A stretch of 64,000 bases of DNA from Ignavibacteriales bacterium (GTDB lineage Bacteria; Bacteroidota; Ignavibacteria; Ignavibacteriales; Ignavibacteriaceae): the NCBI GenBank assembly GCA_015709675.1, contig CP054182.1:2955448-3019447 (forward strand), given 5' to 3'. The notes under the pieces are model-generated. The model saw nothing but the letters and a program-made list of their open reading frames with translations. It was not told where the DNA came from and did not search any database. Both the position numbers and the translations under genes were made by a program. Shown here piece after piece: positions 1-64,000 of the stretch (the first letter of the stretch is position 1; each line of letters begins with the position of its first letter).

Positions 1-2
1 TC

Positions 3-221
3 TCAAAAGTAAAACCGTTTATGAAATCAAAAAAGTTTGAATTCACTGTCCTGCTGGACACAAACGGAGAAGCAATGAGGAAATTCGGGGTTCAGTCTGT
101 CCCCCATACCTTTGTTGTATCGGAGGACGGAACAATACTTTATAATCACAGCGGATACAGCAAAGGGGATGAAAAAAAAGTTGAAGAAATAATTAAAGCT
201 AAACTGAAAGCCGGCGCGTGA
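3..221 (+). CDS. Thioredoxin-like (TlpA/ResA type) protein, C-terminal part
   Basis: The gene is cut off by the left edge of the window; the reading frame is open from base 3, so the ATG at 21 is probably internal. The visible part matches the last third of a thioredoxin fold: a segment ending in V-P-H-T-F, where the cis-proline loop of thioredoxins lies, then two strands (FVV, TILY), a G-Y sequence and a charged C-terminal helix. The N-terminal CxxC active site would lie outside the window. TlpA/ResA proteins act as periplasmic disulfide reductases in this group, but without the active site the role here is an inference. Its stop overlaps the GTG start of the next gene by 4 bp, which suggests coupled translation. 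Confidence 0.65.
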   Translation, partial: SKVKPFMKSKKFEFTVLLDTNGEAMRKFGVQSVPHTFVVSEDGTILYNHSGYSKGDEKKVEEIIKAKLKAGA

Positions 222-1768
222 ATTTAAGGCAAGCAACTTCTCTTTTCCTGACAATTTTTTTACTTCTCTGCACTCCGGATATGCAATCCCAGGATCATCA
301 GCAGCCGGTTCAGCTGCCTGAGGGACTTTCACTTCAGAATGACCTGAAGTATTCATTCGATATTGAAAACAAGCGGGAAATTTTTGAAAACTGGCTGAAT
401 CTTGACTATCAGACAAGTATATTCTCCGCCGGAATCAGGTATGAGTTTTTTCAGCCGAATGACCCCAATCCTGCAGTATCCAGGGGGAAAAACCGTTACG
501 GCGATATAGGATTCAGATATATTGGAATATCACTCGGTGATGCAAATGCAGGAGGTGAGATCACAGCGGGAAATTTTTATTCCCTTTTCAGCCGAGGAAT
601 GGTAATTAAAATTTATGAAGACCGTAATCTCCGGGTAGATAATAATCTTTCAGGTATGAGTTTTAAGGGATGGTATCATGATTTTTATCTGAAAGCATTC
701 TCCGGTATGGCTGAAAATACCTCTGGCGTTAGAAATGAGATTCTGCACGCTGCTGATATAGAATACCGCGGATATGATTTCCTTCATGCAGGATTAAGCT
801 ACGCTTCAAATCAGCCGTCATCCCCAGCACTTGCCAGAACAGGAATGGCATCGGGAAGAATTACATCTTCCTGGGATAATTTTGATATTTATGCGGAAGC
901 AGTCATTAAGCACAATGACGATATCCGGCAGATTCCTGCACTTAATAATGACCGTATTGCAGGAAAGGGATTCTATGGAAATCTGAACCTTTATTATGAA
1001 TCCTTCAGTGTAACTGCAGAATATAAGCTCTATGATAACATCCTCTTTGCATCCTCGGACGGAACAATCATCTACAATACTCCTCCCGGCGTGAGGAAAG
1101 ATTACAGCTTTGCCCTTCTGAACCGTCATCCTGTTCCCTTAGATCAGAACAATGAACAGGGGTTTCATCTGGATTTTAATATCCCCTGGTCATCTCACAA
1201 CCTTTTAAACATTGCCTGGTCTAAAACAACTACTCTCACGCCTGACTCCTACTATAAGAGACTGATAGGAAGTTCCGTGGCAAGTTCAACAGGGTTGCAA
1301 GAATTATTTGCCTCCACACAGTTTGATATCTCAGAACATGGTAATATCCTTCCCGCAATAGGATATATGGAGGAAGACGTCACAAAAACCATCAGTATCA
1401 CACCGATTGTTCAGTATATTCATACAACCGGGGATTTCACGTCACTCAGGTTTTCTCTTGAACATCAGTATGTAAGAAACCGCAGTACATCAGAGAAATA
1501 TTACACTGATCTTCTTACGGCTGAATTCCACCGCTCACCTGATATCAGAGTGAGTCTGGTTTCTGAAATGGAAACAAAGGAGCCGGAAGCTGGGAAAACC
1601 ATCCGTAAATTCTGGAATTTTGTACAGTTTTCATACAGAGTAAATGAGCAGTATCGTTTCTCCATCCTCGCAGGATCAAGGCAGGCAGGAAATATTTGTA
1701 TAGGCGGAGTCTGCCGCTATGAACCAGAATTCAGAGGTATTGAATTAAGAATGTTCACTACACTTTAA
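218..1768 (+). CDS. Outer-membrane beta-barrel protein, DUF6029-like
   Basis: A 516-residue protein beginning at a GTG that overlaps the upstream stop (GTGA). Residues 1-24 look like a signal peptide (hydrophobic SLFLTIFLLLC, then the S-Q-D cleavage region). The remainder is rich in alternating aromatic and polar strands (for example LKYSFDIEN, FRYIGISLGD) and ends with an aromatic-containing strand, as expected for an outer-membrane barrel. The general look matches DUF6029 proteins, common in Bacteroidota and Ignavibacteria and often found behind a thioredoxin-like gene. No biochemical function is known to me. The family name is from memory; the barrel nature is read from the sequence. Confidence 0.65.
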   Translation: MNLRQATSLFLTIFLLLCTPDMQSQDHQQPVQLPEGLSLQNDLKYSFDIENKREIFENWLNLDYQTSIFSAGIRYEFFQPNDPNPAVSRGKNRYGDIGFRYIGISLGDANAGGEITAGNFYSLFSRGMVIKIYEDRNLRVDNNLSGMSFKGWYHDFYLKAFSGMAENTSGVRNEILHAADIEYRGYDFLHAGLSYASNQPSSPALARTGMASGRITSSWDNFDIYAEAVIKHNDDIRQIPALNNDRIAGKGFYGNLNLYYESFSVTAEYKLYDNILFASSDGTIIYNTPPGVRKDYSFALLNRHPVPLDQNNEQGFHLDFNIPWSSHNLLNIAWSKTTTLTPDSYYKRLIGSSVASSTGLQELFASTQFDISEHGNILPAIGYMEEDVTKTISITPIVQYIHTTGDFTSLRFSLEHQYVRNRSTSEKYYTDLLTAEFHRSPDIRVSLVSEMETKEPEAGKTIRKFWNFVQFSYRVNEQYRFSILAGSRQAGNICIGGVCRYEPEFRGIELRMFTTL

Positions 1769-1782
1769 TTCTCTGACTTTTC

Positions 1783-3126
1783 ATGAACAAACAGTTTCCA
1801 TCTCCTCCCCTCTCTAAAATCATATCAAAAGCCCATCTTTTCTTAAAGGACGACCTCTCTTATTATCAGTATTTCCTTGAAACCTACGGTGATATGGTAT
1901 TTATGCAGCTTGGTGACTTTGAGATGCTGCTTGCAAATGATCCGGGATTTATTCAGCATGTTCTTAAAACCAATTATACAAACTATTCCAAACCTAAGGC
2001 ACTGCGTGAGCTGGCTCCTCTGCTGAAAGATGGTATTTTTTTTCTTGAAGATGAAGCCTGGCGCAAGGAAGTACAAATCCTTAAACCTGCTTTTCATCAA
2101 TCAATGATTGCTCTGAATGAGTACGTCGTTAAAGAGGAGGTGGAAAAAACCTTTAGGTATCTTGATGAACTTGCAGTGCAGAAGAAAAGCGCAGAGCTTT
2201 CTTCGCTTTTGAGAAATCTGTTCCTTACCATCCTGATCAGGACGCAGTGTTCACCTGCTGCTTCCGTTGATCAGAAGCGGATGATTCACCTCCTTTCAGT
2301 ACTGCTTGACGGGGTGAGACCGATTCAGTTTTATACTCGTGTAATTAAAAAAGAATTCAACAATTTCGTAAATGCCGGATTTTTCAATGATCCTTTCCCA
2401 GCAGCAGCTCAGGAAATTGAAGATATGATGATGGAGGTATTTTACGCAGCTGAATCAGGAAAAATTGAAGCAACCGGAATTCTATCAATGATTCTTACAG
2501 CATATAAGGACGGGAAAATTGACCTTGCAACTGTCAGAGGAGAAATGCGTAATCTTGTTTTTGCAGGGATGGATACCGTGGCAGACAGTATGACCTGGTT
2601 TATGAATAATCTTATGCTTCATAAGGAAATTCAGAATACCTGTCGAGATGAAGTTATCAAATTATCGGAAGAAAGCATTCTTTCATACAACCTAATAGAT
2701 AGATTCGTATACTTCTATGCTTCTTTCAGAGAGTCATTACGTCTTAATCCTTCTGTTTGGGCATTTCACCGAATGACACTTGCAGAGGATTCATGGAACG
2801 GATATAGGATCCCAAAAGGAGTATGGATTTTTATCTCCCCTCTTTTTCTCCACCGTAATGGTAAATACTGGGATGAACCGATGAAATTTAAGCCGGAAAG
2901 ATTTATCGGGACTACAATAGTGAACCCGTTTTATTATATACCTTTCGGTCAGGGTCCGCATTATTGCCTTGGAAGCAGAATAGCACAACTACAAATAATG
3001 CAGATTACAGGCAGTCTTATTAAAAGATATGAATTTACAAGATCGTCATCTAATAATAAGAAGTTTTATGCAGGAGTAATGCTGCATCCCGCTCACGGAC
3101 TTTATGCTGACCTTAAGAAAATCTAG
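1783..3126 (+). CDS. Cytochrome P450
   Basis: A 447-residue soluble P450 mono-oxygenase, starting at ATG 15 bp after the previous gene. All three P450 hallmarks are present: the I-helix oxygen-binding motif AGMDT at residues 261-265, the K-helix E-x-x-R at 317-320, and the heme-binding loop FGQGPHYCLG at 388-397 with Cys395 as the heme thiolate ligand. There is no membrane anchor and no fused reductase. No ferredoxin or ferredoxin reductase is encoded nearby, so electrons must come from partners elsewhere. The substrate cannot be read from the sequence; fatty-acid or terpenoid oxidation are family-level possibilities only. It converges on the next gene with an 8-bp gap. Confidence 0.95.
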   Translation: MNKQFPSPPLSKIISKAHLFLKDDLSYYQYFLETYGDMVFMQLGDFEMLLANDPGFIQHVLKTNYTNYSKPKALRELAPLLKDGIFFLEDEAWRKEVQILKPAFHQSMIALNEYVVKEEVEKTFRYLDELAVQKKSAELSSLLRNLFLTILIRTQCSPAASVDQKRMIHLLSVLLDGVRPIQFYTRVIKKEFNNFVNAGFFNDPFPAAAQEIEDMMMEVFYAAESGKIEATGILSMILTAYKDGKIDLATVRGEMRNLVFAGMDTVADSMTWFMNNLMLHKEIQNTCRDEVIKLSEESILSYNLIDRFVYFYASFRESLRLNPSVWAFHRMTLAEDSWNGYRIPKGVWIFISPLFLHRNGKYWDEPMKFKPERFIGTTIVNPFYYIPFGQGPHYCLGSRIAQLQIMQITGSLIKRYEFTRSSSNNKKFYAGVMLHPAHGLYADLKKI

Positions 3127-3134
3127 AATTCAGC

Positions 3135-4262
3135 TTATTCTTCCTGAAAGCTTATAGCAATCCCTCTCTCAGTGAGATAACCGATAACTTTTTGGAAGAC
3201 AGAAGTATCATGCGGGAGATTTTCAGGAAATACGACCCCTGATTCAGTAATCAGTCCCTCACTGATAAGTTCAGTAAATGCACAACAGGTGTAACCGGTC
3301 GTACGCTCCATTGAAGAAAAACCGGTTGCCTGATCCCGTTCATCATATAAATCGCATATGATTACCCCATCAGCCTGATCTTTTGTATATCCCATTTCAA
3401 CGCGCATTAAAGTAAACTCATCATAACCTGGCTCTCCTTTCCAGGCGTCAGTCAGGAGTAAGGCAGATACATCCCTTGGTGATATGGATTTCCCATTAAC
3501 AGTAATCTCTTTTTCATCAAAAAATCCTGCAGACTTAAGAAAACGCATATATTCTGCATGTTTAGGATACCGAAGGGTCATCTCCTTCATATCCGGCAGT
3601 TTCATGGTATGGAGCAGCGATCTCAGTCCATCAGTATTAAAAGCTTCAAGTTCACCAACCCGCGGAAATGTAATGATTTCCGGTCCGGAAAGCGCTTCTT
3701 CAATAATCAAAGATCCGTCAGATACAAATCTGGCAGGTCGGGTATATTCTTCAATAACATCAATTGGTGAGAACGGCGCACAATATTCATGAGGATACTT
3801 ACGTTCTTTAGGCAGACCTCCCACATAACATTTAAAACTGTTCAGGGAATAAATCTTATTATAATACCCTAGGATAAAGTTGCTGAGTCCGGGTGCGACA
3901 CCTGCGTCCGGTATCAGAACTGATTTATTTTTTCTGTATAGCTCGTCAAGTTCTTTGGCATCTTCCGGGAAAAATGAAATATCAACAACTGGTTTCCCAA
4001 AGACAGCAAGTTTACTCATTAATTCATATCCCATCCACCCTGGAACGGCTCCTACAAACAAATCTGCTTCTTTTAAGGGAGCAATTTCATTAATATTGCC
4101 GCGTAAGTCACAACAGACTGTCTTAATGGATGAATTTCCTTCAAACCTCCTAAGTGCATTCTCAGAACTGTCTGCCACGATGATTGAATATCGCTCACTG
4201 AGCGTCTGCGCAATACATCCCCCTACTTTACCTGCTCCAAGAACTGCAATTGTATTAATCAT
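3135..4262 (-). CDS. Saccharopine dehydrogenase-like NAD(P)-dependent oxidoreductase
   Basis: A 375-residue enzyme with an N-terminal Rossmann fold: VLGAGKVGG at residues 8-16 and an acidic residue (VADS) at the end of strand 2, which favours NAD binding. The rest resembles the saccharopine dehydrogenase / lysine 6-dehydrogenase family, including an I-P-D-A-G-V-A-P-G-L segment that follows the nucleotide-binding half. Family members act on amino-acid-derived imines (saccharopine, lysine, carboxynorspermidine); which one applies here is unknown. It is the last gene of the leftward iron operon and its start overlaps the stop of the lytic transglycosylase by 4 bp, but I see no functional link to iron. 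Confidence 0.75.
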   Translation of the reverse strand: MINTIAVLGAGKVGGCIAQTLSERYSIIVADSSENALRRFEGNSSIKTVCCDLRGNINEIAPLKEADLFVGAVPGWMGYELMSKLAVFGKPVVDISFFPEDAKELDELYRKNKSVLIPDAGVAPGLSNFILGYYNKIYSLNSFKCYVGGLPKERKYPHEYCAPFSPIDVIEEYTRPARFVSDGSLIIEEALSGPEIITFPRVGELEAFNTDGLRSLLHTMKLPDMKEMTLRYPKHAEYMRFLKSAGFFDEKEITVNGKSISPRDVSALLLTDAWKGEPGYDEFTLMRVEMGYTKDQADGVIICDLYDERDQATGFSSMERTTGYTCCAFTELISEGLITESGVVFPENLPHDTSVFQKVIGYLTERGIAISFQEE

Positions 4263-5197
4263 CGGATTTCTTCTACTGGAATTTTGACCAAAAATGTATC
4301 TCTGTTTTTATTCACCAGTTTACTATCCCGTATCCAGGGATTGTAATACTTCAACTGTGCATAAGTAATCCCTTCAGCTTTTGCAAAATCGATCCAGCTT
4401 TGAACTGTTCCGGTAACTTCAATCTCATAGGTGCGCAAAGGCTTATAATACTGGTCAGGCGAGAGAAAATAGCCATACATTTCCGGATGCTGATGAATGA
4501 GTTTATATGCCATAGCCCTGAATACATACCGTGCAGTTTCATCAGCCATGTGAAGCGAAAAATAATCGGATTCACCCTGTGCTTCAAGTTTGCTTCCTAT
4601 TCCTCTCATTCCTGCATTGTATGCAGCGGCCGCAAGAGTCCAGGTTCCAAAATTACCCTTTGCCTGTTTAAGATATCTTACTGCGGCAAGTGTCGCCTTT
4701 TCAGGATCATACCGCTGATCAATTTCTTTATTGATGACCAGCCCATAATACTTCCCTGTTTTATCAAGTATCTGCCAGAATCCAACTGCAGCAGCCGGAG
4801 ATATCGCATTGGTTAAATTACTCTCTGCTATCACAAGATATTTCAGATCATCAGGAATTCCCTCACGCCTGAAAATGTCTTCAATCATCGGGAACCACCT
4901 TCCCGTTCTTTTTAAGGACATGAGGGTCAGAGAATATGAAAAGCTGGAAACAATAAGTTCACGTTCCAGCCGCTCACGTATATACCACTTGTCAAGGTCA
5001 ACCTTTTCGCCTGCAAAAGTCATCTCGGCAGGAAGCGGAGGAGATGAACTGTATCCAAACTGAGGTTTCGGCCCGGTTATAGTATCTCCGATAACCGTAT
5101 TGCTCTCAGGCAGAGCGACAGGAATAGTTGTCAAAAATAGCGCTGAAGCACCCGTAATTATACCAACCGTGAGGATTAGAATTTCTTTTTTTGTCAT
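4259..5197 (-). CDS. Lytic murein transglycosylase (SLT domain, MltD-like)
   Basis: A 312-residue envelope enzyme that cleaves peptidoglycan glycan strands to 1,6-anhydro ends. Residues 7-30 form a signal or membrane-anchor segment. The SLT domain spans roughly residues 100-235; the catalytic glutamate is E125 in the A-E-S-N motif, followed by the G-F-W-Q-I and A-Y-N-A-G motifs typical of family 1 transglycosylases. A short C-terminal part (W-I-D-F-A, then Y-N-P-W) looks like one degenerate LysM repeat, where MltD proteins usually have two or three. The gene lies 3 bp after the FeoB permease gene and shares a 4-bp overlap with the next gene, so it sits inside the operon. Confidence 0.85.
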   Translation of the reverse strand: MTKKEILILTVGIITGASALFLTTIPVALPESNTVIGDTITGPKPQFGYSSSPPLPAEMTFAGEKVDLDKWYIRERLERELIVSSFSYSLTLMSLKRTGRWFPMIEDIFRREGIPDDLKYLVIAESNLTNAISPAAAVGFWQILDKTGKYYGLVINKEIDQRYDPEKATLAAVRYLKQAKGNFGTWTLAAAAYNAGMRGIGSKLEAQGESDYFSLHMADETARYVFRAMAYKLIHQHPEMYGYFLSPDQYYKPLRTYEIEVTGTVQSWIDFAKAEGITYAQLKYYNPWIRDSKLVNKNRDTFLVKIPVEEIR

Positions 5198-5200
5198 AGG

Positions 5201-6619
5201 TCAATTTATCAATAAATAATAACCCTGCGCAACCAGAAAACAGATGATAAAGCCCATAATCAGGGGAATAAATGTTGCCAGAGCAGTCCATTTAATACTT
5301 CCGGTCTCCTTATATATGGTATAAATGGTTGTTGAACAGGGATTATGCAGCAGGCTAAAGAGCATTAATGATATACCGGTAAGTGCAGTCCATCCGCCTG
5401 CGCTAAGAATTTCCGCAGTCAGAGAAACTGAGTCTGCCTCAAACATAACACCGGCACCGGAACCGAGGTTCTCAAGTCCCAGAACATGTACCGTGAGCAT
5501 TAAAATGGTTGGAACCACTATCTCGTTGGCGGGTATAGCAATTATATAAGCAAGGATAATTACCCCGTTAAGCCCGAAGAATAGCGCATAAGGATCCACC
5601 CAGGTAATAAAATGCTGTGCTATACTCAGTTCACCGATATTGATATTGCCAGTCAGCCAGATTAACACTCCGGCAGGAGCCGCAAAAATCATCGCCCTCC
5701 ATAAAACAAACAGAGTTCTGTCTATAAGTGACGTATACAATATCTGAAGAATTCGGGGTTTTCTGTAAGGAGGCAGTTCAAGACTGAATGATGATGGTTC
5801 TCCTTTAAGAACAGTGTTTGAAAGCCCGCGGCTTACCACCAGACTGAGAAAAATGCCAAAAAGTGCCACGGCAATTACCGCACCCGCTGTAGCGATGCCG
5901 GAATATACCGGCGGTACCAGCGCTCCGATAAAGATTGATGCAATAAGAATCTGTGTCGGCCATCTGCCGTTACAAAGTGAAAAATTATTCGTTATGATAG
6001 CTACTATTCTTTCACGCGGACTGTCAATAATTCTTGCTGCTACAACACCGGCTGCGTTACAGCCAAAACCCATGCTCATCGTCAATGCCTGTTTTCCATG
6101 AGCTCCTGCCCTTCTGAAAAGCGCATCTAGATTAAATGCCACTCTCGGCAGATATCCTAAATCTTCAAGAAAGGTAAAAAGAGGAAAAAAGATTGCCATC
6201 GGCGGCAGCATAACACTTATTACCCATGCCAGTGAGAGATAGGCTCCATCAATCAGGATACCGCTCAGCCACCAGGGAAATCCGGCATTAACAGCAAGGG
6301 ACTTCAAAAGAGGATGAATCGTATCCACCAATAAAACAGCAAGCATGCCGCTGGGAATATTTGTACCTACTACAGTGAGCCAGAAGACCAAAGCCAGAAT
6401 AAGAAACATGATGACAAATCCCCAGACTTTTGAGGTAACCAATCGGTCAATTTTACTATCAAGAATTGCCGCATGTTTTTTTCTGTCGAGCGCAATTGCA
6501 TTTGATGCAATAGAATTTGCTTCTTGGTAAATTGAGCTTATTACAGAATCGTGTATATTCTCACCGATAGCGTAACGGAGTTTATTTGCTTCTTTAATTA
6601 TTTGTTCGTTCGGATTCAT
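5201..6619 (-). CDS. feoB: FeoB membrane (permease) half of ferrous iron transporter
   Basis: A 472-residue inner-membrane protein equivalent to the C-terminal half of FeoB, which carries Fe(II) across the cytoplasmic membrane. After a soluble N-terminal helix (residues 1-60) come about nine membrane segments with two Gate repeats. The G-F-G-C-N motif is at 184-188 and the R-I-I-D-S-P-R-E-R motif at 196-204. The normally conserved gate region reads [10 protein letters not shown] (212-221), keeping Cys216 but differing around it. The second repeat has N-P-C-S-T-T followed by K-E-T-G-S. The GTPase domain is in the separate upstream gene. The split is clean: this gene has its own AGGAAG ribosome-binding site about 5 bp before its ATG. 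Confidence 0.85.
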
Positions 6620-6639
6620 AATTCTTCCTAATTTTTTTA

Positions 6640-7440
6640 TTATGCAACGGTATGCTGCAGTACAAGTGCTTCAGCAAGTCCTGATAGCTCACCGGTTTGT
6701 ACCGCCTCGATCATTCTCTGATCCCCTTCGAGCAGTCGTAACGCAATCCAGCGGGTATTTGGAAGCCCGGGGAATGCTGTTTCAATCTGAGTAGAAAGAT
6801 GTTCAATAGCACTCCTTATTTCTGCAGGAAGACTGGTAATACGGTATGGTTTGCATGCTATCTCACCTTTTGCAACTCCTTCTACGGCAGTAAGCAAATC
6901 CTGCATTCCTTCACCCTGGCGTGCGGAAGCTAGCACCACTGGAACACCAAGCCTTCTGCTAAGGTATTTTGGATCAACACTTATACCATGTCGCCTGGCC
7001 TCATCAGCAAGATTAATGCAAACCACTACACGTTCAGTAATTTCGAGAATCTGCAGTGTAAGATTAAGATTTCTTTCAAGCCGGGTTGCATCAACAACAA
7101 TTACGGTGACATCAGGTTTTCCAAAAAGTATGAAATCTCTTGCTATCTCCTCATCAGATGAAGTTGAAAGCAGAGAATAAGTGCCGGGCAGGTCTATTAA
7201 CTTATACTTATTTCCGTTAAAGATAAAAGCACCTTCTGCCCTGCTGACGGTTTTACCGGGCCAGTTTCCAGTGTGCTGATGAAGACCGGTCATATAATTA
7301 AATACTGTACTTTTACCTGTATTAGGATTTCCGGCAAGAGCTACCAGGAAATCGTAATCATTCATTTCAATTCCCAGCCGCTCAAGATTTTTTTTATTAT
7401 GAACAGTGCACGTCGTGCAATCCTGATTTATATTCTGCAT
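6640..7440 (-). CDS. feoB: FeoB GTPase (G-domain) half of ferrous iron transporter
   Basis: A 266-residue stand-alone G protein corresponding to the N-terminal part of FeoB. G1 is GNPNTGKS at 37-44, G3 is DLPG at 83-86, G4 is NLAD at 143-146, and an S-A-R G5-like motif follows. The C-terminal 80 residues match the helical GDI/linker domain. It ends with TAA about 20 bp before the permease half, so GTP hydrolysis and transport are carried by two chains that presumably assemble at the membrane. The N-terminus carries C-T-T-C (Cys8 and Cys11), a possible metal or redox site. It follows the DtxR/FeoA fusion gene by only 5 bp. Confidence 0.9.
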
Positions 7441-7445
7441 GGCAA

Positions 7446-8468
7446 TCAGATCCTTATTTTTTCAACAAATATCAACGAAGCATGTTCACGTCTGAGTGCT
7501 ATCAATGCACCCCTTATAGAATAAGCCCTCGGATCCTCGGCAGCGCTGGAGAATTTAACCTCGATGATTGAGCCGGGAACTACGCCTAAATCCATCAGAC
7601 GTCTTCTCTGCTTTCCTCTCAGTGCTTTTGCAATTCCGATTACTTTACAGGTCTCTCCCACGCTGAGCGAGGAAAGAGCTATATACTCTTCCGGAATTAC
7701 TTCATCAAATGCAAGTGCTGCAACGGTTATGTTTCCTGCAATCTGCGGTGAAAGTACGATCTCCTCACCATTTGCCTCAAACCGGATTCTTTCACTGTCT
7801 GAAGAGATCATTCTGACATGCATTCCGGGATATAAACCGACAGCAACAATCTGAGAATATATAATTTCCGGTTCATCTTCTATGTGTATAATCTGACCCG
7901 TTTCCATAACCGGCAGCTGGGTAAGATTGAAGCCTTGCCGCTGCGGAACTTCACCATCTTTCATCGGGATAGGATCACCGTGAGGATCGAACATGGGATT
8001 GCCAAGCTTTGCTGCAAGTGCATCTGTTTCATCACTGCTCAGCTGATGTTCTTTTTCTTCAGCAAGGTGATGCCAGGTCATCTGATCGGTACCGGTTTCG
8101 TCAGCCAGATACCTTTCCCATAACCGGTGAGTTCTTATCACCCTGAGAGCGTATGATCTTCCCTGCTGAGTAAGCCGGTATATACCATCTCTTTCAGCCT
8201 CAATTAGTCTGTTTTCTCTGAGCCGGGAAATAACCAGAGCGGCTTTATCACGGGAAATATTCAGGAACCCGGCCAGACTGTCCGATGTTCCTGTCAGATG
8301 TCTTTCTTCACAATCGTAAAAATGTTTTAGTGCATCCTCAGTTCTTGCTCTGTTTGAGGTATTGCGGTTTTTAAGGAGATACTTTCTCAGCGGACTGTTG
8401 GGAAAATAGATCCAGCTCACAGCACCTGCAGTGATCAGAAGTACTCCGATATATAGAAATTCACTCAT
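7446..8468 (-). CDS. Membrane-anchored DtxR-like / FeoA fusion protein
   Basis: A 340-residue fusion. Residues 3-22 form one transmembrane helix ending in W-I-Y-F-P. Residues 45-110 are a winged helix-turn-helix of the DtxR/MntR type ([12 protein letters not shown]). Residues 110-185 resemble the DtxR metal-binding and dimerisation domain, including H-R-L-W-E-R-Y and a D-P-H-G-D-P-I-P segment also found in the neighbouring repressor. Residues 190-255 and 258-338 are SH3-like, and the last is a clear FeoA domain ([11 protein letters not shown], then A-L-R-R-E). It lies between dtxR and the split feoB and so probably supplies FeoA. Whether the winged helix still binds DNA while membrane-tethered is unknown. 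Confidence 0.85.
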
Positions 8469-9145
8469 AGAGTATTGCTCCTCTTTTCACTTAAAGATTC
8501 AACAAAAATATTTGAAGCCGTCTTCTGGCTTATGGTAAATGTGTTTCCGTTACACTCGGCAACCATGGATCCGTCATAATTAATTACTTCTTTAACAAAG
8601 ATTTCGGATTTCAAATCAATACCCAGATTGGAAATATGGGCTAGAAACGAATTATCTGAGTCATTGACCCTGAGAACCGAAACAACAGCTCCTTCCCCTG
8701 CAAGCGTTAGAGGAAACTGGCTAGGGCTGACCGGTATTCTGCCATTTTTATCAGGAATGGGGTCGCCGTGAGGATCAAACTCGGGGAAATTAAGCATCTC
8801 TTCCATCCGGTTAATCAGTTCATCTGAAGCACAGTGTTCAAGCTTTTCCGCCTCATCGTGAACCTTTTCCCAGGGCAGGCCAACAATCTGGAAAAGGAAC
8901 AATTCCCAGATTCTGTGCCTCCTTACAAGAGTTTTTGCGTATGAATTACCCTCCTCAGTAAGCGATATACCCTTATACGGAGTATAGTTAATCAGCCCCT
9001 CCTTAGATAGCTTTTTGACCATATCCGTTACGGCAGCATTGGAGATTGAGAGTTTATCCGCAATTACATTCGGCTTTATCTCTCCTGACTCATTCCGGTT
9101 CTTATAAATTACGCTGAGGTAATCTTCTGTTGATACATTCTTCAT
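8465..9145 (-). CDS. DtxR/MntR-family metal-dependent transcriptional repressor
   Basis: A 226-residue cytoplasmic regulator with the three expected parts: an N-terminal winged helix-turn-helix (residues 1-65, S-N-A-A-V-T-D-M-V-K-K-L), a metal-binding/dimerisation domain (66-140, with H-R-I-W-E, a C-A-S-D-E-L segment and D-P-H-G-D-P-I-P) and a C-terminal SH3-like FeoA-type domain. Family members bind DNA when loaded with Fe(II) or Mn(II). As first gene of the iron-uptake operon it probably represses feo genes when iron is sufficient, and it likely represses itself because a palindrome overlaps its own promoter. The next gene starts 4 bp inside its end. Confidence 0.9.
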   Translation of the reverse strand: MKNVSTEDYLSVIYKNRNESGEIKPNVIADKLSISNAAVTDMVKKLSKEGLINYTPYKGISLTEEGNSYAKTLVRRHRIWELFLFQIVGLPWEKVHDEAEKLEHCASDELINRMEEMLNFPEFDPHGDPIPDKNGRIPVSPSQFPLTLAGEGAVVSVLRVNDSDNSFLAHISNLGIDLKSEIFVKEVINYDGSMVAECNGNTFTISQKTASNIFVESLSEKRSNTL

Positions 9146-9165
9146 ATTTAAGATATTTTGTTAAT

Positions 9166-9196
9166 TAAATTTAAGCGAGCTTAAACTAAAAGTCAA
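9166..9196 (-). promoter_or_regulatory. dtxR-feo promoter with embedded palindromic operator
   Basis: Read on the minus strand there is a -33 TTG (9196-9194), a 20-base spacer and a -7 element TAAATTTA (9173-9166), a 7/8 match to the Bacteroidota-type TAnnTTTG, placed 20 bases before the dtxR start codon. A perfect palindrome TTTAAGC-GA-GCTTAAA (9170-9185) overlaps the -7 element and spacer, the expected place for a DtxR-family operator. A related half-site, AAGCTAAATT, lies at 9195-9204. The site also sits 28 bp before the divergent permease gene, so it could act on both directions. Binding by this DtxR is an inference. Confidence 0.6.
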
Positions 9197-9213
9197 GCTA
9201 AATTAAAAATAAA

Positions 9214-10617
9214 ATGGATAAATTTCTTCTCCGTTTATGGGTATATTTGCGGGAATTTTTTCAAAACGGAGCTCATTTGCAGGAAAAGCTTAAACGAGAA
9301 CTTAATCTTACCCAGTCAACCGCCCTGAATATGATTGACATGGTGGGTATTGGACCCTTTATAGTTGTTCCATTAGTTATTCAGGAGATGAACGGCCCTC
9401 AGGCAATGTTAGCCTGGGTTCTGGGAGCTTTTCTCTCCTTTCTGGATGGATTCGTCTGGGCTGAACTCGGGGCTGCCTATCCAAACGCGGGAGGTACATA
9501 TTCATTTTTGAAAAATATTTACGGGGAAAAAGGCCCGGGGAGGTATTTCTCGTTTCTTTTCATCTGGCAGACGATTATCCAGGCCCCTCTGGTGGTTGCT
9601 TCAGGGGCAATCGGTTTTGCTCAGTACTTCACCTATCTGGCACCTATTGATCCTCTTATGCAAAAGGCAGTCTCCGGTGCTCTGGTGCTTCTCCTTGTAC
9701 TTCTGCTTTACAGGAGGATTGGAGAAGTAGGCAATATTTCTGTACTTCTCTGGATTGGCGTCGTAGGAACCATGGTCTGGATTATATTCGGCGGGGTTAC
9801 TCATTTTGATCCGGCTAAAGCTTTTGATTACCCTGAAGGTGCTTTCACCTTCGACCTGGTATTTTTTGCGGCACTTGGCAGCGCCACGATTAAAACGATA
9901 TATACCTATCTGGGTTACTATAATGTCTGCCATCTTGGTTCCGAAGTTAAGAATCCTGAGAAGATAATCCCGCAAAGCATGTTTATTTCTATTGCGGGTA
10001 TTGCAGTGCTCTATCTGATAATGCAGATGAGTTTTCTCGGCGTTATTCACTGGGAGGAAATTAAAAACAGCCAGTTTGTTGTGAGCCTGTTCATGGAAAG
10101 AATTTACGGCACCACTGCAGCTAAAATAGTTACTCTGCTGATACTCTGGATAGCATTCTCTTCCCTCTTTGCCGTCCTTGTGGGCTATACACGCATTCCC
10201 TATGCAGCAGCTCTGGACGGAAATTTCTTCAAGGTATTCGGCGAAGTGCATCCGGTAAAAAATTTTCCTCATAAATCGCTCCTGATTCTGGGAGGTATTG
10301 CATTCGTATTCAGCCTGCTCTTCCGGCTGAAGGATGTCATTGCGGCAATTCTGGCTATGAGAATACTTGTTCAGTTTGTTAATCAGACTATTGGATTAAT
10401 ATATCTTCATAAAAAAGGGGTCAGGGAGAACTTCCCTTACAAAATGCCATTGTTTCCACTTCCCCCGCTAATCTCCCTTCTTGTATGGATAGGGTTGTTT
10501 TTGTCAACCGGATTTAATTTTATAGCCGGAGGTCTGGGGATGATTATGCTGGGAAGCATTGTTTATTTTTTCAGAGCATACAGACAAAAAGAATGGCCAT
10601 TCGCGCAGCAGCTTTAA
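9214..10617 (+). CDS. Amino acid permease, APC superfamily
   Basis: A 467-residue inner-membrane transporter with about twelve hydrophobic segments. The first begins after a soluble N-terminal stretch (residues 1-35) with the family's helix-1 glycine motif (G-I-G-P-F at 46-50), and a typical A-E-L-G-A-A-Y-P-N-A-G-G-T-Y motif follows near residues 83-96. These features match APC/LAT-type amino acid transporters; the substrate cannot be deduced. It is divergent from the dtxR-feo operon with only 68 bp between the start codons, and that gap contains the palindrome, so metal-dependent control is possible. The downstream serine hydrolase gene starts within its last 25 bp. Confidence 0.85.
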   Translation: MDKFLLRLWVYLREFFQNGAHLQEKLKRELNLTQSTALNMIDMVGIGPFIVVPLVIQEMNGPQAMLAWVLGAFLSFLDGFVWAELGAAYPNAGGTYSFLKNIYGEKGPGRYFSFLFIWQTIIQAPLVVASGAIGFAQYFTYLAPIDPLMQKAVSGALVLLLVLLLYRRIGEVGNISVLLWIGVVGTMVWIIFGGVTHFDPAKAFDYPEGAFTFDLVFFAALGSATIKTIYTYLGYYNVCHLGSEVKNPEKIIPQSMFISIAGIAVLYLIMQMSFLGVIHWEEIKNSQFVVSLFMERIYGTTAAKIVTLLILWIAFSSLFAVLVGYTRIPYAAALDGNFFKVFGEVHPVKNFPHKSLLILGGIAFVFSLLFRLKDVIAAILAMRILVQFVNQTIGLIYLHKKGVRENFPYKMPLFPLPPLISLLVWIGLFLSTGFNFIAGGLGMIMLGSIVYFFRAYRQKEWPFAQQL

Positions 10618-12155
10618 TCGCAGCAGTTTTTTTTTCAATGGTGTCTGTCAGCGGACAGGAATACCAGTATGAACGTATTGTATCAGATTTCAGTTCTCTC
10701 AGGGAAAAACTCAATATACCCGGTTTAACCGTCGCCATCGCTCAAAATGGCGAAATAGTTTTTTCTGAGGCTTTTGGCTATAAGGATCTTATCACCCAGA
10801 CGCCCATGACTGAAAATACTGTATTCCATACAGCTTCGATCACTAAAACTTTTACGGCCTATGTACTGGGCCTCCTTGAGCAGGAAGGCAAAATCTCCAT
10901 GAGAGATGAAGTTAAGAAATATAATCTTAACCTTGGTGAAGGGGTTCGGGTTGAACACCTGCTTTCTCATACTTCACTCGGAATTCCGGGTAAACAGTTT
11001 TATTATCACAGCGGCCGGTTTAACAAACTTGATACAGTGATCTATGAAAGCACCGGAAAATTTCTTTCGGGTCACATAACCGATAAAATTATCCGAAAAA
11101 TTCCCCTTACATATACATTCCCTAACCCTTATGATACGGCAGATTTCCGTTTGTTCACCGATGAATCACCGCAAAAATTCATCGAGCAGCTTTACACCGG
11201 TTATATACACGGAACTGCAAATGTTACCACAAAATCAGAACTTGAAAAAGCATTTGCCGCTTCTGCAGGACTGATGTCGACATCAACTGATCTGGTCCGT
11301 TACGGTAATTTCCTGATGAGTGAGACAAATGCCTATGCAGTTTTAAAAAGATTAACCCGCCAGCGCTATTCCCCTGAAGGAGAGTCATTCCCCTACTCCC
11401 TTGGCTGGTTTACCGAGTACATAGATTCAGTGAAGTTTGTATGGCACTACGGATATATGGGTACTAATTCATCTCTGCTGATACTTGTGCCGGAAAAGAA
11501 ATTAACGTTCGCAATTCTCGCGAACAGCAATAATCTCAGCAGGATATATCCCCTTGAGGAGGCAACTTTTACTGCAAGTGAAGCCGGCCTTCTGTTTTTG
11601 AAACACTTTTTACCGGGACTGAGCCAGGGTGCTTACAGGGATTTTTCACTTTCAGGGAGGTTGCCGGAAGACACACCTGACTTCAAGCAAATTAATAATT
11701 TACTGGATTATGCAAATTATCGCCTGAACTATTATACCTATGGTCAGGTTGCTGATTCGCTTCTATCTAACCAGAAACGAACCGTCAGCGATCAGGCACT
11801 CGCAGTTTTAAGCGCTGACTCAAACAATCTAAAGATCAGCAAAAAGTTTTTAATCAGTCAGGAGACTTCTGTCCGTTTCATTTCATCCGGAGAAGGAATC
11901 TTCGGTCCGTTGTCAGACTATGGATCCTGCACGGATACAGAAGGGAAAGTGATATGGTCAATGGAAGACAGTCCCAAATATCATGCAGGCGGAAATGCGA
12001 AGAATCTTCTTAGCATCTCAGACATTGTCACACTTTTACCCGGAGAGTACACCCTTCACTACCTCACGGATGAAAGCCATTCCCCGGAATTTTGGAACAA
12101 TTTACCTCCTGATGACCTTTTTTGGGGGATTTATGTTATGCCTACGCCAAATTAA
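10593..12155 (+). CDS. Secreted serine hydrolase, beta-lactamase/PBP4-like (class C fold)
   Basis: A 520-residue protein with a signal peptide (residues 1-21, hydrophobic AALIAAVFFSMVSVS). The class C beta-lactamase / D-alanyl-D-alanine peptidase fold spans about residues 25-360: the nucleophile motif is S-I-T-K at 82-85, then H-L-L-S-H-T-S, and a W-H-Y-G-Y-M-G motif stands where K-T-G normally occurs. The middle Y-S-N motif appears as Y138-H-S. The last 160 residues are an extra domain I do not recognise. Such proteins include esterases and peptide hydrolases, so antibiotic resistance should not be assumed. It overlaps the permease gene by 25 bp and probably shares its transcript. Confidence 0.8.
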   Translation: MAIRAAALIAAVFFSMVSVSGQEYQYERIVSDFSSLREKLNIPGLTVAIAQNGEIVFSEAFGYKDLITQTPMTENTVFHTASITKTFTAYVLGLLEQEGKISMRDEVKKYNLNLGEGVRVEHLLSHTSLGIPGKQFYYHSGRFNKLDTVIYESTGKFLSGHITDKIIRKIPLTYTFPNPYDTADFRLFTDESPQKFIEQLYTGYIHGTANVTTKSELEKAFAASAGLMSTSTDLVRYGNFLMSETNAYAVLKRLTRQRYSPEGESFPYSLGWFTEYIDSVKFVWHYGYMGTNSSLLILVPEKKLTFAILANSNNLSRIYPLEEATFTASEAGLLFLKHFLPGLSQGAYRDFSLSGRLPEDTPDFKQINNLLDYANYRLNYYTYGQVADSLLSNQKRTVSDQALAVLSADSNNLKISKKFLISQETSVRFISSGEGIFGPLSDYGSCTDTEGKVIWSMEDSPKYHAGGNAKNLLSISDIVTLLPGEYTLHYLTDESHSPEFWNNLPPDDLFWGIYVMPTPN

Positions 12156-12164
12156 TTGAGTTAC

Positions 12165-12207
12165 GGAAACTATTTCTTGCTTTTTTAGTTTCCATGCTGT
12201 AAGTTTG
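12165..12207 (+). promoter_or_regulatory. Promoter and TetR-type operator of the ABC efflux operon
   Basis: An inverted repeat with perfect 8-bp arms, GGAAACTA (12165-12172) and TAGTTTCC (12186-12193), covers a -33 TTG at 12177-12179. Twenty bases further on is TAAGTTTG (12200-12207), an exact TAnnTTTG -7 element, 23 bases before the TetR start codon. The operator therefore overlaps the -33 region. Nearly the same inverted repeat precedes the second TetR operon at 22974-23001. Promoter assignment rests on the Bacteroidota consensus; repressor binding is an inference. Confidence 0.65.
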
Positions 12208-12230
12208 GGAATCATAAAGTAAAGTATGAA

Positions 12231-12842
12231 ATGGAAACCAATCAGGGTCTGCTGATTGAGAAAATAAGCCGGATATTCTTCACAAAGGGATTTCAGAAAA
12301 TCTCAATGGATGAACTGGCCCTGACCTTAAAAATAAGCAAAAAGACCTTCTACAAGTATTTTCCCTCAAAGGAGCAAATCGTAAGGGATTGTGCATTTAC
12401 CTTCCTGAAAAAAAATATTGAAGCTATTCAGAGCATTGCCGCCTCTGATGAAAATCCTATCCTCAAGTACCTTCAGCTCCTCTCTCACATTGGTAATAAT
12501 ATCGCAACCATTAATAAAGTCTGGCTTGAAGATGTCAGGAGCAGCATGCCCTCTCTGTGGACTGAAATTGATGAGTTCAGAAAGCTGACCCTGGAATCCA
12601 GCATGCAGATTCTCTATCGTGAGGGGCTTCAGCAAGGTCTGTTTAAGGAATACCCGGAAGGGCTGATAGTCCGTCTCTTTTCCGTAAGCATTCGAGGTAT
12701 TATGCATCCTGATTTCATTCTAAACGCAGATTTTGAACCTAAAACCGCATTAATGAACACCATCCATCTTCTCCTTACAGGTATTCTGACTGAAAAAGGC
12801 ATGAAGGTATATAAAGAAATTCAGAAAAGGAACGAGTTATGA
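12231..12842 (+). CDS. TetR-family transcriptional repressor (ABC efflux operon)
   Basis: A 203-residue regulator. The helix-turn-helix is at about residues 25-46 with the recognition helix I-S-K-K-T-F-Y-K-Y-F at 35-44; the remainder is the helical ligand-binding domain. It is the first gene of a six-gene efflux operon and overlaps the adaptor gene by 4 bp (ATGA), so autoregulation through the upstream inverted repeat is likely. Gene order is the same as E. coli cecR-ybhGFSR. Its recognition helix is almost identical to that of the TetR at 23006, which fits the shared operator sequence. The inducer is unknown. Confidence 0.9.
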   Translation: METNQGLLIEKISRIFFTKGFQKISMDELALTLKISKKTFYKYFPSKEQIVRDCAFTFLKKNIEAIQSIAASDENPILKYLQLLSHIGNNIATINKVWLEDVRSSMPSLWTEIDEFRKLTLESSMQILYREGLQQGLFKEYPEGLIVRLFSVSIRGIMHPDFILNADFEPKTALMNTIHLLLTGILTEKGMKVYKEIQKRNEL

Positions 12843-13807
12843 ATCGTTTATATTTCATCCCCGTCATTCTTATAAGTTTCTTGATCTCCTCCTGCGGCAA
12901 AGGTGATGATGAGGAATATCTGGAACTCACCGGGAATCTTGAGGCTGTAACAGTAACGGTATCGAATAAAACCGCAGGAACGATAATTAAACTTATGGCT
13001 GATGAAGGATTTAAGGCAGAGAAAGGTGACACACTCGCGATTATTGATACCGAAGCATTGCTGCTTCAGCTCCAGCAGGCCAGGGCAAACCGTGAGGCTA
13101 TTCAGGCACAGTTTTTATTACTGAAAAACGGCGCAAGAAAAGAGGATATTGCCCAGGCCGAAAGCATATATAAACAGACAGAAGCGGCATATAAGACATC
13201 ACTTACGGATCTTCAAAGAATTGAAGCGCTGTTACAATCTGGAAGTGTTACACAGAAGCAGTTTGATGACATACAGCTTGTAACTGAAACCCGCCGTCTG
13301 CAGATGGCTTCAGCTCTGGAGAATCTGAATAAACTCCGTTCAATAGCAAGGCCGGAAGAACTGATGCAGGCAAAAGCCCGTCTTGATCAGGCGGTTGCAG
13401 CAGAAGAAATTATCGCAAAGAGTTACAGGGACTGTTTTATCCTCTCACCGGTTTCAGGATATATCAGCAAGTCTTTTTTTGAGGAGGGAGAACTCGTTCA
13501 GCCAGGTACTGCGCTTTTTAAGGTCACCAATCTGGATAATATAGAACTGATCGTTTATCCGGAACAAACACACATCGGTAAAATTCAGATTAACGACAGA
13601 GCAGATATAATGATTGACAGTTTCCCTGATAAAACCTTCAAGGGAAAGATTGTATATATTTCTCCTGAGGCTGAATTCACTCCAAAGAACATTCAGACAA
13701 AAGAAGAGAGGTCGAAACTGGTATTTGCAGTAAAAATTGCAGTTGAGAATAACCAGAACCAGCTCAAATCAGGACTCCCTGCTGATGCAAGAATTTATCT
13801 TAAATAA
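12839..13807 (+). CDS. HlyD/YbhG-like periplasmic adaptor lipoprotein of ABC exporter
   Basis: A 322-residue membrane-fusion protein. The N-terminus has a lipoprotein signal with the lipobox I-S-S-C (Cys20), so it is probably anchored to a membrane by lipid. The first biotinyl-lipoyl half (T-G-N-L-E-A-V to G-D-T-L-A-I-I-D, about 31-65), a long coiled coil (70-185, rich in A, E, Q, L), the second lipoyl half (S-P-V-S-G-Y-I) and a beta-barrel domain follow in the usual order. It would connect the inner-membrane ABC pump to an outer-membrane channel; no TolC gene lies in this operon. Overlaps: 4 bp with tetR, 23 bp with the ATPase gene at its chosen start. Confidence 0.85.
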   Translation: MNRLYFIPVILISFLISSCGKGDDEEYLELTGNLEAVTVTVSNKTAGTIIKLMADEGFKAEKGDTLAIIDTEALLLQLQQARANREAIQAQFLLLKNGARKEDIAQAESIYKQTEAAYKTSLTDLQRIEALLQSGSVTQKQFDDIQLVTETRRLQMASALENLNKLRSIARPEELMQAKARLDQAVAAEEIIAKSYRDCFILSPVSGYISKSFFEEGELVQPGTALFKVTNLDNIELIVYPEQTHIGKIQINDRADIMIDSFPDKTFKGKIVYISPEAEFTPKNIQTKEERSKLVFAVKIAVENNQNQLKSGLPADARIYLK

Positions 13808-14723
13808 AGCAATTCTTTCGGTAAGCGGACTTACTAAAAGCTTCGGAACTACTGAGGCGGTAAAAGATATTTCCTTCAGCGTATCAGCCGGTGAAATGTT
13901 CGGTATGGTTGGTCCGGATGGTGCAGGAAAAACAACAACTCTGAAGGCTGTATGCGGACTCCTGACACCCGATTCGGGAGATATTCTGCTGTTTAATGAA
14001 AAGGTGAAACGGTCTGGCAAATCAACGCAGAAGCGCATTGGATATCTCTCTCAGCGTTTTAGTCTCTATGGTGATCTGAGTGTTGATGAAAATCTTGATT
14101 TTTTTGCCAGAATCCACGGGCGTAAAGATTATCACGAGGAAAGAAAGTCACTCCTTGAAATGACCCGTCTTTCGGAATTTACCAAAAGACCTGCCGAAAA
14201 ATTATCAGGCGGAATGAAACAAAAGCTTGCACTCGCCTGCTCCCTTATTCATAAACCCGATTTACTGATTCTGGATGAACCCACAACCGGTGTTGATCCT
14301 GTTTCAAGAAGAGATTTCTGGAAAATTCTTTCACAACTCAGGCTGGATGGATTAACTATCATCATGTCAACTCCCTACCTGGATGAAGCGGAAAGATGTG
14401 ACCGCGTTGCTTTGTTCAATCAGGGAAGAATACTCAGCCTCGATAATCCTGTAAGAATGAAGGAAACCTGCGGTTTTCGGGTATATGAGATTTCAACGTC
14501 TTCTATACGGGAAGCTGATGTTTTAATCAGAAACAATTTTCCACTTGTGCCCCAGCTGTACGGAGACCGGCTGCACATCATAGTTGATTCTGAAAGCACA
14601 CTGCCTGAAAAAATTCTTCCCCTGCTTGCCGAAAATGGAATCAGCGTATTATCATCTGAATATATTATTCCTTCACTTGAGAATATTTTTATAAAAGCTG
14701 CTGAAGTGTCATATGCAGAGTAA
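13785..14723 (+). CDS. ABC transporter ATP-binding protein (first YbhF-like half)
   Basis: Numbered from the ATG at 13785, this is a 312-residue ATPase. An earlier in-frame start (13737) exists, but it would overlap the adaptor gene by 71 bp and add a segment with no ABC similarity. Walker A is GPDGAGKT at 43-50, with Asp in place of the usual Asn; the signature is L-S-G-G-M-K-Q, and Walker B is L-L-I-L-D-E-P. The C-terminal 80 residues form a small extra domain common in drug-export ABC proteins. Together with the next gene it corresponds to the double ATPase YbhF of E. coli. It would power export through the two ABC-2 permeases that follow. Confidence 0.9.
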   Translation: MQEFILNKAILSVSGLTKSFGTTEAVKDISFSVSAGEMFGMVGPDGAGKTTTLKAVCGLLTPDSGDILLFNEKVKRSGKSTQKRIGYLSQRFSLYGDLSVDENLDFFARIHGRKDYHEERKSLLEMTRLSEFTKRPAEKLSGGMKQKLALACSLIHKPDLLILDEPTTGVDPVSRRDFWKILSQLRLDGLTIIMSTPYLDEAERCDRVALFNQGRILSLDNPVRMKETCGFRVYEISTSSIREADVLIRNNFPLVPQLYGDRLHIIVDSESTLPEKILPLLAENGISVLSSEYIIPSLENIFIKAAEVSYAE

Positions 14724-15648
14724 CACACCAGCTATTGAGGTAAAGAATCTTACAAAGAAATTCGGAAATTTTATTTCTGTGAATGATGTAACATTCTCCG
14801 TAGCTAAAGGGGCTATTTTCGGTTTTCTGGGAGCAAACGGAGCTGGCAAATCAACAACGATAAAGATGCTAACCGGGCTGCTGAGTCCTACATCGGGCGA
14901 TGCTTTTGTTGCCGGTTACTCCATTAACGAGCACCCTGACAAAGTGAAATCATCAATCGGTTATATGTCCCAGAAGTTTTCTCTGTACAATGATCTGACC
15001 GTAAGGGAAAATATTACATTTTTCGGCAGAGTATACGGACTTGATGATAAAAGTATAAATAAACGACTGACCGAGGCTGTTTCAATAGCGCATCTGGAAG
15101 GAAATGAAGATAAACTGACAGGATCTTTGCCGGGGGGTATAAAACAGCGTCTGGCATTGGCTACCGCCGTACTTCATAAACCCGGGATTGTGTTTCTGGA
15201 TGAACCTACCAGCGGTGTTGATCCCATCGCGCGAAGAGGATTCTGGGATCTTATTCATGATCTCAGTGCTCAGGGAACAACAATCTTCGTAACCACGCAC
15301 TATCTTGAAGAAGCGGAGTATTGCCATGATATCATTCTTCTTGATGCGGGTAAAATTATTGCACAGGGTTCACCAAAAGACCTGAAATCAGATTATATCG
15401 AACACCCGATATTATCAATTGAAACAAACAACCTGGTCTCCGCCATGGGTATAATGGAGAAAGATAAATATGTTGAAGATGTATCCGTATTCGGAAATTC
15501 CATTCATGTCGTAACCTCGCTTCATTCAAAACCTGAAGAATATTTCAGAAATCTTCTTGGAGGACACGGATTACATGTCAGCGAATGTAAAAGTGTTCAG
15601 CCGACTCTGGAAGATGTTTTCATTTATTTACTGGAGCACAAGAATTGA
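14713..15648 (+). CDS. ABC transporter ATP-binding protein (second YbhF-like half)
   Basis: A 311-residue ATPase, starting 11 bp before the previous gene ends. Walker A is GANGAGKST at 40-48 and Walker B is V-F-L-D-E-P, followed by T-H-Y-L-E-E-A with the switch histidine. The signature motif is degenerate: L-P-G-G-I-K-Q at 139-145 instead of L-S-G-G-Q-x-Q, with the conserved serine replaced by proline. This suggests that a heterodimer with the first ATPase has one normal and one weakened ATP site, a known arrangement in asymmetric ABC exporters. It ends in a TTGA overlap with the next gene. Confidence 0.9.
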   Translation: MQSNTPAIEVKNLTKKFGNFISVNDVTFSVAKGAIFGFLGANGAGKSTTIKMLTGLLSPTSGDAFVAGYSINEHPDKVKSSIGYMSQKFSLYNDLTVRENITFFGRVYGLDDKSINKRLTEAVSIAHLEGNEDKLTGSLPGGIKQRLALATAVLHKPGIVFLDEPTSGVDPIARRGFWDLIHDLSAQGTTIFVTTHYLEEAEYCHDIILLDAGKIIAQGSPKDLKSDYIEHPILSIETNNLVSAMGIMEKDKYVEDVSVFGNSIHVVTSLHSKPEEYFRNLLGGHGLHVSECKSVQPTLEDVFIYLLEHKN

Positions 15649-16787
15649 CTGATTCCATTAACCGGATAGGAATTATCGTCGTAAAAGAATTCCGGCATCT
15701 TTTAAGAGATGTGAGAATGCTTGCAGTGCTTACCTTTTTTCCGGTATTTCTGCTCCTTATGTTCGGTTATGCGGTTAATTTTGATGTGGATAATGTACCA
15801 ATCGGCATATATGACGGAGATAAATCTGAATTCAGCAGGGATATGAGATCCGCATTAACAGCATCTGGTTATTTCTATGAATCAGTTCAGATAGCTTCTG
15901 AAGATGAGATTTTTGAAGTTATTAATGCTAACAGGGCTAAATGTGTAATTATCATTCCTGAAAATTTTTCATCAGACTACCATAAAGGGAAGGAAGCGAA
16001 GTTACAGTACCTCATCAACGGAACGGACGGAAATTCTGCTAATATCATTCAAAACTACCTGACATCATTCACCGCTGGCTATTCGAACCGGCTGCGCACT
16101 GAGATTTTGGAAGCAAAAGGTTTTTCAGCGTATACCCCCGTTGATTTCAGGCCGATCTACTGGTATAATCCGGAGTTGAAATCTACCAAGTTTCTGATTC
16201 CCGGACTAATGGCAATGATTCTGATTATGATTTGCGTCATTACCGTTGCGCTTTCAATTGTGAGAGAAAAAGAACGAGGGACAATGGAGCAGATTGAGGT
16301 CTCCCCTGTGCTTTCTCATGAATTACTCATCGGAAAAACCATTCCTTATATACTACTTTCCCTGCTGAGCGGTATATTTATTCTCATTGCCGGTTTTGTA
16401 TTATTCTCCGTGGAAGTTAAAGGAAGTTATCTGCTCCTGTTTATATCCACCATTCTGTTTATCTCCGCATCTACATCACTTGGCATCTTTGTCTCAGTAA
16501 TCTCGGATACCCAGCAGGTTGCATTTTCTATTGCTACATTTATCTCAATGCTTCCGGCAGTGATTCTGAGCGGATTTATTTTTCCGCTGGAGAGCACACC
16601 GGTAGCTGTTCAGGTTCTGAGTTACATAACTCCCGCAAAGTATTACATTATTACCTTAAGGTCTGTAATTCTCAGGGGTGCAGGAATATCTGCATTCTGG
16701 GAACAGCTGCTGTTGTTAATTGCATATACGGCAATTTTTCTATCGCTCGCCAACATTGCATCTAAAAAGAAAGCCCTTAAGTTGTGA
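15645..16787 (+). CDS. ABC-2 type permease (YbhS/YbhR-like), first of two
   Basis: A 380-residue inner-membrane protein with one N-terminal membrane helix (residues 25-45), a large extracytoplasmic loop (about 46-175) and five C-terminal helices, the standard ABC-2 drug-exporter layout. The V-R-E-K-E-R-G-T-M-E-Q motif that precedes the second C-terminal helix is characteristic. The only start that fits is a TTG overlapping the upstream stop (TTGA), indicating translational coupling. It pairs with the following gene to form the membrane channel of the exporter. The substrate is unknown; YbhGFSR in E. coli has been connected with cefoperazone and chloramphenicol. Confidence 0.9.
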   Translation: MTDSINRIGIIVVKEFRHLLRDVRMLAVLTFFPVFLLLMFGYAVNFDVDNVPIGIYDGDKSEFSRDMRSALTASGYFYESVQIASEDEIFEVINANRAKCVIIIPENFSSDYHKGKEAKLQYLINGTDGNSANIIQNYLTSFTAGYSNRLRTEILEAKGFSAYTPVDFRPIYWYNPELKSTKFLIPGLMAMILIMICVITVALSIVREKERGTMEQIEVSPVLSHELLIGKTIPYILLSLLSGIFILIAGFVLFSVEVKGSYLLLFISTILFISASTSLGIFVSVISDTQQVAFSIATFISMLPAVILSGFIFPLESTPVAVQVLSYITPAKYYIITLRSVILRGAGISAFWEQLLLLIAYTAIFLSLANIASKKKALKL

Positions 16788-17917
16788 TAAGATCAATAAT
16801 TGCCATAATCATAAAGGAGTTTCAGCAGTTCAGGCGTGATCCTAAAATGTTTGGAATCATTCTTGTCGCCCCGGTGGTTCAATTGATTTTTTTAGGATAC
16901 GCAGCCACCTTAGATCTGAAATTTATCCGGCTTGCGATCTATGATCAGGATAACAGCCGTCCAAGCCGTGAATTAGTAAAGGAACTTGAAGCCGGTAAAA
17001 TCTTCTACATAGAAAAATATCTGAGCAGTTATCAGGAACTTGAAGAGAGCATGCAATCAGGTAAAATTCTGATTTCTATCGTTATTCCTCAGGAGTACGA
17101 ACAGAAACTTTCAAGGAGGGAGACGGCACACCTGCAGATTATCGTTAATGGTTCTGACGGTAATGCCGCTTCAATAGCCACCGGATATATCAGCAAATTT
17201 CTTTCCCTTTACGGTCAGAAATACAAGGTCAATCTGTTTGAGAAATCCGGTATGCGCCCGCCTCCCACAGGAACAATAGTCGCCGAACCCCGTGTATGGT
17301 TTAATCCGCTCCTTATAACCAGAGTTTACATGGTACCGAGTATCGTCGGGCTCTTACTGAGTATCATCACCCTGATTCTGACAGCGCTGGCCGTTGTAAA
17401 AGAAAAGGAAATTGGCACGTATGAACAAATCATCGTCACGCCAGTAAAACCTTATCAACTCATACTTGGAAAGCTCATTCCCTTTATAATTCTTGCTTAT
17501 GCTGCCGCAATGATTGCACTTGCTGCGATGTGGTTTATTTTTGAGATTCCAGTCAAAGGAAGCCTGAGTTTTCTTCTTATCTCCTCCTTTTTCTATATCC
17601 TTTCCACCCTTGGACTTGGACTTTTTGTCTCCACCGTGAGCAAAACACAACAGCAGGCAATGATGATAGCCATATTTGGAGTTTTGCTTCCTATGGTCTA
17701 TCTTTCAGGGTTCGCTTTCCCGCTGGATAACGCACCCCTGTTTGTGCAGATAGTCAGCTATTTTATACCCCTTACCTACTTTTTTAAGGTAATCAGAGGG
17801 GTGATATTACAGGGAAACGGATTTATTGAATTATGGGATGAAGCGCTTATTATGCTTCTTATGGGTGTTATAATTCTCATTGCCAGTGCAATTCGTTTCA
17901 GGAAAAAGCTTGACTAA
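16784..17917 (+). CDS. ABC-2 type permease (YbhS/YbhR-like), second of two
   Basis: A 377-residue paralogue of the preceding permease with the same plan: helix at 25-42, large external domain, V-K-E-K-E-I-G-T-Y-E-Q motif, then five helices. It starts with GTG in a GTGA overlap with the previous stop. The two permeases presumably form a heterodimer. The following methyltransferase reading frame begins within or just before the end of this gene, so transcription may continue into it. Confidence 0.9.
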   Translation: MIRSIIAIIIKEFQQFRRDPKMFGIILVAPVVQLIFLGYAATLDLKFIRLAIYDQDNSRPSRELVKELEAGKIFYIEKYLSSYQELEESMQSGKILISIVIPQEYEQKLSRRETAHLQIIVNGSDGNAASIATGYISKFLSLYGQKYKVNLFEKSGMRPPPTGTIVAEPRVWFNPLLITRVYMVPSIVGLLLSIITLILTALAVVKEKEIGTYEQIIVTPVKPYQLILGKLIPFIILAYAAAMIALAAMWFIFEIPVKGSLSFLLISSFFYILSTLGLGLFVSTVSKTQQQAMMIAIFGVLLPMVYLSGFAFPLDNAPLFVQIVSYFIPLTYFFKVIRGVILQGNGFIELWDEALIMLLMGVIILIASAIRFRKKLD

Positions 17918-18592
17918 AATTACCTTAAATGCAAAACTTATTAAAGATGTGTTCGAATGGGACAGAACTAACTGGGCAGCATCAGTTGAATTCTGGAATC
18001 CGTGGATAGATACCAAAGAACCGGGAAACTTTCTCACCCTCGGAGAAAAACATGGCGGTCTGAGTCTTCTTTTTGCATTATACGGACATTCAGTAACAGC
18101 CACTGACCTGGAAGGAGTTACCGGCAGGGCGTTAAGTCTTCATAAAGAATACAACGTCTCTGACAAAATGACGTATGCAAAAGCAAATATGCTCGAAATA
18201 CCTTTTGAGAATAACAGCTTTGATTTTATAGGATTCAAATCGGTGCTCTGCGATCCAGAGAAAATCAGAAAATCGCCATAAATGAGATGCATAGAGTATT
18301 AAAACCAGGCGGAACGCTCCTCTTCGCTGAAAACCTCCTCTCCACCAGACTGCACCAATATCTCCGGAAAAAATTTATTCCCTGGGCTCATTATTGGTGC
18401 TATCTCAATTATGATGAGAAGGAGGAAATGTTTGGGCAATTTAGCTCAAACAGTTTTACTACCCACAGAGTAATTGGTTCACTTGCACCAACGGAGAGTC
18501 TAAGATTCGCTGCCGGATATCTTGACAAAACAATCTCCCCCGTTTTTCCGCCAGGTTTACGATATATCTTGTTCGGTGCCTGCACTAAATAA
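17910..18592 (+). pseudogene. Class I SAM-dependent methyltransferase, broken by a frameshift
   Basis: Two adjacent reading frames, up to 18281 and from 18287, encode the two halves of one methyltransferase. The first half contains the AdoMet-binding part (L-T-L-G-E-K-H-G-G-L-S, then T-A-T-D-L-E) and ends N-S-F-D-F-I-G-F-K-S-V-L before running into a stop. The second half begins M-H-R-V-L-K-P-G-G, which normally follows directly. Removing two bases from GAGA at 18258-18261 joins the frames as D-P-E-N-Q-K-I-A-I-N-E-M-H-R-V. So a GA duplication, or a sequencing error, probably inactivated the gene. The start is uncertain: TTG at 17910 (8-bp overlap with the permease) or TTG at 17880. The methyl acceptor is unknown. 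Confidence 0.75.
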
Positions 18593-19595
18593 CAAACAGG
18601 GCCGTAGCGCTTCAGATACTCTTACATTGCTTTGGGCTGCAAATGAAAGCTTTGCCGGCGCTTTCCTGCATGCCCTGAATATTCCGTTTAAGGGTATGTA
18701 TCTTACCGGTTTTTCGCTGTTAATTCTGCAGATGATTGCACTTTCAGCGCAGGGCAAGTTAAAATTCGCCGCTTCAGGATTGCGGGTTTCTGCTATTAAA
18801 GCCGTTATTAATCCCTTTGCTTCAATCAATTCTCATCTCGCGGTAATCCTGCAGAGTGTTTTGGCTGGTATATTTCTTTATAAACAACACCTCTCCCTGT
18901 TGCGATTACTCCTCCTCAGTATTTCTGCAATGCTGCTATCAGCAATTCAGAGACTTTTTCTTCTCTGGTTGTTTTACGGAATGCTGTTGTATGACGCAGT
19001 AAACATTTTTATTCAGAAGACCCTAAGCGAATTCGGGTTAGGAACTCATGTGACAACCACGGATTTCTCGCATCTGATACTGCTGATATATCTGACAGCG
19101 CATTTTGCCGCAGGTATTGCTGCGGGTACGCTTATATACAAGTTTACTGGCAAGGATATTACAAAGACAAAGCTAAATGAAATTGAAGAACGCCTGAGCC
19201 AGTTTTCTCCCCGTAAGCAAACCAGTGCTGCTTCGCGCAGTAAAAAAATAAAACAGCTCGGTTCATTGATTATACTCATCTTTCTTGCCGGAATCTCCTA
19301 CACCATCAGCAGTGAAAATTTCCCAATGCTTCTCGCGCAGATAATTATTCGATATGCTTTAGCAGTGCTGGTATTAATGGTAATCAGAGCCGTTTATCTT
19401 GGTTTGATTAAGAAACGGTTAGATGATCATACTGACTCCGGTCATTCTGTCGCAGAAGATGTCACTTCGATGAAGGTCTATTTTGCTTTTTCCTATCATG
19501 AGACAAAAGGAAAAGCGGTTTACAAAAAACCCTGGATTTTTCTCAGCACACTGTTTTCGATAGCCCGGATTTCAGCAGCATCCGGAGATACATAA
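18576..19595 (+). CDS. Polytopic membrane protein of unknown function
   Basis: I do not recognise this protein. The first half contains about five or six hydrophobic helices (including F-S-L-L-I-L-Q-M-I-A-L, Y-K-Q-H-L-S-L-L-R-L-L-L-L-S and a long L/F-rich segment), followed by a charged cytoplasmic stretch (E-E-R-L-S-Q-F-S-P-R, lysine-rich) and two more helices before a soluble tail. The start is uncertain: GTG at 18576 gives a 17-bp overlap with the broken methyltransferase, while TTG at 18522 gives 71 bp. It is the last gene on the ABC efflux strand; whether it belongs to that system is unclear. Confidence 0.6.
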   Translation: MPALNNKQGRSASDTLTLLWAANESFAGAFLHALNIPFKGMYLTGFSLLILQMIALSAQGKLKFAASGLRVSAIKAVINPFASINSHLAVILQSVLAGIFLYKQHLSLLRLLLLSISAMLLSAIQRLFLLWLFYGMLLYDAVNIFIQKTLSEFGLGTHVTTTDFSHLILLIYLTAHFAAGIAAGTLIYKFTGKDITKTKLNEIEERLSQFSPRKQTSAASRSKKIKQLGSLIILIFLAGISYTISSENFPMLLAQIIIRYALAVLVLMVIRAVYLGLIKKRLDDHTDSGHSVAEDVTSMKVYFAFSYHETKGKAVYKKPWIFLSTLFSIARISAASGDT

Positions 19596-19597
19596 AA

Positions 19598-19628
19598 AAA
19601 GCCGGCGGATATAAACCACGCCGGCTTT
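19598..19628 (-). terminator. Rho-independent terminator, convergent gap
   Basis: A perfect 10-bp stem, AAAGCCGGCG and CGCCGGCTTT, with an 11-base loop lies between two genes that end facing each other. On the minus strand the stem is followed by a run of T (the A-run at 19594-19600), so it is a strong terminator for the leftward gene ending at 19654. In the rightward direction the T-tract is short, so it may only partly stop that transcript. Confidence 0.85.
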
Positions 19629-19653
19629 GCACTTAACAGAAATTCTAGTGTTC

Positions 19654-20970
19654 TTAGAGGAAGCCCTTCTCAGTAAGAATTTTCTCAAGTGTCAGATCTC
19701 CGATTTCCTGCAGATCATAGAAAACACGGCAGGAAGGTTTATTGATCTTCAGGATTCTACCGAGATCGATTGGAGTTCCAATGATAACAGAGTCACAATC
19801 TGTAGCGTTAATGGTTTTTTCCAGATCTGCAACCTGCTGATCACCATAACCCATCGCCGGCAGCAATTTTCCGATTTTCGTATATTTATTATACGTATCG
19901 GTAATAGTACCAACAGTAAAAGGTCTGGGATCAACAATCTCAGCCGCACCGTAATTCCATGCAGCTATGGTACCAGCTCCGTACTCCATTTCGCCATGAG
20001 TGAGGGTCGGGCCGTCTTCAACAACCAGTACCCTTTTTCCTTTAATCACTGAGGGATCAGTGACTTTAATTGGTGAAGCTCCGTCAATAATCACGGCTTT
20101 GGGATTAAGCGAACGGACATTATTTCTCACCTGCATAACCGATTTTGGGTCTGCTGATTCAACTTTGTTTATGACCACAACATCCGCCATTCTTACTGAA
20201 GTATTCCCAGGATAGTAATTCAGTTCATTACCTGGTCTGTGCGGATCTGCAACGGTAATGGTCAGATCAGAAACATAAAATGGGATATCGTTATTGCCGC
20301 CATCCCAGATAATGATATCAGCTTCTTTTTCTGCTTCACGAAGAATTGCTTCATAATCAACTCCGGCATAAATAACTCCCCCTGCAGCCACATGCGGCTC
20401 GTATTCTTCGATCTCTTCAATCGTACACTCATGCTTTTTCAGGTCTTCAAATGTTGCAAAACGCTGTACCTTTTGCTTAACCAGGTCGCCATAAGGCATC
20501 GGATGGCGGATTGCCACAACCTTTTTACCTGCAGCTCTTAGAAGATTAACGATTTTGCGGGAGGTCTGTGATTTGCCGGATCCGGTTCTTACGGCAATTA
20601 TTGAGATGACCGGCTTTGTGCTTTTAACCATGGTTTCAGTTGAGCCCAGGAGCCGGAATGAAGCGCCGCAAGCGTTTACCATGGATGCGATATTCATTAC
20701 ATAGTCAAATTTTACATCAGAATAAGCAAACACTACCTGGTCAACTTTGTGCTCCTTTATAAGTTCAACAAGGTCTTTTTCCTCATAGATCGGAATGCCC
20801 TTGGGATAATCTGTACCGGCAAGTTCAGGAGGATAAACCCTTCCTTCAATATTCGGTATTTGCGTAGCGGTAAAAGCTACAACTTCATATTTCGGATTAT
20901 TTCTAAAGAACACATTAAAATCATGGAAGTCGCGCCCTGCGGCTCCCATAATGATGACACGGGATTTCAT
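19654..20970 (-). CDS. Cyclic 2,3-diphosphoglycerate synthase-like P-loop protein
   Basis: A 438-residue cytoplasmic protein. Residues 4-120 form a Rossmann-like domain, and a P-loop V-R-T-G-S-G-K-S lies at 127-134. A D-G-G-N-N-D motif and V-V-I-N-K-V-E match the GTPase-like domain of archaeal cyclic 2,3-diphosphoglycerate synthetase (CpgS). In methanogens CpgS closes 2,3-bisphosphoglycerate into a cyclic thermoprotectant using ATP. Homologues are common in Bacteroidota-group genomes, where the function is not established to my knowledge. It lies 20 bp after glmS on the same strand, so the two are probably co-transcribed. Confidence 0.8.
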   Translation of the reverse strand: MKSRVIIMGAAGRDFHDFNVFFRNNPKYEVVAFTATQIPNIEGRVYPPELAGTDYPKGIPIYEEKDLVELIKEHKVDQVVFAYSDVKFDYVMNIASMVNACGASFRLLGSTETMVKSTKPVISIIAVRTGSGKSQTSRKIVNLLRAAGKKVVAIRHPMPYGDLVKQKVQRFATFEDLKKHECTIEEIEEYEPHVAAGGVIYAGVDYEAILREAEKEADIIIWDGGNNDIPFYVSDLTITVADPHRPGNELNYYPGNTSVRMADVVVINKVESADPKSVMQVRNNVRSLNPKAVIIDGASPIKVTDPSVIKGKRVLVVEDGPTLTHGEMEYGAGTIAAWNYGAAEIVDPRPFTVGTITDTYNKYTKIGKLLPAMGYGDQQVADLEKTINATDCDSVIIGTPIDLGRILKINKPSCRVFYDLQEIGDLTLEKILTEKGFL

Positions 20971-20990
20971 ATAATACCTGTAATTTGTGA

Positions 20991-22823
20991 TTATTCAACC
21001 GTGACGCTCTTTGCCAGATTTCGAGGTTGATCCACATTTAATCCTTTTTTTACCGCGACATGATACGCGAGTAATTGAAGAGGAATCACCGTAAGAATAG
21101 GCATAAGCATCCGAATCGTTTCCGGAATCTTAACCGTATAATCGGCTAATTTATCAATTTCGGAATCGTTTTCATTTGCAATAGCAATTATCTTGCCTTT
21201 TCTTGCGCGTATCTCTTCAATGTTGCTGACTATCTTGTCATAGGTAGAATCCTTAGGTGCTATGAAGACAACAGGCATATTTTCATCAACTAAAGCAATA
21301 GGACCGTGTTTCATCTCTGCGGCAGGGTATCCCTCAGCATGAATGTAGGAGATTTCCTTAAGTTTAAGTGCCCCCTCTAAAGCCACCGGAAAGTTATAAC
21401 CTCTTCCCAAATACAAGAAATTTTTCGCATTTTTGAAATCGTTCGCAATCCGCTCAATCTGATCATTAAGTTCAAGAATCCTGCGGATTTTGTCAGGGAT
21501 AGTATTAAACTCCTCAACAATCATCTTTCCATCAGCCAGGCTCATGTCTCTTTTACGGGCGATTAAAAGAGTAATCAGAGCAAGTACTACCAATTGGCCG
21601 GTAAAAGCTTTGGTTGAGGCTACACCGATTTCCGGTCCGGCGTGGATATAAACACCCGCATCGCTTTCACGGGCAACAGAACTGCCTACGACGTTACAGA
21701 TACCCAGACATAGCGCCCGTTTTCTTTTTGCCTCTCTGAGAGCGGCCAGCGTGTCAGCCGTTTCTCCGCTCTGTGAAATAAATATAATGGTATCATCAGG
21801 CTGTATTATCGGATTACGGTACCGGAATTCAGATGCGTACTCAACCTCGGTCGGAATTCTCAGGAACTGTTCAAACATATACTCCCCTACCAGACCGGCA
21901 TGCCAGGAGGTACCACAGGCAGAAATAACGATTCTCTTGCTGGCAGCTAAACGGTCAACAACCGTATCCAGTCCCCCGAGTTTTGAGGTTCCCTCATCTA
22001 AAAGCAGGCGGCCTCTCATTGAGTTGAAAACGGATTCCGGCTGCTCCATGATTTCTTTTATCATGAACGTAGGATGCCCTCCCTTATCAATCTCCTCCAG
22101 CGTCATGCTTACCTCGATGACTTCTTTCTCAATATCCTCATCAAGGATCGTTTTCGCGACAAATCTGTCAGCGTAAACTTCTACTATTTCACCATCTTCT
22201 ACGTAAACAATGTTTTTTGTATGGGCAATCAATGCAGAGACGTCCGATGCTATGTAGTTCTCTTTTTCCCCGATACCAATTACAAGCGGTGAGCCTTTAC
22301 GGGCAGCGATTATCTTGTCAGGTTCCTTTGAGTACACAATGGCCAGGCCGTAAGTTCCATCAACTTCAGAAAGAGCCATTCTTACAGCTTTTTGAAAGGA
22401 ATTCCCTTTTATTAAGAAACTGTCGATGAGGTGAATAATTACCTCAGAATCAGTTTCACTCTTGAAAACATACCCCTGTGAGCGAAGCTGTTTTTTCAGA
22501 GTCTGGTAATTTTCAATAATGCCGTTGTGGATAAGAAAAAGTGTGCCATCCTGATTTGTATGCGGATGAGCGTTAACCTCATTAGGTTCACCGTGGGTCG
22601 CCCATCTGGTATGTCCGATACCTATTGACGATTCAATTTTTTCCGCTTCGAGTTTCTTCTCCAGAAGGGAAACCTTACCCTTGTTTTTAACTATTTTGGA
22701 AGCACCATTGATCAGCACACCTACACCGGCTGAATCGTAACCACGGTATTCAAGCCTTTTCAGACCCCCGATGATAACGGGGATGCTGTTTTTAGTACCT
22801 ATATACCCGACAATTCCACACAT
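20991..22823 (-). CDS. glmS: Glutamine--fructose-6-phosphate aminotransferase (isomerizing)
   Basis: A 610-residue enzyme making glucosamine-6-phosphate from fructose-6-phosphate and glutamine, the first step toward UDP-GlcNAc for peptidoglycan and lipopolysaccharide. The N-terminal class II glutaminase begins M-C-G-I-V-G-Y-I-G with Cys2 as nucleophile, and G-H-T-R-W-A-T-H-G follows. Two SIS sugar-isomerase domains occupy about 280-600, with S-Q-S-G-E-T-A-D-T. The C-terminus (N-L-A-K-S-V-T-V-E) is the typical GlmS ending. Length is normal. The start has a good AGAGG ribosome-binding site. I found no sign of a glmS ribozyme in the 180-bp upstream gap. Confidence 0.97.
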   Translation of the reverse strand: MCGIVGYIGTKNSIPVIIGGLKRLEYRGYDSAGVGVLINGASKIVKNKGKVSLLEKKLEAEKIESSIGIGHTRWATHGEPNEVNAHPHTNQDGTLFLIHNGIIENYQTLKKQLRSQGYVFKSETDSEVIIHLIDSFLIKGNSFQKAVRMALSEVDGTYGLAIVYSKEPDKIIAARKGSPLVIGIGEKENYIASDVSALIAHTKNIVYVEDGEIVEVYADRFVAKTILDEDIEKEVIEVSMTLEEIDKGGHPTFMIKEIMEQPESVFNSMRGRLLLDEGTSKLGGLDTVVDRLAASKRIVISACGTSWHAGLVGEYMFEQFLRIPTEVEYASEFRYRNPIIQPDDTIIFISQSGETADTLAALREAKRKRALCLGICNVVGSSVARESDAGVYIHAGPEIGVASTKAFTGQLVVLALITLLIARKRDMSLADGKMIVEEFNTIPDKIRRILELNDQIERIANDFKNAKNFLYLGRGYNFPVALEGALKLKEISYIHAEGYPAAEMKHGPIALVDENMPVVFIAPKDSTYDKIVSNIEEIRARKGKIIAIANENDSEIDKLADYTVKIPETIRMLMPILTVIPLQLLAYHVAVKKGLNVDQPRNLAKSVTVE

Positions 22824-22944
22824 TTTTTCCTCTATACAAATTTTAAAGTTAAATATTAAAGCTCATTCGATAAAGAAAAATGAGGGCTAATCAAAAATTT
22901 CCAGGAAAAAATATTTTACCTCTGAATTTTCCTGCAATATCCTC

Positions 22945-23001
22945 TTGAAAAGTCATAAATCTGAGTTATTTTTGGAAACTAAATAAACTATTTTCGTTTC
23001 C
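22945..23001 (+). promoter_or_regulatory. Promoter and TetR-type operator of the RND efflux operon
   Basis: A -33 TTG (22945-22947), a 19-base spacer and an exact TAnnTTTG -7 element (TATTTTTG, 22967-22974) stand 31 bases before the TetR start codon. The inverted repeat GGAAAC (22974-22979) and GTTTCC (22996-23001), spacer 16, starts at the last base of the -7 element and covers the expected transcription start. Its arms match those of the operator at 12165-12193 (spacer 17). Confidence 0.65.
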
Positions 23002-23005
23002 ATAA

Positions 23006-23668
23006 ATGAATGACATTACCAATACCCTGCCAGAAGATACCCTTTCGGATACTTTTAACAGGATTCTTGTCTACTCCGAGTCACTATTCACTCAATTTGG
23101 ATTCACGCGGGTCACTATGAGTGAGATCGCCGCCGGACTTTCAATCAGCAAGAAAACCCTTTACAAGCATTTCAAAAACAAGGAAGAAATAATCCACGCC
23201 ATTTTAAGCAGGACAAAAAGAGCCATTGAATTGCACGTAGACCTTCTGCTTGAAAATCAGCATCTGCCTTTTCTAAAAAAACTCCATTTGCTGCTGGAAT
23301 TTCTGGGTAAATCAAGTTCCCGGATGAAAGGCCCTCTGATTGAAGAACTGAAGCAGCACTTTCCCTCAGTGTATCTTGAGATCAAAGAGTTTCAGAGAGA
23401 CAGAGGATTAAACAAATTCACTGAATTAATTAAGGAGGGAGTTGAGAAGGGTGTTTTCAGAAATGATATCAATACAGAAATTATCGTTTATATTTATATC
23501 AGTGCGGTAAAAGAACTGATTGATCCTTCATTTCTTTCCACATCTTCACTTTCAGCAGATCAGGTATATGCACATATAACCTCTATTCTCTTTGAAGGAA
23601 TTCTCACTGAAAACTCCCGCAAAGAATTTATTGCAATTTCACACCTAAATGAAGAGGAACAATTTTGA
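23006..23668 (+). CDS. TetR-family transcriptional repressor (RND efflux operon)
   Basis: A 220-residue regulator with helix-turn-helix at about residues 37-58 and recognition helix I-S-K-K-T-L-Y-K-H-F at 47-56; the rest is a helical ligand-binding domain. It differs from the TetR at 12231 in most of its length but only at two positions in that recognition helix. It leads an operon for a tripartite RND pump and overlaps the TolC-like gene by 4 bp (TTGA). Autorepression through the inverted repeat just before its start codon is likely. Confidence 0.9.
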   Translation: MNDITNTLPEDTLSDTFNRILVYSESLFTQFGFTRVTMSEIAAGLSISKKTLYKHFKNKEEIIHAILSRTKRAIELHVDLLLENQHLPFLKKLHLLLEFLGKSSSRMKGPLIEELKQHFPSVYLEIKEFQRDRGLNKFTELIKEGVEKGVFRNDINTEIIVYIYISAVKELIDPSFLSTSSLSADQVYAHITSILFEGILTENSRKEFIAISHLNEEEQF

Positions 23669-24987
23669 AACTAACTTTATTTCCTTCTGTAATTTTCCTC
23701 CTGTTCTTTTTTATAAACATGCCTCTTTCCGGTCAGGAAGTTCTCCCGCTTACTGAACAGGAAGCCATTGAAACAGGACTAAAGAATAATAAAGTTCTTA
23801 AGAGTCTTTATTATAAAACCGTTGCTGCTGAGGCAAAGTATAATGAAGCCGGAACCTATTCTCTTCCCTCTCTTAAATTTCAGGCCTCATACACAAGACT
23901 CAGTAAAATAGATCCCTTCAAGATTACCGTTCCCATGCTTGGCAGCTTTGTTCTTAATCCTTCACTGCCGGATAATTATGGGATGAAAGTCTCTCTGCAG
24001 CAGCCTTTGTTCACAGGATTTAAGATTTCAAGCGGCACAGACGCAGCAAAATATATGAATATTTCAGCAGCAGCAGAATATGAATCCGAGGTGAGAAATA
24101 CTAAACTGCAGATTCAGACAGCTTACTGGAATCTCAGGAAAGCTGAACTGATGAAAAAAGTTATGGAAGAAGCGCTTGTTAATCTGAACTCCAGAGTAAA
24201 AGATGCTGAGAACTTGTTTAAGCAGGGAATGATAACAAAAAATGATCTGCTTAAAATTCAGGTACAGCAGTCGGATATACGTTACAGGCTGATTGAAATT
24301 ACAGACGCAGAAATATTCGCAAATACCTATCTTTCTACAATACTCGGACTTGAAAAAAATCCAAAAATAGCTCCTACTGATGAAATCTCCGGAATTGAAA
24401 ACATTCCTCTCAGTGCGGATGATCTGATTGAACACGCGGTTACCCAGAGAACTGATATCAAAGCACATCAGTTCAGAATATATGCCGCACGTGAGCAAAT
24501 AACGATAGCACAATCTGCCTGGTATCCGCAACTATTTCTGGCAGGAAATTATATGTACGCGAAGCCAAATCAGCGCTACTTCCCTGCTGAAAACAAATTT
24601 CAGGATTCATGGGATGTAAGCGTGGTTATCAGTTATGATATATGGAACTGGCTTGCTCCGCTTTATGTAACAGAGCAGGCAGAAGCAAATCTGAGTACCG
24701 CAGAAGAATCCATGAATGCAATGAAAGACGGGATAAAGCTGGAAGTAATTCAATCCTATCTTCAGATTCAGCAGGCTGTAGAAAAGCACAAAGTAGCAAA
24801 ACTTGGGCTTGAACAGGCAGAAGAAAATCTTCAGCTTACAGAATCAAAATTCCGTGAGGGAATGTCTTTGAGTTCGGATCTCATTGATGCTGAGTCATAC
24901 CTGATTCAGGCAAAAGTAAATTATACAAATTCGATAATAGATTATAAACTTTCTTACGCACGTCTCATGAAAGCAGCAGGAAAGTAA
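23665..24987 (+). CDS. TolC-like outer-membrane efflux protein
   Basis: A 440-residue outer-membrane channel of the OEP family. A signal peptide (residues 1-23) is followed by two long helical repeats (about 30-215 and 235-435), each containing beta-strand segments with aromatic residues (V-S-L-Q-Q-P-L-F-T-G and V-S-V-V-I-S-Y-D-I-W-N-W). These fold in trimers into a barrel plus a periplasmic tunnel. The start is TTG overlapping the tetR stop, with a good AGAGGA site nearby. It forms a complete tripartite pump with the next two genes, and since the ABC operon has no TolC gene it could serve that exporter too. Confidence 0.92.
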   Translation: MKLTLFPSVIFLLFFFINMPLSGQEVLPLTEQEAIETGLKNNKVLKSLYYKTVAAEAKYNEAGTYSLPSLKFQASYTRLSKIDPFKITVPMLGSFVLNPSLPDNYGMKVSLQQPLFTGFKISSGTDAAKYMNISAAAEYESEVRNTKLQIQTAYWNLRKAELMKKVMEEALVNLNSRVKDAENLFKQGMITKNDLLKIQVQQSDIRYRLIEITDAEIFANTYLSTILGLEKNPKIAPTDEISGIENIPLSADDLIEHAVTQRTDIKAHQFRIYAAREQITIAQSAWYPQLFLAGNYMYAKPNQRYFPAENKFQDSWDVSVVISYDIWNWLAPLYVTEQAEANLSTAEESMNAMKDGIKLEVIQSYLQIQQAVEKHKVAKLGLEQAEENLQLTESKFREGMSLSSDLIDAESYLIQAKVNYTNSIIDYKLSYARLMKAAGK

Positions 24988-25002
24988 TAAAGAGAGTCCC
25001 AT

Positions 25003-26070
25003 ATGAAAATATTAAAAAGTAAAACCGGATTACTGGCTATTGTTCTTCTACTTATAGCGGTTCTCATCGCTCTGCTCTTTTATAACCGGACAAAAACTGA
25101 AGAGGAATCGGGAGGATGGAGAGCTGACAAATACTACGTCTCCGTCAATAAAGCGGTTCTAAAGAATGTTTCAGAGGAGGTTACTCTTACGGGCACTACA
25201 AATGCCTTCAGTGATGTGAACCTTATCTCCGAGACGACAGGTAGAGTGACTTCTGTTTTCTTTAATACAGGTGATTATGTATCCAAGGGAAAGCTACTCG
25301 CTCAGGTGGATGATGAACTGAGACTGGCAGCGTATGAGAATGCAAAAGCTATTTACGAAAAAGTAAAAAAGGACTTTGACCGGGCGCAAAATCTGCTTGC
25401 TGCAAATTCAGTTACAGAATCACAGTTTGAGTCCGCAAAAACAGCGCTTACTCAGGCAGAGACAAATCTTATCGTCACGAGAAGACAATACCAGGATACA
25501 AAAATAACAGCACCTGTTTCAGGATTTGTTACACTGAAAAACATTGATGTCGGATACACACTGCAGGGTCCGCCAGCACCATCATTCATAGCAAATATTG
25601 CAGACATCAGCAGGCTGAAAATTAAAGTACTCGTCTCCGAAAAACTTGCTGTTACGATAAAAAAAGGAGATAAAGCGAAAATTGAAACAGATGTCTTTCC
25701 TGAAAAGCAGTTTAACGGAACAGTTTTATCAGTAAGTGTAAAAGGAGATGAAGCGCATACCTATCCTGCAGAACTGCTGATACAAAATGATAACAATCTG
25801 ATGAAAGCCGGAATGTTTGCCCGCGTTACTCTGAAATCCGGAATAATGAAGGAATCCCTAATAATACCACGTAAAGCACTTCTTGAAAGCAAAAAGAATT
25901 CAGGAGTTTTTATAGTTCAAGAAGGTAAAGCCCGCTTCAGAAAAATCGTAACAGGAATAGAAACCGGGACAGAAATCGAAGTTCTTTCAGGCATTAATAA
26001 AGGTGACCTTGTGGTTACATCAGGGCAGAGTCTTCTTAAAGATGGTTTTGCTGTTGAGATAGTCGAATAG
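25003..26070 (+). CDS. RND efflux periplasmic adaptor (membrane-fusion protein)
   Basis: A 355-residue adaptor. One N-terminal hydrophobic segment (residues 9-27, T-G-L-L-A-I-V-L-L-L-I) anchors it in the inner membrane. Lipoyl halves (E-T-T-G-R-V-T and A-P-V-S-G-F-V) flank a short alpha-hairpin (about 100-155), followed by a beta-barrel and a membrane-proximal domain ending G-L-D-G-like as K-D-G-F-A-V. This is the order of MexA/AcrA proteins, with a short hairpin. It lies between the channel and pump genes, 15 and 11 bp from them. Confidence 0.92.
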   Translation: MKILKSKTGLLAIVLLLIAVLIALLFYNRTKTEEESGGWRADKYYVSVNKAVLKNVSEEVTLTGTTNAFSDVNLISETTGRVTSVFFNTGDYVSKGKLLAQVDDELRLAAYENAKAIYEKVKKDFDRAQNLLAANSVTESQFESAKTALTQAETNLIVTRRQYQDTKITAPVSGFVTLKNIDVGYTLQGPPAPSFIANIADISRLKIKVLVSEKLAVTIKKGDKAKIETDVFPEKQFNGTVLSVSVKGDEAHTYPAELLIQNDNNLMKAGMFARVTLKSGIMKESLIIPRKALLESKKNSGVFIVQEGKARFRKIVTGIETGTEIEVLSGINKGDLVVTSGQSLLKDGFAVEIVE

Positions 26071-26081
26071 AAAGTTAAACT

Positions 26082-29000
26082 ATGACAATTACTGAACTTT
26101 CAATTAAACGGCCATCCCTCATAATAGTGATATTTTTATCGCTGACTCTCCTTGGCATTTTCAGTTACACACAGCTTAAATACGAACTTATTCCAAAGGT
26201 CAGTCCTCCTGTAATAACCGTTACAACAGTTTATCCCGGTGCCTCGCCAAATGAAGTTGAAAATGGTGTTTCAAAAATTATTGAGGATGCCCTTTCCGGA
26301 ATGGATAAAGTCTCAGAAATCCGTTCCACTTCTCAGGAAGGCCTTTCATTTGTTGTGTTGGAACTTCTTAACTCGGCTGATGTAGATATTTCACTTCAGG
26401 ACGCAATAAGGAAGGTAGGAGAAGTTTCTTTTCTGCTTCCCGAGGGTGCCAAGAGCCCGACTGTCTCCAAAATTGCACTTGATGAAATACCCGTCCTGAG
26501 AATCGGAGTTACTGGTAATTTACCCCCGAAAGAGTTTTATACCTTTATTGAGGATCAGATAAAACCACAGCTATCCAAGATTCCGGGAGTTGGTCAGATT
26601 TCCATAATTGGCGGTGAAAAACGGGAAATTAAGATTAATCTCAATCAGGATAAACTTCGCTCACTGAATATTCCGTCAACCCTCGTTGCACAAATCGTTC
26701 GAGGCGGAAATCTTGACTTCCCTACCGGCACCATAAAAGATGATGATTTACAGTTTGTGGTAAGGATAGCCGGAAAGTTTGAGGCTATTGAGCAAATCAG
26801 GCGGCTTCCGGTAGCATCTTCCCGCAACGGCGGCACTATCTATCTTGAGGATATTGCTGAAATAGAAGACGGCATTGAAGATTTAAGAAACATTACCCGT
26901 CTTAATGGTAAAACCATGATTGGAATCAATGTTTCAAAACAGACTGATGCTAATTCAGTTGAAGTTGCTAATCTGGTAAAAAATCAACTGCTGGAACTTG
27001 AAACCCTCTATAAAAATAACAATATCAAATTTAAGATTGCACAGGACGGTTCACTCTTTACCATTCGTGCGGCAGATGCGGTTAAGTTTGATCTGGGCGT
27101 TGCCGTAGTATTAGTTGCATTAGTGATGCTGCTTTTTCTGCATAGCATAAGAAACTCGCTGATAATACTGGTTGCTATCCCCGCCTCTCTTATTTCAACA
27201 TTTATTGCAATGTATGCCTTCGATTTCAGTCTAAATCTGATGACTCTCTTGGGGCTATCACTGGTTGTAGGAATACTTGTTGATGATTCCATAGTTGTAC
27301 TTGAAAATATCTATCACCACCTTGAAAACGGAGAGCATAAAAGAACCGCAGCACTTCGAGGCAGAAATGAGATTGGATTTGCAGCACTTGCAATCACCAT
27401 GGTTGATATAGCCGTTTTTCTGCCGCTGGGACTTGTAAGCGGTATTATTGGCAATATTATGAGGCAGTTTTCTCTTGTTGTCGTATTCTCCACACTGATG
27501 AGTCTGTTTGTATCTTTTACGATTACTCCTATGCTTGCCTCCCGGTTCGGAAAACTCGAAAGACTAACAAAAGATTCCCTTGCCGGCCGGATCGCACTCT
27601 GGTTTGAAAATGCATTTCACTCATTTACCGAAAAGTATATTAACTTTCTGAAGTGGAGTCTGATCAACAAAAAGAAGGTAATTCTGTATACTGTAATCTT
27701 CTTCTTTGCATCTTTATCACTCATTCCGCTGGGATTTATCGGCTCTGAGTTTCTTGCTGTTGCTGACCGCGGACAGTTTGCTATTACTGTTGAATTGCCT
27801 CCAGGGTCAAAACTTCATGAAACTAACCGTGTATCCGACCGTATTGAGAGAATGATTAGTGGAATCCCTGAGGTTCAGTCAACCTATGTTACGGTCGGAG
27901 CATCAAACGAAGGGCTTATCGGCTTTAGCAACAATAATGTATCAGAGATAAATGTAACACTTACTGATAAATGGAGCAGGAACAAAAGCACTCAGGAGGT
28001 GATGAATTACATTAAATCGGAAATAGTAAAAGTTCCCGGAATCAAAGTGCGAATTAACCCCATTGGGCTCTTTGGGATAGCAGACTGGACACCTATACAG
28101 ATGGCAATAAGCGGTACCAATGTTGATTCGGTCCAGCTCGCCGCTGAAATGATAGAAGATGCTGTTTCTGCCGTACCGGGAACGGCTGATGTCAGATTAG
28201 GATCGGAGTCCGGTAATCCTGAAACCAGAATAGTTATTGACCGGGAGAAATTAAATCAGTTTGGACTTAGTATTGCTGAAGTTGGTGCCGCAGTCAGGAT
28301 TGCATTAACTGGAGATGATCAGTCTAAATTCAGGGATGGCAATACTGAATATACAATCAGAATACGGCTGGACTCGTATGACAGAAATTCTATTGAAGAT
28401 TTATCAGTAATTCATTTCATCAACAGAAAAGGACAAAAGATAGAGCTTGGACAATTTGCAACTATCGTAAGATCAACAGGACCAACAAAATTGCAGCGTC
28501 AAAACCGAAACAGTTCAGTTCTGCTTTTCTCACAGGCAATTGGCAGACCGAGCGGGACAATTTCCCAGGAAATTGAATCCTCTATTGCCGGACTCAATCT
28601 TCCTGAAGGTATAAGTGTCACTTTTCTGGGTGATGTCAAACATCAGAAGGAATCATTTGAAAGTCTTGGTCTGGCACTTCTGGCTGCTATTGTTTTCACT
28701 TATCTCATCATGGTCGCTCTCTATGACTCTTTCTTTTACCCGTTTGTTGTCCTCTTTTCAGTACCGCTCGCGATTATCGGAGCACTACTCGCCCTGGCAA
28801 TTACCAATAAGGCCTTAAGTATTTTTTCAATACTTGGCATTATAATGCTGGTAGGACTTGTTGGTAAAAATGCTATTCTGCTTGTTGACCGCACAAATGC
28901 AATGAGAGAAAAAGGTCTGCCCCTTTATGAAGCAATATTAGACGCTGGGAAAATGCGGTTACGTCCTATTATGATGACAACGCTCACAATGATATTTGGC

Positions 29001-29183
29001 ATGATGCCGATTGCGTTGTCTGCGTCTGAAGGTGCAGAATGGAAGTCTGGTCTGGCTTGGGCATTAATAGGCGGGTTAACCAGCTCCCTTATCCTTACTC
29101 TGGTTATCGTTCCCATTGTATACCAGCTGATGGATGGATTCATTGAAAAGTTGAAAGTAAGAATAAAAAAATATACTGACTAA
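26082..29183 (+). CDS. RND multidrug efflux pump, AcrB/MexB family
   Basis: A 1033-residue inner-membrane proton antiporter, full length for the HAE family. The first helix (residues 12-32) is followed by a large periplasmic porter domain, helices 2-6, a second porter domain and helices 8-12. Helix 4 contains the proton-relay pair in G-I-L-V-D-D-S-I-V-V-L-E-N. The family motif A-L-Y-D-S-F-F-Y-P lies near the start of the second membrane half. Substrates cannot be read from the sequence. It is the last gene of its operon and is followed 2 bp later by a strong terminator. Confidence 0.95.
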   Translation: MTITELSIKRPSLIIVIFLSLTLLGIFSYTQLKYELIPKVSPPVITVTTVYPGASPNEVENGVSKIIEDALSGMDKVSEIRSTSQEGLSFVVLELLNSADVDISLQDAIRKVGEVSFLLPEGAKSPTVSKIALDEIPVLRIGVTGNLPPKEFYTFIEDQIKPQLSKIPGVGQISIIGGEKREIKINLNQDKLRSLNIPSTLVAQIVRGGNLDFPTGTIKDDDLQFVVRIAGKFEAIEQIRRLPVASSRNGGTIYLEDIAEIEDGIEDLRNITRLNGKTMIGINVSKQTDANSVEVANLVKNQLLELETLYKNNNIKFKIAQDGSLFTIRAADAVKFDLGVAVVLVALVMLLFLHSIRNSLIILVAIPASLISTFIAMYAFDFSLNLMTLLGLSLVVGILVDDSIVVLENIYHHLENGEHKRTAALRGRNEIGFAALAITMVDIAVFLPLGLVSGIIGNIMRQFSLVVVFSTLMSLFVSFTITPMLASRFGKLERLTKDSLAGRIALWFENAFHSFTEKYINFLKWSLINKKKVILYTVIFFFASLSLIPLGFIGSEFLAVADRGQFAITVELPPGSKLHETNRVSDRIERMISGIPEVQSTYVTVGASNEGLIGFSNNNVSEINVTLTDKWSRNKSTQEVMNYIKSEIVKVPGIKVRINPIGLFGIADWTPIQMAISGTNVDSVQLAAEMIEDAVSAVPGTADVRLGSESGNPETRIVIDREKLNQFGLSIAEVGAAVRIALTGDDQSKFRDGNTEYTIRIRLDSYDRNSIEDLSVIHFINRKGQKIELGQFATIVRSTGPTKLQRQNRNSSVLLFSQAIGRPSGTISQEIESSIAGLNLPEGISVTFLGDVKHQKESFESLGLALLAAIVFTYLIMVALYDSFFYPFVVLFSVPLAIIGALLALAITNKALSIFSILGIIMLVGLVGKNAILLVDRTNAMREKGLPLYEAILDAGKMRLRPIMMTTLTMIFGMMPIALSASEGAEWKSGLAWALIGGLTSSLILTLVIVPIVYQLMDGFIEKLKVRIKKYTD

Positions 29184-29185
29184 AG

Positions 29186-29217
29186 AAAAAGGGCACCTTT
29201 TCAGGTGCCCTTTTTTT
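29186..29217. terminator. Bidirectional Rho-independent terminator
   Basis: The stem GGGCACCT/AGGTGCCC is extended by A5/T5 to about 13 bp, with the 4-base loop TTTC. It has A-runs on the left and a T7 run on the right, so it works in both directions. It lies between the convergent RND pump gene and the leftward C25 protein gene, and the stop codon of the latter is within its last bases. Confidence 0.92.
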
Positions 29218-32200
29218 ATTTCATCTTTACCAGTTTTTTAATTGTTTCTTTTGTCTTATCTCCGTATTTCGTTATCATTTTATAAAAATATACGCCGTTG
29301 GCAATTTCATCGCCATCCTGATCCCTTCCATCCCAGTATATTTTATTAAAACTTATCGCATATTGAGACTTATCAATGGTGAATTCTTTTATCTGTCTTC
29401 CGGCAACAGTAAATATTTTAATTTTAATCTCATCAGGAGTATTAGTACCCCGCAGCTCAAAAGTAAAATAGGTATCTGAACTGAATGGATTCGGATAATT
29501 ATAAATAATATCAATATCGTCCACATCATAGACAAAAAAGACTGTTCGCTTGTAAGTAGAATCAAAGAAATTTCCTGATGCATCCTTTGCCAGTACATCA
29601 AGCGTATGCCTTCCTCTGGTTAAAGTCGGTTTCCAGGTAAGTTTAGCTTCACTGTTCGGATATGGTGTATATTCAAAATTTATTTTATCCCTGTAATAAC
29701 TCATCGGAATGTTATCATAAATCAGGGTAAATAATGTTGTATCAAGAGGAAGAGGACTATTGTCACGTAACGTAATAACGATTTCAGGCCGCTTTGAGAT
29801 AATATCTCCGTTTATAATCTCTTTGCCGTCAATTGTTATATTAAAATTTGGATTCACGCTGTCGCGTGCTACAAAGAACTTTCCGCTCAGAAGATTATTA
29901 AAGCCATAATACTCCTGCCCGTTATGTTCGAAGGCCGCTCTTACCGTCTGATCAAATATCATTTGTGATGTGTTTATACTCGCCGAAGTCTCAAAACTGG
30001 AATCTCCGGGAATAACTGCCGGAACCGTATAAAAAGGATCATCCTCATCATTAAGGTAAAACTTCAGTCGTACTGTATCCGATGCCCCTTCACCGTAATT
30101 AAACAGTTTAGCATTCAAAACGATATCCAAGCCCTGAAGCAGTGAGTCAGGAGCAAATGATATCGCCTCTCTCCGCCAGAGTAGCTCAGGAAGTCCGGTG
30201 TAATCCACCTGAAGTTCCCTGAAGGAAAGCGGATTTACAATCGTATAAGCTGAATCGGTAATTTTCGCATTCATTTTAAGCGATGTATAACGGAGAGGAT
30301 CTATTCCGCTAAGATCAAGCGGTGATGCGAAATCCACCGCGAGTGTATCCCACTTTTTAGCTGCCCTGTCATATCCATAGAGGATAGGTGTAAAGTGAGT
30401 GGTTGCACTCTGGTTTTCGAGCAGGTAATGCAGTCTCTTCCATTCTTTTGCCGGTCCGACTTCAGGTGATGCAATCACTCCGTTTGCATCAAGATAACGT
30501 CCCGGATACCTGGCAAGGACTCCGATTCGCGGTACTCCCGGCCTGTACACCGATGCATAAACATGATTATTTTTCCAGTCATATGTCCAGGCATAATACC
30601 GGATGTGCTGATTTGGATCTTCTACGAACCAGGGAATCCACTCAGCATCAAAGTATCCGTCATCAATTCGTATCCTGCGAAGATAACCGGAAATATAATT
30701 TTCAGCGGGGTAAAAATATCCGTCAGCTACAAAGAAATTCGTAAATCCCTGAAAACTGCTAATATTTTCATAAAAATGTTCTGCGACAACTTCCCAGTTG
30801 TTCGAAGGATCAAATATTCTCAGAGTATATCTGGGTCTGTTCAGACTGTCACGGATAGCTAAATTATAAACAAACTGGCTGTCTGAAGCAAGGTAGTAAG
30901 AACCCGGGGCAACTTTTCCTGCTGTTTTTTCAATTAATCCGGCCGGAACATCAATACTGTCAGTTACTCCTGTTTCAGGATGTACTCTTAATACCTTATA
31001 AGGCGTTGAGATAGGGAAATAAAGATAACCATCAGAATGATAGGTCATCTGGTCCCCTATTCTGTGATGAAAGCCAGGTACCATACCATAGTACTGCCCT
31101 TCCACGGTTCCTTCATTACCCGTACCGAATTTATATATCCTTGTTCGTCCGGTCGAATCACCATACAGCGTAAGCATCCAGTACCAGAGATTTGACACAT
31201 AAAAATATTTGCCATCGGTAGCAATACAGCTCAGTCCAAGATTAAATGAAACTGTTGAATCTAATTTGAACTCACTTAAAAGCCGGTTAATCTGCGGTTT
31301 GGGAGGTAATGGCGTAACATTCAAAGCAAGAGTCTGATTACCGGAGATATAATTTACATTCTCTCTGTTAAAGAGTTGCAATTGTTCATTGCTGAGGTAG
31401 AAACCATCCTTGGCATCAGTCCCGACGGATAATGTCCTAACTGCAGTCCATCTGCCAAAATTTTCACCATCAAAGATTCTGGCTCGCCAGAAGTATGAAC
31501 CATTAGGAAGTTGTGCATTATAGTTCACCAGCCCATCCTCCGCCGACAGTGCGGGAGTAGTAATTATGGGATTACTAAACGTTAAGGATGTATCAATCTC
31601 TATGAAGTAGTCAAGATCTCTTCCGAGATAAAGACCATAATCTGAAAGTGAGAATCTGATATTACCATTGGTAAATCTTTTTCCATCTAAAGGATAGAGG
31701 ATGCTTGGGTTATTGATATTAAATACAACCATTTGAATGGCTGCTTCATTATCGGTGTAATCAAGCTCAGTTATTTGCTCATTAAGATTTATTTTTGCTA
31801 TAAGATTAAAAAGTCCGCCGGCATAAGGTTTCCAGTTGAAAGTAACGGAATCCGTATTCCCGAAAACCGGAATTTTCTGTGATGCAATAAATCCGGTTGT
31901 ATCCTGATTAGAGAAAAATAATTCAACCAGAACTGAATCATTTTTGGAAATTCCGTAATTCTGCAGTTTTATCTTAACATCAATCGAATCTCCGAGGACA
32001 GGGTTGCTGTTTGACAAGGAGAAATCTGATGGTCTTACTGAAAAATCTGCATCAGTGGGGAGCGCCATCTGCAGCACAGGATCACCGAGCAAAGTTAACA
32101 ACGCAATCTGATTTGCATAATATCCCACAGGAGGCGTCTGAGCTTTCGAAAACATGATTGATTTACCCAGACTGTAGTTTTTGTTTGTGAAAACCTCCCG

Positions 32201-34945
32201 GAAAAACAAGTTATTGATAAATTTACCGATATCCCAGTGGGTCAGTCCGCTGCTTCCGAAGAAAGCAATACTGCCCTTACCCTGCACCTTATTAAACTGT
32301 TCGCCAAACACATCCTGATTATCAAAATGTGCCGTATAACAGGTTACAGAGATAATCACAGGCAGGCGGCCCCCGTTCTGGAGCAGATAAATATCATCAT
32401 TCAGGAATGTTTCATCCCACTGATAGCCGCCGCCGTGTCCATAATAGTTGGCAATTGCGGCACCGGTATTAAATGCCGACCGGATTTCATATGTACCCCC
32501 CTTAAAAATCATATGTTCAGGACGGTTGGGATATGCAAATATGCGCGAAGCATCAAAACCACCCGGCTTGATATACTGATTAAACAGATACATCGAAGCA
32601 TCGTTAAATCCGTACCTGTTTTCATCCTCATTGCTGAGCCCTGAAGCCATAAACATGATGGTTTCTTTCCATTTCTTTCCTGCATCATTCGGATATGCTT
32701 CAAGTTTATCCAGCAGAATATTTCCCTCAGCTATTGTTTCCATGCTCAGACGTCCGATGGTAAGGTCCGGAATAACATCGGTACCAGCCACGCTCACAAA
32801 AAGGTTATCACTAGCCGCCTGCCCATAGGTATACGAATGATGAGGCATTGACGGAATAAAATTTCTTCTGCTTCCGTTTCTTAACATGCGGTAATCATAA
32901 CTCATGTCCCCAACCAAAACCACGTGGGTCGCGGCAGGACGTGCCCAGTTCTCAAACACATGTTTTATAAACCTTTGAATTGCCGCAGGCTCCAATAATC
33001 CGGCACTAAACTCATCATATATTTCCAGCACATCCACAATCGCAATCCTTGGATTAGGGATGGATTTATCAGGAAAATCTGTCTGCCGCATTGATTTTAA
33101 CCTCTCAGCGACGGGCAGAAACTCCGGATGTGTAATAATCAGATAATCAGCAGCGTTCGAAGCTGTCCTCAGATTAACGGAAATATCCTTCCTGATGGAA
33201 TCTACCGTTCGAAAAACATTATGCCCGACAAGAAAGTAGTCCTGCACTGTGGTTGCTGAGTCACTAAAAAGAACAGTTCTATCTGCATCATTGAGATACT
33301 GAGGGTCATTGATAATCACTTTTTGAGAAGGACTAAAAACCTTCATAGTGGTATCCTGCCACTGCCATATCCTGAATATATTATTCCCTGTTTGTGATGA
33401 AGAATTATTGAGCATGTAAGAATTTCCTAAGACTCTGTTATCCGAGTAATAGGATATTTCAAACCAGTTTACTCTGATTTCATCACTTGAATCCGGATGG
33501 CAGACTAATCCGTCAGCAATTACCTTGAGATAATTACCTGAGGGATAAATATTAAAACTATCAGTGGATATTACAAAATATCTGTCATATGTATACGCCT
33601 CCTGTCCGCTCCATTTTGCTCTTCCGAGTTCTTTTTCATTCCAGACAATTTTAACATTATGACTGTAAAGACAGGAACTCTCGGTCATTCCGTGCATATT
33701 AACGCGGAGTCTGACCTGCGGGAAGTTCATATTAAAATTATGCAGGGGCTGAAACTGTGCCTGAAACTGCTGGGTTGGAATTCTCCTGTAACCTGCTGCT
33801 CTGCCCCAGTACCAGTAATCACGCTGATCATTTAATGCATAGCCAAGCCGCTCATAAATGCTGTCTTTTTCGTAGTAATCACTGCGGATATAGCCAACCA
33901 GGATATTATCACCAATCGTCGGTCTTGAGGATTTGTAGCGATAAAAGAAATCACGCGACTGCCCCTGATAAGAAAGCCAGTAAACATTGGACAAATTATA
34001 TATATTCTGTCTGACATGGGGTGAAGCAGGTGCAGGATAACCCGCAAATTGAATATAATCTCCGCTATTAAATACCGTATCCCCTGCTGACACAACTTCA
34101 ATAGGAATCTGTACTCCGTTATTAAATAATTCCAGGGAATAAATATCTGTCCCCGTACTGGGAAATCCGGCTGTAACAAGTTCCTCGTAGGTTATGCGAT
34201 AGACCCCTTTTTCTTTAAGATATATTTTAAAGTACTCTTTTTGCGGATCAAACCAGGTTGTTGTCTGAGGTGAAGCAGCGGTCTGAAGTTCCTTTCCGAT
34301 CAATCGTTTCCCGACAGAATAATTGGCAGCCGCACTTTCAAGAAAAGATAAGGTCATCGGATCATTTATATACTCGGTTGTCTGGCTGACCGGAGCATGA
34401 TAATTAATTTTGATTGTGATCTTTTCGGTAAAGGTTAAAACTCTGCTCACCGGATTGTATCGGAACGGCGAAACACTTACAGGCAGTATTCTTGAGTAGC
34501 GCATAGTGTAGGCATCCTCAAATTTCACCGCTCTTGCAGGGAAAAACTCATTCCTGGAATATACTTCCTGATTAAACTTCGTTAAATCAAACTCACCGAA
34601 ATAACTGCTGTTATCAGGATACGGCAGGATAAATTTCTGACTGAATTCCCTTTCAGTTGAACTAATGGTAATCAGCTCCGGATTTGAGCCAAACGGTATG
34701 GCAAGACTGGCAAATACCTGCGGAAGCCAGGGTTCTCCAATTTCACGGAGTGAGTGCCCCTCTCCGGCAATATAGTCGAATCTGGCACCATCAATGAGGG
34801 TATCCCTGACAGAGAACTTACCCCGAAAATCAAACTCTAAAGTGATGGACTGATTCCCCGATTCCTTGACGGTAAAATACTGGGAAAACGCAGTGTGTGA
34901 GAAAACCTGAAGAAAAAGGAAAAATACGAGAAATCTGCCGTTCAT
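29216..34945 (-). CDS. Secreted C25 (gingipain/PorU-like) cysteine peptidase with type IX sorting domain
   Basis: A 1909-residue exported protein. Residues 1-21 form a signal peptide. After a beta-rich region (about 22-560) comes a gingipain-type C25 domain (about 570-970): V-V-L-V-G-D, then the catalytic pair His837 (Y-Y-G-H-G-G-G) and Cys869 (S-V-T-C-Y-T). Behind it lie several immunoglobulin-like beta domains and a YVTN-like or propeller-like stretch. The last 90 residues form a FlgD-like type IX secretion domain (Y-P-N-P-F near the start, then G-V-Y-F-Y-K-M). It resembles PorU, the sortase of type IX secretion, but is much longer and carries a sorting domain, so it may be a secreted protease instead. 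It is monocistronic. Confidence 0.85.
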   Translation of the reverse strand: MNGRFLVFFLFLQVFSHTAFSQYFTVKESGNQSITLEFDFRGKFSVRDTLIDGARFDYIAGEGHSLREIGEPWLPQVFASLAIPFGSNPELITISSTEREFSQKFILPYPDNSSYFGEFDLTKFNQEVYSRNEFFPARAVKFEDAYTMRYSRILPVSVSPFRYNPVSRVLTFTEKITIKINYHAPVSQTTEYINDPMTLSFLESAAANYSVGKRLIGKELQTAASPQTTTWFDPQKEYFKIYLKEKGVYRITYEELVTAGFPSTGTDIYSLELFNNGVQIPIEVVSAGDTVFNSGDYIQFAGYPAPASPHVRQNIYNLSNVYWLSYQGQSRDFFYRYKSSRPTIGDNILVGYIRSDYYEKDSIYERLGYALNDQRDYWYWGRAAGYRRIPTQQFQAQFQPLHNFNMNFPQVRLRVNMHGMTESSCLYSHNVKIVWNEKELGRAKWSGQEAYTYDRYFVISTDSFNIYPSGNYLKVIADGLVCHPDSSDEIRVNWFEISYYSDNRVLGNSYMLNNSSSQTGNNIFRIWQWQDTTMKVFSPSQKVIINDPQYLNDADRTVLFSDSATTVQDYFLVGHNVFRTVDSIRKDISVNLRTASNAADYLIITHPEFLPVAERLKSMRQTDFPDKSIPNPRIAIVDVLEIYDEFSAGLLEPAAIQRFIKHVFENWARPAATHVVLVGDMSYDYRMLRNGSRRNFIPSMPHHSYTYGQAASDNLFVSVAGTDVIPDLTIGRLSMETIAEGNILLDKLEAYPNDAGKKWKETIMFMASGLSNEDENRYGFNDASMYLFNQYIKPGGFDASRIFAYPNRPEHMIFKGGTYEIRSAFNTGAAIANYYGHGGGYQWDETFLNDDIYLLQNGGRLPVIISVTCYTAHFDNQDVFGEQFNKVQGKGSIAFFGSSGLTHWDIGKFINNLFFREVFTNKNYSLGKSIMFSKAQTPPVGYYANQIALLTLLGDPVLQMALPTDADFSVRPSDFSLSNSNPVLGDSIDVKIKLQNYGISKNDSVLVELFFSNQDTTGFIASQKIPVFGNTDSVTFNWKPYAGGLFNLIAKINLNEQITELDYTDNEAAIQMVVFNINNPSILYPLDGKRFTNGNIRFSLSDYGLYLGRDLDYFIEIDTSLTFSNPIITTPALSAEDGLVNYNAQLPNGSYFWRARIFDGENFGRWTAVRTLSVGTDAKDGFYLSNEQLQLFNRENVNYISGNQTLALNVTPLPPKPQINRLLSEFKLDSTVSFNLGLSCIATDGKYFYVSNLWYWMLTLYGDSTGRTRIYKFGTGNEGTVEGQYYGMVPGFHHRIGDQMTYHSDGYLYFPISTPYKVLRVHPETGVTDSIDVPAGLIEKTAGKVAPGSYYLASDSQFVYNLAIRDSLNRPRYTLRIFDPSNNWEVVAEHFYENISSFQGFTNFFVADGYFYPAENYISGYLRRIRIDDGYFDAEWIPWFVEDPNQHIRYYAWTYDWKNNHVYASVYRPGVPRIGVLARYPGRYLDANGVIASPEVGPAKEWKRLHYLLENQSATTHFTPILYGYDRAAKKWDTLAVDFASPLDLSGIDPLRYTSLKMNAKITDSAYTIVNPLSFRELQVDYTGLPELLWRREAISFAPDSLLQGLDIVLNAKLFNYGEGASDTVRLKFYLNDEDDPFYTVPAVIPGDSSFETSASINTSQMIFDQTVRAAFEHNGQEYYGFNNLLSGKFFVARDSVNPNFNITIDGKEIINGDIISKRPEIVITLRDNSPLPLDTTLFTLIYDNIPMSYYRDKINFEYTPYPNSEAKLTWKPTLTRGRHTLDVLAKDASGNFFDSTYKRTVFFVYDVDDIDIIYNYPNPFSSDTYFTFELRGTNTPDEIKIKIFTVAGRQIKEFTIDKSQYAISFNKIYWDGRDQDGDEIANGVYFYKMITKYGDKTKETIKKLVKMK

Positions 34946-35443
34946 TCAAACCTGTGAATAATTTTTATCAAAAGATGAGAAATAAGAAAGTGCCCTACAA
35001 GGTCAAAAAAAAGGCCTTTAGGGACGTTATTACCAGTTTTCCGGGCAAAAATGACAAAGCGAAAACTAACAATTGAACGAAAAACATTTGCAGCTTTTCG
35101 GATTCCGTCTTTCAGTTTTTTACCCGGATTAACCTCTCCCGTAGAGAGTTTTCCTCAACTAAACCACAAAAATAAGCAGAAAATTTATCTTTGATGATAT
35201 GATAGAATCGTGGTATTTTGAAAACTTGTTTTGAATTTCCTCAAATCGGCGGGTCGAACACCGGTAGAGTGGTGGAAAATGGATTACTCATTCAGGCTGA
35301 AAACTCCTCTTCAAAAAACGAGTAAGAATCAACGGTGATTAATCCCGGTTCCCTCAGGAATTTCAATATGTATGTCCATATCAAGACTTCAGATGATATG
35401 GTGTGTTTTCCAGAATTTTAACCTAACACATTAGTAATTTCGT
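34946..35443. other. Gene-free region (498 bp) with imperfect hairpins
   Basis: No convincing coding frame, tRNA or rRNA is seen here. Near the start of the leftward C25 gene is an imperfect hairpin, CCCTA(C)AAGG at 34993-35002 with CCTTTAGGG at 35015-35023: nine pairs with one bulged C and an A8-containing loop. A small hairpin, CTCTC-ccgta-GAGAG at 35134-35148, is followed by TTTT. The 9-mer GATGATATG occurs at 35193 and again at 35392. The region must hold promoters for the C25 gene and for the divergent PIG-L gene, but I could not find a clear -33/-7 pair. Confidence 0.5.
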
Positions 35444-36139
35444 ATGATTCTGAACTTTAAGAAAGTCTTAACATTTTACTCTCACCCGGATGATGAAACA
35501 TTGTCAGCCGGTGCGACGATCAATAAAATGATTAAAAACGGTACCAGGGTTTATGTGGCAATACCGAATACCGGAGTCCATGGCAGAAGAAACACCGTGG
35601 ATGCAGCAACCAGAGTTCAGGCTCTTAAAGCCCTCAGAAAAGATACAGTACATGCTCTTTCAATTCTTGGCATAAAGGAATCCGATCTTTTTCTGGGAGA
35701 ATTCTCGGATAACGAAATGGATAAACATACACTCCTGGAACTTACCCACTGGCTGGAGAATATCATACAAACAGTAAAACCTGATGCTATTTTTACCCAT
35801 CACCGGTTTTGCACAAATATTGATCATCAGTATTGCCACGAAGCCGCTGTTGTTGCCACACGTCCTTCCGTGCATTCTCATATTCCACTGTTCTGTGGTG
35901 AAGTACCATCTTCCACAGGGTATCTCAGACCGGCTATGTGGGAACCAAACTTCTATGTAAATGTTGAAAAAGAAGATGTTGAAGCGAAAATCAGAGCGAT
36001 GGAAGCCTATAAAATCGAAGCCCGCCCTGATCCCCATCCCCGCTCGCCGGAGGTTTTACGTGCCCTTGCTAAAGTTCGCGGCGCTGAAGGAGGATTTTTC
36101 TTTGGAGAGGCATTTATGATTCAGAAAATTTATTCCTGA
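35444..36139 (+). CDS. PIG-L/LmbE family deacetylase
   Basis: A 231-residue zinc-dependent N-deacetylase. The metal-binding motif H-P-D-D-E is at residues 14-18, and the second zinc ligand region reads D-H-Q-Y-C-H-E, as in MshB, BshB and PIG-L enzymes that remove acetyl from N-acetylglucosamine groups. No signal peptide is present, so it acts in the cytoplasm. Candidate roles include bacillithiol synthesis (BshB) and deacetylation of polysaccharide precursors for the adjacent cluster; the sequence does not decide. It is monocistronic and convergent with the polysaccharide cluster. Confidence 0.85.
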   Translation: MILNFKKVLTFYSHPDDETLSAGATINKMIKNGTRVYVAIPNTGVHGRRNTVDAATRVQALKALRKDTVHALSILGIKESDLFLGEFSDNEMDKHTLLELTHWLENIIQTVKPDAIFTHHRFCTNIDHQYCHEAAVVATRPSVHSHIPLFCGEVPSSTGYLRPAMWEPNFYVNVEKEDVEAKIRAMEAYKIEARPDPHPRSPEVLRALAKVRGAEGGFFFGEAFMIQKIYS

Positions 36140-36159
36140 CCAGCCAAAAGAAACAACTG

Positions 36160-37851
36160 TCAGTAACGTTCTCCGAACGGTGTATATACAAAAGAAATGA
36201 GCGTATTAGCTGTTTCGTTTGTAATTCCTTTAAAGACTGACTGCTCATACCGAAATCTGGCCGTAAGTAAAATATGGTAACTGAATCGGTATGAAAAATC
36301 AACAGCAACGGCTCCTTTAGTCAACCGCTCTCCCGCTAATAGTTTATGTACTCTGGGAGTAAAGTAATTGTAACTTTCCCTGAAATCCCCTCCAAAATTA
36401 TAAAGCAGGGTTCCGCCAGCCGCATACGTATTTTTTCCATGCAGCGTATAATCAGCTTTAATTCCGAAAACATACGCATACGATGGCTGCCATGAAAAGA
36501 ACAATGAATAATTCACACTATTCGGCTCAATTTTGTCCCCCATCAATACACCATTATTAGTGAAATTCAGTGCGTCTTTATAACCCGGGTGTGAAAATGT
36601 AAAAGGTCTGACAGCAGTTATTTCAAATCCTGCCAATGCATTACTGAGCGGAAGCAGTTCCGGAAAAAAAAGTGCTGTCCTGAATAAAGTTGTATTTTGT
36701 AAACTGTTAAACCCCTCAGATCCGAACGTATCAAAATTAATATCATCAGCCAGAATCTCAGCTGTCAGCCGCACTCCGCTAATCGGGTCGTAAGTAAAAT
36801 CAAAGCCCAGTAAGCCATTATCAGGATCATTCATTGAACGCTGAGCTGACTCCCAAAAAAGAAACGGGGTCAGATAAGCAAGTTCCGGTGACCGGTAAGC
36901 ATATATCATCATTTGCGTAAGACCGATAGAGAAGTTATCAAACATTCTCCATTCAAGACGGTTCATTGCAAAATATTTATTAGGTTTATATTTTTCAACC
37001 GTCTTCCCCGAAAGTGATATCTCCGCTAGTCCGGTAGTCAGCCATGAGTGAAGAAAGGAGTATGAAACACTTTTATACCGGGTTTCAAATCTTATACAAT
37101 CAAAATCAGGTTTTTCCTCACCTGAAATGGTTCTGTTTATTATTGATGCTCCGATGAGAAGCTTTTCTCTGCCCGTTGACAGACTCAAATGTTCATTAGC
37201 TATCCTGAAGTACCCCCTGCTGAAATCAAAGTTATTTCGTCCGGTGGCAGTGAATGTATGGCTGTTCCTGATGCGGGCTTCACTTAAAGCAGCATCCCTG
37301 TCACCGTAAGAATTGCCGTTCTGAAGCATAAGAGAAGCAGCCAGCCAGTCTGAGTACTGAAATTTGAATTTGGCCCCATATCCCATCAGAAAAGAATTCC
37401 CCGGTTTCGCGTTATCCTGCTGCTGAAATACCAGTGAAAAATCACCCGCAAGATCCGCATCAAATCTTATTATGCTGTCATGATATGAGTATAAGGCAGA
37501 TGCTTCATTAATTGATGAATACTCGTAAAAATTCCATTCCTCTCCCTCTTTCAGGGATATATGGGGGTCAGAAAATGACCTTATATAACGGATATATTCA
37601 GTGGTAAGATTATTCTCATGGCCCGAAGTTCTTTTTTCTCTCAGAAGCAGAGAATCTAAATACACAAGTATCTGGCTGGTTGTTAGAGGAAGAATATGCG
37701 GTGCATATTCAGAAAGATACCCTTGAGATGATTTCAAGAAAAGATAATTATAAACAGGATGGTCCGCTGAAAGTGAATGCACCTGAGCATTGCTGTTCCC
37801 AGGAACAAGAAGAAGAACAGCAAAGAGTTGAATGAGCAGTCTTCTTCGCAT
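36160..37851 (-). CDS. Capsule assembly Wzi-like outer-membrane barrel
   Basis: A 563-residue outer-membrane protein. Residues 1-22 are a signal peptide, followed by a helical N-terminal region (Y-N-Y-L-F-L-K-S and L-T-T-S-Q-I-L-V-Y-L-D-S) that is typical of capsule assembly Wzi proteins, then a beta-barrel rich in alternating aromatic strands to a terminal strand near F-V-Y-T-P-F-G. Wzi binds group 1 capsule at the cell surface in E. coli. It is the last gene of the leftward polysaccharide cluster, which supports the assignment, although it starts 37 bp after the sugar transferase. Confidence 0.75.
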   Translation of the reverse strand: MRRRLLIQLFAVLLLVPGNSNAQVHSLSADHPVYNYLFLKSSQGYLSEYAPHILPLTTSQILVYLDSLLLREKRTSGHENNLTTEYIRYIRSFSDPHISLKEGEEWNFYEYSSINEASALYSYHDSIIRFDADLAGDFSLVFQQQDNAKPGNSFLMGYGAKFKFQYSDWLAASLMLQNGNSYGDRDAALSEARIRNSHTFTATGRNNFDFSRGYFRIANEHLSLSTGREKLLIGASIINRTISGEEKPDFDCIRFETRYKSVSYSFLHSWLTTGLAEISLSGKTVEKYKPNKYFAMNRLEWRMFDNFSIGLTQMMIYAYRSPELAYLTPFLFWESAQRSMNDPDNGLLGFDFTYDPISGVRLTAEILADDINFDTFGSEGFNSLQNTTLFRTALFFPELLPLSNALAGFEITAVRPFTFSHPGYKDALNFTNNGVLMGDKIEPNSVNYSLFFSWQPSYAYVFGIKADYTLHGKNTYAAGGTLLYNFGGDFRESYNYFTPRVHKLLAGERLTKGAVAVDFSYRFSYHILLTARFRYEQSVFKGITNETANTLISFVYTPFGERY

Positions 37852-37888
37852 GAATTATAACCTTTAGCCGCAGTTATTCATTGACTAT

Positions 37889-38527
37889 TTATCTGTTTCC
37901 TTTATTGGAAAAGATAACAGTGAATGTGTTAAGAAGAATCTTAAAATCTGATTGCAGCGTAGCAGATTTGCAATACTCTAAATCAAGAGTTGCTTTTTCC
38001 TGCCATGGAATATCGTGACGCCCGTTTATCTGACCCCAGCCGGTTAATCCGGGTTTATAATAAATCAGTTCTTTCTGTTCCTGGCTAAACTGTTCTACAA
38101 TTATTGGTAATTCAGGTCTCCAGCCTACCAAGGTCATATGACCCAAAAGAATATTCAGGAACTGCGGGATTTCATCGAGACTTGTCCGTCTGAGGAATCT
38201 TCCAAAACGCGTGATTCTCGGATCATTTTCTTCAGTATGTACTTCGGCTGTTTTATCAGAACCGGTATACATTGTACGAAGTTTGAACATTCGGAATATT
38301 TTTCCGTTTAGTCCTACTCTTTCCTGAATAAAAAACGGCGAGCCTTTTGAATCAAGTACGATAAGAATGCATAAAACCAGTAATACCGGAGCAAGTAAAA
38401 TAACAGCAGGAATAGAGACCAAAATATCGGTAACCCGCTTGGTTATCAGATAACCTTTATTTTTCAATTCAATCTCACTTCTTGTGTTTTTGTAATATTC
38501 TGCTAACAGTTTCAATAACCCTTTCAA
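37889..38527 (-). CDS. Initiating sugar-phosphate transferase (WcaJ/PglC family)
   Basis: A 212-residue membrane enzyme that moves a sugar-1-phosphate from a UDP-sugar onto undecaprenyl phosphate, starting repeat-unit assembly. The re-entrant membrane helix (V-T-D-I-L-V-S-I-P-A-V-I-L-L-A-P, about 31-55) is followed by the catalytic core with K-L-R-T-M-Y and P-G-L-T-G-W-G-Q-I-N-G-R. It lacks the extra N-terminal helices of WcaJ and so resembles the minimal PglC type. The ATG used here overlaps the aminotransferase gene by 53 bp; a TTG about 20 codons later, just after that gene's stop, is an equally good start. Confidence 0.88.
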   Translation of the reverse strand: MKGLLKLLAEYYKNTRSEIELKNKGYLITKRVTDILVSIPAVILLAPVLLVLCILIVLDSKGSPFFIQERVGLNGKIFRMFKLRTMYTGSDKTAEVHTEENDPRITRFGRFLRRTSLDEIPQFLNILLGHMTLVGWRPELPIIVEQFSQEQKELIYYKPGLTGWGQINGRHDIPWQEKATLDLEYCKSATLQSDFKILLNTFTVIFSNKGNR

Positions 38528-39644
38528 TATTTTTATCCGAAAGACCTGGGTAAATCGGAAGTGTAATTACCGTGTGATAAGCATGCTCAGCATGGGGATA
38601 ATCCTTCAGATCCAGTTTAAAGGTATCCCTGTAAAATGGATGACGGTGTACCGGTATAAAATGCATACTGGTACCAATACCCTCTTCCTTTAGTTCCTGG
38701 ATAATCTGATCACGTGATACGCTCAGTGCATCCTGGTTTACTCTTACAGCATACAAATGATACGAAGATTCACGATCAGGAAAATGCTTTGGCAGCGTAA
38801 GCAGTTCATTATTAGTAAATCCTTTGTCGTATATTCCCGTTATCCTTTTCCTGGCTGTCCACATTTCTTCGAGTTTGCGAAGCTGAACAATTCCGAGTGC
38901 AGCGTGAATATCAGTAAAATTATATTTATATCCCGGAGCAATAACTTCAAAGTACCAGGAACCGGCGTTTGCGTATCTGTTCCATACATTACGGTCAATG
39001 CCATGCAGCCGCATGACAGATACTCTTTTTTGAATATCCTCATTATCGGAACAAACCATTCCCCCTTCGCCGGTTGCGAGAGTTTTAGTAGCGTAAAAAC
39101 TGAAACAGGTTATATCACTCAGGGTACCAACTTTTTTCCCTTTGTACCATGAAGGAAGAGCATGAGCAGCATCCTCAATCACAGTTAAATTATATTTCTT
39201 TGCGATCTGATTTATTTCATCCATATCACAAGGAAGACCGCCATAGTGAACCGGAATAATTGCGCGTGTTTTTGAAGTTATCCGCGATTCGATTTGGGAA
39301 ACATCCATATTCATTGAGTCAGGATGTATATCCACCAAAACCGGCTTTGCCTTAAAGTAACAGATTATTTCAGCAGTTGCAGGAAAAGTAAATGTTGGAA
39401 TAATTACTTCATCCCCCTCTTTAAGTCCAATTGCCTCAAGTGCAAGATGACCGGCTGCGGTCCATGAGTTAACCACTGCAGCGTATTTCGAACCGATATA
39501 CTCCCGGAATCGTTCTTCAAATAGTAATGTCTTGGGCCCTACACTCAGCCAGCCTGAACGAATGGTATCAGCCACTTCATGTATTTCTTCATCATCCATA
39601 TAAGGACGGTGAAAATGTATATACTCTTTTTCAGTCATTGACAT
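38475..39644 (-). CDS. DegT/DnrJ/EryC1 family sugar aminotransferase
   Basis: A 389-residue PLP-dependent enzyme that aminates nucleotide-linked keto-sugars. The pyridoxal lysine lies in F-Y-A-T-K-T-L-A-T-G-E-G-G-M; an A-A-H-A-L-P segment (usual D-A-A-H) and the N-terminal P-Y-M-D-D-E-E motif are also typical. With the downstream initiating transferase, it suggests that an amino sugar such as a bacillosamine or perosamine derivative begins the repeat unit, but the matching 4,6-dehydratase is not in this window. Its start overlaps the GT2 gene by 14 bp. Confidence 0.88.
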   Translation of the reverse strand: MSMTEKEYIHFHRPYMDDEEIHEVADTIRSGWLSVGPKTLLFEERFREYIGSKYAAVVNSWTAAGHLALEAIGLKEGDEVIIPTFTFPATAEIICYFKAKPVLVDIHPDSMNMDVSQIESRITSKTRAIIPVHYGGLPCDMDEINQIAKKYNLTVIEDAAHALPSWYKGKKVGTLSDITCFSFYATKTLATGEGGMVCSDNEDIQKRVSVMRLHGIDRNVWNRYANAGSWYFEVIAPGYKYNFTDIHAALGIVQLRKLEEMWTARKRITGIYDKGFTNNELLTLPKHFPDRESSYHLYAVRVNQDALSVSRDQIIQELKEEGIGTSMHFIPVHRHPFYRDTFKLDLKDYPHAEHAYHTVITLPIYPGLSDKNIERVIETVSRILQKHKK

Positions 39645-40596
39645 AATACTTAAACAATCTGCTGAAGCCCTTCAGGAAACCAAGGCCGTATGAAAAATGT
39701 AAAGTAAAAAATATTAAGAGACTTTCAGGAGTTTCCTGCAGATTCCTGAAGGTTTTAAAAGAAAGAATCAGTGTTATGATTACATACAACAACACCGGCA
39801 AAAGGAACAGATACGACCCAGTCAACCAGACAGCCAATGGCGATAAAAGAAAATACAACACCAGAGCCGATGGGAAAAAGTTCCTGATTTTGATACCAAT
39901 TGTTGATTTGCTCAGTGAAAGTGGTTTAAAGTCTCCATATTGAAAATACTGGCTAAAAAGCCCTGACAACGAACTCCGCGGGTAATACCAAAGTTTTATT
40001 GCGGGGTCCCGGTAAATTTTAAATCCGGCGGATTTAGCACGGTAATGAAACTCATCATCCTGATTTCTCAGCAATGACTCGTCAAAATATCCTGTTTTTT
40101 CAAAAATATACTTTCGCCACGCACCATAAGCGACCTGATCTGAATATCCTTTGATTGTAACGTCGAAAGCTTCGCTTCCTCCGGTGCCCCATTTACTTGA
40201 AAGAGCTGATCCTACATTCTGCTGAAATGCGGTTTTATATTTAAGATTATATCCTCCGCCTGCAATATCAGCACCTGTGGTCTCAAAAACCTCCAGAATT
40301 TTCTCATAGTAATCGTCAGCATATTCTGTATGTGCGTCAATCCTGATAATAGGATCCCCCTTGGCTGCTGTTATGGCCATGTTAAGAGCGAACGGAACAT
40401 ACCTTTTAGGATTATGCAAAAGGATAATATTTGAATACTTATCTATATATTCCTGGATGATTTCTGTTGTCCGGTCGGTTGATCCGCCGTCAATAAGAAT
40501 AAGTTCTTTTTCTGCCGGTTTGACAGAAATAAAGTGATCCAGGATATGTTTTATAAAATGTTCTTCGTTAAAAACCGGACAAATAACGCTGATCAA
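39631..40596 (-). CDS. Glycosyltransferase family 2, ExoA-like
   Basis: A 321-residue GT-A enzyme. The N-terminal domain begins I-S-V-I-C-P-V-F-N-E-E and contains I-D-G-G-S-T-D-R-T and the metal-binding R-I-D-A-H-T. The last 90 residues hold about three membrane helices, as in succinoglycan ExoA-type transferases. It adds a sugar to the lipid-linked repeat unit at the inner face of the membrane; donor and linkage are unknown. It overlaps both neighbours (14 and 4 bp), consistent with a single transcript. Confidence 0.88.
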   Translation of the reverse strand: MISVICPVFNEEHFIKHILDHFISVKPAEKELILIDGGSTDRTTEIIQEYIDKYSNIILLHNPKRYVPFALNMAITAAKGDPIIRIDAHTEYADDYYEKILEVFETTGADIAGGGYNLKYKTAFQQNVGSALSSKWGTGGSEAFDVTIKGYSDQVAYGAWRKYIFEKTGYFDESLLRNQDDEFHYRAKSAGFKIYRDPAIKLWYYPRSSLSGLFSQYFQYGDFKPLSLSKSTIGIKIRNFFPSALVLYFLLSPLAVWLTGSYLFLLPVLLYVIITLILSFKTFRNLQETPESLLIFFTLHFSYGLGFLKGFSRLFKYYVND

Positions 40597-41690
40597 ACTC
40601 TCTTACTCAACAATGAACGGTATGTCTCTATTTGCAATGTGACACACCGGTTTAATTTATAATATTGCGCGCGTTCTGCTGCATGTGTTAGTAATGATTG
40701 CTTAAGTGCATCATTATTAATTAAGGAGAGTATTTTTGCTGCCAGATTATCCGGCTCTCCTTGCCGGAAACGTAGACCAGTGACTCCATCAGTTACAAGT
40801 TCATCAAAAGCAGGAATATCACTGCAGATAACAGGTATTCCTAATGCCATGGCTTCAAGTATTGATACACCAAAACTCTCCCTCTCTGAGGTACATACAT
40901 GAATATCCATTCTCCTATGGAAGTCAGCGATGGTGGAATATGGCTGTCTGCCGGTAAATTCAACTTCATCGGAAATTCCTTCCTGAACGGAAAGCTTCTG
41001 TAAATCAGATTTTAATGCTCCATCTCCGACAATAAGAAGTTTTAGATTTTGGCTTACTTCTGACTTTTTCTTTGCTATCGCAAAAGCTTTTATGAGGACA
41101 TCAATACGATAATGGCTCTCCAACGACTTTACTGACCCGATCACAATCTCCGGGACAACACCGGTTACTTTAACCGGATTTCTGGAAAAAAACGAGTTTT
41201 CCAAGCCAAAATTAACAACTTTTACCTTATCGGTAAACTGTTCTGTGATTTTCCTCAAGAATTCTCCGGTTGCCTGTACCTGAGCAGCCCTGTTTAGAAC
41301 TTTTCTCAGCAAAAATCGATGAATGGGCGATTTACCCGGAAAACTCATCACATCAGACCCCCAGACTGAGATAATAAAGTTTTTCACTCCGGACATTGCC
41401 CCTAAGAGACCGTAACTCGTGGCATAGTGTGCATGCAAAATATCCGGACGAAACCGTTGAATGGTCTGCCTAAGATGACCGAGCTGTTTAAGGTAGCCCA
41501 GCTTACCCATCGTCCCCTCCTTGTTTGCATCCACATAAATACCCGGGGAGGAAATACGAGCTAAGAGTTCATCCTCATAATCAGCTTTTTCAGGCTTGTT
41601 CAGACTCCAGAGGTAGAGGTCTATGCCTGCCGCGAAAAGTGCCCTGCTCCACTTTACCAAATGAGGGGCCAACACATCCCCGATAATCAA
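40593..41690 (-). CDS. Glycosyltransferase family 4 (group 1)
   Basis: A 365-residue GT-B enzyme. The C-terminal domain has the family E-x7-E motif, E-S-F-G-V-S-I-L-E, followed by A-M-A-L-G-I-P-V-I, and an upstream G-D-G-A motif. The N-terminal half contains H-A-H-Y-A-T-S-Y-G (D-I-L-H-A-H) typical of retaining transferases. Donor and acceptor are not evident. The ATG overlaps the stop of the polymerase gene by 4 bp. Confidence 0.9.
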   Translation of the reverse strand: MIIGDVLAPHLVKWSRALFAAGIDLYLWSLNKPEKADYEDELLARISSPGIYVDANKEGTMGKLGYLKQLGHLRQTIQRFRPDILHAHYATSYGLLGAMSGVKNFIISVWGSDVMSFPGKSPIHRFLLRKVLNRAAQVQATGEFLRKITEQFTDKVKVVNFGLENSFFSRNPVKVTGVVPEIVIGSVKSLESHYRIDVLIKAFAIAKKKSEVSQNLKLLIVGDGALKSDLQKLSVQEGISDEVEFTGRQPYSTIADFHRRMDIHVCTSERESFGVSILEAMALGIPVICSDIPAFDELVTDGVTGLRFRQGEPDNLAAKILSLINNDALKQSLLTHAAERAQYYKLNRCVTLQIETYRSLLSKRV

Positions 41691-43135
41691 TACCCGGATA
41701 ATCCGATATCCTCTCTGCCTGCATTACCGGTCTTTGTCTTCAGACTTCCCGCCCTGAAGAGAATCAGAATAAAAATCCAAAATGGGAAATCCCTTGAAAT
41801 CCAGCCATGGGATAAGATTCCGGTTGCCTCAATAATTGATCGAATGAAAATTCCTGAGATGACAGCAATTACCAGCCCTGCAAGAAGGTGGAGTTCCTGA
41901 TTATTATTGACCCTGGATTCGTTAAATAACTTCAGACCTTTATAGGGAAGATACGCGTAAAGCCATATTGTGGAGAAAAGTCCTAAAAGACCAAGTTCAG
42001 CCCATCTGAAAAGAAGAAAATTGTGGGAATGGCCAAGTCCCCCCTTTTCGAATACCCACATCACCTGATCCCCTGTCCAGGTATCGAACATAACATTGGT
42101 ATACTGGGTCCAGGCAATTTTTGGTACTCCGGGGCCGGTTCCTAAAATCACATTCCTTTCTATCATATTCCATGTCAATTCCCAGAGAGTATACCTGGTA
42201 TTCTCGAAAACCCTCTCCGTTCTAAAGAAGAGGTTTATCACATCAAAAAAACCAGAAAAAATAAGGAAGGACAACACAAGAATTCCTGCGCTCCAGACTA
42301 TAATCTTCCCAAATCGTTTTCTGTTCATCAATAACTGATAGGTTATGCTGCCTGCCGCAGCGCAGAGCATTGCGCCCCGGGAATTCGTAAGCAGCAAACC
42401 AAGCACCAGGATAAAGGTAAGAAATATGTTAAGATTTTTATTGGTAAGAATAATACCCTGACCTGAAACTATCCTGTAGTTCATAACTATCAGCGCGATA
42501 GCAATAAGTGCACCTGGTCCGGCTACATTCGAGAACAACCCTCCTTCTTTTACCATAACCTCCGTGATTAATTTTTCAACTGACGTAATGTTGGAAAAGA
42601 AACTCTCAATAATGGTAAGAGCGACAAATACGGAAATCAGGATAAAGAAATCAATAATTTTTTGTATATCCTTATACTCCCTGATTATATTATAGGTAAA
42701 GTATAACAGGACAAAAAACATAAACTGTCTGAGAGTGTGCCCGGAGCCTAATACATTATATCCCGAATTCAGAGTCGAGATAACCATTGATAAAAGTATC
42801 ACAATAAAAAAGACTGTCAGCGTACCCGGAAATCCGGCATGAGTCCGTTTTGTAAAAAAATTTCCTTTTAACATCAGAATCCCTGCGATACCGAATGCTG
42901 TCAGATTGAGTATCGTACGGAGTTCGTCACCCACATCCCCTGAAAAACCAATCAGAAGAAATAGTGAAATAAAGAGAAGGAAATCATCCCCGAATTTTTC
43001 ATTCAGTAAATATAGGACCAATAATACCGGCAGGGTAAAACTGTAAATGCCTGCAAAAGCAAATAGTAGCACTGCTAGCAGCAGAATTGGAACTCCTTGC
43101 ATGTAGAAGAGTTTTATGGAATACTTGCCAGTCAT
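41687..43135 (-). CDS. O-antigen polymerase/ligase family protein (Wzy-like)
   Basis: A 482-residue inner-membrane protein with ten or more hydrophobic helices and one large extracytoplasmic loop (about 280-390, containing G-T-G-P-G-V-P and H-N-F-L-L-F-R-W). The S-H-N-F-L motif after a long loop is the usual signature of the Wzy/WaaL family. Because the cluster also encodes a flippase, chain-length proteins and an exporter, Wzy polymerase is more likely than WaaL ligase, but sequence alone does not separate the two. Overlaps are 4 bp on both sides. Confidence 0.85.
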   Translation of the reverse strand: MTGKYSIKLFYMQGVPILLLAVLLFAFAGIYSFTLPVLLVLYLLNEKFGDDFLLFISLFLLIGFSGDVGDELRTILNLTAFGIAGILMLKGNFFTKRTHAGFPGTLTVFFIVILLSMVISTLNSGYNVLGSGHTLRQFMFFVLLYFTYNIIREYKDIQKIIDFFILISVFVALTIIESFFSNITSVEKLITEVMVKEGGLFSNVAGPGALIAIALIVMNYRIVSGQGIILTNKNLNIFLTFILVLGLLLTNSRGAMLCAAAGSITYQLLMNRKRFGKIIVWSAGILVLSFLIFSGFFDVINLFFRTERVFENTRYTLWELTWNMIERNVILGTGPGVPKIAWTQYTNVMFDTWTGDQVMWVFEKGGLGHSHNFLLFRWAELGLLGLFSTIWLYAYLPYKGLKLFNESRVNNNQELHLLAGLVIAVISGIFIRSIIEATGILSHGWISRDFPFWIFILILFRAGSLKTKTGNAGREDIGLSGY

Positions 43136-44244
43136 CTATTCAGGTCCCGCGGTACATTAAACGAGTCTATAAATTCTGAAAGCCGTAAATAGACTTCATC
43201 AACTGTAAGTTCTGACATGCATGAATGATGAAAACAGCTTCTGCCTCCCAATTCATGACAAAACTTTTCTGTGACGGGAGAACATGCTATCCTTTTTACA
43301 GCGAATCCATGCCCGCTGCCATAAGGCATATGAAAATCAGGATTGGTCGGTCCATAAACCGCAAAAGTAGATTTCCCCAGGAAATTTGCTATATAGAGTG
43401 GACCCGTATCGTTTGACAGGAATAAGTCATATTTTTCTATGCATTGAATAAGCTGAGCAATATCTGCCGTTTCCGTAAATGAAAGCGACTCTTCAAAAAG
43501 TGCCTTTTTGAATTCTTCGGTCAGATAATCAGCCTGAAATACAAAATGTATTTCAAATCTCTTTTTCAGTAACTTCGCTGTTTGGATAAATCTGTTTATT
43601 CCCCACTCTTTTGCCTTCCATCCCCCGCCTGGCGCAATCAAAACAGAATTTATTGAAGAAATTCTTAACGGAAACTGCTTTAGTGAATCCGGTGGGAAAT
43701 CACCAAAATAACCTCTGACAATATCCAGATAAATATCCATGATATGCGGAGTCTGTCTGATGGGAATATAATTATCATAAACTTTACTGTATAGCGGAAG
43801 ATTTATACCAATTTTCTTTTTCGCAGGTGAGAGAATAGTAATTCCAGCAGAATAAAGTCCTCCGGAAAAGTCAAAGAAATACTCTGCCGGAAGAGAAAAA
43901 TATTTCCGCCAAAGTGAAAGTTTTAGCACTTTGCCGTGATAGAAAAAATCATTGCGACTGATAATTATAAAATTCACTCCCGGAAAAAGCCTGCTATAAA
44001 TTTCCCTGTTTTCCTCAAATGTTATAATTGTTACAATCGTACTTCCTGTGTGTTCCAACACCAATCTAAGTGCTGGAATAGTAAAAATCGAGTCACCCAG
44101 TTTATGAGATGACATTATAACAGTTCCGTAACGTTTTCCGGGTAAAATTTTCCTAAGCCAGCGCAGCATAGATAACGCAAAATCAGCAACATACTGAAAA
44201 TAGGTAATAGAATGAACCGGATTATACTTTTTAGTTCGCAGCAT
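43132..44244 (-). CDS. Glycosyltransferase family 9 (heptosyltransferase-like)
   Basis: A 370-residue GT-B enzyme of the ADP-heptose transferase family. The N-terminal half shows S-H-K-L-G-D-S-I-F-T-I-P-A-L-R; the donor-binding region has L-S-N-D-T-G-P-L-Y-I-A-N and G-P-T-N-P. Near the C-terminus a Cys/His group (C-x6-C, then C-F-H-H-S-C) is present, similar to the C-x-x-x-C-terminal cysteines of some GT9 enzymes that bind or stabilise the fold. Whether it transfers heptose or another sugar is unknown. It lies within the polysaccharide operon, overlapping the flippase by 14 bp. Confidence 0.88.
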   Translation of the reverse strand: MLRTKKYNPVHSITYFQYVADFALSMLRWLRKILPGKRYGTVIMSSHKLGDSIFTIPALRLVLEHTGSTIVTIITFEENREIYSRLFPGVNFIIISRNDFFYHGKVLKLSLWRKYFSLPAEYFFDFSGGLYSAGITILSPAKKKIGINLPLYSKVYDNYIPIRQTPHIMDIYLDIVRGYFGDFPPDSLKQFPLRISSINSVLIAPGGGWKAKEWGINRFIQTAKLLKKRFEIHFVFQADYLTEEFKKALFEESLSFTETADIAQLIQCIEKYDLFLSNDTGPLYIANFLGKSTFAVYGPTNPDFHMPYGSGHGFAVKRIACSPVTEKFCHELGGRSCFHHSCMSELTVDEVYLRLSEFIDSFNVPRDLNR

Positions 44245-45750
44245 TGACCAGGTCTTTATTAAAAACCAGTTTTACTATTCGTAACTTGAACAATCTGGCG
44301 AACAAGAAATAAACCAACAACAAGAGAATAAGGAATCCCAGTTTAAGATAAAGGGAGGAAAGAGGTAACCATTGTGCAAGCAGCATACCTAATCCACCTG
44401 TTATACTAAGAGATGCAACAATTTTTATAATATTCACGAGTTGAAAATTACTGATTCCGCCTATCCGTTTATAAATCAGAATCAGACTGGCCCCAAACAA
44501 GAAAACATAACTGACCGACGTTGATATTGCCAAGGTTAGGTAATTATATTCATGAATAAAGAAATAATTCACAGCAAGCTTAATCAGGAGTGCTGAGATA
44601 TTTATTAGCAGTAATGCAAATGCCCCGTTAATACCATATAAAAATTTACTAAATACAGCATAAACTGAGTAAAAAATAAGCGAAAGGATGAGAATAAAAA
44701 AACTGCTGCTTACCATCTCAAGATCATCAGTAGAAAATGATGAATTAATGTAGACAGTGTTCACAATTTCATAAGGAAATATTAAAAATAGTAAAACTAA
44801 CGGAAGGATGAGAAAAGTTATTAATTCTATTGACTGCCCTAACTTATTCCGAAGGGCATCAAAATCCTGTTTGGCAAAATAATCTGCCACCCTTGGAAAA
44901 AGAGCTGTTGAGAAAGCCATTGCAATCATAGAGACGGGCAGCAGCATAAGATTATTTGCATAATTTAATGCTGATATACTTCCCTCTTTAATCTGTGTGA
45001 AAAATGCTCTGTCAACTAATGGGTTAAACTGTCCGACAATCTCAATCAAAACCACTACAATAAAAGCCGGAATCAGTCTGACTCTGGCAAAGCTCATTTT
45101 CGCGATAATACTCTTCTCTCTAAGATCCTTCCGTGTAATAAAAATCAAATGAAGAAACTGAAGTACTATTCCAGAAAGATAACCATAGGCTATGGTATAA
45201 ACTCCAAAGGATCCAGAAGCGAATAGCACAAAAAGAATAATAAGCAGATTAGGCCAGATTTGAGAAATAAGTGAATGCAAATATCTGTTATTAAAATACT
45301 CCCAGGAAATAATTATGGATAACACAAAAGAAAGCGGGAGCGTCAGAGTATAAATTAAGAAGAGCTTCTCAGCAAGATCAAATTTCTTAGTTGATATCTC
45401 CCCGAGAAATGCATCCAGTACTAATTCAGAAAAAAGTATGAGAATCGCGGCAGTAATTATGGAAAGTAATCCACTCTTAATGAGAGCGGTCTTATAATAG
45501 CTTTTAGCTTCAGCAGGATTCCCTGCATTCACCCTGCTGAATGATGGTATATAATAATTCTGGGCAATATAATAAAAAGAGGTGGATATCATCACTGGAA
45601 ACAGGGTACTGACGAAGTAGATATCAAGATCCTGATTTACGCCAAAAGAGGAGGCAAATACCAGTTCTCGCAGGAATCCAATTCCCTTTCCCCCTGCATT
45701 AAAAATTGTTATGAGTACTGATGCCCCGGCTAATGTCTTTAAAAATCCAT
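44231..45750 (-). CDS. MurJ/MviN-type lipid flippase (Wzx-like), frame break at its start
   Basis: A membrane flippase of about 505 residues with some fourteen helices, probably moving the lipid-linked repeat unit across the inner membrane. The uninterrupted ORF with a standard start (GTG 45595) lacks the first helix. Upstream in the same frame about 48 further codons are plainly coding: F-L-R-E-L-V-F-A-S-S-F-G, D-L-D-I-Y-F and L-F-P are classic MurJ N-terminal motifs, but no ATG, GTG or TTG starts that stretch. The ATG at 45750-45748, right after the UDP-xylose synthase gene, is one base out of frame. One extra T in the T5 run (45745-45741) would give M-D-F-L-K-T-L-A-G-A and a full-length protein. 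Confidence 0.78.
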
Positions 45751-45764
45751 TACCCTTGAACAGA

Positions 45765-46709
45765 TCAAACGCCTAACTTATTCTTGAAATAGTCAATTGT
45801 TATTTTTAATCCTTTATCCCTCTCAACTTTTGGTTCCCAACCAAGCAAGGACTTTGCCCGGGAAATATCCGGCTGCCTCACTTTGGGGTCATCAGCAGGC
45901 AAATCCTTATAAATAATCTTTGATTTTGTTCCTGTTATAGAAATAACTTCCTCGGCAAACTGCTTGATTGTTATTTCAGCAGGATTTCCAATATTAACCG
46001 GTTCCGATTCACCAGACATCAGTAGAGCATAAATTCCTTCAATCAGATCACTCACATAACAAAAACTTCTGGTCTGTGATCCATCTCCGAATACGGTTAT
46101 GTCCTCACCGCTTAACGCCTGGGAAACAAATGCAGGAAGAGCCCGTCCGTCATTGAGTCTCATCCGGGGACCGTAGGTGTTAAATATCCTTACAATTCTG
46201 GTTTCTACTCCATGGAATCTATGGTATGCCATGGTCATGGCCTCTGCAAATCTTTTTGCTTCATCATATACTCCCCTTGGGCCCACCGGATTAACGTTTC
46301 CCCAGTAGGACTCCGGCTGAGGATGGATTTCCGGGTCTCCGTAAACCTCAGAAGTTGATGCAAGTAAAAAGCGCGCTTTTTTCTCCTTGGCAAGACCGAG
46401 TACTTTATGAGTACCTAATGATCCCACTTTAAGTGTCTGAATGGGAAGTTTCAGGTAATCAATCGGTGAAGCCGGAGAAGCAAAATGAAGGATATAATCA
46501 ACGTTTCCCCTCACATGAATGAATTCCGTAACATCATGTTTAACAAACTTAAAAGATTCATTTCCAAAGAGATGTTCAATATTATGAATATCACCGGTCA
46601 GCAGGTTATCCATACAGATGACACTATGACCCTTGCTGATAATCAAATCACAAAGATGAGAACCGAGAAACCCCGCTCCGCCTGTTACCAGAAAAACTTT
46701 CTTATCCAT
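45765..46709 (-). CDS. UDP-glucuronate decarboxylase (UDP-xylose synthase)
   Basis: A 314-residue short-chain dehydrogenase-type enzyme that converts UDP-glucuronate to UDP-xylose with bound NAD. The Rossmann motif is G-G-A-G-F-L-G-S-H at about 10-18; the catalytic region shows S-T-S-E-V-Y-G-D and Y-D-E-A-K (Y-x3-K), and [10 protein letters not shown] and F-C-Y-V-S-D are typical of UXS. Length is normal for the bacterial soluble form. It suggests that xylose, or a derivative, is part of the polysaccharide. No UDP-glucose dehydrogenase gene is in the window. It shares 8 bp with the co-polymerase gene. Confidence 0.88.
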
Positions 46710-47844
46710 TACTCATTTTATTTCTTAAGTAACTGAACATCTTCATTTCTCTAATATAAAAAAGTAAAATAATTGTAATTAAAATAAAGATAAAGCCCGC
46801 GGCAGTATCCATAATTATTCTTGGTGCAATCTCTTTTTCCGGAATCTGTGGCATATCAAGAATATCAAGAGTCGGCACATCCCGGTTTTCCTGGACCAGT
46901 TCTTTATAGTACTGCTGCTGCAGTACGAGATAGACCTCATTCAGAATCTTTGCATCTCTCATGAGATTAGTCAGCTGATATCCCAGTTCAGGCGCGGACT
47001 TAAACGACATAAATATATCAGAAGAACTGTTCTCAAGTTTTGAATACTGCTGCTGTAATTCTTCAAGTTTAGATTTTGCGGCTATAACTGCTGAGTGACT
47101 CGGTGCAAAATTCTGTTCAAGCAGTCCAATTTGAATTTCCGTAGCAATGATTTCCGCTTTTACCTTGGCAAGTGTCTCCATCGTTGCTTTAATCTGATCA
47201 GGTACTGAAAGTGTCCTGTTCTTTAACTGAAACTCCATAAGTGCTTTTTCGGCAGAATCCAATGACGATTTAGTTTTTTCGATCTGCTGTTCTATATACT
47301 TCCGTACTTTACCAGCTCTGGAAGATAATTTTTCCTGATTTATTTTGTCAAGACTCTCTATATAGGCATTTGAAATATTTCTGCTCAGCAGTTTGATGGA
47401 ATCACGTTCATCAGAAAACCGGGCAAAATAACCTGTTTTTACCGTCACATGCATTTTCAGAATTCCCTCTTTCGTCACATCAACATACAGGGATTTTTCA
47501 AGCTTCTCAGCCGCCTGATTTCTAGTTTCAGTATCGAAGAATTCTACAAGATTATTTTTATCAACAACATAAAGAGATACGGTTCTGCTTTTGAGAATTT
47601 GGGCGTATAATTGTGAATTTACACCTGATGATCCGGAAAGCAGCATGGACAAATCACCCCCCTGTAAGAGAGAAGAAAAACTTCCGGCTTTTGCATTATC
47701 AGGAGGGAGAATCGCTACGGGGGAAATATAACTGATTGGAGCGGCCAGCCAGAACCAAAGGAATAAAAATACTGCCCCGGTAACGGACAGCCCGGTAATC
47801 TGGTAACGGCGTGAGATGATAATTTTAATAAATTGCTGAATCAT
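46702..47844 (-). CDS. Wzz-like polysaccharide co-polymerase without kinase domain
   Basis: A 380-residue inner-membrane protein: one helix near residues 17-37, a long periplasmic region dominated by coiled coil (about 165-300), and a second helix at about 343-365. P-E-K-E-I-A-P-R precedes the second helix, the usual proline-rich border of Wzz proteins. It lacks any nucleotide-binding domain. The cluster thus has two co-polymerases, this one and the Wzc-like kinase at 49469, so they may control chain length and export separately. Confidence 0.8.
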
Positions 47845-47846
47845 TT

Positions 47847-49460
47847 TTATCGTACACTCACAACAACGGCAACTGTTGCAGCAACTACAGTTGCAACCTG
47901 TCCGAGTATATTTAACGTATCCTTAAATATTGTCCAGAATGGAGGAGATGGCGGATCTTCCGGAACCCAGATAATATCGCCTGGACTTAAATCATCAACA
48001 TCCTCAGCATCGACCCATTCACCAGTTGAAGATTTAACAACACGTACTTCTGAATCTAATGCCCGCCATCCAAATCCGCCCGCTAGTCTAATGTAATCTT
48101 CAACAGAGAAACCATCCTTATATTCCAGTTTCCCAGGATTAACGACCTGACCGATAATTGTTACATAATTCTTCTTAGCGGGAAAGTCAATTCTGTCATT
48201 TCTTTTAAGAAACACATCTTCTCCTTTATCCCCCTTCTCAAGAAGTGACACAAAATCCACCACCAGTTTTCCTTTTCTTTCTCTCGCCTTAGACTTAAAG
48301 TAATCATACTCATCTTCAGTCATATCAGCACGGGGGATCATTTTAATTCGCTCATATTCCGGATCAAACTCCTCACGTCTGACATTCCTGTAAAGTGATG
48401 CATCAACCAAGGATGCCTCAGGATGTAATCCTCCCGCCAGTTTTATGATATCGGTCAGTTTTGTAACATTTTTTTCAATCCGGTAGTATCCGGGATATTT
48501 CACATAACCCTCAACAAGAACAATGTGTTCTTCAAAAAGAGTAGGATCTTTTCTTATAAGAATTCTGTCACGATCTCTGAGAAGTATTCCTTTCAGATTA
48601 TCTTTCTGAATATCGATATACGCTGAATACTGAGTTTTGCCCTCTTCATCAAATCTGATTATTTCAATTGAATCCTTACGGGCATCGGAAGTAAATCCGC
48701 CGGCAGTACTGATGATATCAGCAAGAGATTCCCCTTCGACAAATTCATAAACACCAGGGTAAGAAACACTACCGCTCAAGGTGACATGCCGGTCGAATCG
48801 CGGTATATAAATAAAATCCCCTTCTCTTATATAGGGATTCTGGCTCAATTCTCCCAGCCTGAAAAAACGGAGAAGATCAAATTTCATTCGTGAATTATCC
48901 GATGAGGTAACCAGAATATTTCTTATATCTGCAGTTTCTTCTAGAAATTTCCCCGATGAAATAATATCGCTTAATCTGGAATTGGCGAAAAGAATAAGAC
49001 CACCTGGATTCTTAACACTTCCGGTAATCTGGACTTTTACTTTGCGTATTTCACTTAAAGCTATAAATGTTTTCACTTTCCGGAAATTGTACTGAACGAG
49101 TGAATCCAGTTTTAATTTGGCAGATTTTAGTGTGTTGTGTCTTAAATTAACTGCTCCGAGTCCCGGGATGTAAATATTATTTTCATAATCTATTACAGGG
49201 GTAAATGTTATCTCCTCTATTCCCATCACTGAGATAAAGAACCTGTCTCCCGGGCCTACTATATATTCTTCATCGGACAGGTTTCCTGAGGATGGTACAA
49301 TGAAATTATCTCCTGCAGCAAGCAGTAAAGAGTCTTTAACTGGTTTAAAACTTCTTTCCTGCCAGGGCAGAGAATTTTGAGCAAATAAAGTAGAACTTAA
49401 AATAAAAAATAAAAGGAGCATTACACTCCTTTTATTTCTCAACAAACTTGCCGAAATCAT
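47847..49460 (-). CDS. Polysaccharide export outer-membrane protein (Wza-like, multiple SLBB)
   Basis: A 537-residue export protein with signal peptide (residues 1-27). The poly-export domain (Y-I-V-G-P-G-D-R-F, about 66-150) is followed by at least four SLBB-type beta-grasp repeats, each introduced by a G-x-V-x-x-P-G motif (G-S-V-K-N-P-G, G-S-V-S-Y-P-G, G-Y-V-K-Y-P-G, G-Q-V-V-N-P-G). A C-terminal hydrophobic helix (about 512-535) would form the outer-membrane pore as in Wza. The signal peptide lacks a lipobox cysteine, unlike E. coli Wza. It lies 8 bp after the Wzc-like gene and 2 bp before the Wzz-like gene. Confidence 0.85.
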   Translation of the reverse strand: MISASLLRNKRSVMLLLFFILSSTLFAQNSLPWQERSFKPVKDSLLLAAGDNFIVPSSGNLSDEEYIVGPGDRFFISVMGIEEITFTPVIDYENNIYIPGLGAVNLRHNTLKSAKLKLDSLVQYNFRKVKTFIALSEIRKVKVQITGSVKNPGGLILFANSRLSDIISSGKFLEETADIRNILVTSSDNSRMKFDLLRFFRLGELSQNPYIREGDFIYIPRFDRHVTLSGSVSYPGVYEFVEGESLADIISTAGGFTSDARKDSIEIIRFDEEGKTQYSAYIDIQKDNLKGILLRDRDRILIRKDPTLFEEHIVLVEGYVKYPGYYRIEKNVTKLTDIIKLAGGLHPEASLVDASLYRNVRREEFDPEYERIKMIPRADMTEDEYDYFKSKARERKGKLVVDFVSLLEKGDKGEDVFLKRNDRIDFPAKKNYVTIIGQVVNPGKLEYKDGFSVEDYIRLAGGFGWRALDSEVRVVKSSTGEWVDAEDVDDLSPGDIIWVPEDPPSPPFWTIFKDTLNILGQVATVVAATVAVVVSVR

Positions 49461-49468
49461 TCTTTCAA

Positions 49469-51715
49469 TTAGCTGTTAACTGAACCAGGTAATTTAGGTC
49501 CCTCAACTTTCTTGGGACGCGTGTAGTAATAATAATATTTGTAATAGGAGCCATAGGTGCTCTTATAGACAAAATTATTAAGAACTATTCCGATAAAATT
49601 GATTCCTTCTTTTTTGATGATACCGAGAGCTTTCTCCATGAGTTCAAGTTCTGTGGTATTAGCAGAAACCACAAGCATGGTAGCATCCACAAACTGAGAA
49701 AGAATTTCTGAGTCAGAAACCGCGATGATCGGTGGTGAGTCAATTATTACCAAATCATACTTAGATTTAAGCATTTCAAAAAACTCCCTCATCTTATCGG
49801 AACCGAGAATTTCTGATGGATTAGGAGGAATAGTGCCTGCAGTTATATAATGCAGGTCAGGAATTTCTGACTGTCTGAGTATCTCTTCAAATGTTGCCTG
49901 ACCGAACAAGTAGTCAACCACTCCGGGGAATCTGTTTGTCTTGAAGAAATTATGCATACGAGGTTTACGAAGATCACAGTCAACGATGATCGTTTTCTTA
50001 CCTGCCTGAGCTATACTTCCGGCGAGGTTACCTGAAATCATCGTTTTACCTTCTGAAGGCGCAGAGGAAGTTACCAATAGTGTCTTAAAACTGTTTGAGT
50101 CAACTCTGGTAAACTGAATACGTGTTCTAAGTGCTCTGAAAGCTTCGCTGGGGATGGAATCCGGCCTTTTCGCAACGATAAATTCAAACTCATTCTGGCC
50201 ATTTGCGGTTACAGAACTTTCAATCTGAGGAATCCAGGCCAGAACATTCTCCCCGCGCTTCTGAATATCCTCTGGTGTTTTAACCGTATTATCAAAATAA
50301 TTCTTCATGAAAACATATCCCACTGAAACACCAAGTCCCATTACCAGACCTATCATAATGATAAGAATACGGTTTGGTTTGCTGTGAGTGTCTGACGGCC
50401 TTGCGTTCTCGATTACAATTACTTTACCGGCCTGTGACTGTTCATTTATCACTGCCTCTTGATACTTCTCTTCTACCAGCACATAAAGTTTCTCAAGTGA
50501 CTGCATTTTTCTCTGAAGTCTTGCAAGTTCAATTGCTGAGCCAGGAAGAATATTGAACTTCTTTTCGAGTTCACTAATAATTACTCCGAGCTGTTGAATG
50601 GTTATTCTCAGTGAAGAGTTTTTGATTTCTTCATCAATAATCTTCTGAATGGCAACCTTTATTTCAGCGGGTGTCGAAGCAAGAGCTCCTGCCTTGTAAA
50701 CATTAATTTTTTCATTGAGCTTTTCTTTAAGATTATCAATCTTACGATTGTAATCTTCAATTAGCTGACCATTTGCTCCGGATTTATTATTCTGAGAAAC
50801 AAGGTCTCTGCTCAGTTCAAGCTTGGATATTTCATTTTGCAAAGTTTTCAGATAGGTTTCAGCAGAAAAACTCTGAATATAAGCATTTGCTTCAGGATCC
50901 TGTTTCTCCAGTTCTTCCTTGAGCTTCTTCAGAGTCTTGTCAGAAGCCATAAGTTCAATTTCTGCCATTCCCTTCTGAGATTCAAATTGAGAAAGCTGGC
51001 CGACCAGTTGAGAGGCCTGTTCTTCGAGAACGATGATCCCCCCCTGCTGCTGATATGCTTTAAGTATATCTTCAGAAGCATTCAGTTCATTTAATTTATC
51101 TTTCCTCTGATCTTCCAGAAATCTGCGAACGACCGTTAACTGGTTTCGGTTAAATTCAAGGTCGTACTTGAAGTAAACGGAAGCATAGGTACTTGCTATC
51201 AGAGCAGCTTCCCAGGCAGATGGCGATTCAGCTTTAATGGTGACGATATCAAGTCCCCTCTTTTGCTCAATAGCCACAGAAGCAAGTCTGTCTGTCAGTC
51301 TGGAGAGGGTAATCAGCTGAGGAGGCACTCCGCTTTCAGATGATTGCAGAAGAATGGAAAATCTTGAAGGATCATTATATACCTTAAAACTGTCAATAAG
51401 CGCCTGGGCTACTCTCTCCCGGAAATCATAATTCTTAAGAATTTCAATCTCATTTGCAATCACACGGTCATTTCCGAATCCTGATGATTCCATAAAAAAG
51501 GGAGCTTCAAGAATATTGGACTTTGCCTGAGAAATTTTTACGGAAGCAGAAGACGTATATATATTTCTTGCCGTGACCGCGTATATAATCGAGAATGTCA
51601 GAGTCGTTAAGGTAATAAGTAATATCGGAAACAGATTCAGTCTGATAATATTCAGATAATCTTTCAGACTCAGTGTCTCTGTTTCATTCATAAAGCTGTT
51701 CGGTTTCAAATGCAA
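49469..51715 (-). CDS. Wzc-like polysaccharide co-polymerase with BY-kinase domain
   Basis: A 748-residue inner-membrane tyrosine autokinase that governs export and chain length. A Wzz domain with helix at about 25-48 is followed by coiled coils (200-430), a second helix at about 450-470, and a cytoplasmic bacterial tyrosine kinase domain. Walker A is S-A-P-S-E-G-K-T at 551-558, Walker A' I-I-V-D-C-D-L-R-K-P, and Walker B L-V-I-I-D-S-P-P-I. A tyrosine cluster (Y-G-S-Y-Y-K-Y-Y-Y-Y-Y) at about 725-735 is the autophosphorylation tail. The start could also be the internal ATG at codon 9, which fits the family better. Confidence 0.92.
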   Translation of the reverse strand: MHLKPNSFMNETETLSLKDYLNIIRLNLFPILLITLTTLTFSIIYAVTARNIYTSSASVKISQAKSNILEAPFFMESSGFGNDRVIANEIEILKNYDFRERVAQALIDSFKVYNDPSRFSILLQSSESGVPPQLITLSRLTDRLASVAIEQKRGLDIVTIKAESPSAWEAALIASTYASVYFKYDLEFNRNQLTVVRRFLEDQRKDKLNELNASEDILKAYQQQGGIIVLEEQASQLVGQLSQFESQKGMAEIELMASDKTLKKLKEELEKQDPEANAYIQSFSAETYLKTLQNEISKLELSRDLVSQNNKSGANGQLIEDYNRKIDNLKEKLNEKINVYKAGALASTPAEIKVAIQKIIDEEIKNSSLRITIQQLGVIISELEKKFNILPGSAIELARLQRKMQSLEKLYVLVEEKYQEAVINEQSQAGKVIVIENARPSDTHSKPNRILIIMIGLVMGLGVSVGYVFMKNYFDNTVKTPEDIQKRGENVLAWIPQIESSVTANGQNEFEFIVAKRPDSIPSEAFRALRTRIQFTRVDSNSFKTLLVTSSAPSEGKTMISGNLAGSIAQAGKKTIIVDCDLRKPRMHNFFKTNRFPGVVDYLFGQATFEEILRQSEIPDLHYITAGTIPPNPSEILGSDKMREFFEMLKSKYDLVIIDSPPIIAVSDSEILSQFVDATMLVVSANTTELELMEKALGIIKKEGINFIGIVLNNFVYKSTYGSYYKYYYYYTRPKKVEGPKLPGSVNS

Positions 51716-51721
51716 AACCCC

Positions 51722-52243
51722 TTACTTGGTTATCTGATAAATTAAAAGCGTTACCGAAATTAAAGCCGATAACGTAGAAAAGCCGAGGGATAAATAATCT
51801 CTGAGATACCATCGCGGTTCTCCCGGGAAAACTAGAACATCTCCCGGTAATATGCCCATCACCTTTTTAATGTTTACATCATCTCTGCCCCAGAGTATAT
51901 TTTCGTAATCAAGGGGAATAATATCGTAGGTTGAATCCGCTTTCATGCGGTAGAGACGAATTTCATCCAGTTTTGCATCGTTAGTTGGACCACCCGCAAG
52001 TGTAATTAATTCTATTACATTAAGAGACTGGGGAACCAGGTATTGACCGGGGAATCGTACATTTCCCCAGATATTGACCTTGATATTAATCATTTCAGGA
52101 TTGGAATAGTCATAATATGCTCCCTGGCTCTGAATCCGGTTATTTAGTGGACTGCCAATTATTGTATTTTGGTCTTGAGCCAGCAATTGCGTTGAATGTA
52201 ACAACACAAGTACCAGAAAAACAATAATATTTCTGATTGTCAT
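51722..52243 (-). CDS. Short SLBB-domain polysaccharide export protein
   Basis: A 173-residue protein with a signal peptide (1-22) and one SLBB-like domain (G-N-V-R-F-P-G-Q-Y at about 58-66, then L-A-G-G-P-T-N-D-A), a P-G-D-V-L-V-F-P-G motif, and a C-terminal hydrophobic helix (about 150-170). It is far shorter than Wza and lacks the poly-export domain, so it may be an accessory export component. It is the first gene of the polysaccharide operon, directly before the Wzc-like kinase. Confidence 0.8.
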   Translation of the reverse strand: MTIRNIIVFLVLVLLHSTQLLAQDQNTIIGSPLNNRIQSQGAYYDYSNPEMINIKVNIWGNVRFPGQYLVPQSLNVIELITLAGGPTNDAKLDEIRLYRMKADSTYDIIPLDYENILWGRDDVNIKKVMGILPGDVLVFPGEPRWYLRDYLSLGFSTLSALISVTLLIYQITK

Positions 52244-52273
52244 TAAAGAAAAATACTCCTGAAAAATGAATCT

Positions 52274-52307
52274 GAAAGATAGCTAAATTGCCCTGAACCT
52301 CAAAAAA
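52274..52307 (-). promoter_or_regulatory. Candidate promoter of the polysaccharide operon
   Basis: Read on the minus strand: a -33 element TTTTTTG (52307-52301), a 19-base spacer, then TATCTTTC (52281-52274), which matches TAnnTTTG at 7 of 8 positions. It lies 30 bases before the ATG of the first operon gene. The geometry equals that of the two TetR promoters in this window. No experiment supports it. Confidence 0.45.
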
Positions 52308-52340
52308 GAGTCTTTTATTTGTGACCTGCCGGACACCCTC

Positions 52341-53192
52341 TTATTTGAGTTTCACCTTTGCTGCACAGAGAAGCCCGCTTAAAAGACCAATTCCTATTCC
52401 CGAGATCGCCCAGAATGATAGGACGTTATATGATAGGAGAAATCCATCAGGAAGAAATTCGACATATTGCTGAATAAGCCTGCTGCCAAAATATACAACT
52501 CCTCCGGCGATCAAAGTTGAGATGAGCGCAATTAAAAGGCTGTAAAAGAGCACCGGCATTCTTATCTTGCCTGCTGTTGCCCCGACTAGTACCATTATAC
52601 TTGTTTCCACCCTCCTTTTTTCCAAACTAAGGGAGGTTGTGCTGTAATTGAGGTAAAAAGCAGCAATCAGAAGCAAGATGGTAAGATACGGAAGAAGTCG
52701 ATTGATCTTCTGAATCGCCCCGAAAAGCATGAGGTAAAGTTCACCTTCAAATACTGCTTCCTCGACACCAGGTAGTTTTTGAAATTCTTCCCTCAGATAT
52801 TCGATTTTGCCGGGGGGCGTTCCTGGTTCCAGAGTAAGCCGGAACGAAGCCGGAAGAGGATTATCGGTCAGAATGGTGGCAAAATCTTCCCCCGTTTTTG
52901 CCTTAAAAAGTCTTGCCGCATCAGATTTACTTAGATATTCCGAATGGATGACACTTTTTTCCGCAAGAACCTGTTTGTTCAGAGACGAGGTTTCATCCTC
53001 ACTGAGACCTTCTTTTAGAAAGAGCGTCATCTTAAAAGAACGGGAAAGCTTTTCGGAGAGTAGTTCAGGAATCTGCATACCAACGAGGGTAGCATATAAA
53101 AGCAGTAAACCAAATACCGAAGTCAGCAGAGAAAACATAAAACCAGTGGAGGTATATCTTACGGATTTGACCAGTTCTTTAAGTAAAAACAT
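52341..53192 (-). CDS. ftsX: Cell division protein FtsX
   Basis: A 283-residue inner-membrane protein with the FtsX plan: a first helix (about 17-40), a periplasmic domain (41-160) with the F-L-K-E-G-L motif, and three further helices. The S-L-E-K-R-R-V-E-T-S-I-M-V-L-V-G-A-T segment that links membrane and FtsE-binding region is typical. With FtsE it controls peptidoglycan hydrolases at division. No ftsE gene is adjacent, which is common in this group. It is 3 bp from the preceding lipoprotein gene. Confidence 0.9.
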   Translation of the reverse strand: MFLLKELVKSVRYTSTGFMFSLLTSVFGLLLLYATLVGMQIPELLSEKLSRSFKMTLFLKEGLSEDETSSLNKQVLAEKSVIHSEYLSKSDAARLFKAKTGEDFATILTDNPLPASFRLTLEPGTPPGKIEYLREEFQKLPGVEEAVFEGELYLMLFGAIQKINRLLPYLTILLLIAAFYLNYSTTSLSLEKRRVETSIMVLVGATAGKIRMPVLFYSLLIALISTLIAGGVVYFGSRLIQQYVEFLPDGFLLSYNVLSFWAISGIGIGLLSGLLCAAKVKLK

Positions 53193-53195
53193 ATT

Positions 53196-53708
53196 CTATA
53201 AATTAGATTCGTCTATCCATTTAATTATTTTCCATACCCCCTGCTCATTTTTCTTCATAGACAGATTAACCCTGCCGTCAATTCTGACAATGTCGGAGGG
53301 ATTAAACGTTATGGTAAGATTAAACCCCCTTATTATCAATGCAGAAACACTATCCTCACTTGAAGTAATAATGTTATTCCAAATAAGTTCAAGACGTTCG
53401 GAATTACTAAAGAGGCCGGCAGTTGTCCTGATATCTTCTTCTCTGCCCCATGTAACATCAAACCCCAAATCATAATCACGATAGGTAAATGTGAATTCCT
53501 GATCAAGCAGAGGACCATAATAGAGAGTATCACGCAGACTATAAGCATACTGCAGATTTCTGAAAACACCATCTATGGTCTTCTGATCGGAAAACAACCC
53601 TGAACCGGACTGCTCCAGGGAGGAAACCCGTGGAGCAAATGGATTATCACAACCACTCAGCAGGAGAAAAACAAATATTCCGGAAATTAGCGCCTTAGTA
53701 CTTTTCAC
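53196..53708 (-). CDS. Lipoprotein of unknown function (paralogue 2 of tandem pair)
   Basis: A 170-residue lipoprotein. The signal sequence ends L-L-S-G-C (Cys20). The mature part is a small alpha+beta domain containing W-G-R-E-E-D and ending G-V-W-K-I-I-K-W-I-D. The upstream neighbour has the same two landmarks (W-G-R-E-E-E and L-I-W-E-I-F-H-W-E-D), so the two probably arose by duplication; the layout (helix, then strands, then W-x-I-x-x-W) is reminiscent of NTF2-like/SnoaL-type folds, which is only a guess. Expression is likely coupled with FtsX (gap 3 bp). Confidence 0.7.
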   Translation of the reverse strand: MKSTKALISGIFVFLLLSGCDNPFAPRVSSLEQSGSGLFSDQKTIDGVFRNLQYAYSLRDTLYYGPLLDQEFTFTYRDYDLGFDVTWGREEDIRTTAGLFSNSERLELIWNNIITSSEDSVSALIIRGFNLTITFNPSDIVRIDGRVNLSMKKNEQGVWKIIKWIDESNL

Positions 53709-54276
53709 CCTTCAGGTCACTCCAACTCGGATTTATAGTGGTTTTATAATCCTCCCAGTGAAATATTTCCCAGATGAGATTTTTGTTAACCTTCATCCTT
53801 AATCTCATCTCACCCGAATAGGTAAGCAGCTGCTGATTTGATGAAGGAGGTACTGCCAGAGAATATTTGCATATGAACAGGGCACTGTCACCATATCGGT
53901 TTATTACAGAATCAGTCAAAGTGATTGTTACCTTTCTTTCTTCGCTGAGTTCGGCAAGAAAATTTCTAAAATAACGGTTTTCTTCTTCTCTCCCCCACTC
54001 TCCTGAAAATACCGGATAAATCAGTGCCGCATTTGAAGAAGGGGTAAATATATACTTAAACCCTGATTGCACGGAATCAGCAAAATTCGCTGTATAATTA
54101 TCAGCATTCATTTCTCTTACTGATGTGATAAAATTTTTAATCAACATCTCTGAAGAGGTTGCGAACTGATTTGTGTCACGCGGATTAACCGGTGGTTCGG
54201 AGTCACGTACATCGAATAAACCGCAGCCCTTTACCAGCAATATTATTATAACAAAGAGACTAACTTTTTTGAGCAA
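53695..54276 (-). CDS. Lipoprotein of unknown function (paralogue 1 of tandem pair)
   Basis: A 193-residue lipoprotein; the signal sequence ends V-K-G-C (Cys18). The mature part contains W-G-R-E-E-E and, near the end, N-L-I-W-E-I-F-H-W-E-D, matching the next gene's landmarks. No function can be deduced. It overlaps the methyltransferase gene by 17 bp and the second lipoprotein gene by 14 bp, so it is part of the ybaB-recR-ftsX transcript. Confidence 0.7.
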   Translation of the reverse strand: MLKKVSLFVIIILLVKGCGLFDVRDSEPPVNPRDTNQFATSSEMLIKNFITSVREMNADNYTANFADSVQSGFKYIFTPSSNAALIYPVFSGEWGREEENRYFRNFLAELSEERKVTITLTDSVINRYGDSALFICKYSLAVPPSSNQQLLTYSGEMRLRMKVNKNLIWEIFHWEDYKTTINPSWSDLKGEKY

Positions 54277-54994
54277 ATATAATCAGTCTTTCAGATGCTT
54301 TAGTTAACGGATTACCAGAATAATCACCGAATATTTTTTTCATGGTTAACCCCTCAGATTCAAGAGCACTTGTAAGTTCATCAGGAGTATATAACCTGAC
54401 TGATTCAAAATAACGTCTGACGTTTTGCGCATCTGTAATTTTGATTTCCTTAATCACTCTGTTTTGAGAAATAGAACGGCGCTGTTCGATAGCATAATTC
54501 TCATACTTCCTATAACTCTGAGGGACCAGGTTATTTCTTAAATAATCTGCATTAAAGAAGTCAATTATAAACCACCCCTCAGGTTTAAGTGCATTATTTA
54601 TTGCCCGGAGAATAGAAAAATTCTGTTCATCGGATTCAAAATAGCCAAAACTGGTGAACAGATTAACAATGATGTCAAACGAGTTGAAATAATCAAGATT
54701 TCTTATATCACTGCGGATAAAATTAACCTTCAGATTCTCCGCAGCAGCACGGTGACGTGCATGATCGAGCAGATTTGCACTGAGATCAATTCCCGTTACA
54801 CTAAAACCTTTTTTGGCAAAAAGCAAAGAATGCCGGCCAGCACCGCAGCAAAGGTCAAGCACACTTTTATTACCATCACCTGGTATCTGTGAACTTATCA
54901 AATTTGATAATTTCTCTGCGTCCTCTTCATTTCTGTGGCTGTAAATTTCAAGATACTCTGAAGTTTCAAACCACGTATCAAACCATTCACTCAT
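54260..54994 (-). CDS. Class I SAM-dependent methyltransferase
   Basis: A 244-residue cytoplasmic methyltransferase. Motif I is L-D-L-C-C-G-A-G-R-H at about 41-50, followed by the acidic G-I-D-L-S of strand 2, then R-S-D-I-R-N-L and I-V-N-L-F-T-S-F-G-Y-F, and G-W-F-I-I-D-F-F. The acceptor is unknown; the family acts on small molecules or tRNA. It starts 4 bp before the recR gene ends (ATGA), so it is in the recR operon. Confidence 0.85.
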   Translation of the reverse strand: MSEWFDTWFETSEYLEIYSHRNEEDAEKLSNLISSQIPGDGNKSVLDLCCGAGRHSLLFAKKGFSVTGIDLSANLLDHARHRAAAENLKVNFIRSDIRNLDYFNSFDIIVNLFTSFGYFESDEQNFSILRAINNALKPEGWFIIDFFNADYLRNNLVPQSYRKYENYAIEQRRSISQNRVIKEIKITDAQNVRRYFESVRLYTPDELTSALESEGLTMKKIFGDYSGNPLTKASERLIIFAQKS

Positions 54995-55587
54995 TTTACG
55001 GTAATCCGGCCTGCCATTGCTCTGCCAATGGTGGCATCGTCGGAAAATTCCAAATCGCCACCTATTGGAATTCCCCTTGCCAGGCGGGTAACTTTAATCG
55101 GAAAATTCTCCAGTTCTTTCATGAGCATTAGTGAAGTAGTGTCTCCCTCCGTATCAGGATTTAATGCCAGAATCACCTCAAGAACATTCCCAACCATTAC
55201 TCTCTCAAGGAGTTCTTTAATTCTCAGTTCTTCTTTATAAATTCCCTTCAGAGGCATCAGCACTCCCCCCAGAACGTGATAGACACCCCTGAACTCATTG
55301 GCTCTTTCAATGTGCAGGATATCGCCTGCTTCTTCCACAACGCAAATAACGGATTTATCTCTCTTTTCACTGCTGCAGATTGAACAAATCTCTTTTTCAG
55401 TGATATTATAGCAGATATTACATGAATGTAAATCCCGCTTTAATGACTGAACAGCATCTAAAAACTTCTGAAAATCAGGATCTTTACTGCGAAAAAGATA
55501 CATGGCCAATCGCTGGGCTGATTTTTTTCCAATTCCCGGGAATTTTGCAAATTCCTCGATCATTTTCTGAAGCGGCTCAGCAATCAA
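54991..55587 (-). CDS. recR: Recombination protein RecR
   Basis: A 198-residue DNA-repair protein acting with RecO and RecF to load RecA at gaps. An N-terminal helix-hairpin-helix (F-P-G-I-G-K-K-S-A-Q-R) is followed by a C4 zinc finger with Cys56, Cys59, Cys68 and Cys71, and a Toprim domain (V-V-E-E-A-G-D-I, later A-L-N-P-D-T-E-G-D). Length and domain order are normal. It follows ybaB by 2 bp, the standard bacterial ybaB-recR arrangement. Confidence 0.97.
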   Translation of the reverse strand: MIAEPLQKMIEEFAKFPGIGKKSAQRLAMYLFRSKDPDFQKFLDAVQSLKRDLHSCNICYNITEKEICSICSSEKRDKSVICVVEEAGDILHIERANEFRGVYHVLGGVLMPLKGIYKEELRIKELLERVMVGNVLEVILALNPDTEGDTTSLMLMKELENFPIKVTRLARGIPIGGDLEFSDDATIGRAMAGRITVK

Positions 55588-55589
55588 AA

Positions 55590-55925
55590 TCAGAATCCGG
55601 GGATATTGAGTCCGGGAGGGAGCATTCCCTTAGTCACTTTTTGCATCTCTTCTTCAGCAAGTTTTGTAGCTGAAGCAATTGCCTTGTTAACTGCGGCAAC
55701 CACCAGATCTTCGAGTATTTCTTTTTCCTCTGCATTAATAACACTCGGATCAATCACAAGCGAAATAAGTTCCTTGTTGCCATTTACTGTAGCCTTAATC
55801 ATACCGCCACCAGCCTCTTCGCTGACCGTCAGGTTTCCAAGCTGTTGCTGTGCTTTAGCTATGTCTTCCTGCATTTTTTGAATCTGTTTCATCATGTTGG
55901 GCATTCCGGGGAATCCGCCTTTCAT
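55590..55925 (-). CDS. ybaB: YbaB/EbfC family nucleoid-associated protein
   Basis: A 111-residue DNA-binding protein: two helices flank a beta-sheet (V-S-E-E-A-G-G-G-M-I-K-A-T-V-N-G typical of the family). It binds DNA and affects nucleoid structure. A clear AAAGGA ribosome-binding site precedes its ATG. It lies directly before recR. Confidence 0.95.
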   Translation of the reverse strand: MKGGFPGMPNMMKQIQKMQEDIAKAQQQLGNLTVSEEAGGGMIKATVNGNKELISLVIDPSVINAEEKEILEDLVVAAVNKAIASATKLAEEEMQKVTKGMLPPGLNIPGF

Positions 55926-55942
55926 ATTGTCCTTTCAGTCTC

Positions 55943-56131
55943 TCAATTAATAAAAAATGGATTCAAAATATACTCATCCTGATCTTCTAATTCAGGACTC
56001 AAATCGCTCCACTTGGGAGTGAAGGGTACCGCTTCCTGTAAATATTTTTTCGATTTTTGATAAACTCCGTCAATTCCCCAAAACCGATCAGGATAAAAGA
56101 ATCCGCAATCCTGTGGATTCAATCGTTTCAT
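55943..56131 (-). CDS. Possible small protein (62 aa), unknown
   Basis: A short reading frame directly before ybaB with a fair ribosome-binding site (AGGTAAG before the ATG). The composition (several W, P, D, E and F residues, for example F-W-G-I-D and F-T-P-K-W-S-D-L-S-P-E-L) is protein-like rather than random. It has no signal peptide, membrane helix or recognisable domain. The frame lies in the 262-bp gap between the divergent ybaB and psd genes and so could also be chance. Confidence 0.38.
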   Translation of the reverse strand: MKRLNPQDCGFFYPDRFWGIDGVYQKSKKYLQEAVPFTPKWSDLSPELEDQDEYILNPFFIN

Positions 56132-56188
56132 TCTTACCTGCAGGTTACTTAACTTTCATATTACTTTTTTTTATTTCCGGAAAGGCAG

Positions 56189-56845
56189 ATGACAAAATAC
56201 GGCTATTCGACCATGGGAGTGGTTTTTGCCCTATGTTTTATCCTGATACTCGCTGGTATCTGGGCAGAAAATCCTATTCTCAAATACTCGCTTTTCGTTT
56301 TTACAGGGCTTTTAACCATTTTCACCCTGAATTTTTTCCGTGACCCTGAAAGAAATACTCCCTCCGCAAAGGACGTAATTGTCTCCCCTGCTGATGGAAA
56401 AGTCATTATCATTAAAGAGATTGAAGAACCCAATTTCATTAAGGGAAAAGCCACACAGATTTCTGTTTTTATGTCCCCTCTGAACGTCCATGTCAACCGC
56501 ATCCCGGTTGACGGCTCAGTTAACTATGTCAAATACCACAAAGGTCAGTACATTGCTGCTTTTGAAGACAAGGCGTCAGAGGTAAATGAACGTTCGGAGA
56601 TAGCTTTGGATTCAAAACTTGGAAAAGTTCTCTTTACTCAGGTTGCCGGATTCGTTGCAAGAAGAATAGTATACGACCTTAAGGCCGGTGATCAGGTTAT
56701 CATGGGGAAAAGGTTTGGCATGATCAAATTTGGCAGCCGCGTGGATGTCTGGGTTGGAGAAGGTTTCTCGACCCAGGTCAAAGTCGGTGATATCGTAAAA
56801 GCAGGCGAAACCGTGCTTTATAAGGCAGAAAAGCCGGCTCAATGA
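56189..56845 (+). CDS. psd: Phosphatidylserine decarboxylase proenzyme
   Basis: A 218-residue enzyme of the short archaeal/Bacteroidota-type class that makes phosphatidylethanolamine from phosphatidylserine. Two N-terminal membrane segments (about 8-46) are followed by S-P-A-D-G-K-V and N-V-H-V-N-R-I-P, and the self-cleavage site F-G-S-R at 181-184, where Ser183 would become the pyruvoyl group. The ATG has a GGAAAGG ribosome-binding site. The next gene, for phosphatidylserine synthase, overlaps by 4 bp, giving a two-step phosphatidylethanolamine operon. Confidence 0.93.
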   Translation: MTKYGYSTMGVVFALCFILILAGIWAENPILKYSLFVFTGLLTIFTLNFFRDPERNTPSAKDVIVSPADGKVIIIKEIEEPNFIKGKATQISVFMSPLNVHVNRIPVDGSVNYVKYHKGQYIAAFEDKASEVNERSEIALDSKLGKVLFTQVAGFVARRIVYDLKAGDQVIMGKRFGMIKFGSRVDVWVGEGFSTQVKVGDIVKAGETVLYKAEKPAQ

Positions 56846-57579
56846 GAAAACAGGCATACCGCAGAATTATACCCAATTTTTTTACTCTGCTGAGTATGTT
56901 TTTCGGGTTTTATTCCATGATTCTTGCCTCAAATGGCAGATTCCGGGATGCTGCCTGGGTGATCATTATCGCTGCAATTTTAGATGCTCTTGATGGACTA
57001 AGTGCCCGGCTGCTGAAATCCGGCAGTGAATTTGGGGTTGAACTCGATTCTCTGGCGGATGTCATTAGTTTTGGGGCTGCTCCTTCGTTTTTAATTTACC
57101 ATGCAGTATTCGAGAAATTTGGCATCTGGGGTATAATCTTTGCATCGCTGATGATGCTGGCAGGTGGCTTCCGGCTTGCAAGATTTAATTCAGAACTTAC
57201 TGATTATGATAAAAAGAGTTTCAGCGGGCTTCCGATTCCCAGTTCGGCAATTACCCTGGCTTCATTCATTTTTTTGAGCGAGAACGCCGGATTGATCAGG
57301 GAAGAGTTTGTTGCCTGGAGTTTTCCATTGGTGGTTGGATTGTCCATACTTATGGTGAGCAGAATCAAGTATGAGACTTTACCGAAGCTTTCAGTTGAGG
57401 GCGTTAAGGATAAACCATTTCATTTTTTATTCCTTCTTGCCGGCCTGGTTACGACCATCTTTTGGGGAGCAGGCATGATTTTTTATTTCTTCATTTTTGT
57501 GATTCTCTTCGGTATTTTCAGAGAACTGTATTATAAATTATCAGCTCCGCACAGTAATTCGGAGCTATCAGAGAGGTAG
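56842..57579 (+). CDS. pssA: CDP-diacylglycerol--serine O-phosphatidyltransferase
   Basis: A 245-residue membrane enzyme joining serine to CDP-diacylglycerol. The CDP-alcohol phosphatidyltransferase motif D-G-x2-A-R-x8-G-x3-D-x3-D is complete: D51 G52, A55 R56, G65, D69 and D73. About eight hydrophobic helices follow the family plan. It works with the adjacent psd gene. Confidence 0.95.
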   Translation: MRKQAYRRIIPNFFTLLSMFFGFYSMILASNGRFRDAAWVIIIAAILDALDGLSARLLKSGSEFGVELDSLADVISFGAAPSFLIYHAVFEKFGIWGIIFASLMMLAGGFRLARFNSELTDYDKKSFSGLPIPSSAITLASFIFLSENAGLIREEFVAWSFPLVVGLSILMVSRIKYETLPKLSVEGVKDKPFHFLFLLAGLVTTIFWGAGMIFYFFIFVILFGIFRELYYKLSAPHSNSELSER

Positions 57580-57583
57580 CAAC

Positions 57584-57832
57584 GTGTATTCGGTTCAGGT
57601 ATATGTAAAAAGAAGAAAATCTATTTTAGACCCTCAGGGTAAGGCCGTTGAGCAAGGTGCCAGACTCCTTGGATATGAAGCCATTTCCGATGTCAGAGTG
57701 AATAAGCATATTGACTTTACCATCAATACCGATGATGAAAAAGAAGCCCGGGCGCTCGCTAATGATTTCTGTGCGAAACTGCTGGCAAATCCGGTTATGG
57801 AAGAATTTCAGATAAATCTGCAGAAAATATGA
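57584..57832 (+). CDS. purS: Phosphoribosylformylglycinamidine synthase subunit PurS
   Basis: An 82-residue small subunit of the multi-protein FGAM synthase (PurS-PurQ-PurL) in purine synthesis. It begins with GTG behind a GAGAGG ribosome-binding site; the K-R-R-K-S-I-L-D-P-Q-G-K-A-V segment is the family signature. purQ overlaps by 4 bp. purL is not in the window. Confidence 0.95.
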   Translation: MYSVQVYVKRRKSILDPQGKAVEQGARLLGYEAISDVRVNKHIDFTINTDDEKEARALANDFCAKLLANPVMEEFQINLQKI

Positions 57833-58548
57833 GCATAATAAACGCAGGAGTTGTTGTTTTTCCGGGATCGAACTGCGATCACGATGCCTTTGATGCACTC
57901 TCCAGATTTGACAACGTGACATCTGAGTTTATCTGGCACAAGGATACTTTTACCGGTCATTATGATCTAATCATCCTGCCGGGCGGATTCTCCTACGGAG
58001 ATTATCTCCGATCCGGAGCCATTGCAGGTCTTTCACCCGTTATGCAATCTGTTAAAAATGCAGCTGGTGAAGGAACAATAATCATCGGTATTTGCAACGG
58101 GTTTCAGATACTTTGTGAAGCCGGACTGCTCCCGGGAGCTCTCAACACTAATAAGGCACTTAAATTCATCTGTTCTGATCAGTATCTTCGTGTTGAGCAC
58201 AGTAATTCACTATTCACTGCCCTTTATTCAAAGGGAGAGGTTGTTAATTTTCCAATTGCTCACGGTGAGGGTAATTATACTGCATCAGCTGAAATAATTG
58301 AACAACTGGAAAGAGAAAACAGAATTCTTTTCAGGTATTCCGACAAAAAAGGAAACACCGGGCCGGATACAAATCCAAACGGATCAGCTAACAATATTGC
58401 GGGTATCATCAACACCGAAGGAAATGTTCTCGGACTTATGCCTCATCCGGAAAGAAATGCTGATTTACTTCTGGGAACCGCAGACGGACTCAGATTATTT
58501 ACTTCCGTAATTAATTCACTTTCAGAGAAAAAGGTACAACATGCCTAA
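57829..58548 (+). CDS. purQ: Phosphoribosylformylglycinamidine synthase subunit PurQ
   Basis: A 239-residue class I glutaminase supplying ammonia to FGAM synthase. The nucleophile is Cys89 in G-I-C-N-G-F-Q; the His/Glu pair is in [17 protein letters not shown] is the PurQ-specific loop. It partners PurS and PurL. The following tatA-like gene starts within its last 8 bp. Confidence 0.97.
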
Positions 58549-58726
58549 TCTTGGCTTTACAGAAATACTTATCATAGTCGGTATCATCATGCTGCTGTTC
58601 GGAGCAAAAAAGATTCCGGAACTGGCACAGGGACTTGGTAAAGGTATCAAGGAATTTAAAAAAGCAGTTAAAGATCCTGCTGAAAACAATTCTGATGATT
58701 CAAAAAAAGAGATCAAAGATAAATAA
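58541..58726 (+). CDS. Twin-arginine translocase subunit TatA-like (first copy)
   Basis: A 61-residue protein: a short N-terminus, one membrane helix (about 7-22), the F-G-A-K-K-I-P-E-L hinge, an amphipathic helix with [11 protein letters not shown], and a charged tail. This is the TatA/E form that builds the export pore for folded proteins. tatC is not in the window. The next gene is a second, different copy 2 bp downstream. Confidence 0.9.
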
Positions 58727-58728
58727 CT

Positions 58729-58938
58729 ATGTTCTCTAACATCGGAACCGGTGAAATTATTGTCATCGGACTAGTTATTTTACTTGTTTTCGGACCAAAA
58801 CGTCTGCCGGAAATTCTACGCAGTTTTGGTAAAGGACTTCGTGAGGTTAAAAAATCTATGTCAGAAGTTGAAAATGAAATCAAGAAATCCATGGATACTG
58901 ATGACACCCCAAAAAACAATAACAAGAATCAAGGGTAA
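58729..58938 (+). CDS. Twin-arginine translocase subunit TatA/TatB-like (second copy)
   Basis: A 69-residue protein with the same plan: membrane helix (8-21), F-G-P-K-R-L-P-E hinge, amphipathic helix, and an acidic tail rich in N and K. The F-G-P-K-R-L-P hinge is found in both TatA and TatB of this group, so it could be the TatB partner of the first copy; the short length favours TatA. The gatA start lies 11 bp downstream. Confidence 0.88.
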   Translation: MFSNIGTGEIIVIGLVILLVFGPKRLPEILRSFGKGLREVKKSMSEVENEIKKSMDTDDTPKNNNKNQG

Positions 58939-58949
58939 CGGAACCTCGC

Positions 58950-60368
58950 TTGCTCCCCTACAGATCCATTGCTGAAAAACAGGAACAGATAAGAAGCGGT
59001 AATCTTTCGCTGAAAGATAATGTATCCTTTTATCTAAACCGCATTGAAAAGCTGAGACATCTGAATGCGTTCACTGAAGTTTTTGAAAATGAAGCATTAG
59101 AAGCCGCGGAATTGGCAGAAAAGAAAATTAACGCTGGCAAACATGGAAAACTGGCAGGTGCGGTTATCGCAATTAAAGATGTCTTATCAATCGAGGGCAA
59201 AACTCTGACCTGCTGCTCAGAGATACTTAAAAATTTTAAAGCTGTTTATACAGCAACTTCCGTACAAAAACTAATAGCTGAAGACGCAATCATCATTGGC
59301 AAGACCTCTTGTGATGAGTTTGCGATGGGATCTTCTAATGAGAATTCAGCGTTCGGACCAGTTCGAAATCCATATAATCCAGAGTATGTCCCAGGCGGGT
59401 CAAGCGGTGGTTCAGCAGCAGCAGTTGCCGCGCATATGTGTGATGCTGCACTAGGAACCGATACCGGTGGATCAATAAGGCAGCCGGCCGCCTATTGTGG
59501 TATATTCGGCCTCAAGCCAACCTATTCCAGAGTTTCCAGGTACGGTCTGACAGCATTTGCTTCTTCTTTGGATTCAGTCGGACCTTTAAGCAGATCGGTT
59601 AAAGACAGTGCCCTGCTGCTTGAAGTGATATCTGGTTTCGACCGCAATGATTCAACATCCGTTACAAAGGAAATTTCTCCCGTATATCCAATTCCGGAAA
59701 ATAAAAGCACTTTTACCATCGGATTGCCTGTCGAGTATCTCACAGCTGACCTAAACCCTGAAATCAGAAACAAGGTAAACCAGGCAGCTTTTGAACTCAG
59801 AGAAGCCGGTCACCGTATTGTAGAGGTTTCTCTCCCCCACACTCCGTTTGCAATTGCTGTATATTATATACTTGCCACTGCCGAAGCTTCGTCAAATCTT
59901 GCTCGCTTTGATGGTGTACGATACGGATACAGAGAGGATTCAGCCCGGAATCCCCAGGAGATGTACACTGCATCCCGCTCAAAAGGATTCGGAACAGAGG
60001 TAAAACGGAGGATCATGCTTGGTACCTACGTCCTTTCTTCCGGTTATTATGACGCATATTACCGAAAAGCGCAGCAGGTCAGACAAAAAATCGCGGGTGA
60101 TTTTAAGAAGGTCTTTTCAGAAGTGGATTTGTTATTAACCCCGACCACACCCGGTACCGCGTTTAAAATCGGCGAAAAGAATGATGATCCGCTTGAGATG
60201 TATCTCAGTGATATCTATACAACCTCAGCTAATCTTGCGGGTATTCCGGCCATGAGTATTCCCTTCGGAAAAGCTGAAAACGGTCTGCCCTTGGGTATAC
60301 AACTGCTTGCTGATCAGTTTAATGAGGGGTATATACTTCAGGCAGCAATGAATTTCAATAAACCATAA
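58950..60368 (+). CDS. gatA: Aspartyl/glutamyl-tRNA amidotransferase subunit A
   Basis: A 472-residue amidase that releases ammonia from glutamine for GatB, converting Glu-tRNA(Gln) or Asp-tRNA(Asn). The catalytic triad is K76 (A-I-K-D), cis-Ser S151 (G-G-S-S-G-G-S) and nucleophile S175 (T-G-G-S-I-R-Q-P-A), with the spacing expected of GatA. The chosen start is TTG, as no ATG lies near the correct N-terminus (L-P-Y-R-S-I-A). gatB and gatC are not in the window. Confidence 0.95.
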
Positions 60369-60391
60369 GATTCTATTCAACAGAGGACTCA

Positions 60392-61423
60392 ATGAGTATA
60401 TTAGTTAACAGAAAAACCCGCCTTGTTGTCCAGGGAATAACCGGACAAGAGGGCTCGTTCCATACCGAACAAATGGTCGCTTATGGAACTAACGTTGTTG
60501 CAGGTGTTACTCCCGGTAAAGGAGGAGAAACTTTCAACGGCGTTCCCGTATATAATACCGTTAAAGACGCGGTCAATTACGCAAAAGCAAATACTTCCGT
60601 GATTTTTGTTCCTCCTGCTTTCGCGGCTGATGCTATCATGGAAGCAGCCGAAGCCGGCATCAAGGTTATTATCTGTATAACCGAAGGTATTCCCGCAGCT
60701 GATATGATAAAAGCTTATCACAATATAAAGGATAAAGGAGTAGTTCTTATCGGACCAAACTGTCCGGGCGTAATTTCCCCTGGTCAGGCGAAAGTCGGAA
60801 TTATGCCGGGTTTCATTCACAAAGCAGGTAAAATTGGAGTTGTTTCAAGAAGCGGAACATTAACCTATGAAGCAGTAAAACAGTTAACCGATGTCGGACT
60901 TGGGCAGTCAACCTGTGTTGGTATCGGAGGCGACCCGGTAATCGGATCAAAGTTCGCTGATATCGTAAAGCTCTTTAACGAAGATCCTGATACTCACGGC
61001 ATTATTATGATTGGTGAAATTGGCGGAAGTGCTGAAGAAGAAGCAGCCGCATACATCAAGAAATATGTAAACAAACCGGTTGTCGGATTTATTGCCGGAA
61101 GAACAGCACCTCCCGGCAGAAGAATGGGACACGCAGGCGCGATCATTTCCGGCGGTAAAGGCACCGCAACTGAAAAAATGCACGCGATGAAGAAAGCAGG
61201 CATCAAAGTAGTTGAGAGCCCTGCTGATATGGGTGTTACCATGAAAAAAGCCATTGATGAACTGAAGTCAAAATCTGCTATGGTTAAAAAAGCTGCTCCC
61301 GCTAAAAAGGCTGCTGCCCCCAAAAAGACAGCTGTTAAAAAGAACAGTGTTAAACCTGTAGTAAAAAAGTCATCGGCAACAACAGCAAAAAAGACTGTAA
61401 AAAAAGTAAGCAAGAAAAAATAG
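60392..61423 (+). CDS. sucD: Succinate--CoA ligase alpha subunit with lysine-rich C-terminal tail
   Basis: A 343-residue protein. Residues 1-294 form a standard SucD: CoA-binding N-terminal domain ([10 protein letters not shown]), G-P-N-C-P-G, and the phosphohistidine His247 in R-M-G-H-A-G-A-I. The enzyme interconverts succinyl-CoA and succinate with NTP formation in the TCA cycle. Residues 295-343 are extra: 18 lysines of 49, with A, P, S, T and V, and no acidic residue, resembling histone H1-like tails ([10 protein letters not shown]). Usual SucD is about 290 residues. sucC is not adjacent. It has a good AGAGGA ribosome-binding site. Confidence 0.93.
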
Positions 61424-61441
61424 AAGAAAGGATAACTTACA

Positions 61442-61858
61442 TTGTCAAACAGAACCCTGGCTATCATTAAACCCGATGGCGTCAGAAAAAATGTTGTAGG
61501 AAAGATTATTGCTCAGATTACTGAAGCAGGATTCAAAGTAAAAGGAATGAAACTCGTCCGCCTGAGCAAAGAGTCAGCCCAGGCATTTTATGAAGTGCAT
61601 AAAGAAAGACCATTTTACGGTGAATTGGTTGATTTCATGACCTCCGGGCCAGTGGTACCTATTGCACTTGAAAAAGAAAATGCAGTAGCTGATTTCAGAA
61701 AACTGATCGGCGCTACCGATCCTGCACAGGCAGATGAAGGAACCATCAGAAAGTTATTTGCCAGTTCAAAGGCGGAAAATGCTATTCACGGTTCTGATTC
61801 AGACGAAAATGCGGCACTTGAAATCTCACATTTCTTTTCACGCAATGAATTATTATAA
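61442..61858 (+). CDS. ndk: Nucleoside diphosphate kinase
   Basis: A 138-residue enzyme that moves gamma-phosphates between nucleotides. The phosphorylated histidine is H116 in N-A-I-H-G-S-D-S; the N-terminal [10 protein letters not shown] and K-E-R-P-F-Y motifs are typical. The start is TTG with a GAAAGGA ribosome-binding site. Its position after sucD is sensible, since nucleoside triphosphates link the two reactions. A hairpin terminator follows 8 bp after its stop. Confidence 0.96.
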
Positions 61859-63116
61859 AATATTCCGGGAGCGCATTTCTTTGCGCTCCCTCCTTTTTCT
61901 CCCTCTTTTTTTAATTTTTACAGGCTTTACGGCTGCCCAGAATACTGAAATTATCATGGGTGCTGACCGTTTGTTTTCTGAAAAGAAAGATTTGCTTAAA
62001 GGAAAACAAATCGGACTTGTCACAAACCATACTGCGGTCTTTAAGAACGGAACACATCTTGCCGATTCACTTTTCAGTCTGGCACCTTATGCCCGTCTTA
62101 CCACTCTCTTTGGCCCGGAACATGGTATAAGAGGTGACGCATCGGCAGGTGAGAAAATTGATAATTCAACTGATGCAAAAACCGGTGTCCCGGTTTTTTC
62201 TCTTTATGGAGTTCACCGCAAACCAACTAAAGAGATGCTGAAAAATGTTGACCTTTTAATTTTTGATATTCAGGATGTCGGCGCAAGGTTTTATACTTAT
62301 ATATCAACGCTGTATTATACCATTGAGGCAGCTGCTGAAAACAATATTCCTGTGATTGTCCTCGACCGGCCAAACCCGATTGCTTTTATGGGCAGTTTTG
62401 GTCCTGTCAGAGATACCGGCCTCACATCATTTGTGGGGATAGCTCCGATTCCGGTTGCGCATGGCATGTCAATTGGCGAACTTGCTAATTATTATGCAGG
62501 AGAACTTCTTAATGCAAAATCTCCTTCACTGACAGTTATCCCGATGAAAAATTACCGGTATGACGCTCCCCTGTCAGTTACAGCAGAGAATTTTATTAAA
62601 CCCTCTCCGAATATCATGTCCCCGGAAACTATGCTGATGTATCCGGGAACCTGTCTTTTCGAAGGTACCAATCTTTCAGAGGGGCGCGGCACATATTTCC
62701 CCTTCCTCCTTTTTGGATCGCCCTATCTTGATAACGAAAAGCTTCTGACAGAACTAAAAAAATATCAGTATCAGGATATTTCCTTTGAGGCCGTTGACTT
62801 TACTCCTGTGGAGATACAGAATGCAGTCTCAAATCCGAAGCATAAGGATAAAGAATGCAAAGGAATAAAGATTACTCCCCAAAAGAATTTGAAATCAGAT
62901 CCTATTCTGCTGACACTCAGAATCCTGCATCATGTAATAAAGATGCATCCGGCAGACTTCAGTTTCCGGGAAAAAAGTTTCAGTATTTTGTCAGGCAAAC
63001 ATGACCTTATGACACGCCTTAAAAGCGGCGAGAATCCTGATGTTATATATAACTCTTACAATCAGGAATTAGTTAATTTTATTAAAATTAAAAAGGGCTA
63101 TCTCCTTTATGAATAA
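61845..63116 (+). CDS. Exo-beta-N-acetylmuramidase NamZ-like (DUF1343)
   Basis: A secreted protein of the DUF1343 family, whose characterised member NamZ releases MurNAc from peptidoglycan fragments. The family body begins G-A-D-R-L and contains [28 protein letters not shown] and V-L-D-R-P-N-P. A signal peptide ([17 protein letters not shown]) ends just before. Two starts are possible: ATG 61845, overlapping ndk by 14 bp, or TTG 61881, which gives M-R-S-L-L-F-L as an ideal signal peptide. A lipoprotein gene overlaps its end by 8 bp. Confidence 0.88.
61867..61890 (+). terminator. Terminator-like hairpin after ndk, within the 5' end of the NamZ-like gene
   Basis: A perfect 8-bp stem, GGGAGCGC and GCGCTCCC, with an 8-base loop is followed by a pyrimidine-rich tract (TCC-T5-CTCCCTC-T7). 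In form it is a Rho-independent terminator for ndk. However, the reading frame of the next gene runs through it, and one candidate start (TTG 61881) lies at the end of the loop with GGGAG in the left arm as its ribosome-binding site. It may therefore also control translation. Confidence 0.65.
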
Positions 63117-64000
63117 ATTCAGAAATTTCACACTTACTTTTATTGTAATGGCATTGTTTCTTACTCTGACAGGTTGTGATTCAAAAGAAAAAGAACCGGA
63201 GTCATCAGGATCAGACCTCCTTACTGTTGATACTTCAGAGATTAAAGGAACTCCAATTACAGATAACTCATTTGCTGATTTTGATCTGAGTTATACTGTA
63301 ACTAAAGGAAACACCTACAAGTACAAACTAACTTCAATAACCGAAGAGACACAGTCGTTACAGACTGATACAACGCAGACCATGCGTGCTAAGCAGCAGA
63401 TTTCTTACCTCATTGAAGTAAAGGTTGAGGAAGTAGAAGCTGACAAAACCATGGAACTGAGTTTCAATTTCAAAGAAGTTGCTGTTGACGGAAGTTTTAA
63501 CGAAGAAAAATATAAATACATCTCCAGCGCAAAAAATGATACTTCTGTAGAAGACCGGTTTCTTGAATATCAGGCACTAATAAACAATCCGTTTAACGCA
63601 AGGGTTGACAAACACGGCAATATTTCAGAGATTTACCGGACAACTAAGATTGCTGATAAAATTCTCGAATTGCGTAAAATGAAAGATTCTATCAGCGCTG
63701 AAGAAAAGCAGTCTTTTGTGCAGGATATTACTGACGGGGCATTACGTCCGGTGGTGATGCAGTTATTCAGAAAACTCCCTGAAGCCAAAGTAGCAAAAGA
63801 TTCAACCTGGTATTTCCCCCAGAAGCCGGCAAGTTTTCAGATTTTCGCGATTCAGAATACACATGGCTTTAAATTATCATCGTTTGAAAAAGCCGGTGAT
63901 GATACATATGCAGTAATTGATGCTTCACTTATCAGCACTGCAGAACTCGCACCTGATGCGAAAGCAAATGGTATATCAATGAAGAACACCGGTTATTCCG
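63109..64000 (+). CDS. Lipoprotein of unknown function, DUF6263-like (truncated by window end)
   Basis: The frame is open to the last base of the window, 297 codons so far. A lipoprotein signal ends L-T-G-C (Cys22 in L-F-L-T-L-T-G-C-D-S), followed by an acidic linker (E-K-E-P-E-S-S). The mature part has many beta strands with alternating polar residues (Y-T-V-T-K-G-N-T-Y-K-Y-K-L-T, M-E-L-S-F-N-F-K-E). Similarity to DUF6263 proteins, which carry repeated K-G-x-x-Y-x-Y type strands, is a memory-based guess. It overlaps the NamZ-like gene by 8 bp (ATGAATAA), so both are likely co-translated. Confidence 0.75.
   Translation, partial: MNKFRNFTLTFIVMALFLTLTGCDSKEKEPESSGSDLLTVDTSEIKGTPITDNSFADFDLSYTVTKGNTYKYKLTSITEETQSLQTDTTQTMRAKQQISYLIEVKVEEVEADKTMELSFNFKEVAVDGSFNEEKYKYISSAKNDTSVEDRFLEYQALINNPFNARVDKHGNISEIYRTTKIADKILELRKMKDSISAEEKQSFVQDITDGALRPVVMQLFRKLPEAKVAKDSTWYFPQKPASFQIFAIQNTHGFKLSSFEKAGDDTYAVIDASLISTAELAPDAKANGISMKNTGYS

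Follow-up and report, generated by a model that had tools for sequence, protein, structure and literature searches.

The window analysed here, a stretch of 64,000 nucleotides, carries on its minus strand a polysaccharide cluster with a flippase gene that lacks a canonical start codon ahead of its conserved N-terminus. Read along the minus strand, the first part of the cluster encodes a chain-length/tyrosine-kinase protein, an SLBB/export protein, a second chain-length-like protein (with a Pfam GNVR match below cut-off) and an SDR epimerase, followed by the flippase, a glycosyltransferase of family 9, a Wzy-type protein and a glycosyltransferase of group 1. The following features lie at and around the junction between epimerase and flippase:

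45765 to 46709, minus strand: NAD-dependent epimerase/dehydratase (SDR) gene, upstream of the flippase (Pfam PF01370, 166.3 bits; PF16363, 176.8 bits)
44231 to 45763, minus strand: MurJ-like flippase gene of the MVF/MATE superfamily, shown with its proposed CTG start (Pfam MurJ, NCBIfam TIGR01695)
45720 to 45769, minus strand: 50 nt around the presumed site of translation initiation, without a difference between the two congeneric species compared here; the longest exact match outside a putatively recombined block
45766 to 45768, minus strand: TTG that shares bases with the epimerase stop (TTGA), in the same frame as ATG 45750 and a further candidate start for a -1 slip
45761 to 45763, minus strand: proposed CTG start codon, identical in the congeneric genome G001 and near the family start column
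45739 to 45750, minus strand: mini-frame ATG GAT TTT TAA, alternative start for a -1 slip, with AAGGG just upstream
45741 to 45745, minus strand: T5 run, of equal length in G001
45593 to 45595, minus strand: GTG, first canonical start codon of the flippase frame, with 59 open codons preceding it

The flippase frame extends on the minus strand from behind a TAG at 45775-45773 to a stop ending at 44231 and comprises 513 codons. Codon numbering starts with 0 directly behind this TAG, which makes the CTG codon 3 and the GTG at 45595 codon 59. Over the full frame, the translation matched Pfam MurJ with 165.3 bits (profile positions 1-437 of 451) and aligned to six solved MurJ sequences, with alignments beginning at query residues 10-20. 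The score against NCBIfam TIGR01695 was 179.8 bits, which is below the equivalog cut-off of 235.55, so that the protein is not classified as a MurJ (lipid II flippase) equivalog. Its 165 bits make it the one strong MurJ-family match in the genome, where the remaining matches reach 41 and 26-31 bits. Of the 31 genomes searched (own genome included), four had no match at E up to 0.001.

The sequence-only reading had described a stretch of about 48 codons that encodes a MurJ-family N-terminus and is devoid of ATG, GTG and TTG. This stretch is real and the GTG at 45595-45593 is indeed its first canonical start codon, but the count was too low, since all of the 59 codons are open, or 56 if counted from CTG 45763. 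Among the 53 ORFs of 150 aa or more found in the window, none stays open for longer ahead of its first canonical start; the second longest such lead (41 codons) is in a frame that runs antisense to an ORF of 467 aa, and the third longest (33 codons) in what is, by eye, a gene with an ordinary ATG. Judged from the MurJ alignments, a start at GTG 45595 would cost the protein its first transmembrane segment (TM1) and the conserved segment GKGIGFLRE. The positions given earlier for an ATG at 45750, the AAGGG before it and the T5 run were all correct, as was the one-base offset: the ATG at 45750-45748 is one base out of the flippase frame at the T5 run, and its own stop is the TAA at 45741-45739.

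Homologues were searched in 59 genomes (this one included), of which 34 gave matches, and 30 loci (own locus included) were aligned. The only genome of the same genus was G001, a separate assembly with the flippase on its contig 41. The two flippases are 62% identical in an alignment that begins at residue 1, and the start region in G001 reads TAG GCA TTT GAT CTG TTC AAG GGT AAT GGA TTT TTA AAG, with the first ATG, GTG or TTG not before codon 37. Between the two species codons 17-44 show no nonsynonymous change at 61.0 sites and 15 synonymous changes at 23.0 sites, whereas codons 45-58 show seven nonsynonymous changes; the strongest conservation thus ends ahead of GTG 45595. Because MurJ-family N-termini align to the stretch before the GTG and codons 17-44 change only silently, we regard this stretch as coding, and a conserved coding region that opens without ATG, GTG or TTG would place the flippase among the genes with non-canonical starts. 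Further congeners did not appear: a DNA search of 80 family genomes (this one included) had G000 and G001 as its only matches, and a degenerate scan across genome contigs yielded a single contig, JADLAF010000041.1, which we take to be contig 41 of G001. A protein scan of genome contigs confirmed no relative, a negative that carries little weight because the known contig JADLAF010000041.1 was missed as well. The one match from a scan of viral contigs looked unrelated by eye.

The nucleotides around the CTG are unusually well conserved between the two species. When the 64-kb window was compared with 60 kb of G001, the 50-nt region at the flippase start stood out as described above, and codons 3-16 showed no change at 10.3 synonymous sites, although silent sites are near saturation outside this region (pS = 0.80 from flippase codon 59 to the end). 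Leaving aside a block at about 39046-41681, 18 gene pairs (flippase included) were compared; the longest run of identical codons was 16 at the flippase start and 11 elsewhere. These pairs contain 1383 overlapping 14-codon windows in which every amino acid is conserved. Codon differences are absent from only three of them, which begin at codons 1, 2 and 3 of the flippase frame. In several gene pairs of the genus, silent sites just after the start are better conserved than those in gene bodies: in the other 17 pairs, 110 of 175 same-residue codons were identical over the 14 codons after the start, compared with fractions of 0.38-0.55 in gene bodies (start codons were assigned automatically as the first shared ATG, GTG or TTG and some may be wrong). 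Since neighbouring genes, too, show such enrichment near their starts, the frozen region is not unique in kind, and the flippase is the extreme case of a general tendency. The excluded block at about 39046-41681 holds two glycosyltransferase genes with identical-codon fractions of 0.77-0.81 to G001 and exact runs of up to 107 nt, while the 18 other gene pairs had fractions of 0.38-0.54, which suggests that the two lineages have recently exchanged polysaccharide genes. This adjoining exchange lends some plausibility to the idea that the 50-nt identity is itself a short gene-conversion tract free of constraint, in which case the CTG would be used and its context would be nothing special. We consider this improbable, as the tract is just 50 nt long with ordinary divergence on either side, coincides with the expected start, and has counterparts in the enriched start regions of the 17 other pairs.

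The CTG lies where the family begins its proteins. In all 28 homologues from outside the genus a canonical start is found at -2 to +2 aligned codons from the CTG column; the commonest position is +2 (21 of 28), not 0. The N-terminus read in the CTG frame, MFK..., resembles the MFKHKF of one of the aligned homologues (L011). The CTG is accordingly a near-cognate codon that has been kept where a start is expected, with only one relative carrying it. On the epimerase side, the UGA at 45767-45765 is separated from the CTG by 1 nt in both congeners, a spacing that, if CTG is the start, is that of a translationally coupled pair. In 20 of 30 loci, the own one and that of G001 among them, an SDR-like tail, recognised by eye through a T(I/V/L)(D/E)(F/Y)F motif, ends -8 to +13 nt from where the flippase begins. 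Close packing of SDR and flippase genes is therefore common, and a CTG one base after the UGA fits this arrangement.

IF3 is present in the genome, and its gene, infC, is without ATG, GTG or TTG ahead of the conserved N-terminus in both species. Its apparent start is ATC (L050:1489-1491, with the corresponding codon of L051), located 7 nt after a GAGG motif and preceded by AGAGG in the own genome and CGAGG in G001, so that the own genome apparently uses ATC for infC. In other bacteria, infC starts with ATT (E. coli) or with ATC (Streptomyces; PMC5472188). One intact initiator-type tRNA-Met gene was found, whose anticodon stem keeps the three G-C pairs (GGGCTCATAACCC) and thus does not suggest relaxed start selection; a relaxed initiator tRNA was dropped as an explanation. 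Several broken tRNA-Met repeats adjoin this gene (L041:1440-1800, in the own genome near 3620242-3620476) and include, by eye, a second GGGCTCATAACCC stem, where ARAGORN calls no tRNA.

Taken together, we consider it probable (at roughly 0.63) that translation of an intact flippase gene begins at the CTG at 45763-45761, and we give the same weight to ribosomes restarting at this codon as the most likely mechanism. The initiator tRNA would read CTG as methionine, yielding a protein that begins with MFKGNGFLKTLAGAS... Ribosomes that finish the epimerase at UGA 45767-45765 already sit over the CTG and may restart there, and such a restart would make a weak near-cognate codon usable. Coupling of this kind would tie a low level of flippase to the output of the epimerase. 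The coding upstream region, the lack of canonical starts, the 1-nt gap and the T5, CTG and 50 nt shared by two species are observations, from which CTG use, restart by coupling, low yield and discrimination by IF3 are inferred. Of the three options the sequence-only reading had offered, the rare CTG start is the best supported, by the conserved codon, its surrounding nucleotides and the expected start column. The comparison with relatives it had proposed did return a uniform T5 and a conserved CTG. Only a single relative shows this, however, and it is equally what a programmed -1 frameshift would lead one to expect: with two species and no variation in the region, both models lead to one pattern.

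Some observations count against CTG. In cryo-EM and toeprint work (PMC11497404), initiation complexes with CUG are reported to have lower stability than those with AUG, GUG or UUG. There is no obvious Shine-Dalgarno (SD) sequence upstream of the CTG. We do not regard this as strong counter-evidence because a table of an anti-SD analysis gives 32 for Ignavibacteria, in a column whose meaning is not established (PMC10783764), and because an SD sequence is present in 10% of overlapping pairs in Bacteroidetes (PMC6728339). The predicted unpaired probability from -15 to +15 around the CTG is 0.25 in the own genome and 0.39 in G001, compared with 0.51 +/- 0.10 at 18 ATG starts of the family. For the CTG itself it varies with the folding window from 0.72 to 0.12 (own sequence), and a 26-nt hairpin over the codon is weak (z -1.06 and -0.77), for which reasons no structure is claimed there. 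A search of 45300-46100 against Rfam returned nothing with an E value of 1 or below. The sequence CAAGGGTAAYGGA occurs in three copies in the genome and its reversed control in none; the other two copies lie, by eye, at a gene end before the next coding region and inside a coding frame, and we took the recurrence to be due to chance.

The alternative that deserves most attention is a programmed -1 frameshift. Translation would start at ATG 45750 or TTG 45768 and meet UAA after GAU UUU, where the Phe-tRNA in the P-site would move back by one base on the U5 into the flippase frame, giving a product MDFLKT... for the ATG start. The ATG, TTG, AAGGG, T5 and TAA all fall within the 50 identical nt, as would be expected of a slip site with its start, and the identity extends about 20 nt beyond the slip site. 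However, the junction sequence T TTT TAA, conserved in both species, permits only a single-tRNA slip facing a stop codon and is a weak slip site, and even U_UUU_UUA is far less shift-prone than A_AAA_AAG in E. coli, as stated in a review (PMC5009743). Neither was a stimulatory structure found 3' of the slip site: in the two sequences the 151-nt region has no significant fold (z -1.05, with 28 of 200 shuffles at least as stable) and no two-sided covariation, with one-sided change at one pair under pseudoknot-free folding. The AAGGG is just 2 nt from the ATG, a poor spacing, and the methionine from this ATG would fall at +4 after the slip, outside the family range of -2 to +2, whereas that from TTG 45768 falls within it at -2 (columns counted by hand). 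We therefore hold a -1 frameshift to be unlikely, if well ahead of a negligible chance, and slightly less likely still its coupled form, in which ribosomes would restart at the TTG or ATG over the epimerase stop, read 3-9 codons and make flippase only when they slip on the U5 at the UAA. If true, such a start-proximal -1 slip would be a very short recoding cassette gating polysaccharide export.

The remaining explanations are less probable. Another near-cognate codon, e.g. ATA or ATT at codons 20-22, or an as yet unknown element might start the flippase, and the apparent use of ATC for infC in the same genome gives this idea a precedent; on the other hand codons 20-22 are within the first membrane segment and well past the column in which the family starts, and the codons ahead of them (3-16) are frozen rather than decaying, which makes such a start improbable. 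A sequencing or assembly error, a decayed gene and a phase-variable OFF state have in common that one extra base would restore the ATG frame. With the same T5 and CTG in the separately assembled G001, and no canonical start there before codon 37, a homopolymer error, as the sequence-only reading had considered, is contradicted and very unlikely. Its second proposal, a phase-variable slippery tract, found no support either: the run has just five bases and no length difference between the two species, unlike a phase-variable contingency locus, and the flippase frame is under purifying selection. Taken together, these three are slightly less probable than another near-cognate start. An RF2-like +1 frameshift at GTT TGA, fusing epimerase and flippase, would make use of the flippase frame being +1 to the epimerase, with no stop between GCG TTT GAT and CTG. 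The P-site codon varies between GTT and ATT, as do nearby upstream bases, and for lack of this upstream conservation the fusion is disfavoured; open frames of 507-561 codons in 30 homologue loci are furthermore too short for an in-frame fusion, and we rate it the least credible of all.

The preferred CTG start resembles several known systems in part. Like the flippase, infC (IF3, ATT/ATC start) is an intact, conserved gene without a canonical start, but infC has GAGG 7 nt before its apparent ATC start, whereas at the flippase a stop codon lies one base ahead of the CTG and a clear SD is missing. In Streptomyces sigR (PMC5472188), a non-canonical start, as proposed for the flippase, occurs in a translationally coupled pair, with low output suspected; that start is GTC and repressed by IF3, and codon, gene and phylum differ from those of the flippase. 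Termination-reinitiation pairs share with epimerase and flippase a stop and start one base apart; their type examples in PMC6728339 are ATGA and TGATG, while the restart codon here would be CTG. The -1 frameshifting of dnaX and IS elements, as reviewed in PMC5009743, is similar in that an SD-like AAGGG and a homopolymeric run lie near the frame change, and differs in that the flippase slip site is short, faces a stop codon and has no stimulatory structure that we could find. A laboratory parallel comes from E. coli, where a frame-shifted lambda cI gene was rescued by initiation at non-natural codons, as reported in PMC6397469.

Among the open-licence papers listed for CUG/CTG starts, coupling or Ignavibacteria we found no report of this gene. 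The flippase would be a new example of a known phenomenon, that of non-canonical start codons. A gene caller limited to ATG, GTG and TTG would shorten it to GTG 45595 and lose TM1. With a CTG start kept in two species, a frozen context and a tight gene pair, the locus would offer a clean test case for restart at a near-cognate codon.
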